The position numbers and the translations under genes were made by a program. This document shows, piece after piece, positions 1 to 32,799 of a stretch of 32,799 nt of DNA. The notes beneath the pieces were generated by a model that was not told the DNA's origin, searched no databases, and worked only from the letters and a program-made list of their open reading frames with translations. How positions within the stretch are numbered: the stretch's first letter is position 1; the number at the start of each line of letters is the position of its first letter. This DNA is from a virus. The stretch spans positions 1 through 32,799 of the IMG/VR virus record IMGVR_UViG_3300021964_000275; one strand, written 5' to 3'.

Positions 1-158
1 GGGGTCAAAAAGTGGCCATAGTATATTGCGAGGTGTCCCACACTCACATGATAGTTAAAAAAGGCTCGAAGCAATTCAGAAATATTTTTTTTAGCCAGAG
101 GTGCGTTTAATGTGTATTGGTGGAAGTACAACTCCTATTGCTCCTGTTGCTCAAACAG
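1..158. repeat. left copy of terminal direct repeat
   Basis: Bases 1-158 match 32642-32799 at every position except 127 (T here, C at 32768). The difference is synonymous (both Ser codons) in the gene that starts at 110. The repeat shows that the sequence closes on itself. It may be a physical terminal repeat or an assembly overlap; the single mismatch argues against a simple k-mer overlap. Confidence 0.95.
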
Positions 159-385
159 CTTATCGGGATACAAGTAAAGACCCTATTGTGAGCAACTTTC
201 CTTTGAATGAGGCTCAGAAGGCTGAGAACAGACGCAGGGCGGCTGCAAAGAACAAGGCGAAGTCATTGGTAAGGTTTGGCAATGATGATAATCAGACTGG
301 TTCTGGCGTGACGTTTAGTGGCACAGTTCCTTCTGGGCGTTCTTTCAATACTGAACAAGCAACTGGATTTGGGATGGACTTATGA
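110..385 (+). CDS. small phage protein with MC-x-G start, 91 aa
   Basis: Function unknown. I chose ATG 110 over GTG 101 because AGAGGT lies just upstream at correct spacing. The protein starts MCIGGSTTP, has a Lys/Arg/Ala-rich middle (about residues 38-52) and a Gly/Ser-rich C terminus ending in FGMDL. Another small protein at 3208 also starts MC-x-G and has a basic middle and glycine-rich end; such proteins are common beside packaging and head genes in marine podoviruses and faintly recall T7 gp7.3. It is the first gene after terS across the junction and shares ATGA with the next gene. It contains the only GCTGC seen in the genome (242-246). Confidence 0.8.
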   Translation: MCIGGSTTPIAPVAQTAYRDTSKDPIVSNFPLNEAQKAENRRRAAAKNKAKSLVRFGNDDNQTGSGVTFSGTVPSGRSFNTEQATGFGMDL

Positions 386-723
386 GAACACCAGCATGGA
401 CTCGCAAAGCAGGGAAGAATCCAAAGGGCGGCCTCAATGCGGCTGGTCGAGCATCGTACAACAGACAGACTGGTGGGAATCTGAAAGCACCAGTGAAGGG
501 TGCGGCAGATACCCCAGAGAAGTTAAGGCGGAAGGGAAGCTTTCTAACACGCATGGGGTCAGCGAAGGGGCCTCTGAAGGACGAGAAGGGTCGTCCTACC
601 CGATTGAAGAAATCATTGGTCGCATGGGGTCACTCTGGTGACAAGGCCAGTGCAGTAGCCAAAGGCAGACGCTTATTGGCTAGGTATCAAGCGCAAAAGA
701 AAAGGAAGAATAGAAATGCCTAA
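382..723 (+). CDS. basic DUF6321-like phage protein, 113 aa
   Basis: Very Lys/Arg-rich, with the N-terminal pattern PAWTRKAGKNPKGGLNAAGR followed by ASYNRQTGGNLKAPVK. From memory this matches a protein family frequent in marine phages (DUF6321-type); its function is not known. The start codon lies in ATGA shared with the stop of the upstream gene, so translation is probably coupled. The high positive charge and the place beside the terminase genes would suit nucleic acid or virion association, but that is inference. Confidence 0.8.
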   Translation: MRTPAWTRKAGKNPKGGLNAAGRASYNRQTGGNLKAPVKGAADTPEKLRRKGSFLTRMGSAKGPLKDEKGRPTRLKKSLVAWGHSGDKASAVAKGRRLLARYQAQKKRKNRNA

Positions 724-862
724 CGTAGCTGGGAAGAAGTATCCATACACTCCTGCTGGTAAGAAAGCCGCAAAGAAAGCTAAATCATTGTTGACTGCCA
801 AGCAGAAAACATTACCAGACGCTATTCAAAGAGCGATTATGAAGAAGAAGAACAATGCCTAA
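716..862 (+). CDS. tiny basic phage protein, 48 aa
   Basis: Begins MPNVAGKKYPYTPAGKKAAK and ends with a Lys/Asn-rich tail (KKKNNA). ATG 716 lies inside the end of the upstream gene, with AGGAAG ahead of it as ribosome-binding site; the stop at 860-862 overlaps the start of the next gene at 855. I recognise this as a recurrent tiny protein of marine podoviruses, function unknown. Size, charge and tight overlaps on both sides support a real gene. Confidence 0.72.
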   Translation: MPNVAGKKYPYTPAGKKAAKKAKSLLTAKQKTLPDAIQRAIMKKKNNA

Positions 863-1118
863 GTATCAGTTTAGAGATGGCACACCTTATGATGGCCCTA
901 TTATAACTTTACCAGATGGGCGTATTCTTTCTGGTTTAACTTATACAACAGAGTCTAAACGTCTTGTGGAGATAAAAGATGGCGGTGAATCAAGCAGGGA
1001 ATTACACCAAACCAGCGTTAAGGAAAAGATTGTTCAACCAAGTAAAGGCAGAAGCAAAGGGCGGAAAAAGCGGCCAGTGGTCAGCAAGAAAAGCGCAAAG
1101 ACTAGCCCTGCTTTATAA
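855..1118 (+). CDS. small phage protein, 87 aa
   Basis: The N-terminal 40 residues (PKYQFRDGTPYDGP, then LPDGRILSGLTYTTESKRL) look like a small beta-structured domain seen in other marine phage proteins; the C-terminal half is Lys/Ser-rich and probably disordered. Function unknown. The start overlaps the previous gene by 8 bp. Its last 140 bases are shared in another frame with the 55-aa gene that starts at 979, so the conserved N-terminal part is unique while the basic tail is double-coded. Confidence 0.7.
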   Translation: MPKYQFRDGTPYDGPIITLPDGRILSGLTYTTESKRLVEIKDGGESSRELHQTSVKEKIVQPSKGRSKGRKKRPVVSKKSAKTSPAL

Positions 1119-1146
1119 AAAAGCTGGCGGTGGATATACAAACTGA
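979..1146 (+). CDS. 55-aa basic protein overlapping its neighbour
   Basis: ATG 979 follows GGAG at 968-971 with 7-base spacing, and the frame runs to TGA 1144-1146. The product begins MAVNQAGNYTKPALRKRLFN and ends YKKAGGGYTN, with GQWSARKAQ between. This is a pattern I recognise from many small marine phage proteins, which makes this frame convincing even though most of it overlaps the gene at 855-1118. Its stop overlaps the next start as TGATG. Function unknown; strongly basic. Confidence 0.75.
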   Translation: MAVNQAGNYTKPALRKRLFNQVKAEAKGGKSGQWSARKAQRLALLYKKAGGGYTN

Positions 1147-1397
1147 TGGCACTTGCACCTTCACAGAAATCATTAAGAGCATGGACTCGCCAGAAGTGGC
1201 GTACTAAATCAGGCAAGCCTAGCACACAAGGCTCTAAAGCTACTGGTGAGCGTTACTTGCCAGAGGCCGCTATCAAGGCTATGTCTAGTGAAGAATACGC
1301 TAGAACAACTAAAGCAAAGAGGGCGGCTTTGCGTAAAGGCAAACAATTCAGCAAACAACCAAAGAAGATTGCTGAAAAGGCCGCAAGATACAGATGA
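1146..1397 (+). CDS. DUF5872-like basic protein, 83 aa
   Basis: Pattern SLRAWTRQKWRTKSGKPSTQ, then ATGERYLPEAAIKA and a Lys/Arg-rich end (GKQFSKQPKKIAEKAARYR). This matches what I know of the DUF5872 family, found in phages and some large DNA viruses, function unknown. The start is coupled to the previous gene by TGATG and the stop to the next by ATGA. It completes a run of small positively charged proteins between terS and terL. Confidence 0.78.
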   Translation: MALAPSQKSLRAWTRQKWRTKSGKPSTQGSKATGERYLPEAAIKAMSSEEYARTTKAKRAALRKGKQFSKQPKKIAEKAARYR

Positions 1398-1588
1398 GTT
1401 TTTTACACACATTAAAGCCACAAGAACGTCACATATTACGCACGATTGTTAAGAAAGTGCATTTAGCGCATCATCCAGAACAATTCTGCACCGACCATGA
1501 GGCTGACAAAGTTATAGCAACTATTGGCCCTGAGGTTGTAGAACGCATGATTAAGTTTGGGGTAGATAGAAAAGTTGACCAGCTTTAA
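1394..1588 (+). CDS. small protein before terL, 64 aa
   Basis: Begins MSFLHTLKPQERHILRTIVK and contains HEADKVIATIGPEVVERMIKFG, an acidic/helical and not especially basic product unlike its neighbours. A similar short protein precedes terL in other marine podoviruses; function unknown. The start shares ATGA with the upstream stop, and its last 14 bases overlap the TTG start of terL. Confidence 0.72.
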   Translation: MSFLHTLKPQERHILRTIVKKVHLAHHPEQFCTDHEADKVIATIGPEVVERMIKFGVDRKVDQL

Positions 1589-3095
1589 TTACAAACCTGA
1601 TGGCGATGTCTTAAAAGCCTTTATGAAGGATGACACATTCTTTCGTGGCATAAGAGGTCCAGTTGGGTCTGGTAAATCAGTTGGTTGTTGTGTAGAAGTA
1701 TTTAGACGAGCATTACAACAGAAGCCGAATAAAGATGGTATTAGGCGTAGTCGTTGGGCGATTATTAGAAACACAAACCCCCAACTCAGAACGACAACAA
1801 TTAAGACATGGCTTGACTGGTTTCCAGAAGACCAGTGGGGTAAGTTCATGTGGTCTGTTCCTTATACGCATCTTATTAAGCAAGCGGACTTGGAACTGGA
1901 AGTTATCTTTCTTGCGCTTGATAGGCCAGAGGACGTTAAGAAACTGCTATCTTTGGAACTTACTGGCATCTGGATTAACGAAGCTAGAGAAGTACCGAAA
2001 AGCATAATAGATGCTTGTACAATGCGTGTGGGCCGATTCCCTTCCATGCGTGATGGTGGGCCATCATGGTCAGGTGTTATTGCTGATACCAATGCACCAG
2101 AAGAAGACCATTGGTGGCCTATCATGTCTGGTGAAGTTCCTATTCCTGATCACATACCGCATGAGCAAGCAAGGATGCTTGTAAAGCCCGACAACTGGTC
2201 GTTCTATGTTCAGCCTTCTGGTATGAAAGAAGTGCATAACGAAGAAGGTTCTGTAGAAGACTATGAGCCAAATGAGTTAGCTGAAAACTCAACTAACATG
2301 CTTAAAACATATTATCCTAATCTTATTAGAGGCAAGACAAAAAGCTGGATTGATGTTTATGTAATGAATCGACTTGGCTCTATACAGGAGGGCAAGCCAG
2401 TGTATCCATCATTTGTGAGCGAAACTCATGTAGCAAAAGAAGAAATACCCATTGCTGATGGTGTGCCTTTGTACATTGGCATTGACTTTGGCCTTACTCC
2501 TGCGGCTGTGTTTGGGCAAAAGGTTCGTGGCAGATGGTTTATTCAAGCTGAAATTGTTGCGATTGATATGGGCATTGTTCGATTTGCAGAAATGTTGCGC
2601 CAAGAAATAGCTACACGCTTTGGCAATCTGGAAGTGCATATCTTTGGCGACCCTGCTGGTGACTTTCGTGCGCAAACAGATGAATCTACACCTTTCCAAA
2701 TTCTTAGGGGTGCAGGGCTTCGTGCTATACCAGCACCCTCAAACTCTGTTGACTTACGCTTAGAAAGTGTATCAACATCATTAAATAAAATGGTAGATGG
2801 TAAACCAGCTTTCTTAGTAGATAGAAGATGCCCAACACTTATCAAAGGTTTTGAAGGTGGGTATCAATATAAACGTATGGAGGTATCAGGCGAAAGATAC
2901 GCTGACAAGCCTGATAAAAATATGTATTCACATATACATGATGCGCTTCAATACTTAATGTTGGGTGCTGGCGAGGGAAGACAGTTAATAAGTGGGCAAA
3001 AACCAGTTCATGCCTTTAATGCAAGAAAAGATTTTGATGTGTTTGCAAGAAAGCCTAAACAGCAGAAACGTCAAGGTTTGTGGGCAAGAATGTAA
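1575..3095 (+). CDS. terL: terminase large subunit (packaging ATPase/nuclease)
   Basis: Packages DNA into proheads. The ATPase half has Walker A GPVGSGKS (residues 28-35) and a Walker B-like GIWINEARE (about 132-140). The RNase H-like nuclease half has the acidic motifs YIGIDFG (about 300), FGDPAGDFR (about 358) and HIHDALQYL (about 454). At 506 aa the length is normal for podovirus terminases. The frame is closed by TAG at 1563-1565, so the only start that keeps the usual N terminus is TTG 1575, which overlaps the upstream gene by 14 bases; ATG 1623 is the next choice. No strong ribosome-binding site is visible, so coupling is likely. Confidence 0.95.
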   Translation: MTSFNYKPDGDVLKAFMKDDTFFRGIRGPVGSGKSVGCCVEVFRRALQQKPNKDGIRRSRWAIIRNTNPQLRTTTIKTWLDWFPEDQWGKFMWSVPYTHLIKQADLELEVIFLALDRPEDVKKLLSLELTGIWINEAREVPKSIIDACTMRVGRFPSMRDGGPSWSGVIADTNAPEEDHWWPIMSGEVPIPDHIPHEQARMLVKPDNWSFYVQPSGMKEVHNEEGSVEDYEPNELAENSTNMLKTYYPNLIRGKTKSWIDVYVMNRLGSIQEGKPVYPSFVSETHVAKEEIPIADGVPLYIGIDFGLTPAAVFGQKVRGRWFIQAEIVAIDMGIVRFAEMLRQEIATRFGNLEVHIFGDPAGDFRAQTDESTPFQILRGAGLRAIPAPSNSVDLRLESVSTSLNKMVDGKPAFLVDRRCPTLIKGFEGGYQYKRMEVSGERYADKPDKNMYSHIHDALQYLMLGAGEGRQLISGQKPVHAFNARKDFDVFARKPKQQKRQGLWARM

Positions 3096-3142
3096 AATAT
3101 ACCATTATACCATCCCTTAGGGGTATGAATATTAGTATATTT

Positions 3143-3166
3143 GTTTTGTGCGTTGCATAGTGCGAC
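3143..3166 (+). promoter_or_regulatory. late promoter-like element A with palindrome
   Basis: In the 112-bp gap between terL and the gene at 3208. It contains TTTTGTGCGTTGC (3144-3156), nearly identical to 6434-6446 and related to 17257-17269 and 32187-32199. The palindrome GTTGC-ATAGT-GCGAC (3152-3166) overlaps a possible -35 TTGCAT (3153-3158). The -10 is poor (TTTAGG after 16 bases), so an activator or a host-specific factor may be involved. A weak CCC/GGG hairpin (about 3107-3126) just upstream could partly end terL transcripts. Confidence 0.55.
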
Positions 3167-3207
3167 TAATTATGTTTAGGAATAATAAAATACAAAGGAG
3201 TTAAATT

Positions 3208-3435
3208 ATGTGTGCAGGGCCATTAAAACCTAGAAGACCATCAGCCCCTCCTCCTCCAGACCCAGCAGTTGAAGCGCAACAGGCGGAGCAAAAGGCTAAA
3301 GAAACAAGTCGTGCAAAAGAGCGTAAGCAAGAAGCTCTTTCTGAAACTATACAAAGACGCAAGGGTGGCAGAGGTCGTAGGTCGCTTATTACTGGTAGCA
3401 CTGGCGGCATGGGCTTTTATAACGAGTATCTATAA
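3208..3435 (+). CDS. small MC-x-G protein before the connector, 75 aa
   Basis: Starts MCAGPLKPRRPSAPPPPDP, with a Pro-rich stretch, a Gln/Glu/Lys helical middle and the C terminus RGRRSLITGSTGGMGFYNEY. The (K/R)(K/R)SL...GG ending is shared by many small podovirus proteins and resembles the end of T7 gp7.3, a tail-associated protein; the link is tentative. It has a good ribosome-binding site (AAAGGAG) and its stop overlaps the connector start (TAATG). It is the first gene after promoter-like element A. Confidence 0.8.
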   Translation: MCAGPLKPRRPSAPPPPDPAVEAQQAEQKAKETSRAKERKQEALSETIQRRKGGRGRRSLITGSTGGMGFYNEYL

Positions 3436-5024
3436 TGGTAGTACAACCAACATCTGACAGTGGCGTATATAACGCTGATAGTATATCTGCAAAGTTTCTC
3501 AAAAAATACGAAAGAGCAAAAGCTTTACGAGAAAACTTTGTTCCCTTGTTCGAGGAGTGTTACGAATATGCGTTACCTCAAAGAGAGTCTTTCTATGCTG
3601 AAACGATTGGTCAGCGCAGAGATGACAAGATATTTGACGAAACTGCGGTGGTTGGTGTCCAAGAGTTTGCTTCGAGATTACAGTCTGGTCTTGTTCCAAA
3701 TTTTGCGAGATGGGCAGATTTTAACGCTGGTAGCGAAATCCCTCCTGAGAACCGTGACGAGATTAATAATGAATTGGATGAGGTCACTGAGTATGTCTTT
3801 GAGATTATCCAAAATTCAAACTTTGGTCAGGAAGTACATGAGTCGTTTCTTGACCTAGCAGTTGGCACTGGCGTTCTGGCTGTCACTGAAGGCGATGCTG
3901 TTAATCCTGTAGTATTTTCTGCAATCCCACTCCCTCATGTTGTATTAGATACTGGTCCTGATGATAGGATTGACCATGTATTCAGAGAACGCCAGTGTCG
4001 CAACTCTGACATTCCTGTGATGTATCCAAAGGCAGAGATTAGCGATAAGCTTTCTGCCAAAATAAAAAACTACCCAGATGATAGAACAAAGGTATTAGAA
4101 GTAGTTTGTCGTGATTATAGCAAGATAAACGAAGAAGCTTATATGTTCTATGCGATTGAAACAGATACAAAGAGCATAGTTAAAGCAGAAAACTATAGTG
4201 GCGTTGGCTCTAATCCGTTTGTTTGTTTCCGTTGGTCTAAGTGTGCTGGTGAAATTTATGGGCGTGGTCCTTTAATTAACGCACTTAGCGCAATTAAAAC
4301 TACCAATCTTACTATTGAACTTATTCTTGAAAATGCACAGATGGCTATATCTGGCATCTATCAAATGGATGATGATGGCGTAATTAATCCTGATACAATC
4401 AACCTCGTTCCAGGAACGGTAATCCCAAAAGCGGCTGGTTCTTTAGGTTTACAGCCTGTAGCGGCGGCAGGGTCTTTCGATGTTGCTAATCTTGTTTTGT
4501 CTGATATGCGTTTGAATATTAAAAGAGCATTATACAATGATATGCTTGGCAATCCAGACAGAACACCAGCTTCCGCAACGGAAGTTGCAGAAAGAATGGC
4601 TGACCTTTCAAGGCGTATTGGCTCTGCATTTGGAAGACTGCAAGCAGAATTAGTTCAGCCTGTTCTTGCTAGAGTTGTTTACATTTTGAAAAAACAAGGT
4701 AGGATTGATTTGCCAACGCTGAATGGCAGAGAGGTCAAGGTAAAGTCGGTATCGCCTTTAGCCCAAGCCCAAGCTAATCAAGATATAACATCTGTTTCAC
4801 GTTGGTTAGAGTTGGTGCAAGGTGTATTTGGGCCTGAAGTAATGAACATTCTAATTAATTCTGAGGAAACTGCCGCCTTCTTAGCTAAGAAATTTGGCGT
4901 TCCTGATATGTTAATTAGAGATACTGAACAGCGTAAACAACTTGTTCAAATGGCACAGCAGTATGCACAGCAACAACAGATGCAACAGCAACAGCCGATG
5001 GAGCAAATGTTTGGCCAAAACTAA
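3435..5024 (+). CDS. head-tail connector (portal) protein
   Basis: 529 aa, the size of T7 gp8-type portals (about 535). The N terminus (KFLKKYERAKALRENFVPLFEECYEYALPQ) and the following SRLQSGLVPNFARW are typical of the Head-tail_con family. It forms the dodecameric ring through which terminase loads DNA and to which the tail tube attaches. The C terminus is Gln/Met-rich and probably disordered. The start is coupled to the upstream gene by TAATG. The last 14 bases overlap the next gene. Confidence 0.95.
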   Translation: MVVQPTSDSGVYNADSISAKFLKKYERAKALRENFVPLFEECYEYALPQRESFYAETIGQRRDDKIFDETAVVGVQEFASRLQSGLVPNFARWADFNAGSEIPPENRDEINNELDEVTEYVFEIIQNSNFGQEVHESFLDLAVGTGVLAVTEGDAVNPVVFSAIPLPHVVLDTGPDDRIDHVFRERQCRNSDIPVMYPKAEISDKLSAKIKNYPDDRTKVLEVVCRDYSKINEEAYMFYAIETDTKSIVKAENYSGVGSNPFVCFRWSKCAGEIYGRGPLINALSAIKTTNLTIELILENAQMAISGIYQMDDDGVINPDTINLVPGTVIPKAAGSLGLQPVAAAGSFDVANLVLSDMRLNIKRALYNDMLGNPDRTPASATEVAERMADLSRRIGSAFGRLQAELVQPVLARVVYILKKQGRIDLPTLNGREVKVKSVSPLAQAQANQDITSVSRWLELVQGVFGPEVMNILINSEETAAFLAKKFGVPDMLIRDTEQRKQLVQMAQQYAQQQQMQQQQPMEQMFGQN

Positions 5025-5277
5025 TGCCTACTTAGGTGTTGACGGATTTCACCGCCAAAAGAGTGAAGACGCAAAAATAAGTTTAGATATTGCAAGCCTA
5101 TTCAGTACAGAGAACGGTAAGTCTGTACTTAGGTATTTGCGTTCCATAACAATCGAATCAGTGCATGGTGCGGCAGTCGGCAACGATGAGTTACGCCATG
5201 CAGAAGGCCAGCGATATATTGTTGGCCTCATTGAAGCTAGAATTAGACACGCACATAGGGTGAAAGAAAATGAGTGA
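5011..5277 (+). CDS. Bbp19-like small phage protein, 88 aa
   Basis: Contains the pattern DIASLFSTENGKSVLRYL...DELRHAEGQRYIVGLI, which fits the Bbp19-type family found between portal and scaffold genes in podoviruses; function unknown. I chose TTG 5011 because GGAG (5000-5003) precedes it by 7 bases and gives MAKTNAYLG; TTG 4942 and ATG 4963 would add a low-complexity end translated from the portal's Gln-rich tail. The stop overlaps the scaffold gene by 8 bases. Confidence 0.75.
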   Translation: MAKTNAYLGVDGFHRQKSEDAKISLDIASLFSTENGKSVLRYLRSITIESVHGAAVGNDELRHAEGQRYIVGLIEARIRHAHRVKENE

Positions 5278-5989
5278 AGAAACACAAGAGATAGTCACTG
5301 AAGGTGGTAATCCAATGCTAGAGCCAGATGCTCCTGTAGAGCGTCCTGAATGGCTACCTGAAAAGTTTAAGTCTGCTGAAGATTTGGCAACCGCTTATTC
5401 ATCATTAGAAGGTAAGCTTGGTCAGAAAGAAGAAGAATATAGAGATAGCTTCTTAAAAGAAATGGAAGAACAGGCTTATGCTAATCGTCCTGCTTCTGCT
5501 GGTGACTATGAGTTGCCAGAAGGTATTGACCAAGAACTAGCTACAGATAATGAATTACTAGATTGGTGGTCAAAGACTTCTTTTGAAAATGGCTACAGCC
5601 AAGAAGAATTTTCAGAAGGCATTAATATGTATCTCAATGCTATTAATGCTGATGTTCCTGATTATGATGAGGAGTTATCTAGGCTTGGTGATAATGCTAA
5701 TGCTAGAACAGAAGCAGTAAGTTTGTTTGCTAATCAATTCTTTCCAGAAGAACAGCTTGGCGCAATAGAGCGTATGTGTGAAACTGCTGATGGCGTTATG
5801 GCTTTGGAAACTATAATGAACGCTATGAAACAAACAGGGCCAAGTGTTGATGGCACTCCTGCTGGCGTTCTTAATGAAAAAGCTTTGCAACAAATGATGA
5901 ATGACCCACGCTACCATGATCCTGCAAGGCGTGATGAAAACTTCGTAAAGCAAGTAGAATCTGGATTCCAAAGACTCTATGGCAGATGA
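5270..5989 (+). CDS. capsid assembly scaffolding protein
   Basis: 239 aa, acidic and helical. The N-terminal PEWLPEKFKSAEDLATAYSS followed by LEGKLG is typical of T7 gp9-like scaffolds. It directs capsid protein assembly around the connector and leaves before or during packaging. It sits between connector and capsid genes as expected. The basic, helical C-terminal end (PARRDENFVKQVESGFQRLYGR) would be the capsid-binding part by analogy. Confidence 0.9.
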   Translation: MSEETQEIVTEGGNPMLEPDAPVERPEWLPEKFKSAEDLATAYSSLEGKLGQKEEEYRDSFLKEMEEQAYANRPASAGDYELPEGIDQELATDNELLDWWSKTSFENGYSQEEFSEGINMYLNAINADVPDYDEELSRLGDNANARTEAVSLFANQFFPEEQLGAIERMCETADGVMALETIMNAMKQTGPSVDGTPAGVLNEKALQQMMNDPRYHDPARRDENFVKQVESGFQRLYGR

Positions 5990-6500
5990 ACTGATGCGAG
6001 TAGGACGGCTCTCGCTTGTTAAAAGCCGTCCAGAACATGCTGAAGCTATAGCAGATAGTTTGCGGTTCTTTGACAAAAGAGAATGTATGATATGGGGCTT
6101 TACGCCACTTGAGGCTCTTACAGAGCCTTTTGCTATAGATGGTGCAAGGAATTATACAATACGTTTTGACAAACGTGCTATTGCTATGTGCGGTATAGTG
6201 CCTACAGAAGACAACCAAGCGAGAGTTTGGATGTTAGGTACTGGTGCTATCAATAACAACTTTAGGCCATTCCTGCGTGGCTGTAGGGGCGTTATAGATA
6301 TATTGCAGGGTGACTTAGATAGCATCGAAAACTTTGTTCCTGTAGACCATCACGAAACAATTATGTGGTTAAGCTGGTGTGGTTTTGTTTTTGATGACAA
6401 AACATATGAAATGAATGGCCATATGATGATGCGTTTTGTGCGTTGCAGAGAGCGACAAAATAATGTTTATTACTTAAATCAACGGCCTGTAATGCACTGA
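5979..6500 (+). CDS. GNAT-fold, internal virion protein A-like
   Basis: 173 aa with an acetyltransferase-like layout: AIAMCGIVPTEDNQARVWML, then GTGAINNNFRPFLRG and a late HHETIMWLSWCGFVFDD. The best match by pattern is the DUF2833 family of T7 gp13 (internal virion protein A), with a GNAT-type fold and no proven catalytic activity. In T7 this gene lies after the tail genes; here it sits between scaffold and capsid. Its 3' end carries promoter-like element B, so the C-terminal codons are also regulatory DNA. It overlaps the scaffold by 11 bases. Confidence 0.72.
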   Translation: MADELMRVGRLSLVKSRPEHAEAIADSLRFFDKRECMIWGFTPLEALTEPFAIDGARNYTIRFDKRAIAMCGIVPTEDNQARVWMLGTGAINNNFRPFLRGCRGVIDILQGDLDSIENFVPVDHHETIMWLSWCGFVFDDKTYEMNGHMMMRFVRCRERQNNVYYLNQRPVMH

Positions 6501-6505
6501 GCGAC
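6433..6505 (+). promoter_or_regulatory. capsid promoter-like element B with palindromes
   Basis: TTTTGTGCGTTGC at 6434-6446 repeats element A. Palindrome GTTGC-AGAGA-GCGAC is at 6442-6456, and a weaker copy, AATGC-ACTGA-GCGAC, is at 6491-6505. It lies inside the end of the gene at 5979 and 127-150 bases before the capsid start. A possible extended -10 (TGTTTATT) follows at about 6464-6471. This would allow capsid mRNA to be made separately, as in T7, but here without a phage RNA polymerase. Function is inferred from recurrence and position. Confidence 0.5.
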
Positions 6506-6582
6506 CCGAAAGGACAATCGCATTGAGGTGTTAGCGCAGACAACCGCAGAAAACTTAACAAACCTTATGAAAGGACTGTACA

Positions 6583-7395
6583 ATGGCGAATACTATTGAT
6601 GTCGCATTTATTAAACAGTTCGAGTCAGAGGTACACATGGCTTATCAGCGCATGGGTTCTAAACTGCGGAACACTGTGCGTATGGCAAACAATGTGCGTG
6701 GCTCAACTGTTCGTTTCCAGAAAATTGGTACAGGCTCTGCCTCTACTAAATCACGCAACGGCAATGTAACACCTATGGAACTTGCACACACACAAGTGGA
6801 AGCAACTATGGCTGATTACTATGCCGCAGAATACATCGACAAGTTAGATGAACTGAAGGTAAACATCAACGAGCGTCAAGCTGTAGCACAATCTGCCGCC
6901 GCCGCTCTTGGTCGTAAAACTGACGAGATTCTATACACAGCTATGGATTCTGGTGCTAACGCAACACAGATTAACTCTACTGCGGCCGCAGTGGATAAGG
7001 CAGACCTATTAACTCTATTTGAGACATTTGGTTCTGCTAACATCCCTGAGGACGGTGGACGTTATCTTGCAATGCATCCTGCTGGCTATGCTGACCTATT
7101 CGCAATCAATGAATTTGCTTCAAGTGATTTCGTTGGGCCACAAAACCTACCATTTGCAGGTGGCATGACAATGAAAGAGTTTCTTGGTTTCAAGATTTTT
7201 TCAACATCAGCTATCACTGCTGGTAAGAATATCGCTTACCACACATCTGCTGTTGGCTTGGGCATTAACTCTGATGTCACAACTGAACTTAACTATGTTC
7301 CAGAAAAAGTATCACACCTTGCAACATCAATGATGTCAATGGGTGCAATCGTTATCGATGATAACGGTGTGTACGAAGTTCTGGACAATAACTAA
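6583..7395 (+). CDS. major capsid protein
   Basis: 270 aa, compact for an HK97-fold capsid protein. Features are the N-terminal helix (IKQFESEVHMAYQRMGSKLR), the RGSTVRFQKIG segment, EATMADYYAAEYIDKLDEL, and the A-domain AMHPAGYADLF. The position after the scaffold and before a decoration-like gene supports the call. It has a clear ribosome-binding site (AAAGGA) and its own upstream promoter-like element. Confidence 0.92.
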   Translation: MANTIDVAFIKQFESEVHMAYQRMGSKLRNTVRMANNVRGSTVRFQKIGTGSASTKSRNGNVTPMELAHTQVEATMADYYAAEYIDKLDELKVNINERQAVAQSAAAALGRKTDEILYTAMDSGANATQINSTAAAVDKADLLTLFETFGSANIPEDGGRYLAMHPAGYADLFAINEFASSDFVGPQNLPFAGGMTMKEFLGFKIFSTSAITAGKNIAYHTSAVGLGINSDVTTELNYVPEKVSHLATSMMSMGAIVIDDNGVYEVLDNN

Positions 7396-7409
7396 GAGGA
7401 GTTAAGATA

Positions 7410-7679
7410 ATGGCATTTTCATCATCTGGTCTAACCTTAGTTGGCGGTTCATCAGCACAGCGTTTGTGGATTTATACAAGCGCAGACGCTATTGCTGATA
7501 TTAACACTGAAGATTACTTTCTTGATGCAATCGACATGATTAACAAAAATGATGTCATGTTTATTATTTCATCAACAGGTACTACTCCAGTAGTTTCTAC
7601 TGCTTATTGTAATCAAAGTGACGGTACTAACATCGACATTATTGACGGTGTTGCTATTACAAACACCGACACTGACTAA
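7410..7679 (+). CDS. capsid decoration/head-associated protein, 89 aa
   Basis: Begins MAFSSSGLTLVGGSSAQRLW with IYTSADAIADINTEDYFLDA, a small beta-rich protein that follows the capsid gene in many phages and is usually taken as a head decoration or stabilisation protein. The role is assigned from context and family resemblance only. It sits 14 bases after the capsid stop, with GAGGAG as ribosome-binding site, and is followed directly by a strong hairpin. Confidence 0.7.
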   Translation: MAFSSSGLTLVGGSSAQRLWIYTSADAIADINTEDYFLDAIDMINKNDVMFIISSTGTTPVVSTAYCNQSDGTNIDIIDGVAITNTDTD

Positions 7680-7686
7680 AAGGATT

Positions 7687-7718
7687 GGGGAAGGTCAAGG
7701 TATTAACTTACCTTCCCC
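7687..7718 (+). terminator. strong hairpin after capsid/decoration genes
   Basis: Perfect 9-bp stem GGGGAAGGT (7687-7695) with ACCTTCCCC (7710-7718), extendable by AAG/CTT inside the loop. No U-run follows, so it may be a partial terminator, an RNA end protector or a processing site that keeps capsid mRNA above tail mRNA, as the terminator after T7 gene 10 does. It lies 11 bases before the tail tube A start, which has no visible ribosome-binding site. Confidence 0.6.
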
Positions 7719-7728
7719 ATAACTTAAC

Positions 7729-8322
7729 ATGGCAGTAAGTAGCACCACAGCAAATTCACCAATAGACATCTGTGCAAGAGCATTGATTCTTATTGGCGCA
7801 GACCCAATTACATCATTTGATGATGGAACAACTGAGGCTCTTGTCTCAGTTAATATGTATGAGGATGTTGCTAGAGCATCTTTGGTTAATACAAGATGGC
7901 GTTTTGCAACAAATCAAGCCGAATTAAATCTTTTAACTGCCGTTCCAACAGGTCGATATGATAGAGCATATCAGCTTCCGTCTGACCTTCTTATGCTTCA
8001 TGCAATAACTGTTACAGATTTACCAATAGAATATCAGGTTTATGGATCAAAAGTTTTCGCAAACACAGATGCAACAGCATCATTAATAGCGGATTATTCT
8101 TTTAGGGCAGATGAAACAACTTGGCCTTCTTATTTTGTTTTAGCTGTTGAATATGCTTTAGCTATTGTGTTTGCAACTTCTATTGCTAGAGATTCAACAC
8201 TAGCTAGTCTAATGAAAACACAAGCTACTGAAGCTATGGCAAAAGCAAGAAGCCTAGATTCACAACAACAGACAGCAAGAAAGCTGGTTACTTCGAGGTT
8301 CTTATCTGAAAGGAGAAGCTAG
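7729..8322 (+). CDS. tail tubular protein A
   Basis: 197 aa, the size of T7 gp11. The pattern PIDICARALILIGADPITSF, the segment VNMYEDVARASLVNTRWRFA, and YQLPSDLLMLHAI are characteristic of the family. It forms the gatekeeper ring between connector and tail nozzle. The start ATG 7729 follows a strong hairpin and has no clear ribosome-binding site; no alternative ATG exists near the conserved N terminus. Confidence 0.9.
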   Translation: MAVSSTTANSPIDICARALILIGADPITSFDDGTTEALVSVNMYEDVARASLVNTRWRFATNQAELNLLTAVPTGRYDRAYQLPSDLLMLHAITVTDLPIEYQVYGSKVFANTDATASLIADYSFRADETTWPSYFVLAVEYALAIVFATSIARDSTLASLMKTQATEAMAKARSLDSQQQTARKLVTSRFLSERRS

Positions 8323-10586
8323 TGGCTAGAATCCGTGTACCTATTAGCAACTTTCAGTATGGTGAAGTAAGCCCATCAGTAATAGGAAGAACTGATACAA
8401 ATGTTTATCGTTTTGGCGCAAAGAAAGTAGAAAACTTTTTTTTGCGTAATGAAGGCGGTTTGCTAAAAAGGCATGGAACAAGAAAAATCTATGAGTTTGA
8501 TACAACTGTAGATTCTACAAAAAGACAGCAATTAAGAATTATTCCTTTTATTTTTTCAGACGATGAAAGATACATCATCTCCTTAGAGCATGAACAAATT
8601 AGATGCTTTAAGATTGACCCTTCTACTGGTGACATATCTCTTGTAGAGACTATTACTGCTGATGTGGATTCAGCCACCCTCCCTATCACAGATAGCATTT
8701 TAGATGAAATAACATACGCTCAATCTGGCGATGTTATGTTCTTATGTCACCAGACCTTTATGGTTCGTAAACTTACAAGAACAAGCCTAAATGATTTTGA
8801 AGTAAGCACATTTGAGTTTCGCTCAGATACAGATGAAAACTATATTTTTCAACCTTATTATTCTTTTCATGGCGTAGATGTAACTCTTGACCCATCAAAA
8901 ACAAGTGGTACTGGCGCTACATTAACTACAAGCGCAGATTATTGGGATACTACAGGAACGCAATCAGGTGGTAATTATCCAGACTCTAAGCATGTTGGTG
9001 TAATAATTCGCTATCATGGGCAAGAGATTGAGATTAAATCTGTGCAATCTGCTACCTCTGCCACTGGTGACATTGTTGATAAATTAGAAGTTCACCTTGA
9101 TACAGACGCTATTGAAACAACAGATGGCATAGCAGACATAGAAATTACTATGGCTACACATGGTTTAAGAACTGGTGATACAGTAATTATATCACATGCT
9201 GGTGCTGTTGGCGGCATTTCTGCAAATCAAATTAATGGAACAAGAACTGTACAAGACGTTATTAATGAAAATGTATTTGTTGTTACTGCTGGCGCAAATG
9301 CAAATGATTCTACTGTTGGTGGCGGCACACCTAAAATTGAAACACATGCCGCAACAACTGTTTGGTCAGAGCAATCATATAGCTCTTTAAGGGGGTATCC
9401 TGCCGCAGTAACGTTCCATGAAAATCGTTTATGGTTTGGAGGCACTATTGCACAGCCTGATGGAATTTGGGCAAGCAGAAGTGCAGATTATTTTAATTTT
9501 GATGTTGGTGATGCTGAAGATAATGATGCTCTTGATTTGACCGCAAGTATTGGTGAAATTAATACTATTCGTCATATTGTTTCTAATAGAGACTTGCAGA
9601 TATTTACAAGCACATCTGAGCTTTATATTCCAGCATTTACAGATAAACCTATAACACCAACTAATGCACAGATAAGAAGACAAACACCTTACGGTTCAAG
9701 TTATGTAAAGCCACAATCTTTAGATGGCGCAACATTGTTTGTACAGAAAACTGGCTCTGTTTTGCGTGAGTATATTTATTCAGATGCAGAAGCGGCATAT
9801 GTGACAACTGCTGTATCTGCTCTTTCTGCTCACTTAATTAATGACCCAGTTCAAATGACTATACTGCGAGGTGCAATTAATCGTCCTGAATCTTACGCAT
9901 TTTTATTGAACAGTGATGGCACTCTCGCAGTATTCACATCAAGTAGAGCAGAGCAAAGGGCTGGCTGGTCTGAATGGACAACTCAAGGTAAGTTTCAATC
10001 TATTTGTACTGTTGATGATAGAGTATTTATTTTGGGTCAATACGATAAAGGAGATGGTACTGAAAAGTTTATAATGATGGAATTTGATTCAAATTTGAAT
10101 TTAGATTTTTCAGATGACTTTACTGGAACTGCTGGGATATTTGACGTATCTAGTCATTTTGCTAATGGTGCTGTTGTAGATGTTATTAATGGCACTGACT
10201 ATCTTGGAACATTTACAGTAGCTAGTGGGAATGTAGATGTTTCTGCTGTTCAAGAAATAACATCTGCTGAAATAGGTTTGTCATTTGATGTTGAAGCAGA
10301 GACATTACCTATTGATGCTAATGTAAGTAATGGCCCTTTGACTGGTGATCCTCGTTCTGTAAACAGAGTTGTTCTTGATTTGCTGTCTACATTATCTGTT
10401 TCTGTAAATGAAAAGCCGCTTATTATACGAGAAGTATTAGATGATTTTAGTTTAGATAGGGTGGCTGTTACTGGCAAAAAAGAATTTAGATTGCTTGGTT
10501 ACAGTAAAGACCCAACAATAAAAATAACACAAACAGCACCATTATCTTTACAAGTTAATGCTATTATTGCGGAGGTATCTTTCTAA
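8322..10586 (+). CDS. tail tubular protein B (nozzle) with FCCH-like insert
   Basis: 754 aa, similar in length to T7 gp12 (794). N terminus RVPISNFQYGEVSPSVIGRT and FFLRNEGGLLKRHGTRKIYE are diagnostic. Around residues 268-335 there is an insert of the kind annotated as a ubiquitin-activating-enzyme FCCH-like domain (ATHGLRTGDTVIIS ... GTRTVQDVINENVFVVT), common in marine phage nozzle proteins. It starts with GTG overlapping the previous stop (TAGTG) and preceded by AAGGAGAA. It forms the distal tail through which DNA and internal proteins leave. Confidence 0.92.
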   Translation: MARIRVPISNFQYGEVSPSVIGRTDTNVYRFGAKKVENFFLRNEGGLLKRHGTRKIYEFDTTVDSTKRQQLRIIPFIFSDDERYIISLEHEQIRCFKIDPSTGDISLVETITADVDSATLPITDSILDEITYAQSGDVMFLCHQTFMVRKLTRTSLNDFEVSTFEFRSDTDENYIFQPYYSFHGVDVTLDPSKTSGTGATLTTSADYWDTTGTQSGGNYPDSKHVGVIIRYHGQEIEIKSVQSATSATGDIVDKLEVHLDTDAIETTDGIADIEITMATHGLRTGDTVIISHAGAVGGISANQINGTRTVQDVINENVFVVTAGANANDSTVGGGTPKIETHAATTVWSEQSYSSLRGYPAAVTFHENRLWFGGTIAQPDGIWASRSADYFNFDVGDAEDNDALDLTASIGEINTIRHIVSNRDLQIFTSTSELYIPAFTDKPITPTNAQIRRQTPYGSSYVKPQSLDGATLFVQKTGSVLREYIYSDAEAAYVTTAVSALSAHLINDPVQMTILRGAINRPESYAFLLNSDGTLAVFTSSRAEQRAGWSEWTTQGKFQSICTVDDRVFILGQYDKGDGTEKFIMMEFDSNLNLDFSDDFTGTAGIFDVSSHFANGAVVDVINGTDYLGTFTVASGNVDVSAVQEITSAEIGLSFDVEAETLPIDANVSNGPLTGDPRSVNRVVLDLLSTLSVSVNEKPLIIREVLDDFSLDRVAVTGKKEFRLLGYSKDPTIKITQTAPLSLQVNAIIAEVSF

Positions 10587-11032
10587 TGGCACCTATCCCG
10601 TGGGGTATGATTTCTGCTGGATTTAGCGCATTTAGCTCATTGCAACAAGGCAGTGCATATGCTCAAGAAGGCTATGCACAACAAGCCCAATATGAGCAAG
10701 AGCGAAAGCAGAATGAGATTGAAACACTACAGCGTCACAATGATAGGCTTCGTGCCTATGATTCTGCTAGAGCCGCTAACTTAGCATGGTTTGCTTTTTC
10801 TGGGCGTGACCCTAGTGACCGTTCTGTCAAAGCTTTCTTAGATAAACAGCGTGACATTGCTTATCAGGATGTAGCACGTTCTGACGCACAAGGTTTTGCA
10901 GAAGGCGCACAGCTTGCATTTCAAGGAAGCATGGCGGCAACAAAGGGTAGGAACATGCAACGTGCATCTACTATCAAAGCATTAACTTCTATAGCAAGTG
11001 GTATGCATAATTATAATATAACAAGAGTATAG
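10586..11032 (+). CDS. internal virion protein B-like, 148 aa
   Basis: Ala/Gln-rich helical protein with an N-terminal hydrophobic segment (PWGMISAGFSAFSSL) followed by a coiled-coil stretch (YAQQAQYEQERKQNEIETLQRH). Size, composition and place after the nozzle gene correspond to T7 gp14, ejected at infection to form the outer-membrane part of the DNA channel. Assigned by synteny and composition; sequence identity to gp14 is probably low. It starts in TAATG shared with the previous stop. Confidence 0.75.
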   Translation: MAPIPWGMISAGFSAFSSLQQGSAYAQEGYAQQAQYEQERKQNEIETLQRHNDRLRAYDSARAANLAWFAFSGRDPSDRSVKAFLDKQRDIAYQDVARSDAQGFAEGAQLAFQGSMAATKGRNMQRASTIKALTSIASGMHNYNITRV

Positions 11033-11034
11033 CT

Positions 11035-13284
11035 ATGGCTGTTATTAGAGAAAAGTTTCAGTTTAGAAATACCAAGATTGGTGTGACACGCATTGATACA
11101 GGTGCGCCTGAGTTATGGGGTACAATAGGCAATGCGGCAGACCAGCTTGCAACTCAAGCTTTTCAAAGAGCAGAGGTAGTAGCAAAACAAACTGGCAAGG
11201 ACTTAGCAGAAAGCGTAAATGACTTGCGCTTGCGTACTATTGACCCTGAAACTGGCAAGCCAGAAGCATTTCAAGTGCCATCTAACTTTGGTGTAGCGGC
11301 ACAAGCGGCATATGAAGAAACATTAGACCGTAGATATATTCGCTCTGTTGACCAAGAAATAAGAGATAAGGCTAATGAAACTTATCTAAAGTATCAGTTT
11401 GACCCACAAGGCCCTGAAAAATATTCACTCACTATGGAAGATTATGTATCTGGCATGACAAAAAATGCCAATGCTAGATTCCAAAATATTGTTAGAGACA
11501 CTGGTGCGGCTTACATTGCTAGCACTAAAATGAATCTACTTCAGAAGCGTAATCAAAGAATCCAAGAGCAAGAACAATCTATGCTCACAAGCGATGCTTA
11601 TTTTGCGGCAGAAACAATACAAGCTATTGCTAATAATGCAGACTTATTAGATGAAAATTCTGTAAGCATGATGCACATTCAAGAAGTGTATCAAGAAGAA
11701 ATGAACGCTCTTAATGCGGCAGTTGATGCTGGAATCTTAACTAATGAAGGCATGGAATCCAGAGCAACTATTATTCGCAGAGCATTGCCTGTAAGTATAT
11801 TGCAAAACACAATTAACTTTGACGCTACATATGAAACAGAAGATGGTAAAACTGTTCGTATGACAGAAGAAGTTGCTGGAACAATAGAAAACTCTTTGTC
11901 ATCAGGTCGTGTTGTAGATGCTGTTCCTGAGGCATTAAAGCCTTATGTTTCAAATATTTTAGAATCAGATTCCTTTGACCGTGACCAAGCTTTTCTTGTA
12001 CGCAAAGCTTCAGAACTTAGAGTTGATTTAGGCAACAAAGAAGGAACAACACGAAAAGCAACACAGCTTGAAATTGCAGTAGGTCATGTTAGCGACCCAA
12101 ACAGAAGGGTAGATGCTAGTAAATCTATTAACAGAGAAGCCGCAGATATTGTTATTGCTCAAAATACAGCAAGTCTACAGCAACAATCAGACCCAGATAT
12201 GATTTCATATATGATGAGTTCTGAATCAAAACAAAACTCTGCTCTTTATACAATGATAACAACAAAGGGTATTATTCCAAATTCTTTAGAAACTGCTTTT
12301 GATAAAGTTTTTAATTTAGAACAAATGAGCAATGACGAATTGGGTGTGGTTTTATCTCATTATGAAACATATGCTAATGCTCAAATAAGTTCAAAAAACA
12401 TAAATGTTTTAACAAGAAATGGTGGATTATCTTCAGAAGAAGATGCTTTTTTTAGAAGTCTCTCTGCGCTTTCTAAAGTAAAAGGTTCTAGCAATCTTGT
12501 TGGGTTAGCCGCATCTTTGCGTTCTGATTATCAGAACCCAGAGTTAGTAAATGAAACATTATTAAGGAACTTTCAACCTTTTAGCAAAGATGCAAAAAAA
12601 GGTGAAACTGTTCTTACTGCGTATTTAGGTTCTAAGTTCGGTGATGACTACACAATGCACCAGATGGCAGGACCTTTAGTTAAATATATGTCTTCTGCTG
12701 GCATGACATTCAAAGAAATAGACAAGCAAGTTACAAACTTGTTTGAAACAACATACATTGAAACAGATGGACTTGTATTAGACAGACATAATAAAACTTT
12801 AGATAGGTCTATGTTTGCTATAGCTAGAACATTACCAAATCCTAATGAACAGCAGACATTTATATTAGAGGTTCAAAGAACATTAAATGATAGATTTGGT
12901 TTAGGTAAATATACATTTACCAAAAATCCAATAGGTGCAGACCCCACAAAAATTGTAAAACTTGTACCCATAAATACAAATGCCGCTACACCAAATATTG
13001 TTCAAATAGAAACAAGAGTAGAAGGTATTGACGAGCCTCAAATAGAAAACATTCCATCGTTTGATTACATGGCTGTTGTTGAAGATAAAAATGGCGAACT
13101 AGTTTTTCTTGCAGATAAAGACGGTCCTGTTGTTGTTTCAACAGGTATGGCCGCACAAGCAATAGCGGCAACAAGAGCATTGCAAAAAGAAACAGCAATA
13201 GAAGAATCTAAACAAGAAGCTGAAAGTATAACGACTAGACGTGGCAGAAATAGACAAATGCTACAAATGTTTAATAAGAGATAG
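11035..13284 (+). CDS. internal virion protein C-like, 749 aa
   Basis: A long, mostly helical protein without recognisable enzyme motifs; length and position match T7 gp15 (747 aa), which forms the periplasmic tunnel during DNA ejection. The N terminus (GVTRIDTGAPELWGTIGNAADQL) resembles starts of such proteins in other marine podoviruses. The C-terminal 40 residues are charged (EESKQEAESITTRRGRNRQM). It sits 2 bases after the gp14-like gene and 2 bases before the next. Confidence 0.75.
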   Translation: MAVIREKFQFRNTKIGVTRIDTGAPELWGTIGNAADQLATQAFQRAEVVAKQTGKDLAESVNDLRLRTIDPETGKPEAFQVPSNFGVAAQAAYEETLDRRYIRSVDQEIRDKANETYLKYQFDPQGPEKYSLTMEDYVSGMTKNANARFQNIVRDTGAAYIASTKMNLLQKRNQRIQEQEQSMLTSDAYFAAETIQAIANNADLLDENSVSMMHIQEVYQEEMNALNAAVDAGILTNEGMESRATIIRRALPVSILQNTINFDATYETEDGKTVRMTEEVAGTIENSLSSGRVVDAVPEALKPYVSNILESDSFDRDQAFLVRKASELRVDLGNKEGTTRKATQLEIAVGHVSDPNRRVDASKSINREAADIVIAQNTASLQQQSDPDMISYMMSSESKQNSALYTMITTKGIIPNSLETAFDKVFNLEQMSNDELGVVLSHYETYANAQISSKNINVLTRNGGLSSEEDAFFRSLSALSKVKGSSNLVGLAASLRSDYQNPELVNETLLRNFQPFSKDAKKGETVLTAYLGSKFGDDYTMHQMAGPLVKYMSSAGMTFKEIDKQVTNLFETTYIETDGLVLDRHNKTLDRSMFAIARTLPNPNEQQTFILEVQRTLNDRFGLGKYTFTKNPIGADPTKIVKLVPINTNAATPNIVQIETRVEGIDEPQIENIPSFDYMAVVEDKNGELVFLADKDGPVVVSTGMAAQAIAATRALQKETAIEESKQEAESITTRRGRNRQMLQMFNKR

Positions 13285-13286
13285 CT

Positions 13287-16200
13287 ATGGAAATTAATGT
13301 CTGGAACTCAACTAGACCAGCTTTAAGCCCTAGCAACGTGCAATCTAGGCGTGGCCTAGAAGCTGTAGAACAGCCAGAGTTTTGGAAAGATACTGTACCA
13401 GCCGCATTAGGTTATCAGTATGCACCAATCTTTGACTCTATAAGAAACACTGTAAAGTATGGAACAGAACGTCAGGCTGGTTATTCACCATTAGATGACA
13501 TTGATGGGTATGAAGAATACCAGCATGTGTTAATGGATGCATTGAGTCCTGCTCACATGACAGACCTTAAAATGCAGATTAATGAAAACAAACAGCGTAG
13601 ACAGGTTCTGGCTGATTCATCATTCTTGGCAAACATTGGTGCTGGTATTTTCGACCCAATTAATCTTGTTGCGCTTCCTTTTGGTGGTCCTGCGGCTGGA
13701 ATAGGCAGACAGTTTCTACGCAGTGGTACTGGTGTTGCAACGGTACAAGCTGGGTTAGAGGTTGCTCGTGCGCCTTTTGACCCTCTAGCTACTACAGGTG
13801 AAGTCGCTATGAACATTGGTTCTGCTTTTGTTATTGGCGGAACTATAGGTAGCTTGGTTACTGTTCCTGCTAGACGCAGAGCATCTGCAATTAAAGCAAC
13901 ACAGAATGAAGTAGATGACTTTGCTAGAGCGTTGGGTGACTTTACTGCTGAAGATGTAAAGCTTTACGGACAGCGTGAAACAAGAGTTATGGGCAGGATG
14001 TCACAAGAAGAACTAAATTCTTTGCGTACTGGATTGCCTAAGACGATTGAAGGATTGCAACGTGGCATTGCTAAAGCAGAACAAGACTTAGCTACTGGCA
14101 AGAGAACACAAGAAGCGGCTGATGAGATTGATGCAAAGACAATCTTGTTACAAGAATCAGAAATGGAACTGCGTAATGTGCGTAGAGAAGAAGCTTTACG
14201 CAGAGCAGAAGATATAAATGCTAAAGGAATCGAAGAAGGCTATAGCATGGCCGAGAATGGATTCACTGATTCTTGGCTGTATAAGGGTGTTACAACGCCA
14301 TTCAAGCGTGTTGTGCAGGGTAAAGTACCTCAACAAGTAAAAGAAGTGATGGTGAAGCTTGCAGGGGATTCTGGCACATTACTAAAAATGAATCAGTTTG
14401 GTATAGCTACGCCTAAATCTGTGTATCAATATGCTCAAACAGCTAATGGTGAATGGCTTCAAGTTTATAGCAAGATGCTTGAAAAATATGGTGAGCATAC
14501 AAAGAAGGGCTATAATGTAAAAGGTGATGTAAATCTTTCTAATATTGATGGGTCATTTACTCGCTTTTTAGCAGAAGCTAATCGTAAATATGTAAACAAT
14601 TTATCTGGTGACAGTAATGCTGAGTCTGAAGCTATTAAGCTATTGCAGGATTTCTACAAAGATTGGGAAGTAAAACTAAAAGAAGTTGGCCTGATTGGTG
14701 ATGTAGAAAAAATAAAGTCTAAAATTATTCAGAAAGAGCGTAAGCTAGAGAAGATTGACTTTAAAATAAAATCTATTGAGTTGCGTTATGATAAATCTAA
14801 GAAGGGTATATCTACTAAAGAACAAGATAGATTAAATAGACTGCGTGTTAAATATAACAGAGTTGCCGCAGACATTGCTGAAGATGAATTGAGCATTGCT
14901 GTTGCGGCAGAACAAGCAGGACTACCTACCAATGAAGAATTTATGTTTCCTAGATATTGGAACAGGGATGAGATTCGGGCAAGAAGACAAGAGTTTGCTC
15001 GTATTCTTACTGATTGGTACAAAGATAACCCAACTATTTATGAGCAGAATCCACTAGCTTTTGAAGGTAGACAGATACGAAATATATCTGAACTTACTGA
15101 TAGCGAAATTGTTGCTAGGTATGGAAATGAGTTTAATGTAAAGAATGTAGTTTCTACTACTGAAGACCTGTTAAAGAAAAATGGAACAGGTAAAACGCTT
15201 GGTTTGCATGTGTATTTTGACCCAGACAAAGGTGTTGTTTACATAAACAAGCAACGTGCTTTTAAGCGTTATGAGCAAATTAAACGAGATAGTGCTGACC
15301 CTGTGGAAGCAAGACGCAAACTTAATTCATTAGACCCAGCAGAAGTAACTTGGCATCATCAAAAGTTTATGCTTGATAATGCAGAAAAGTTTAAGTCTTT
15401 CAATGACTTCTTAGACTTTATTATTATGCATGAGTTACATCATGGCAAGCTTCGTCAAAAATACAAAGAAGATATTGTTTCGCTTGAGATGCGTATTAAT
15501 CAAGCGGCTATTGATTTCTTAGATATAGAACATCCTAAGATTCGCAGTCGTCAGCCAGCTTTAATTAAAAGAGATTTGTCTGTAGATGAAGAAGCTTTGG
15601 CAAAGCGTGTAGACAATACTATTGATGAAATACTTGGCTTGTCTGACCCAGCAAATGATATGAACGCATTTTATGGTGCTGGTCGTTCTAAGCATTTTAG
15701 GCACAGAAAATTAGATATACCTAATGCTCTTGTGTATGACTTCATACAAAATGACCCTCTTGCTGTAATGAAGGCTTACACACAAAGAGTTGCTCCGCAG
15801 TATGAGTTTGCCAAGATGTTTGGTGGCAAGAGCATTGATGATGTTCTTGATGATGTGGATGACGATATGCTAGCGGCTGGCAAATCTATATCTGAAGCAA
15901 ATGCTGTAAGGCGTGATATTTTACATATGTACGATAGAGTTGTTGGTACAGTTTTGCGTGAGCCTGATTCTTTGGATCAAAGGGCGGCTACCGTTCTTAG
16001 AGATGCCGCACAGCTTAATTATCTTGGCTCTGCTGGTTTTTCTACATTGCCAGACTTTGCAAAAATTATGATGGAACATGAACTGAAAGATGTTTTCAAA
16101 GCATTGTTCTCTACAATGACAGATAGTCGTGTGCGTATGTCTGCACAGGAAGGCAAGTTAGCTGGCGAAATCCATGAAATTATATCTGGTGAAGCGCATA

Positions 16201-17258
16201 TGCGTCTTGTAGATGATGTTACTAACAATCCTTTCGCTGAAGGCACATACAATAAATATGTTGGTAAGTTGAAGTGGGGTTTCTATTTAGCAAACTTGTT
16301 AGCCCCTATGACTAATATTATGAAAAAAATGGATGCTGTTGTTCGTGGTCATTCTATTATTCAAATGTCAGTGCGTCTTGCAGATGGAAGCCAGTCAAAA
16401 TTTGAGTTAGAGTATCTTGCTAGGTATGGCATTGATAAAGCAAAAGCATCTCAAATTAAAAAGCTAGTTGATGATGGCGTAATTGAACAAACCCAAAATG
16501 GGTTATATCTGCCTAATACTGACAAATGGCCAGTAGAAGCACAGGCTTTACGCAAAGAGTTTCGGTCTACAATGAATAGTGGGATTATGAATACTATTCT
16601 TATGGGGACACCAGCCGACAAACCAATCATTACAGATGGCATTGTTTATGTGCCATATAGGATTGCTAAAAACTTTGGAATGAAAGAAGACGCAAGGTTT
16701 CGTGGTTATTCACGCATAGAGAATGGATTGCTTGGTTTGCCATTCCAGTTCTATTCTTACACATTGGCCGCAGTAAACAAGATTACAGCATCTTATGCTA
16801 CAGGTCAGGCAAGGAATCGTGCTGTTGCATTGGCGGCATCTATGGGCTTGGCTTACATGGGTCTTGAGTTAAAGAACCCAGATTGGGTAATGGATGACAT
16901 GGCTATTGAAGATAAGATAGCTAGGTCATTTGATATGTCTGGTATGGCGGCATTGTACTCAGATATTACTTATACTGCTATGCATACATCAATGGCATTG
17001 GGTGGCCCTGATATATCTATGGGTTTGTTACAGCCAAAGTTTCCGCAACAAGAAAACTATGCTGATGCGGCTGTAGGCGTGTTAGGTGCTGGTCCTAGCA
17101 TTGGTCTTGATGTTGGCAGGGGTGTTGGTGATTTGGTAACTGGTAACTATGGCGAAGGTGCTAAACAGATTATGCGTTCTATGCCATTAGCTAGGCTTTG
17201 GATTTGGAAAGATTACATGAACGAAGCTAGTAACGCTTTCACTGCAAAGCGGTTCTAA
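13287..17258 (+). CDS. internal virion protein D-like with HELHH zincin motif
   Basis: 1323 aa, equivalent in place and size to T7 gp16 (1318 aa), which spans the inner membrane and drives DNA entry. Two hydrophobic Gly/Ala stretches lie at about residues 110-195 (ANIGAGIFDPINLVALPFGG), and charged coiled coils near 240-310 and 470-530. I do not see the N-terminal lytic transglycosylase motifs of gp16. At residues 715-719 there is HELHH, within FLDFIIMHELHHGKLRQKY and followed by E734 (SLEMRIN); this fits a HExxH zinc peptidase with a downstream Glu ligand. The C-terminal third has short hydrophobic segments (AVALAASMGLAYMGLEL). Confidence 0.82.
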   Translation: MEINVWNSTRPALSPSNVQSRRGLEAVEQPEFWKDTVPAALGYQYAPIFDSIRNTVKYGTERQAGYSPLDDIDGYEEYQHVLMDALSPAHMTDLKMQINENKQRRQVLADSSFLANIGAGIFDPINLVALPFGGPAAGIGRQFLRSGTGVATVQAGLEVARAPFDPLATTGEVAMNIGSAFVIGGTIGSLVTVPARRRASAIKATQNEVDDFARALGDFTAEDVKLYGQRETRVMGRMSQEELNSLRTGLPKTIEGLQRGIAKAEQDLATGKRTQEAADEIDAKTILLQESEMELRNVRREEALRRAEDINAKGIEEGYSMAENGFTDSWLYKGVTTPFKRVVQGKVPQQVKEVMVKLAGDSGTLLKMNQFGIATPKSVYQYAQTANGEWLQVYSKMLEKYGEHTKKGYNVKGDVNLSNIDGSFTRFLAEANRKYVNNLSGDSNAESEAIKLLQDFYKDWEVKLKEVGLIGDVEKIKSKIIQKERKLEKIDFKIKSIELRYDKSKKGISTKEQDRLNRLRVKYNRVAADIAEDELSIAVAAEQAGLPTNEEFMFPRYWNRDEIRARRQEFARILTDWYKDNPTIYEQNPLAFEGRQIRNISELTDSEIVARYGNEFNVKNVVSTTEDLLKKNGTGKTLGLHVYFDPDKGVVYINKQRAFKRYEQIKRDSADPVEARRKLNSLDPAEVTWHHQKFMLDNAEKFKSFNDFLDFIIMHELHHGKLRQKYKEDIVSLEMRINQAAIDFLDIEHPKIRSRQPALIKRDLSVDEEALAKRVDNTIDEILGLSDPANDMNAFYGAGRSKHFRHRKLDIPNALVYDFIQNDPLAVMKAYTQRVAPQYEFAKMFGGKSIDDVLDDVDDDMLAAGKSISEANAVRRDILHMYDRVVGTVLREPDSLDQRAATVLRDAAQLNYLGSAGFSTLPDFAKIMMEHELKDVFKALFSTMTDSRVRMSAQEGKLAGEIHEIISGEAHMRLVDDVTNNPFAEGTYNKYVGKLKWGFYLANLLAPMTNIMKKMDAVVRGHSIIQMSVRLADGSQSKFELEYLARYGIDKAKASQIKKLVDDGVIEQTQNGLYLPNTDKWPVEAQALRKEFRSTMNSGIMNTILMGTPADKPIITDGIVYVPYRIAKNFGMKEDARFRGYSRIENGLLGLPFQFYSYTLAAVNKITASYATGQARNRAVALAASMGLAYMGLELKNPDWVMDDMAIEDKIARSFDMSGMAALYSDITYTAMHTSMALGGPDISMGLLQPKFPQQENYADAAVGVLGAGPSIGLDVGRGVGDLVTGNYGEGAKQIMRSMPLARLWIWKDYMNEASNAFTAKRF

Positions 17259-17269
17259 TTGTGCGTTGA
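17257..17269 (+). promoter_or_regulatory. late promoter-like element D before fiber
   Basis: AATTGTGCGTTGA, identical over 13 bases to 32187-32199 in the terS promoter and sharing GTGCGTTG with elements A and B. It lies in the 42-bp gap before the fiber gene. No good -10 is visible (TAAGGT at 17 bases), and no palindrome accompanies it. A T6 run (17273-17278) follows, and a 6-bp stem in the end of the upstream gene (CGCTTT/AAAGCG, about 17234-17251) could give weak termination. Confidence 0.42.
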
Positions 17270-17300
17270 GGGTTTTTTAATTAGAAGGTAAGGTTCTGCC

Positions 17301-18251
17301 ATGACTATTAACTTAGCTGATAATAATCCAAGAAAAGATTACACTGTGAGTGATGGTAACTCACAGACTGTATTTACTATGGAATTTGAGATTTTCGACA
17401 ATGCTGACTTAAATGTCTATGTTGACGGAACGCTTAAAACATTAACTTCAGATTACAAAATATCAGATGATGTTGCAGATGCAAACGCTGGGCATACAAG
17501 CGGCACTGATGGATTTGTTCATTTTACATCAGCAATTACAGCAAGTGGCTCAGACGTTTCTGTTGTTCTTACAAGAGACATAGACCTTAAAAGAACTACT
17601 GACTTTCCTGCATCTGGCGCATTTCAGATTGGTTCACTTAACACAGAACTAGATAAGCTAATTGCTATTGCCGCAGACCTCAATGATGAAATAGGTCGCT
17701 CACTGCGACTAACAGATTATGACTCATCTGTTTCTCTGGTTCTGCCTACTGTAGACAGCAGAAAAGGTAAGGTTCTAGCATTTAACGCAACAACAGGTGC
17801 AGTTGAATCAGGGCCAAGTATAGCAGGAGTAACCACAGTATCAGCACTAGCCGCAGATATTGCAACGCTAGCAGATATTGAAGATGGCACTGTAGCAACA
17901 GATGCTATATCTAACCTTGCCGCAGTGGACAGCGATGTCACAACGCTTGCACCTGTAGCCGCAAACATAAGCACCGTTGCTGGACAAATTAGCCCAACAA
18001 ACAACATATCAGCGGTTGCTGGTGTAGCGGCTAATATTACTACAGTTGCACCTGTCGCATCAGATATTACTACGGTTGCTGGTCAGATTAGTCCGACAAA
18101 CAATATCTCTACTGTTGCAGGGGTAGCTTCTGACATTAGTACGGTAGCTGGTGACAGTGCAGATATTCAACTCTTGGCAGATAACATAGCAACCATTTCA
18201 GCAAAGGAGAATGTGGGCGTTGCAGTAGCAATGGCAATCGCATTAGGATAA
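17301..18251 (+). CDS. tail fiber with T7 gp17-like N-terminal domain
   Basis: 316 aa. The N-terminal 150 residues show the gp17-type tail-attachment domain: DYTVSDGNSQTVFTMEFEIF, DLNVYVDGTLKTL, DLKRTTDFPASGAFQIGSLN, and DEIGRSLRL. The rest is a repetitive rod (ISTVAGQISPTNN, TTVAPVASD) with a 33-residue unit repeated twice. There is no receptor-binding head, so it probably serves as an adaptor on which the following fiber proteins assemble. A GTCGC-N5-GCGAC palindrome at 17695-17709 lies in the conserved GRSLRL codons and may be chance. Confidence 0.85.
   Translation: MTINLADNNPRKDYTVSDGNSQTVFTMEFEIFDNADLNVYVDGTLKTLTSDYKISDDVADANAGHTSGTDGFVHFTSAITASGSDVSVVLTRDIDLKRTTDFPASGAFQIGSLNTELDKLIAIAADLNDEIGRSLRLTDYDSSVSLVLPTVDSRKGKVLAFNATTGAVESGPSIAGVTTVSALAADIATLADIEDGTVATDAISNLAAVDSDVTTLAPVAANISTVAGQISPTNNISAVAGVAANITTVAPVASDITTVAGQISPTNNISTVAGVASDISTVAGDSADIQLLADNIATISAKENVGVAVAMAIALG
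17949..18146 (+). repeat. tandem 99-bp repeat in fiber rod
   Basis: Two units of 99 bp (17949-18047 and 18048-18146) encode 33 residues each, beginning APVAANISTVAGQISPTNN and APVASDITTVAGQISPTNN. DNA identity is lower than protein identity because many third codon positions differ, so the duplication is old and kept by selection on the protein. Such units lengthen a trimeric rod. Confidence 0.85.
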
Positions 18252-18252
18252 C

Positions 18253-18585
18253 ATGGCTAATAATTTTAAAAGAAAACTACAGCGCAATATAGGCACAGCC
18301 CTTACATCTATCAACGCATATACCGTTGCGGCATCAACAGAAGTGACTGTAATTGGGTTAGTTGTTGCCAACACAACATCAAGTCAAGTGCTTGTAGATG
18401 CTACGCTGAATGATGGCAGTAACGAAAACTATCTTGTTAAAGAAGCACCTGTTCCTGCTGGTGGCTCTATTGTCATTGTTGGTGGGGATCAGAAAGTAGT
18501 GCTTGAAACAGGCGATAGCGTTAAAATTAAATCAGATACAGCATCATCAGTAGATGCAATTATGTCTATACTAGAGGTGACTTGA
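18253..18585 (+). CDS. small fiber-region structural protein, 110 aa
   Basis: Beta-rich protein starting MANNFKRKLQRNIGTALTSI, with VIGLVVANTTSSQVLVDATL and VVLETGDSVKIKSDTASSVD. Proteins of this form are found next to fiber genes in many marine phages and are probably virion components (joint or head-tail accessory). No enzymatic motif is seen. It starts one base after the fiber stop; its own stop overlaps the next start (TGATG). Confidence 0.7.
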   Translation: MANNFKRKLQRNIGTALTSINAYTVAASTEVTVIGLVVANTTSSQVLVDATLNDGSNENYLVKEAPVPAGGSIVIVGGDQKVVLETGDSVKIKSDTASSVDAIMSILEVT

Positions 18586-19463
18586 TGGCTTACATAGGCA
18601 ATCCCCCTGCTGATAGATACAGCAAATTAGCAAAGCAAGACCTTACTGGTGATGGTACAGTAGGGCCTTATACGCTTGACTATGCTGTAGGTGGTGTGGC
18701 TGAGATAGAAGTATTTGTGAATAATGTACGCCAAGAGCCAACAACAGCTTATACGGTAGCTGGTGACCAGTTGACTATGACTGGCACAGTGGCAAGCACA
18801 GATGACTTCTATGTGGTATTTCAGGGTAAGGCTATTGCTTCAGGGCAAGTACCTGAGAAGCAGAGCGATGGTAGCTATGTATATCTAGGTAATGTAGACA
18901 TCAACGGTAATGACCTAATCCTAGATGCTGATGCTGACAGCAAGATTGAAGCCAGCACAGATGATACGATTAATATTATTTCTGGCGGTACTATAGGGCT
19001 GACAGTTGATAGCAGTGGGCGTGTGCTTCAGCCTCAAAAAGTTGCTTTTATGGCAAAGATAACAACTAACTTTAATCCAGCCACAGCGTCCAGAACACTA
19101 ATTCCCTTTGCAACAAACAATAGTGCCGACAGAGTTTTTGACTATGGTAGTAATTTTAATAATACAGATAGTAAATTTGTAGCACCTGTAGATGGTTTGT
19201 ATTTCTTTATGGCAAGTGCATATGTAGGCTCACATTCTAGCTCTTATTATCACATTTTAAGATTTGAACTTAATGGCATTGGCCTTGCAGAAGGTTACAG
19301 TATTGCCCAATTTGGCAGTAGCTCACTTGGCTCTCAGCACATTCATTGTTATGTAAATTTGACTGCTGGAGACTCTATAGATTGCCACACACAATCAGGC
19401 GGGGATACTTCTTATGATATTGAATTTAGTAACTCACACTTTAGCGGTCATCTTATAGGATAA
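18585..19463 (+). CDS. tail fiber with C1q/TNF-like C-terminal domain
   Basis: 292 aa. The N-terminal MAYIGNPPADRYSKLAKQDL, then beta-rich modules, is a phage fiber attachment region also used by the protein at 20492 (MAYIG). The C terminus from about residue 150 has the C1q signature order: VAFMAKITTNF, FVAPVDGLYFFMASAYV, LRFELNGIGLAEG, VNLTAGDSIDCHT and the closing FSGHLIG. This fold trimerises and is a likely receptor-binding head. ATG 18585 is preferred to TTG 18582 because GAGG lies 7 bases before it. Confidence 0.82.
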   Translation: MAYIGNPPADRYSKLAKQDLTGDGTVGPYTLDYAVGGVAEIEVFVNNVRQEPTTAYTVAGDQLTMTGTVASTDDFYVVFQGKAIASGQVPEKQSDGSYVYLGNVDINGNDLILDADADSKIEASTDDTINIISGGTIGLTVDSSGRVLQPQKVAFMAKITTNFNPATASRTLIPFATNNSADRVFDYGSNFNNTDSKFVAPVDGLYFFMASAYVGSHSSSYYHILRFELNGIGLAEGYSIAQFGSSSLGSQHIHCYVNLTAGDSIDCHTQSGGDTSYDIEFSNSHFSGHLIG

Positions 19464-19466
19464 ATT

Positions 19467-19691
19467 ATGGCTCATTATAAAAACATTTGTATAGCAGAAT
19501 CTAATCCTTCTATTGAGGCTACAGCCGAAGCTATCTTAGCCGCAACCGATTGGACACAGCTACCAGATAGCGGCCTGACAGCAGATTGCGTGACAGCTTT
19601 TGCTACCTATCGTGCAAGCATCCGCACTATCAGACAGACAAATCCAGATAACCCTACTTGGCCTGATGCGCCTACAGAGGAGTGGTCATAA
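19467..19691 (+). CDS. tail fiber assembly chaperone-like protein, copy 1
   Basis: 74 aa with AILAATDWTQLPDSGLTADC, then FATYRASIRTIRQTNPDNPTW and PTEEWS. This is the phage tail assembly chaperone pattern (TDWTQLPD...YR..LR......WP..P) of proteins encoded directly after fiber genes. A close paralogue lies at 22257 and a divergent one at 20290. It probably helps fold or attach the fiber encoded just upstream. The stop overlaps the next start (TAATG). Confidence 0.75.
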   Translation: MAHYKNICIAESNPSIEATAEAILAATDWTQLPDSGLTADCVTAFATYRASIRTIRQTNPDNPTWPDAPTEEWS

Positions 19692-20284
19692 TGGCTTTAT
19701 CTAAAATACAATCTGAAAGCATGAACCTCGCTGATACCTTTGCGTTTACTGGCACAGTAAGTGGGGCTGGTAGCAATATCAAAGAACAGCTTGTGATGCT
19801 TTGCGATGGTAATGACTATACAGTTTCAAGTGGCACATATACATCAACAAATGTAACTGCTTTTCAAGAGCCAACACAAACCTATTCAGATGTAAATGGT
19901 TCTAGCATATCATATACACCACCAAGCGGTTCAGTTTGTGTTCTTTATGAGTTTATATTTCAGTATGGCTGGCAAGATGTTCATGCAATTAACAATTTTA
20001 GATTTTATATAGATAGTGACGAAGTTACTAATCAAAGAACTGTAATTTCAGGTAATAGTAATCCTCATCAATATGTAAGTTTAAGGTATGTAATACCTAT
20101 TGGCGGTACAGCAAGTACAGCGACAGGTAGACAGGCAACTTGGACTACTGCAAAAACACTTAAACTGACATCTAGGGGATATACTTCCACCAATGATGGT
20201 AGACTTTTTAATTCTAAGTATTGGGATGGTGCAGGGGCTAACATATTTAACCAACCAAAAATGATTGTTACAGCTTACGGATAA
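19691..20284 (+). CDS. tail fiber/receptor-binding protein, 197 aa
   Basis: Starts MALSKIQSESMNLADTFAFT (then GTVSG), a conserved N terminus of short marine phage fibers. The remainder is beta-rich with aromatic, variable segments and ends MIVTAYG, as receptor-binding tips do. ATG 19691 follows GAGGAG (19677-19682) at 8-base spacing and overlaps the chaperone stop. It is followed after 5 bases by a chaperone-like gene, making the second fiber/chaperone cassette. Confidence 0.72.
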   Translation: MALSKIQSESMNLADTFAFTGTVSGAGSNIKEQLVMLCDGNDYTVSSGTYTSTNVTAFQEPTQTYSDVNGSSISYTPPSGSVCVLYEFIFQYGWQDVHAINNFRFYIDSDEVTNQRTVISGNSNPHQYVSLRYVIPIGGTASTATGRQATWTTAKTLKLTSRGYTSTNDGRLFNSKYWDGAGANIFNQPKMIVTAYG

Positions 20285-20289
20285 TAAAA

Positions 20290-20481
20290 ATGACTGACAC
20301 AGCAGAAGAAAAATTGGAACAGTTGCGTGTTACTAGAGATGTTCTTTTGTCAAATACGGATGTGTGGGCATTATCTGACCGCACTATGACACAGGCACAG
20401 ATAGATTACCGTCAAGCACTGCGTGACATTACAGACAATGCCACATCACTAGATGATGTAACTTGGCCTACAAAGCCGTAA
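20290..20481 (+). CDS. tail fiber assembly chaperone-like protein, copy 2
   Basis: 63 aa with EQLRVTRDVLLSNTDVWALS, QAQIDYRQALRDITDN and DDVTWPTKP. It follows the same layout as the proteins at 19467 and 22257 but is clearly divergent and lacks the EEWS end. YRQALRDIT and WP-x-x-P are the hallmarks of the chaperone family. It probably serves the fiber encoded at 19691. Confidence 0.75.
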   Translation: MTDTAEEKLEQLRVTRDVLLSNTDVWALSDRTMTQAQIDYRQALRDITDNATSLDDVTWPTKP

Positions 20482-20491
20482 GGAGTAACAG

Positions 20492-21661
20492 ATGGCATAC
20501 ATAGGAAAGTCTCCTAGTGGAACAGGCGTAAGACAACGCTATTACTTCACAGCTACTGGCGGTGAAACCAGCTTGTCTGGCACTGATGATAACGGCCTGA
20601 CACTATCCTATACAGATGGTGCATATGTAGATGTTCTGCTTAACGGCATTGAGTTGGTGGCAGGAACTGACTACAACACCAGCACTGCTAACACGATTGC
20701 AGGACTAGCGGCACTAGCGGCTAGTGATGTTGTGACTGTGACTGTGTATGACATCTTTACGGTGGCTGATACTGTGTCTGCTAAAGATGGTGGTACATTC
20801 TCAGGTAATGTTGTGATGAACGCTGACCTGACCATTGACACAGATACTCTGTATGTTGACAGCACAAATGATAGGGTTGGCATCGGCACTACTAGCCCTT
20901 CTTGGGATGTACATGCTTATGCTCAAAGTGGCTCACAAACCTCTACATTTGAAGCAGAATCAGGCAATGTAACTGTGCGATTTACATCTGGTGACGGTGA
21001 CCGTTCTCAGATGTTGTTTGGCGACCAAACCAACGACACGATAAGCATCATTAGGCATGAAAACGCTGACAATTCACTTCAGTTTTATACTGAAGCCACT
21101 AAACGCATGGAAATTAACAGCTATGGCAATTTTCTATTAGGTGCAAATTACATTTCTACTGGTACTAAACTGAATGTACAATCAGATGATAGTTTTCGTG
21201 CTTCAGACATATATCGCTCAACATCTACCTCAACAAGCCATATAGCAAATTTCTATTCTGATGTTAGTGGCACACAAACTTTACAGCAAGTGATGGAAGC
21301 TAGTGGTGACATTGAAAGTAGAACATCTAGTTTAACTGGTACATCTGACCGCACACTTAAAGAAAACATTGTTGATGCTACGGCTCAATGGGATGACATA
21401 AAGGCTCTGGATTTCAAAAACTTTAATTTTATTGGTGAGCCAGACAGGACAATGCTTGGGGTTATTGCTCAAGATGTGCAAGCGGCTGGTATGACAGGCT
21501 TGGTTAAAACCAATCAAGAAACAGGTAAATTATCTGTAAAATATTCAGTAATGTTTATGAAAGCTGTTATTGCACTGCAAGAAGCTATGACCAAGATTGA
21601 AACGCTGGAGACAGAAATGACCGCACTAGAAGCTAGAGTTACAGCATTGGAGACAGCATAA
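20492..21661 (+). CDS. tail fiber with S74 intramolecular chaperone
   Basis: 389 aa. The N terminus MAYIGKSPSGTGVRQRYYF matches the attachment type of the protein at 18585. The middle has fiber repeats (LYVDSTNDRVGIGTTSP). From about residue 285, SDRTLKENI, DIKALDFKNFNFI, LGVIAQDVQAAG, VKYSVMFMKAVIALQEAM and a terminal coiled coil form a Peptidase_S74 domain, which trimerises the fiber and then cuts itself off. S285 and K290 are the expected active-site residues. A good ribosome-binding site (AAGGAG) precedes it. Confidence 0.9.
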   Translation: MAYIGKSPSGTGVRQRYYFTATGGETSLSGTDDNGLTLSYTDGAYVDVLLNGIELVAGTDYNTSTANTIAGLAALAASDVVTVTVYDIFTVADTVSAKDGGTFSGNVVMNADLTIDTDTLYVDSTNDRVGIGTTSPSWDVHAYAQSGSQTSTFEAESGNVTVRFTSGDGDRSQMLFGDQTNDTISIIRHENADNSLQFYTEATKRMEINSYGNFLLGANYISTGTKLNVQSDDSFRASDIYRSTSTSTSHIANFYSDVSGTQTLQQVMEASGDIESRTSSLTGTSDRTLKENIVDATAQWDDIKALDFKNFNFIGEPDRTMLGVIAQDVQAAGMTGLVKTNQETGKLSVKYSVMFMKAVIALQEAMTKIETLETEMTALEARVTALETA

Positions 21662-22254
21662 TGAGCAGAGCAAGAGACTTAGCAGATTTGGTTGGTGGTT
21701 CTGTACCAGTACTAACACGCAAATACTATGACGTGGTAAATGTAGCTACTTCTAACAAAGCTGAGTTTACTAGCATACCCAGCAACGCAAAAAGGATTGT
21801 TATTGAGTTTATTGATGTTGGAACAGATGTAGGCATTGCCGCAGGAACACTTGCAGGATTGGTTTCAGTAGGTGGCACTTATATTACAACAGGATATGAT
21901 GGTTTAGGACACTATTCTGGCTTTAATAATGCTAATAGTACGGAAATTAGAATGGCTGAAACTTCTAGCATAGGAGACAACATTCGTGTTTATTATTGGG
22001 ATGCCAACGACAATAGAAGAACAGACGGTAGGCTTAGTATAGACCTTATAGATTCTTCTACTTATTTGTATAAAATGGAATTGATTGGTTTTACAATGTT
22101 AAATGGCGACAATAATCCAACAGGGATTACGTCAGGTAGTATTTATTCAAGTGCATTTATAGATTTGAGTGGGCCTATTGATAAAGTAAAAATAGAATTA
22201 GATGGTGCTGGTTCGATAGATCACGGTTCAGCAATAGCATATTACGAGATTTGA
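21661..22254 (+). CDS. tail fiber tip protein, 197 aa
   Basis: Starts MSRARDLADLVGGSVPVLTR, a short N-terminal attachment motif found on many marine phage fiber proteins, followed by a beta-rich domain (KRIVIEFIDVGTDVG ... IRVYYWDANDNRR) and an end in AIAYYEI. It may form the exchangeable tip. The start overlaps the stop of the S74 fiber (TAATG). No enzymatic motif is seen. Confidence 0.7.
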   Translation: MSRARDLADLVGGSVPVLTRKYYDVVNVATSNKAEFTSIPSNAKRIVIEFIDVGTDVGIAAGTLAGLVSVGGTYITTGYDGLGHYSGFNNANSTEIRMAETSSIGDNIRVYYWDANDNRRTDGRLSIDLIDSSTYLYKMELIGFTMLNGDNNPTGITSGSIYSSAFIDLSGPIDKVKIELDGAGSIDHGSAIAYYEI

Positions 22255-22256
22255 AA

Positions 22257-22469
22257 ATGAACATTACTCAAATTATATCAATGCACGACACAAAACAAGC
22301 GGCTGAAATGATACTTAAAGAAACCGACTGGACACAGATTCCTAATAATGGTTTGACCACTTCTTGTGTAACTGCTTTTGAAACTTACAGAGACAGTGTG
22401 CGAACAATTAGGCAAACTGTTCCAGACAATCCAACATGGCCTACTATACCAACAGAGGAATGGTCGTAA
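22257..22469 (+). CDS. tail fiber assembly chaperone-like protein, copy 3
   Basis: 70 aa. Its core (ETDWTQIPNNGLTTSCVTAF, ETYRDSVRTIRQTVPDNPTW, PTEEWS) is nearly the same as the protein at 19467, while the N terminus differs. This shows duplication of a chaperone gene with its fiber. ATG 22257 is preferred to TTG 22251. The stop overlaps the next start (TAATG), linking the fiber region to the lysis region. Confidence 0.75.
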   Translation: MNITQIISMHDTKQAAEMILKETDWTQIPNNGLTTSCVTAFETYRDSVRTIRQTVPDNPTWPTIPTEEWS

Positions 22470-22630
22470 TGGACAACAACATTACAGACACAGCGATTGT
22501 AGCAAGCGCAATATCAGCACCAGTCTGGTTGCAGGAAGTAAACCTATTGGCTGGTATTATGTTTGCTGTAGTCGGTACTATGATTGGTTTAGTGCGTCTA
22601 TACTATATGATTAAAGACAGAGGTAAGTAA
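22469..22630 (+). CDS. small membrane protein, holin candidate, 53 aa
   Basis: One predicted transmembrane helix at about residues 26-48 (VNLLAGIMFAVVGTMIGLVR), a short N terminus with SAPVWLQ and a basic C terminus (KDRGK). Size and place at the head of the lysis cluster suggest a holin or pinholin, but the 3TM holin at 23466 competes for that role. The start is coupled by TAATG with GAGGAA upstream. Confidence 0.6.
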   Translation: MDNNITDTAIVASAISAPVWLQEVNLLAGIMFAVVGTMIGLVRLYYMIKDRGK

Positions 22631-23064
22631 TGTTAGCGGAGATAGCCGCCGCCAATGCCGCATTTGCAGTAATTAAGACGGCTATCCAGAACGGCAGAGA
22701 GATTGCCGATGTAGCACATAAGGTAGGTGAATATGTTAATGCTACTGAAGACCTACGCAAACTGGGTGAAAGAAAGAAGCACAAAGGTCGCACTGACCTT
22801 GAGGAGTTTCTTCACCTTGAAAAACTCAAACAACAAGAAGAAGAACTAAAGCAATGGATGATATATGCTGGTCGTCCAAACCTGTGGTCTGACTGGCAGA
22901 AGTTTCAGGCTAATGCAAGGAAAGCTAGGCTAGAAGCAAAGGAAGCAGAGCGTAAACGAATCAAGAAGATAGTTGAGATGACTGCGTTAGGCATATGTAT
23001 TGTTCTTTGTATAGCCGCAGTTGTTCTTTTATTCTGGTGGATAATGTATCTGAAGGGGTTGTAG
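22630..23064 (+). CDS. coiled-coil protein with C-terminal membrane anchor, 144 aa
   Basis: Begins MLAEIAAANAAFAVIKTAIQ; contains a highly charged region (DLEEFLHLEKLKQQEEELKQ) with YAGRPNLWSDWQKFQ, and ends with a strong transmembrane helix (ALGICIVLCIAAVVLLFWWI). This is a recurrent protein of marine podoviruses, function unknown. With the tail anchor and its place among holin and endolysin genes it may belong to the lysis system, for example in a spanin-like role; that is inference. Start coupled by TAATG. Confidence 0.68.
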   Translation: MLAEIAAANAAFAVIKTAIQNGREIADVAHKVGEYVNATEDLRKLGERKKHKGRTDLEEFLHLEKLKQQEEELKQWMIYAGRPNLWSDWQKFQANARKARLEAKEAERKRIKKIVEMTALGICIVLCIAAVVLLFWWIMYLKGL

Positions 23065-23268
23065 ATGGAAGTTACTATGGAAAGATTTTTGGCTTGGAAG
23101 ATACTGCCAAGAGCAATGATGCTGGTAATGACAATCATGTATATCAGAGTGATTGAATGGGGCATCTCTCTTGATGATTTGTCTACTCAGCAAAGCGCAA
23201 TGATTTCTGTCGTTTCTGGGGCGATGACAGGAACAATAGCCGTGTGGTTAAATTCGGAAAAGAAATAG
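23065..23268 (+). CDS. two-helix membrane protein, 67 aa
   Basis: Two hydrophobic helices (LPRAMMLVMTIMYIRVIEW and MISVVSGAMTGTIAVWL) joined by a loop with DDLSTQQSA. A similar protein is common in marine phage lysis regions and may be a holin or holin partner. It starts directly after the upstream TAG; its own TAG overlaps the next GTG start. No enzymatic motif. Confidence 0.65.
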   Translation: MEVTMERFLAWKILPRAMMLVMTIMYIRVIEWGISLDDLSTQQSAMISVVSGAMTGTIAVWLNSEKK

Positions 23269-23465
23269 TGCAAAAGCAGATTATTACTGGCCTGATGGCT
23301 CTTATCATTGCTTTGGCTGGTTGGAACTTAAAGACAACCTATGACCTTTCATTAGCGGTAAATGGTATGCAAGTCAGCCATGCTGACAAGGAAGCCATAC
23401 AAGATATGAAGATGGCTATTCAGAGGTTAGAGATTATCTTGTTAGATGACGCATTGGAGAAGTAG
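23268..23465 (+). CDS. N-terminally anchored small protein, 65 aa
   Basis: Start GTG 23268 overlaps the previous stop (TAGTG) and follows GGAAAAG; an earlier GTG at 23244 has less support. One N-terminal transmembrane helix (IITGLMALIIALAGWNLKTT) is followed by a helical, amphipathic tail (AIQDMKMAIQRLEIILLDDA). The topology, a membrane anchor plus a periplasmic helix, resembles inner-membrane spanins, but the protein is short. The exact role is unknown. Confidence 0.6.
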   Translation: MQKQIITGLMALIIALAGWNLKTTYDLSLAVNGMQVSHADKEAIQDMKMAIQRLEIILLDDALEK

Positions 23466-23861
23466 ATGATACAAGCATTAATAGCACCAGCTACAGAACT
23501 GCTGGGTAAGTTTATAGAAGACAAGGATCAGAAAGCTAAGTTAGCACATGAGATTGCTACGATGGCAGAGCGTCATGCACAGGAACTAGCAAAGGCTCAG
23601 ATTTCTGTGAACATGGAAGAAGCCAAGTCAAAGAATATTTTTATAGCTGGATGGAGGCCTTTCGTTGGATGGACGTGTGGACTTGCTTTGTTTGTGCATT
23701 TTCTTGCTATTCCTATTGCTGATGTGGTGACAGCTTACTTAGGCTATGAGCCACCAGCATATCCTGCTTTTGACATGGATACGCTGATGACTGTTTTGCT
23801 TGGGATGCTTGGTCTTGGTGGGCTAAGAACCTATGAAAAACAAAAAGGATTAACAAAATGA
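23466..23861 (+). CDS. 3TM-type holin (GTA holin family)
   Basis: 131 aa. An N-terminal charged helix ends with AQISVNMEEAKSKNIFIAGW followed by RPFVGWTCGLALFVHFLAIP, and the C terminus has VLLGMLGLGGLRTYEKQKG. EAKS...WRPF-GW and LLG-LGGLRT-EK are the signature of the Holin_3TM family also found in gene transfer agents. It probably permeabilises or depolarises the inner membrane to release the endolysin. It shares ATGA with the endolysin start. Confidence 0.85.
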   Translation: MIQALIAPATELLGKFIEDKDQKAKLAHEIATMAERHAQELAKAQISVNMEEAKSKNIFIAGWRPFVGWTCGLALFVHFLAIPIADVVTAYLGYEPPAYPAFDMDTLMTVLLGMLGLGGLRTYEKQKGLTK

Positions 23862-24307
23862 AATTGTCACCTCATTTTAGTTTAGAAGAATTAGTAAAGA
23901 GCCAGACCGCTACAAGGAAAGGTATTCCTAATTCGCCTTCAGAAGCTCATACAGAGGCATTGCGTCTTTTGTGTATGAACATACTAGAACCAGTCAGAAC
24001 GCAGTATAGCATACCTTTTAGCCCCAGCAGTGGGTATCGCAGTGCTGAGTTATGCATTGCTATTGGTAGTAGTGTAAGTTCTCAACATGCTAATGGTGAG
24101 GCGGCTGACTTTGAAGTTCCTAGCATACCTAACTTTGAAGTTGCTGGCTGGATTGCTGGTAATCTGGATTTTGACCAGTTAATTCTTGAGCATTATGAGG
24201 GTGGAAATACTGGCTGGATACATTGCAGTTACAAAGTTGAAGGTAATCGTAAAGAAGTTTTAACCTTTGACAGAAAGCATAAATATCGTAAAGGTCTTAT
24301 TGCTTAA
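23858..24307 (+). CDS. endolysin, M15-type peptidase
   Basis: 149 aa. SGYRS (58-62), SQHANG with H77, AADFE with D84 and WIHCS with H122 give the H-D-H zinc triad of Peptidase_M15_3-type D,D-carboxypeptidases that cut peptidoglycan cross-links. The usual Asn after GYRS-x-x-L is Cys here (C66). No signal peptide is seen, so a holin is needed for release. Its last 11 bases overlap the end of the leftward gene at 24297, with no terminator between the two directions. Confidence 0.88.
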   Translation: MKLSPHFSLEELVKSQTATRKGIPNSPSEAHTEALRLLCMNILEPVRTQYSIPFSPSSGYRSAELCIAIGSSVSSQHANGEAADFEVPSIPNFEVAGWIAGNLDFDQLILEHYEGGNTGWIHCSYKVEGNRKEVLTFDRKHKYRKGLIA

Positions 24308-24530
24308 TTCTTGTTGGCTTTAATGTATAGCCTAGATAATTAAGTGCCGCTTCTAAGTCATTGATTCTTGGATTGTATCTTGTGCGCCAGTTTCTTAGCG
24401 TATCTCTATGCAATCCTACACGCTCTGCTAAATCATAATGACAAACTTTTTGTCTGTACATTTCTTCAAATAAAAACCGCACATTAGGTTCATTAGTTTT
24501 TATTTCTGGGCTGTACCTGAACTTCTTCAA
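24297..24530 (-). CDS. small HTH (Cro/CI-like) protein, 77 aa
   Basis: Helix-turn-helix around YDLAERVGLHRDTLRNWRTR followed by INDLEAALNYLGYTL, the layout of XRE-family DNA-binding proteins. The start is TTG 24530, overlapping the upstream gene by 38 bases; no strong ribosome-binding site is visible, and ATG 24461 would keep the HTH but trim the N terminus. It lies beyond the early operon terminator, so it is expressed by read-through or separately. Its target is unknown; the palindromes described here are candidates. Confidence 0.68.
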   Translation of the reverse strand: MKKFRYSPEIKTNEPNVRFLFEEMYRQKVCHYDLAERVGLHRDTLRNWRTRYNPRINDLEAALNYLGYTLKPTRIKQ

Positions 24531-24720
24531 TGTCTATTACCTCATGTTCTAATACTTTGTATCTACTCATAGACTTGGTTCTATTAGTTACTCTTTCCAT
24601 TGCTAACTCTTTGGCTTCTTTTTTATCTAAAGCCTTAACGGTTATGCATCTTTCTACTGTAGTTTCTACCCATACATGAAATGTGCTTGCTTTATGCCGA
24701 TGTTTGGTTTGTATTCTCAT
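24493..24720 (-). CDS. small basic protein of unknown function, 75 aa
   Basis: Begins MRIQTKHRHKASTFHVWVET, with TVKALDKKEAKELAMERVTN and an acidic end (EHEVIDIEEVQVQ). The ATG is preceded by CGGAGA, 10 bases after the U-run of the terminator at 24734. No family is recognised. The alternation of beta-like and helical segments suggests a small alpha/beta fold, similar in type to the protein at 29093. Confidence 0.6.
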   Translation of the reverse strand: MRIQTKHRHKASTFHVWVETTVERCITVKALDKKEAKELAMERVTNRTKSMSRYKVLEHEVIDIEEVQVQPRNKN

Positions 24721-24733
24721 AATTTTCTCCGTT

Positions 24734-24771
24734 AAAAAAAGCGTATCTGCGGAGGAAACACACAGATACGC
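24734..24771 (-). terminator. rho-independent terminator of the early operon
   Basis: Read leftward: GCGTATCTG, a 13-base loop, CAGATACGC, then seven Ts (A run 24734-24740 on the top strand). The stem is a perfect 9 bp. It lies 39 bases after the stop of the SSB-like gene and directly after the hairpin at 24774-24806. It ends the long leftward operon; the two small genes beyond it must depend on read-through or another promoter. Confidence 0.88.
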
Positions 24772-24773
24772 TC

Positions 24774-24806
24774 GGCTTGGAAAGGAGAACTAATCGAAAC
24801 CAAGCC
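24774..24806 (-). ncRNA. 3' UTR stem-loop complementary to early gene leaders
   Basis: Stem GGCTTGG/CCAAGCC (24774-24780 with 24800-24806) closes a 19-base loop. In the leftward transcript the loop reads UUUCGAUUAGUUCUCCUUU. Thirteen of these bases (UUAGUUCUCCUUU) are the exact complement of AAAGGAGAACTAA in the leaders of the genes starting at 31805, 26796 and 26006; eleven match the leaders at 30998, 30052 and 27873. Stem-loop seed plus terminator is the usual layout of a 3' UTR-derived small RNA. Regulation of translation is inferred. Confidence 0.5.
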
Positions 24807-24810
24807 TGTG

Positions 24811-25209
24811 TTAGAATGGAATATCAGGAACGTGATACTCATCAGCTTTAGGTTTGTCAGTAGCTGGCTCTATCACTGTATCTCTATTTTGTTTTTCTGA
24901 CAACTGCATAGTCATGTAAGGTTTGTCATCCTTCATGCCTTTCCATCCTGCAATGCGCCACTTTGCATGTATGCCTTCGAGTGGCCCTGAATAGTCTGGT
25001 GCTTTGTCATTACCATTCTTCTCGTTGTCAAACATCACGCCAATCTTTTGATAAATCTCAATGCGCTTCTCGCCAGATTTAGATTGGGCTAGTATGAGTG
25101 CAACATTTTGGTCTTCACCATACATATTCAGTTTACCTTGAAGTATGAACTGCTGTTCTGGAAATGGTTTGAAAGCCGCACCTCTGTTTGTGTTATCATA
25201 ATCAGTCAT
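24811..25209 (-). CDS. SSB-like protein with DIPF tail, 132 aa
   Basis: N terminus NTNRGAAFKPFPEQQFILQG, middle KAPDYSGPLEGIHAKWRIAG and KPYMTMQLSEK resemble phage proteins of the DUF736/ssDNA-binding type. The C terminus ends PDIPF after an acidic stretch; DIPF is the conserved protein-interaction tip of bacterial SSB, used to recruit replication and recombination enzymes. I therefore call it a probable single-stranded DNA-binding protein. It is last in the recombination module (exonuclease, annealing protein, winged helix, this). Ribosome-binding site AAAGG. Confidence 0.65.
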   Translation of the reverse strand: MTDYDNTNRGAAFKPFPEQQFILQGKLNMYGEDQNVALILAQSKSGEKRIEIYQKIGVMFDNEKNGNDKAPDYSGPLEGIHAKWRIAGWKGMKDDKPYMTMQLSEKQNRDTVIEPATDKPKADEYHVPDIPF

Positions 25210-25212
25210 TGT

Positions 25213-25554
25213 TTATTTACCTTTCTGTAATCTATATGATGGTAGTTGACCTTTGATTCGTTTTGTTTCTATTACATGCCCAGCTTTTCTAGCTAGTTTT
25301 AGATAGGTAATAGCTGTCTTTTTTGTGACATTCAGATTAGATGCTATCTTATCTATTCTTTTGAAACGCCCAGTAATAACAGGCAGTATTGATTCATAAT
25401 ACTTCTGTTGTTGTTTTGTAATTACAAGAGATTCATTATGGCTTTTAACTTCTTTGCCATACCTCATAACCTCATTCATAATCCATATGATGCGTTCTTG
25501 TTTTTGTTTAATGTCTTGTATATCAGATTGTATTTGCTTGATAACCCCAAACAT
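25213..25554 (-). CDS. winged-helix protein with N-terminal coiled coil, 113 aa
   Basis: The N-terminal third is a coiled coil (IKQIQSDIQDIKQKQERIIW). The C-terminal half has a winged-helix pattern (KRIDKIASNLNVTKKTAITY, KLARKAGHVIETKRIKGQLP). It may be a transcription or replication regulator. Start ATG 25554 overlaps the stop of the annealing-protein gene (TAATG) and follows GGAGG; it lies 3 bases upstream of the SSB-like gene. Confidence 0.68.
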   Translation of the reverse strand: MFGVIKQIQSDIQDIKQKQERIIWIMNEVMRYGKEVKSHNESLVITKQQQKYYESILPVITGRFKRIDKIASNLNVTKKTAITYLKLARKAGHVIETKRIKGQLPSYRLQKGK

Positions 25555-26006
25555 TACCAGCCTCCTTTGCTTTTGTTACCACTGTCTGCGGCATATTTGT
25601 TACCATCCATCTCACCTAAGAATACATCAGCGTTGAATCCCAGATGTGACAGTGCTTTAGTTAGACCATCTGTGATAGCCATCTTTGGTGCGTCTTCTGC
25701 AATGCGTCCTTTACTTGCGTTGTAAAAAGTACGACAGCCAGAAAAAGGGCCAAATATATTTTCACGAGAAACAGTCCAGATAGATACATCTGCAATAACA
25801 GCGGTGTCACCGCCTGAAAGGTTGATAAACCGTGTTTCATTTATCCAGCCCCAGCCTTGACCAACAGGTCCAAACTGTTCTGTTGCACATCGCACTTGAT
25901 ACTGTGGATCAATAGCAGTAAACGAGCGTTGCCCAAAAGATACCTTCTTTAGATACTGCTTGTCTGATTTGGACACTGCGTTCCAAAGCTTCATATTGTC
26001 TGACAT
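25554..26006 (-). CDS. Rad52/Erf-like single-strand annealing protein
   Basis: 150 aa. KQYLKKVSFGQRSFTAIDPQ, QFGPVGQGWGW and the C-terminal APKMAITDGLTKALSHLGFN followed by DVFLGEMDGNKY are typical of phage Rad52/22-type annealing proteins (Sak/Erf superfamily). It pairs complementary strands exposed by the exonuclease encoded just upstream, for recombination and concatemer formation. The ATG follows AAAGGAGAACTAA, whose TAA is the stop codon of the exonuclease gene. Confidence 0.8.
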   Translation of the reverse strand: MSDNMKLWNAVSKSDKQYLKKVSFGQRSFTAIDPQYQVRCATEQFGPVGQGWGWINETRFINLSGGDTAVIADVSIWTVSRENIFGPFSGCRTFYNASKGRIAEDAPKMAITDGLTKALSHLGFNADVFLGEMDGNKYAADSGNKSKGGW

Positions 26007-26007
26007 C

Positions 26008-26796
26008 TTAGTTCTCCTTTGTTGTTATGCGTAACGAGCCACGCTTGTCACGTTTGATTGTAAGCAAGTCGCAATATACTTCTCGCTCATTGTCACCAAC
26101 CATTGCTTTTAGGTCTGACTTTGCAGACTCAAATAACTTGGCTGATTGTTCCTGTTCAATATAGTCATGGCAACGTGAGATAAACTCATTGTCGCTTGAC
26201 GCATCTCTGCGTACCATGCCATCAACAGGTATCTTGTCTATAGATACAGGTGATATTTGGTCATCACCGAAAGGGCGTGTGTCTTCTTTGACATGCCCCC
26301 AAAACTCTTTGAGGTGTACTTGCATCTTGTAAATGTAGTCCCAATCCTTTTTGATATAAACACATTCCCATCTGCGGTTGCCAAAGATTACAGATAAATA
26401 ACATCCGTCTTTAATGCTAACCCAAAGATAGAATTGTATCTGCGGCATATACATTTTGAGGCAACCTTCCATTGTGTTGCGTTCATATGTATGCTTTGCT
26501 TCAACAATTTCTTGAGTGTTATAGATACAAGCATCGACAGTACCTTTGCATGGTACGCCTTCCCAGTTCAAAGTAAACTCTCGTTGCTTTTCTAACTGGT
26601 CTTGTGTTGGGTCAAGTTCATGGTTAAGAAACCAGTGAAGATTAAAGTCTTCTGTGTGTGTGCCTAGCTGTACTGCAAGATGATTAGATAAATCTTCTGG
26701 TTCAGTACGCCCTGTCTTTTCTTCCCACAGTGATGTCCAATCACCATCCATAATGCGCCTCATGTCTGAGCCGCCAATAAAGCCTTGTCTATTCAT
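26008..26796 (-). CDS. YqaJ/lambda-type recombination exonuclease
   Basis: 262 aa. FIGGSDM (6-12), GTHTE with E49, GTVDA with D88, EAK with E99 and K101, and QIQFYLW (119-125) form the catalytic order of the YqaJ/lambda Exo family. It degrades one strand from a DNA end to leave a 3' overhang for the annealing protein next to it. The ribosome-binding site AAAGGAGAACTAA belongs to the conserved leader set. The short gap upstream (26797-26828) holds nothing else visible. Confidence 0.86.
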   Translation of the reverse strand: MNRQGFIGGSDMRRIMDGDWTSLWEEKTGRTEPEDLSNHLAVQLGTHTEDFNLHWFLNHELDPTQDQLEKQREFTLNWEGVPCKGTVDACIYNTQEIVEAKHTYERNTMEGCLKMYMPQIQFYLWVSIKDGCYLSVIFGNRRWECVYIKKDWDYIYKMQVHLKEFWGHVKEDTRPFGDDQISPVSIDKIPVDGMVRRDASSDNEFISRCHDYIEQEQSAKLFESAKSDLKAMVGDNEREVYCDLLTIKRDKRGSLRITTKEN

Positions 26797-26828
26797 AGTT
26801 AGTTCTCCTTTAGTTTATTCTACTGCAA

Positions 26829-27455
26829 CTATGCAGTAAGGTCAATGCGTTTTTTGTGAAGCGCATCTAACAATAGCTGGCGTTTGCGTACACGCCAGTC
26901 AATGTGTTCGTAAAACTCTGCATATGATGGCCAGAATTTTGCAGTTTCAGATACACGCTTGATTGCACGTTGCACAATATCAGCAGGGTAATCTGATAAC
27001 TGCATAGCTAGTCCTCTCATTCTTATTGTGTGGTCTTCTGGTGTTTCGCCACTTGGCTTTACAACCAGCGTTGCTAGAAGGGCAAGCTGGCTCTCGATGG
27101 CCTCCACAGACAACGGGGCCATCGAAGCCAGCACAGCCCTGATAGCTTGCTCTACTTCTTCTACATTGTCTGCTTCTACTCTGAAGCCTGATACAAGAAT
27201 ATCTGCGCCATGATCTGTAAATCTGGTGCGAGATATTTCATTGACCTTGTAACCCAGAATTGATTCGACTGAAGTAACTAGTCTTTTGTCCACCTGTTGT
27301 GGGTCGTTTATCTCTAATAGTCTGGCCACTGATTGTTCTCGCTGTTCCGAACTTAACTGAATTTCGTATCCAGTTTCGGTAGGCTTTGTCGATGTCGATG
27401 AATGTTGTACCTTTGGATTGATGGTGGTCACGGAACTGATTGGCTTCAAAGTCAT
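26829..27455 (-). CDS. putative replicative helicase loader, 208 aa
   Basis: The C-terminal half (QLALLATLVVKPSGETPEDH, YPADIVQRAIKRVSETAKFW, PSYAEFYEHIDWRVRKRQ) has the helical pattern of helicase-loader and helicase-binding domains, in which a helical bundle ends with a (W/P)P-x-x-(A)E motif; the assignment is by pattern and place after the initiator. The N-terminal 75 residues are low-complexity (SSTSTKPTETG) and lie inside the initiator gene. ATG 27455 follows AGAGGT by 8 bases; TTG 27461 is too close to that site. The overlap with the initiator gene is 218 bases. Confidence 0.55.
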   Translation of the reverse strand: MTLKPISSVTTINPKVQHSSTSTKPTETGYEIQLSSEQREQSVARLLEINDPQQVDKRLVTSVESILGYKVNEISRTRFTDHGADILVSGFRVEADNVEEVEQAIRAVLASMAPLSVEAIESQLALLATLVVKPSGETPEDHTIRMRGLAMQLSDYPADIVQRAIKRVSETAKFWPSYAEFYEHIDWRVRKRQLLLDALHKKRIDLTA

Positions 27456-27873
27456 GGTCAAATACCTCTTTCATAATTGTATCTATAGAAAAGCGAAGGT
27501 CATCAGATGGCATCCAATCATCAGGAACTTGTCTGCGCCTTACAGCTTTATTGTTATTACTGGTTATTGATAGGTTAGTGTCGCACTGTGCGACAGTGCT
27601 GTCGCTCTCTGCGACAGTCGGGAAGATTGTATAAAGTGTTGAGCGTCTGCTGTTGCCACGCTCTCTAACTAAAAGATTGTTATCTTCTAGCCAGTTTAAT
27701 TTACGAGCAACGGTAGCTTTGTTCATTTGTGTTCGTTCAGCTAGACGTTCTAAGCTAGGCCAACACTGGCCTGTGTCTTCGTTAGCATGGTCAGCTAGTA
27801 CAACTAGTAACCACTTAGCATAGCAATCTGGTATGTCAGCTTTGATTGCCCTCGCCATCATTAGGAATGACAT
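27238..27873 (-). CDS. replication initiator, winged helix plus DnaT-like domain
   Basis: 211 aa. Residues about 10-85 form a winged helix (IPDCYAKWLLVVLADHANED, CWPSLERLAERTQMNKATVA, RKLNWLEDNNLL) of the HTH_36/lambda O-like type. After a polar linker (about 86-118) comes PDDWMPSDDLRFSIDTIM...FEANQFRDHHQSKG...DIDKAYRNWIRN, which matches the DnaT-like C-terminal domain of phage replication proteins. It is likely to bind the origin and recruit the host helicase with the loader encoded in the overlapping downstream gene. The linker DNA carries two palindromes (27580-27615). Leader AAGGAGAACTA. Confidence 0.8.
   Translation of the reverse strand: MSFLMMARAIKADIPDCYAKWLLVVLADHANEDTGQCWPSLERLAERTQMNKATVARKLNWLEDNNLLVRERGNSRRSTLYTIFPTVAESDSTVAQCDTNLSITSNNNKAVRRRQVPDDWMPSDDLRFSIDTIMKEVFDHDFEANQFRDHHQSKGTTFIDIDKAYRNWIRNSVKFGTARTISGQTIRDKRPTTGGQKTSYFSRINSGLQGQ
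27580..27615. promoter_or_regulatory. paired palindromes, candidate origin sites
   Basis: GTCGC-ACTGT-GCGAC (27580-27594; the arms extend to a 7-bp GTCGCAC/GTGCGAC palindrome) and GTCGC-TCTCT-GCGAC (27601-27615; extended arms CTGTCGC/GCGACAG), centres 21 bp apart, that is two helical turns. They lie in the linker codons of the initiator gene, beside an AT-rich stretch (27546-27578). Lambda-type phages place origin iterons inside the initiator gene in the same manner. The same palindrome occurs at promoters elsewhere in this genome. Confidence 0.5.
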
Positions 27874-28198
27874 TGTAGTTCTCCTTGAGTAATGGTGCTA
27901 TGTATTTTTCAAACACATCTGCATCAAACATTATAATAGTTTTTGGATCACCTGTCCTGCGTTTATAGATAAGAGCATCACGCATTACAGTGAATGGATT
28001 AGGAAATCCAGACTTGTCACGGTACTTAACTTCCGTTACCAGTCTGTGTCCTCCGATTTCCCAGACGATGTCGCCAGAATATTCTCCTCCCAACGAGCCT
28101 GAAAGCGGTTGCCTTTTCGCTTTGAAGCCAATTTTCTTGAGCCACTCTGTGATTTTTCTTTCGTGATAGTTTCCTTTGTTGCGACTCTTTGAAGCCAC
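27836..28198 (-). CDS. Holliday junction resolvase-like PDDEXK nuclease
   Basis: 120 aa. SRNKGNYHERKITEWLKKIG with E13, the Ser/Gly loop QPLSGSLGGEYSGDIVW with D43, and VTEVKYRDK with E56 and K58 give the Hjc-type resolvase core. It would cut four-way junctions made by recombination or replication before packaging. GGAGG precedes GTG 28198 by 5 bases and TTG 28201 by 2, so GTG is preferred. It overlaps the zinc-ribbon gene by 163 bases and the initiator by 38. Confidence 0.82.
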   Translation of the reverse strand: MASKSRNKGNYHERKITEWLKKIGFKAKRQPLSGSLGGEYSGDIVWEIGGHRLVTEVKYRDKSGFPNPFTVMRDALIYKRRTGDPKTIIMFDADVFEKYIAPLLKENYNVIPNDGEGNQS

Positions 28199-28371
28199 CA
28201 ATCCCTCCCTCTTTCCATACAGTCAACACATATTACATAGTACGTTGCTGGTTCTATTGAGCGAAGCACACAAGAAAACCATTGCTTTGTTTGTTCACAA
28301 CTATCACACTTAGCTGGTAAGCCTTTGTTACTGTTTAGTTTTTTTCTTATGGATTTTGATTTGTAAACCAA
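28036..28371 (-). CDS. zinc-ribbon protein, up to 111 aa
   Basis: CDSC (residues 22-25) and CVDC (48-51) form a CxxC...CxxC zinc site in KCDSCEQTKQWFSCVLRS...YYVICVDCMERGRDWWLQRV. TTG 28371 is the only start that keeps both pairs; no ribosome-binding site is obvious and coupling to the gene before it (44-base overlap) is likely. The last 54 residues overlap the resolvase gene in another frame and have a Ser/Lys-rich, unstructured look, so that part may simply be run-on to a stop. Function unknown. Confidence 0.6.
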   Translation of the reverse strand: MVYKSKSIRKKLNSNKGLPAKCDSCEQTKQWFSCVLRSIEPATYYVICVDCMERGRDWWLQRVATKETITKEKSQSGSRKLASKRKGNRFQARWEENILATSSGKSEDTDW

Positions 28372-28546
28372 GAGCGTCTAACCAACAGCTAAATAAGAAT
28401 CCAGATGGTACTCTTTTGTACTGTTCCCATTTGTGAACTAAAGATTTGGCACACCCTATTCGATGTGCCAGTTCTTCTTGTGATATTCTTTGCCTTTCTC
28501 TATGAGACACCAATTCATTAATGATTGATTGATATGTATCAGTCAC
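28328..28546 (-). CDS. XRE-family HTH regulator, 72 aa
   Basis: RERQRISQEELAHRIGCAKS with LVHKWEQYKRVPSG is a clear Cro/CI-type helix-turn-helix. The frame is open further upstream, but there it overlaps the HTH gene at 28539; I chose GTG 28546, which overlaps that gene's stop (GTGACTGA) and gives MTDTYQSIINEL. ATG 28612 is the alternative. The C terminus is basic (KIHKKKTKQ). It is a candidate early/late repressor. Confidence 0.68.
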   Translation of the reverse strand: MTDTYQSIINELVSHRERQRISQEELAHRIGCAKSLVHKWEQYKRVPSGFLFSCWLDALGLQIKIHKKKTKQ

Positions 28547-28793
28547 AGGTGTTTCGTTTTTGTAGTGTTGAAAGTTCTTCAATAGCTTTCTCAACTTTAT
28601 TGGCAGTGTCATGCCGTAGTTCAGCACCATGTTTTGCTCTGTAAAACGTAGAGTCTGGAACGCCAGCATGAACAAATGCCTGTTTGAGTTTGACATTTGC
28701 ATCTGTTGATTTTGCGATGAGTGTGTCCATGTATGTAATCATGCAGACATCATCTGCAAAGACGCAGTAGTTGTCAAGCTTGATGTGGTTCAT
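28539..28793 (-). CDS. small HTH-like protein, about 84 aa
   Basis: The C-terminal 55 residues (VKLKQAFVHAGVPDSTFYRA, KHGAELRHDTANKVEKAIEE) look like a lambda Cro/CI-type HTH. The start is uncertain: ATG 28793 (used here), 28742 and 28730 all lack a good ribosome-binding site, and the longer frame from 28856 overlaps the upstream gene more. Function inferred only as DNA-binding. It lies between two other regulators. Confidence 0.55.
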   Translation of the reverse strand: MNHIKLDNYCVFADDVCMITYMDTLIAKSTDANVKLKQAFVHAGVPDSTFYRAKHGAELRHDTANKVEKAIEELSTLQKRNTCD

Positions 28794-29100
28794 AAAATTC
28801 TTTTGCCCACATAACAAGTTGATTCCTGCCACTTTTACCTTTTCTTTTTCTGTCATCTACAATTACAAAACCTTTTTCTTTTAGTTGTTTGTATCTTGCG
28901 GTAACAGAACTGTATCCATGATTAGGTAAAATATTTAGAACGTCATCTGATATACATCCGTTACTTCCGAATGTTTTGATTGCAGATAATACCAAGCGTT
29001 CCATTGCATTAACATTAAGCTGGTCTGCCGCTTCGTGACTTGTTGTGGGGTCACTTGCTCTGACCAGCTTGTATGCTGGTGTGTCAAATAAATCATTCAT
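28774..29100 (-). CDS. winged-helix protein, 108 aa
   Basis: MNDLFDTPAYKLVRASDPTT followed by SHEAADQLNVNAMERLVLSA, then CISDDVLNILPNHGYSSVTA, RYKQLKEKGFVIV. This is a recurrent phage winged-helix family that opens with DPxTSHEAA. ATG 29100 follows GAGGA at 8 bases; longer starts to 29142 lack this support. Probably a regulator or replication accessory; target unknown. It overlaps the gene upstream by 8 bases. Confidence 0.72.
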   Translation of the reverse strand: MNDLFDTPAYKLVRASDPTTSHEAADQLNVNAMERLVLSAIKTFGSNGCISDDVLNILPNHGYSSVTARYKQLKEKGFVIVDDRKRKGKSGRNQLVMWAKEFYEPHQA

Positions 29101-29377
29101 CTTTGCTTTCCTCATAATATTGTTCGTGAACATTCCAGTCATCTAAATCAAGAGCAACTTGTAATGCTTCATCTTTATTAGATGCCCATACTTCTTGAGT
29201 CACAGTGTGTTTAATAAAATGCTTTAGTGATTCGCTTCCACAATGACAGTAGCCACCACTATCTTGACTGTAAAAATGTAAGTCATTGTAATTGCTATAC
29301 ATTTTATGACAGTCATTACATTCATAAAACTCATCGTAACATTTATGCACTGTCGTGGAGACACGGAATGTAGTCAT
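29093..29377 (-). CDS. small Cys-rich protein, 94 aa
   Basis: CNDC at residues 20-23 and CHCGS at about 44-48 suggest a zinc ribbon with one irregular half, followed by VWASNKDEALQVALDLDDWN. Function unknown. The ATG follows GGAGGAACTA, a variant of the conserved early leader. It overlaps the genes on both sides slightly (8 and 35 bases). Confidence 0.62.
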   Translation of the reverse strand: MTTFRVSTTVHKCYDEFYECNDCHKMYSNYNDLHFYSQDSGGYCHCGSESLKHFIKHTVTQEVWASNKDEALQVALDLDDWNVHEQYYEESKDE

Positions 29378-29570
29378 CTAGTTCCTCCAATAATTCTGGA
29401 TGAGCTTGTTCCCAAGCTTCTGTTGCACGTTTAATAAACTTTTCTTTGTTGAATCTAGGATTAGTTTCGGCAAGTCTGTCTGCCATTTCAACTATTTGTG
29501 ATGGCCACCCCACAAGAGGGGCGACTTTGTCTGCTAGATATTCAAAGTGGCGTTGTTGCATAAGTGACAT
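29343..29570 (-). CDS. small helical protein, 75 aa
   Basis: MSLMQQRHFEYLADKVAPLV followed by GWPSQIVEMADRLAETNPRF, NKEKFIKRATEAWE. All-helical and acidic. Similar short proteins occur in early regions of other phages, function unknown. The ATG overlaps the upstream stop (TAATG) and follows GGAGAAC. Confidence 0.65.
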   Translation of the reverse strand: MSLMQQRHFEYLADKVAPLVGWPSQIVEMADRLAETNPRFNKEKFIKRATEAWEQAHPELLEELDDYIPCLHDSA

Positions 29571-29785
29571 TACTTGTTCTCCACAATGGTTGGCTTCATG
29601 TATGTGTTGTCTTCGTTTGCATCACGTTCTAAAACTTCGTGATAAGTTTTTTCAACGCTCAACAAGCTGTCTCTAGCCATACATACTTTGTACTTAAACT
29701 CAGAATCTGTTTCTTCTAAGTGTTTGCACATTGAATCTAATGCGCTGTTGATAGCCATAAGCTTTCTAATGAATGAGTAATTCAT
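29570..29785 (-). CDS. small helical protein, 71 aa
   Basis: Begins MNYSFIRKLMAINSALDSMC, helical, ending in ANEDNTYMKPTIVENK. No family recognised. The ATG has GTAGGAGAATA upstream. It lies 9 bases after the preceding gene and shares its stop with the next start, so it is part of the early operon. Confidence 0.6.
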   Translation of the reverse strand: MNYSFIRKLMAINSALDSMCKHLEETDSEFKYKVCMARDSLLSVEKTYHEVLERDANEDNTYMKPTIVENK

Positions 29786-29794
29786 TGTATTCTC

Positions 29795-30052
29795 CTACTC
29801 AAATGTGATTGTTAATTCGTTCAACTTGTCAGTTAAACAACTGTCAATAGCTTCACTAATCCTATCATCAATCATATTCTCTACTACTTCATGCACTCTT
29901 TCATAAATCATATCATTTAGTTCATCTCTGATTCGGTCAGGTAACTCACTAGAATTATGTACTTCTAGAGAAGTCATTGTGCTTTTTATAAGCTGTTCTA
30001 TTCCTGCGCCAATAGCTTTGGCTAGGTTTTCATTTGCATTTTCGATTGTCAT
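29795..30052 (-). CDS. helical acidic protein, 85 aa
   Basis: MTIENANENLAKAIGAGIEQ, then RIRDELNDMIYERVHEVVEN and a repeated heptad-like pattern (DDRISEAIDSCL), suggesting a coiled coil. Function unknown. The leader AAGGAGAACTA precedes the ATG. The gene follows the strong hairpin at 30081-30125. Confidence 0.62.
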   Translation of the reverse strand: MTIENANENLAKAIGAGIEQLIKSTMTSLEVHNSSELPDRIRDELNDMIYERVHEVVENMIDDRISEAIDSCLTDKLNELTITFE

Positions 30053-30080
30053 TGTAGTTCTCCTTCTTTATAATGCAGGG

Positions 30081-30125
30081 ATGGAATCTGCCACCCCTCA
30101 CCCAAACAGGGGGTGGCAGTTCCAT
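30081..30125 (-). terminator. long hairpin between DUF932 gene and next gene
   Basis: CTGCCACCCC (30088-30097) pairs with GGGGTGGCAG (30110-30119); beyond a single bulged T, ATGGAA/TTCCAT extends it to 16 bp. There is no U-run, so full termination is unlikely; it may reduce read-through, stabilise the upstream mRNA or serve as an RNase III site. It lies 7 bases after the DUF932 stop. Confidence 0.55.
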
Positions 30126-30131
30126 ACCAAA

Positions 30132-30998
30132 TTAGACAAGTTCCCAGTTAGATTTCTTGAATACTTTCGATAGCTGATTCTCACGCAGTCTGCGTGTATT
30201 AGCTGGTGAACGTGATTCATTTGTATGTGTGGCCCAATAGGTGCAAGCATTGTACAAAGCCCACTTGTTCATACCTAGTGAACGTGAGTCTGCGTTCCAG
30301 CAACACATCAGTTGATCTAACTGACGCTCGTTCCACTTGAATGTGGATGTCTTGTTTTGAATCCGACACATAGCATGTTTGAAGAATTGTTCAGCCATTT
30401 CATCGCTTACATGAGTGTTCATCCATGCTTTGTATTGGTCTTTGGTGTTGAAGAAAGCGTCCAGTCCAGCTTGTATTTTAGCAGATGAACCTTCGATGTT
30501 GACGTTGGTGGTATGCTTTGCCCATGTATTAGCTACAGTGTCAGCGTGTGTGCATCCATTCAAACACCAGAGTCTGAGTCCTCTTGCTTGTTGTTGAAAC
30601 GCCCATGAACCGTCATAAGAATTATAAAACAAAACTTGGAAGCGGATTGTGTCGCCAACCTCAGGCTCAATAACTAAGTCATTGAAGTTGATTGTGCCTC
30701 GTAATTTTGCACCGTTATCAAACAGTTCTATTTGATAGTCATAATCTTTTGATACGCCAGAGTTTTTGACTGCATCAAATACAGAGTTGACTACATCATC
30801 GTGCAGTATTGCTTTGTATTTAGAGCCGTGAACACCAAGCACTTCGTTAGTATCGGTACGCATAATGCAACGTGCCATTGATGGTGGTACATCACATCTG
30901 TGCAGTCCATCTTTGACTGCATATAAATCAGATGTTGTAACTGGAAACGACCAGTCATTTGTAGTTTCAAGGTGTTGTTGTATTGTCATATCATTCAT
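30132..30998 (-). CDS. DUF932-family protein, 288 aa
   Basis: Pattern DGLHRCDVPPSMARCIMRTD, TNEVLGVHGSKYKAILHDDV, and later AFQQQARGLRLWCLNGCTHA fit the DUF932 (phage/plasmid-like) family, whose biochemical role is unknown and which is common near replication genes of phages and plasmids. The length is somewhat short for the family. The leader AAGGAGAACTA precedes ATG 30998. It is the largest early gene and follows the small membrane protein gene by 11 bases. Confidence 0.78.
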   Translation of the reverse strand: MNDMTIQQHLETTNDWSFPVTTSDLYAVKDGLHRCDVPPSMARCIMRTDTNEVLGVHGSKYKAILHDDVVNSVFDAVKNSGVSKDYDYQIELFDNGAKLRGTINFNDLVIEPEVGDTIRFQVLFYNSYDGSWAFQQQARGLRLWCLNGCTHADTVANTWAKHTTNVNIEGSSAKIQAGLDAFFNTKDQYKAWMNTHVSDEMAEQFFKHAMCRIQNKTSTFKWNERQLDQLMCCWNADSRSLGMNKWALYNACTYWATHTNESRSPANTRRLRENQLSKVFKKSNWELV

Positions 30999-31009
30999 AA
31001 TAGTTCTCC

Positions 31010-31192
31010 TTATTCTGACATGATTCGCATTAGGCCACCGACAAATGCGATGCCCATACCAAAGATAATTAATGCTACTTGCACCATAAATTCATCATCA
31101 GTCATTGGTGCGTGTACTTCATCAACCATCATTGATGCTATGATTACAGATGTAAAACCTGTAAATATTAGTGTATTAGATATGAGTTTCAT
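31010..31192 (-). CDS. small two-helix membrane protein, 60 aa
   Basis: Hydrophobic helices at about residues 3-22 (LISNTLIFTGFTSVIIASMM) and 36-55 (FMVQVALIIFGMGIAFVGGL) with an acidic loop (VDEVHAPMTDDE). First gene after promoter E, with a strong GGAGG directly beside a leader hairpin. Early membrane proteins of phages often alter the host envelope or block superinfection; the role here is unknown. Confidence 0.66.
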   Translation of the reverse strand: MKLISNTLIFTGFTSVIIASMMVDEVHAPMTDDEFMVQVALIIFGMGIAFVGGLMRIMSE

Positions 31193-31202
31193 TGTTTCCT
31201 CC

Positions 31203-31246
31203 TACTGCATACTTGCAGTATATAATGGTAAGTCGCAGTGTGCAAC
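31203..31246 (-). promoter_or_regulatory. early operon promoter E with palindrome and leader hairpin
   Basis: Read leftward: -35 TTGCAC (31240-31245), 17-base spacer, -10 TATACT (31217-31222). The palindrome GTTGC-ACACT-GCGAC (31232-31246) overlaps the -35, as at elements A and B. A perfect 7-bp inverted repeat TACTGCA/TGCAGTA (31203-31220) lies between -10 and ribosome-binding site and would form a leader hairpin ending next to GGAGG. This starts the main early operon after the upstream terminator. Confidence 0.62.
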
Positions 31247-31344
31247 ACATAAAATGTAATTCTTGTTGGCGTTGTGCATTTTTGCTGTGGCCAAGCACTC
31301 AGCCGTGATGTGCCTCCCCCCCCATTGGGGATGGGATGAGCATG

Positions 31345-31374
31345 AAAAAAGCCCCGATGCCGAAGCATCGAGGC
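31345..31374 (-). terminator. rho-independent terminator with UUCG tetraloop
   Basis: Read leftward: GCCTCGATGC, TTCG, GCATCGGGGC, then six Ts. The stem is 10 bp with one G-U pair and closes on the very stable C(UUCG)G loop. It lies 14 bases after the stop of the gene at 31389 and separates it from the main early operon. A C8 run (31316-31323) lies beyond it. Confidence 0.9.
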
Positions 31375-31388
31375 TCTCTTGGGAGGAG

Positions 31389-31805
31389 TTATGAAGCCGC
31401 TTTCTTGGCTTCGTAAAGCGCATCCAGCTTGGCTAATGTCTCGTCAACCTGTTCTGACTTCTGATGTTCTTCAGGGAACATCTGTTCAGAAGCTTGTTGC
31501 AAGTAATCTCTGAGCTTTTCCGCTACTTCGATGTTGGATTGATACCAAGCGATGTCGTTATCAATCTGAAGAATACGGTCTGTATCAAGTAATGTACCAT
31601 TGTCTTTGTGTTCAATGTACATATTGAGTTTTTCGTCTTCCCAATCTCTGATACGTGCAAGTTTCTTATCAATGTTATACTGACAATTATTCTTGAACAT
31701 TTCAGTAAAGTAACTGATTTGTGATTTGTGTACTCGATTGGTAAGGCTGTTCAGACGAATCATGTCCTGTGCGAAACCGTTTGTGTTGTTTACTTTCTTT
31801 GTCAT
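31389..31805 (-). CDS. first early protein, helical, 138 aa
   Basis: ATG 31805 follows AAAGGAGAACTAA, the full conserved early leader; the frame is open upstream but has no such site. The product is charged and all-helical (YNIDKKLARIRDWEDEKLNM, DIAWYQSNIEVAEKLRDYLQ) with no recognised domain. It has its own promoter region and terminator, so it is made alone and first, as host-takeover proteins often are. Function unknown. Confidence 0.72.
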   Translation of the reverse strand: MTKKVNNTNGFAQDMIRLNSLTNRVHKSQISYFTEMFKNNCQYNIDKKLARIRDWEDEKLNMYIEHKDNGTLLDTDRILQIDNDIAWYQSNIEVAEKLRDYLQQASEQMFPEEHQKSEQVDETLAKLDALYEAKKAAS

Positions 31806-31822
31806 TTTAGTTCTCCTTTGTT

Positions 31823-31886
31823 GGCGGTGAGGAACTGCCCTCACCATATGCCCGCCACTGAAATCACCGGCTGACAGGAGTGTCAA
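31823..31886 (-). promoter_or_regulatory. candidate first early promoter and leader hairpin
   Basis: Read leftward: a perfect -35 TTGACA (31881-31886), 17-base spacer, weak -10 TTTCAG (31858-31863). The -35 sits in a small inverted repeat TGACA-N4-TGTCA (31872-31885). The leader then contains the 7-bp hairpin GGTGAGG/CCTCACC (31826-31845), followed by the ribosome-binding site of the gene starting at 31805. The -10 is poor, so the exact start is uncertain. Confidence 0.45.
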
Positions 31887-32195
31887 ACAGCTTCACGAAC
31901 GTTGCCATGCCAAGCTTGTCTTGGCTCAATCAAACAGCCATCCTTGCACACAAGAAAGAACCAAGAAAGGAACAGGTCTATCCCTGCAAGGATGTCTCTA
32001 CAAGACGGAAGCAGTTTGATGCTCATGGCAGACTGTGATTCAGATGAAGGGTTTGGTGAGGCGCAGGGCGTCATCCCAACGAAGGTGACTGACAAAGAGT
32101 AAACAGCGCAAACTGTGCCAAGCAGGGCTTGAGGCGGAGGAACGGCCTTGCCTATCCTCAGTGCTTCGTGCAATGTTTAGTGTGTGAATTGTGCG
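31887..32195. other. gene-free divergent region
   Basis: No convincing gene. A rightward frame (31902-32102, 66 codons) and a leftward one (31883-32023 if begun at an internal ATG, 46 residues) lack ribosome-binding sites. The stretch holds two inverted repeats: GCCAAG/CTTGGC with a 5-base loop (31909-31925), and ATCCTTGCA/TGCAAGGAT with a 36-base gap (31940-31993). It looks more GC-rich than the genes around it. It separates the two transcription directions and may hold a packaging site, a structured RNA or more control sites. Confidence 0.5.
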
Positions 32196-32225
32196 TTGAC
32201 AAGTGTGTCGCAGAGAAGTGATAAA
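32187..32225 (+). promoter_or_regulatory. terS/late promoter C
   Basis: AATTGTGCGTTGA (32187-32199) contains a perfect -35 TTGACA (32196-32201); an 18-base spacer leads to GATAAA (32220-32225) as -10. A half palindrome GTCGC-AGAGA (32207-32216) lies in the spacer. It is the best sigma70-like late promoter in the window and drives terS and, across the junction, the small genes and terL. Confidence 0.6.
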
Positions 32226-32246
32226 GGGGGGGAACACAAGGGGGGG
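32226..32246 (+). other. two G7 runs in the terS leader
   Basis: Seven Gs at 32226-32232 and seven at 32240-32246, separated by AACACAA, fall at and just after the expected transcription start of promoter C. They could form a G-quadruplex in DNA or RNA, or cause slippage at initiation. Another G-rich block (GGGGGTGGGG, 32636-32645) lies after terS, and a C8 run is at 31316-31323. Confidence 0.5.
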
Positions 32247-32262
32247 TTATTGAGGTTAAGAC

Positions 32263-32634
32263 ATGACAGATGTAGTGAAACTGACTGATAAACAGCGTGC
32301 TTTGGTAGATACGCTCGTAGCAAATGGGTGCAGTATTAAGCAAGCCGCAGAACTTGCTGGCTATGCGAAGGGTGAAGCAGGGAGAGTGACAGCCAGTAAG
32401 ACTTTGCGACTGCCTCACGTTCAGCAGTACATGATGCAGAGCGTGGCGGAGAGTTTGGGCGTAAGTGCTACGAAGGCCGCACATAAACTGCTGAACCTGA
32501 GTCAGACTGCTAAGAGCGAGTATGTTCAGCTAGAGGCGAGTAAGGACATACTAGACAGAGCTGGGTTCAAGCCAGTAGATAAATCCCAGCATTTAGTTGC
32601 TGGCGAGATTAAGGTAAGTATAGATTTAGGCTGA
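32263..32634 (+). CDS. terS: terminase small subunit
   Basis: 123 aa. LTDKQRALVDTLVANGCSIK with QAAELAGYAKGEAGRVTA is the N-terminal HTH of phage small terminases, followed by SKTLRLPHVQQYMM and a helical oligomerisation part (AAHKLLNLSQTAKSEYVQLE, ASKDILDRAGFKP). It recognises phage DNA and stimulates the large subunit. GAGG precedes the ATG by 7 bases. It is separated from terL by seven small genes across the junction. Confidence 0.88.
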   Translation: MTDVVKLTDKQRALVDTLVANGCSIKQAAELAGYAKGEAGRVTASKTLRLPHVQQYMMQSVAESLGVSATKAAHKLLNLSQTAKSEYVQLEASKDILDRAGFKPVDKSQHLVAGEIKVSIDLG

Positions 32635-32641
32635 CGGGGGT

Positions 32642-32799
32642 GGGGTCAAAAAGTGGCCATAGTATATTGCGAGGTGTCCCACACTCACATGATAGTTAAA
32701 AAAGGCTCGAAGCAATTCAGAAATATTTTTTTTAGCCAGAGGTGCGTTTAATGTGTATTGGTGGAAGCACAACTCCTATTGCTCCTGTTGCTCAAACAG
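32642..32799. repeat. right copy of terminal direct repeat
   Basis: Second copy of the 158-bp repeat. It begins 8 bp after the terS stop codon, in a G-rich stretch, and ends inside the second copy of the first small gene, whose start codon here is at 32751 and which is cut off by the window end. Across this junction terS is followed directly by that gene, so terS and the late genes form one rightward unit. Confidence 0.95.

Follow-up and report, generated by a model that had tools for sequence, protein, structure and literature searches.

The window, meaning the whole stretch of DNA analysed here, is the 32.8-kb record of a tailed phage that has not been cultured. Its structural genes (for terminase, connector, and the major head and tail proteins) run rightward, and its early block runs leftward on the minus strand from 31805 or beyond down to 24811. 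Early genes are denoted here by their start positions, and the features of interest are collected in Table 1. The last early gene was assigned as ssb-like through the PHROG ssb families, which were matched by 11 of 11 aligned homologues (best 1.7e-10), the window protein by itself reaching merely 4e-4; a profile search of PDB sequences with the ssb alignment gave no match. The acidic DIPF tip at the end of the protein is a mark of SSBs. The product of gene 26006 matches a PHROG exonuclease family, and its distant relatives are annotated as Rad52-like or annealing proteins.

Table 1. Features of the early operon and its 3' end (leaders are named after the gene that they precede).
Feature	Position	Strand	Description	Basis
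ssb-like gene	24811..25209	-	last early-operon gene; its 3'UTR is the element; protein ends DIPF
Hairpin 1 of the 3'UTR	24774..24806	-	read 24806-24774 as GGCTTGG-TTTCGATTAGTTCTCCTTT-CCAAGCC; stem 7 bp, loop 19 nt; 13-nt anti-leader 24793-24781	sequence, fold, exact-match scan, covariation
Early-operon intrinsic terminator	24734..24771	-	stem arms GCGTATCTG (24771-24763) and CAGATACGC (24749-24741); loop TGTTTCCTCC (24762-24750); T7 at 24740-24734
Leader AAAGGAGAACTAA of gene 31805 (138 aa)	31807..31819	-	13-nt complement; predicted duplex with loop 1 -17.5 kcal/mol
Leader AGTAGGAGGAAACA of 60-aa ORF 31192-31010	31193..31206	-	complement of loop 2
Leader of gene 30998 (DUF932, 1.3e-21)	31000..31012	-	11-nt complement; predicted duplex -15.9 kcal/mol
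Leader of gene 30052 (85 aa)	30054..30066	-	11-nt complement; predicted duplex -16.9 kcal/mol
Leader of gene 27873 (replication-initiation O-like, PHROG 2.5e-26)	27875..27887	-	11-nt complement; predicted duplex -15.9 kcal/mol
Leader of gene 26796 (RecE-like/YqaJ exonuclease)	26799..26811	-	13-nt complement; predicted duplex -17.2 kcal/mol
Leader of gene 26006	26008..26020	-	13-nt complement; predicted duplex -17.5 kcal/mol

Just 3' of gene 31805-31389 we observed a terminator-like hairpin followed by T6 (31366-31351, minus strand), given which this first early gene may form a separate transcript of its own. At the other end of the block, a 75-aa ORF (24493-24720, minus strand) with its own GGAG leader and without a confident family match lies just beyond the operon terminator. 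A separate sRNA promoter inside ssb was considered and rejected, the candidate being one weak 9/12 site (24903-24875) that by eye was not conserved in the relative L001.

Hairpin, terminator and complementarity in the window

Hairpin 1 lies directly 3' of the ssb stop codon and is followed by a strong terminator. The first-pass annotation had described this arrangement as a stem-loop with a 7-bp stem and a 19-nt loop preceding a terminator, and its coordinates and counts were right by both sequence and fold. The 85-nt region folds at -31.6 kcal/mol (z = -5.6), and 0 shuffles were equally good. Searching the whole window against Rfam gave no match at the gathering threshold, and searching the element region with E up to 10 returned chance matches only.

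The part of loop 1 that holds the anti-leader reads TTAGTTCTCCTTT. The anti-leader itself, UUAGUUCUCCUUU, pairs with six early leaders over 13, 13, 13, 11, 11 and 11 nt, and an exact-match scan agreed with the earlier assignment of the 13-nt complements to genes 31805, 26796 and 26006 and of the 11-nt complements to genes 30998, 30052 and 27873. The sequence AAAGGAGAACTAA occurs exactly 4 times in the window, as antisense in the loop and in the leaders of the former three genes; the leaders of the latter three have 11 nt in common with it. Predicted duplexes between loop 1 and the six target leaders range from -15.9 to -17.5 kcal/mol, and the leader of ssb itself reaches -5.1 against the element and is not a target. 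The sole late gene with strong predicted pairing is gene 8322 on the plus strand, which encodes a 754-aa tail protein (AAAGGAGAAGCTA, -15.3 kcal/mol).

Allowing at most 2 mismatches, the window contains 10 matches to the 13-mer vs 1.1 in shuffles. When the 3'UTR was shuffled, a 13-nt complement to any leader arose in 1 of 2000 shuffles, and complements of at least 9 nt to at least 6 leaders in 5 of 2000. Taken alone, these chance statistics of the window are suggestive, and it is the comparison with relatives that settles the matter.

The element in related loci

We searched IMG/VR with a single ssb protein, three ssb alignments and the protein encoded at 25554-26006 as queries and added three contigs from bacterial genomes, yielding about 300 loci with 94 distinct sequences 3' of ssb. 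Gene starts in these relatives were called by a simple script, and many of the contigs are partial. The motif GTTCTCC, the antisense of GGAGAAC, was found right after ssb in 50 of the 94 distinct 3'UTRs. More than 20 of these 50 present it in a hairpin loop closed by 6-10 bp, with stems that bear no relation to one another; only 38 of the 50 UTRs have a stem of 5 bp or more enclosing the motif. The stem is TGAGGCAAGT/GCTTGCCTCA in L131, and in its near relative L180 AGCAGGT/ACCTGCT encloses the same TGATTAGTTCTCC; it is TGCGATAG/CTATCGCA in L171 and GCGGCTGG/CCAGCCGC in L203, and L223 carries a further loop-borne anti-leader with a wholly different stem. The hairpin is less clear in the L262 and L037 groups, and in the latter the anti-leader lies partly in the stem rather than in the loop.

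Several loci depart from this pattern. L022 and L166 carry a second GTTCTCC copy inside the terminator loop 3' of ssb, so that a single RNA would have two loops directed at the same leaders. The sequence 3' of ssb in L214 is without GTTCTCC but contains ATCATCCTCCC, which matches one of the phage's own leaders (GGGAGGATGAT) over 11 nt; this may be the same arrangement with a different leader sequence. L107 and L113 have GGAGAACCAA leaders and, in the ssb 3'UTR, a hairpin loop GTTGGTGGTTCTTC that is one base off (a G-U pair), and they may be functional members although we counted them as element-less. Another gene directly follows ssb in the L041, L085, L154 and L089 groups, where early leaders are diverse and both the element and the shared leader are absent.

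Three closely related phage contigs came from bacterial bins (L164, L165 and L166; two Rhodobacterales (Rhodobacteraceae), one Opitutae), which may be mis-binned virus contigs and which we did not take as host evidence. Cultured phages gave no match in a DNA search and none by tblastn with ssb. By structural gene, the closest cultured relative is Pelagibacter phage Hodr (connector 62.6%), which has ordinary AGGAGG-type leaders and no 3'UTR of the element type. Relatives of the 25554-26006 gene occur in Pelagibacter, Sulfitobacter and Pseudoalteromonas phages, and the annotated ones differ in operon layout.

Specificity and predicted regulon

Across element-bearing loci, GGAGAAC leaders preceded 229 of 644 operon-side genes vs 2 of 571 other genes. 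Phages scored both for the anti-leader and for GGAGAAC leaders on at least 20% of genes fell into 39 with both and 27 with neither, the discordant ones numbering 5 and 1. Among UTRs with GTTCTCC, on which these figures are conditioned, 4.3 kb of ssb UTR contained the cognate anti-leader 8-mer 39 times vs 5 times in 480 kb of other sense strand (870-fold enrichment), and non-cognate 8-mers were found 2 times in the ssb UTR. The earlier proposal of an element aimed at early leaders thus fits its distribution, the anti-leader being confined to the ssb 3'UTR and the shared leader to early genes.

We then compared orthologues between phages with and without the element. A GGAGAAC leader was present in 44 of 49 element phages vs 8 of 39 others for the RecE-like gene, 25 of 31 vs 6 of 30 for the 26006 gene, 15 of 26 vs 1 of 16 for the initiator and 24 of 34 vs 1 of 14 for the DUF932 gene; for ssb the counts were 3 of 50 vs 0 of 41. 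By these counts the element addresses genes for recombination and for the start of replication and spares the RNA-carrying ssb gene.

Coevolution of leader and loop

Leaders were classed by the base after GGAGAAC as T (GGAGAACTAA), C (GGAGAACCAA) or A (GGAGAACAA, GGAGAACACA). This base and its UTR partner were concordant in 37 of 39 phages (A 20, T 11, C 6), and mean agreement with the own leaders was 0.753 vs 0.376 +/- 0.050 with swapped leaders (10,000 permutations, maximum 0.564). Beyond the first base after GGAGAAC agreement was weak. On a four-gene (four-protein) tree, six changes were needed on the leader side and six on the UTR side. Strictly independent pairs on well-supported branches numbered 1-3, none of them contrary; as this is too few for a sign test, we used a tree-based null in which the leader base was simulated about 10,000 times, and agreement never exceeded 30 of 39. 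Given the six changes per side and this maximum, relatedness does not explain the concordance. The first-pass annotation had offered leaders that change without the loop following as grounds for giving up its proposal; over about six changes on the tree the loop did follow in 37 of 39 phages.

Class switches between relatives include L287 (A/A) beside L262, L282 and L295 (T/T), L223 (A/A) beside L213 (C/C), and L131 and L180 (T/T) near L171 (C/C). Both exceptions (L203 and L102) belong to a single clade, in which the diagnostic base is mismatched and the loop agrees with the leaders 5' of the core instead.

A candidate second anti-leader

A seventh leader, AGTAGGAGGAAACA, is complementary over 10 nt to the terminator loop, TGTTTCCTCC. 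Its L094 counterpart is longer by an A, and the terminator loop of that phage reads TTTTCCTCC; in L006 the loop TTGTCCTCC stands opposite GGAGGACAA leaders. For this loop (loop 2) in 11 phages, swapped leaders equalled or beat the own ones in just 33 of 20,000 permutations, a statistic that ignores kinship. We regard the terminator loop as a putative second anti-leader with weaker support.

Proposed mechanism and alternatives

Our main reading, held with a probability of roughly 0.78, is that the 3' end of the early transcript (about 24810-24734) acts as an antisense RNA that blocks ribosome binding on early leaders of the same operon. The seed would be presented in the loop of hairpin 1, and the operon terminator would form the 3' end of the RNA. 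After transcription has reached the operon end, this tail RNA would find its partners in extended Shine-Dalgarno leaders (AAGGAGAACUAA type), which in the same operon precede genes for recombination, replication initiation and other early functions; pairing over the Shine-Dalgarno would block 30S binding. The antisense species could be a free processed sRNA or could still be part of the mRNA. The ssb gene, with its different leader, would escape and is presumably required throughout replication, and loop 2 would add at least one further target. The expected outcome is negative feedback on early translation, and because the RNA exists only after operon read-through, repression would be delayed. 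In this uncultured marine phage group, the finished early transcript thus probably switches off its own early genes: the RNA would accumulate, repress translation by pairing and shift the phage away from early synthesis. Counting against this reading are the mismatched diagnostic base of L203 and L102, the partly stem-borne anti-leader of the L037 group, the 12 of 50 UTRs without an enclosing stem, the small number of strictly independent pairs, the weak agreement past the first base after GGAGAAC and the fairly strong duplex predicted for late gene 8322.

Much of the above would also be seen if the loop acted in cis only, folding back on the leaders of the same mRNA and altering transcript stoichiometry or stability with no free sRNA. 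The element and its targets lie in one co-directional block, the same covariation would be expected, and ssb holds no evident conserved promoter for a separate sRNA. Free 3'UTR-derived sRNAs, however, typically have the seed in a loop followed by a terminator, which is the layout found here, and if the terminator-like site at 31366-31351 gives gene 31805 its own transcript, repression of that gene would need action in trans. Sequence cannot separate cis from trans action, and we hold the cis-only explanation to be possible and rather doubtful. The RNA might instead serve mainly to silence superinfecting related phages or act on host GGAGAAC mRNAs, self-repression being secondary. T, C and A leader/loop classes do coexist in related phages, like compatibility groups, and action of phage sRNAs on host mRNAs is known for VpdS and PreS (PMC12197685), but the conserved pairing is to the phage's own early leaders, nearly the sole GGAGAAC genes in these loci, and such a main role appears unlikely.

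The loop could also mimic the 16S anti-Shine-Dalgarno tail, or be some ribosome-related decoy, with no particular leaders aimed at. The first-pass annotation had read the CUCCUU core of loop 1 in this way, and the terminator loop contains UCCUCC. The 16S tail is fixed, though, so a mimic of it should show no covariation beyond the Shine-Dalgarno core, and loop bases outside that core do track the leaders; the element is also generally absent where phage leaders are ordinary Shine-Dalgarno sequences. We therefore do not favour the mimic, which we consider very improbable. Scarcely credible is that the motif is the ribosome-binding site of an opposite-strand gene or an inverted leader copy left by recombination: the complementary strand does read AAAGGAGAACTAA, but just 4 of 50 cases have an opposite-strand start codon 2-12 nt further downstream that opens an ORF of 30 aa or more, and the motif is kept while the surrounding stems are replaced, and tracks leader changes.

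Early-gene shut-off in phages is usually achieved by proteins or by transcription switching. Under the antisense reading, the operon end itself appears to encode the stop signal, no regulator protein would be required, and shut-off would have to wait until transcription of the entire operon is complete. We give even odds to the broader idea that a widespread uncultured family of marine phages uses a shared early-leader 'address', read by an operon-end antisense RNA, as an operon-wide translational off switch, with coevolving classes that could also be compatibility groups. Coevolving address and reader sequences in dozens of phages make this testable by simple reporter swaps, and early regulons of uncultured phages would be predictable from sequence alone via such pairs. 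If true, 3'UTR-derived self-regulation would be extended from bacteria to phages, with one RNA acting on many genes of its own operon.

Comparison with known systems

Anti-Shine-Dalgarno hairpin loops are a feature of the cuckoo/CcsR sRNAs. In alphaproteobacteria RNase E releases these RNAs from the region 3' of a small gene, and they end at a terminator (PMC10253847). They occur with DUF1127 genes and have host targets, whereas the phage element follows an ssb-like gene, and its seed reaches past the Shine-Dalgarno and changes in step with phage leaders; a scan of ten early proteins for DUF1127 gave no match, and the upstream gene is ssb-like.

Among phage RNAs, the c4 RNAs of P1 and P7 and the sar RNA of P22, listed in the 2025 phage sRNA review (PMC12197685), are likewise antisense RNAs that block translation of phage mRNA, but they have a single target (ant) and a role in lysis-lysogeny or immunity, whereas the phage element would have multiple targets and lies at the 3' end of an early replication/recombination operon. 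VpdS of VP882 and PreS/LPR1 of lambda are phage-encoded base-pairing sRNAs, as proposed for the element; that review's account of them describes Hfq-dependent action on host and some phage mRNAs rather than operon feedback (PMC12197685). In the portion of the PhiKZ Grad-seq study concerned (PMC8545117), the PHIKZ297/298 intergenic ncRNA resembles the element in deriving from untranslated sequence of a phage transcript and is stable, and the UTR-region ncRNAs of PhiKZ appear there without assigned targets or function. CisR is a host 3'UTR sRNA that acts on a phage mRNA (PMC13250501). The replication/lysogeny section and summary table of the 2025 review hold no 3'UTR-derived regulator of its own operon (PMC12197685).

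The first-pass annotation knew of no described system of this kind. For phages this stands, as we found no self-regulating 3'UTR-derived sRNA in the open-access literature, which is not proof of novelty; for bacteria it does not, since OppZ and CarZ of Vibrio cholerae regulate their own operons by 3'UTR sRNAs (PMC7398697). More generally, an sRNA derived from a 3'UTR takes over the terminator of its operon and has a single-stranded seed; some such RNAs act as repressors of the operon they come from (PMC7398697; review PMC9438474), among them OppZ and CarZ, after RNase E cleavage (Hoyos et al. 2020, PMC7398697). Like OppZ and CarZ, the phage element would yield an RNA from the operon 3' end; it uses the operon terminator and is complementary to translation start regions of its own operon, and one cistron is spared in each case (oppA in the OppZ system, ssb in the phage element). 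RNase E and Hfq dependence is demonstrated for OppZ and CarZ. OppZ and CarZ control bacterial metabolic operons through one main pairing site each; the phage element, in contrast, matches at least six leaders with one shared sequence, presents two putative seed loops and falls into coevolving classes.
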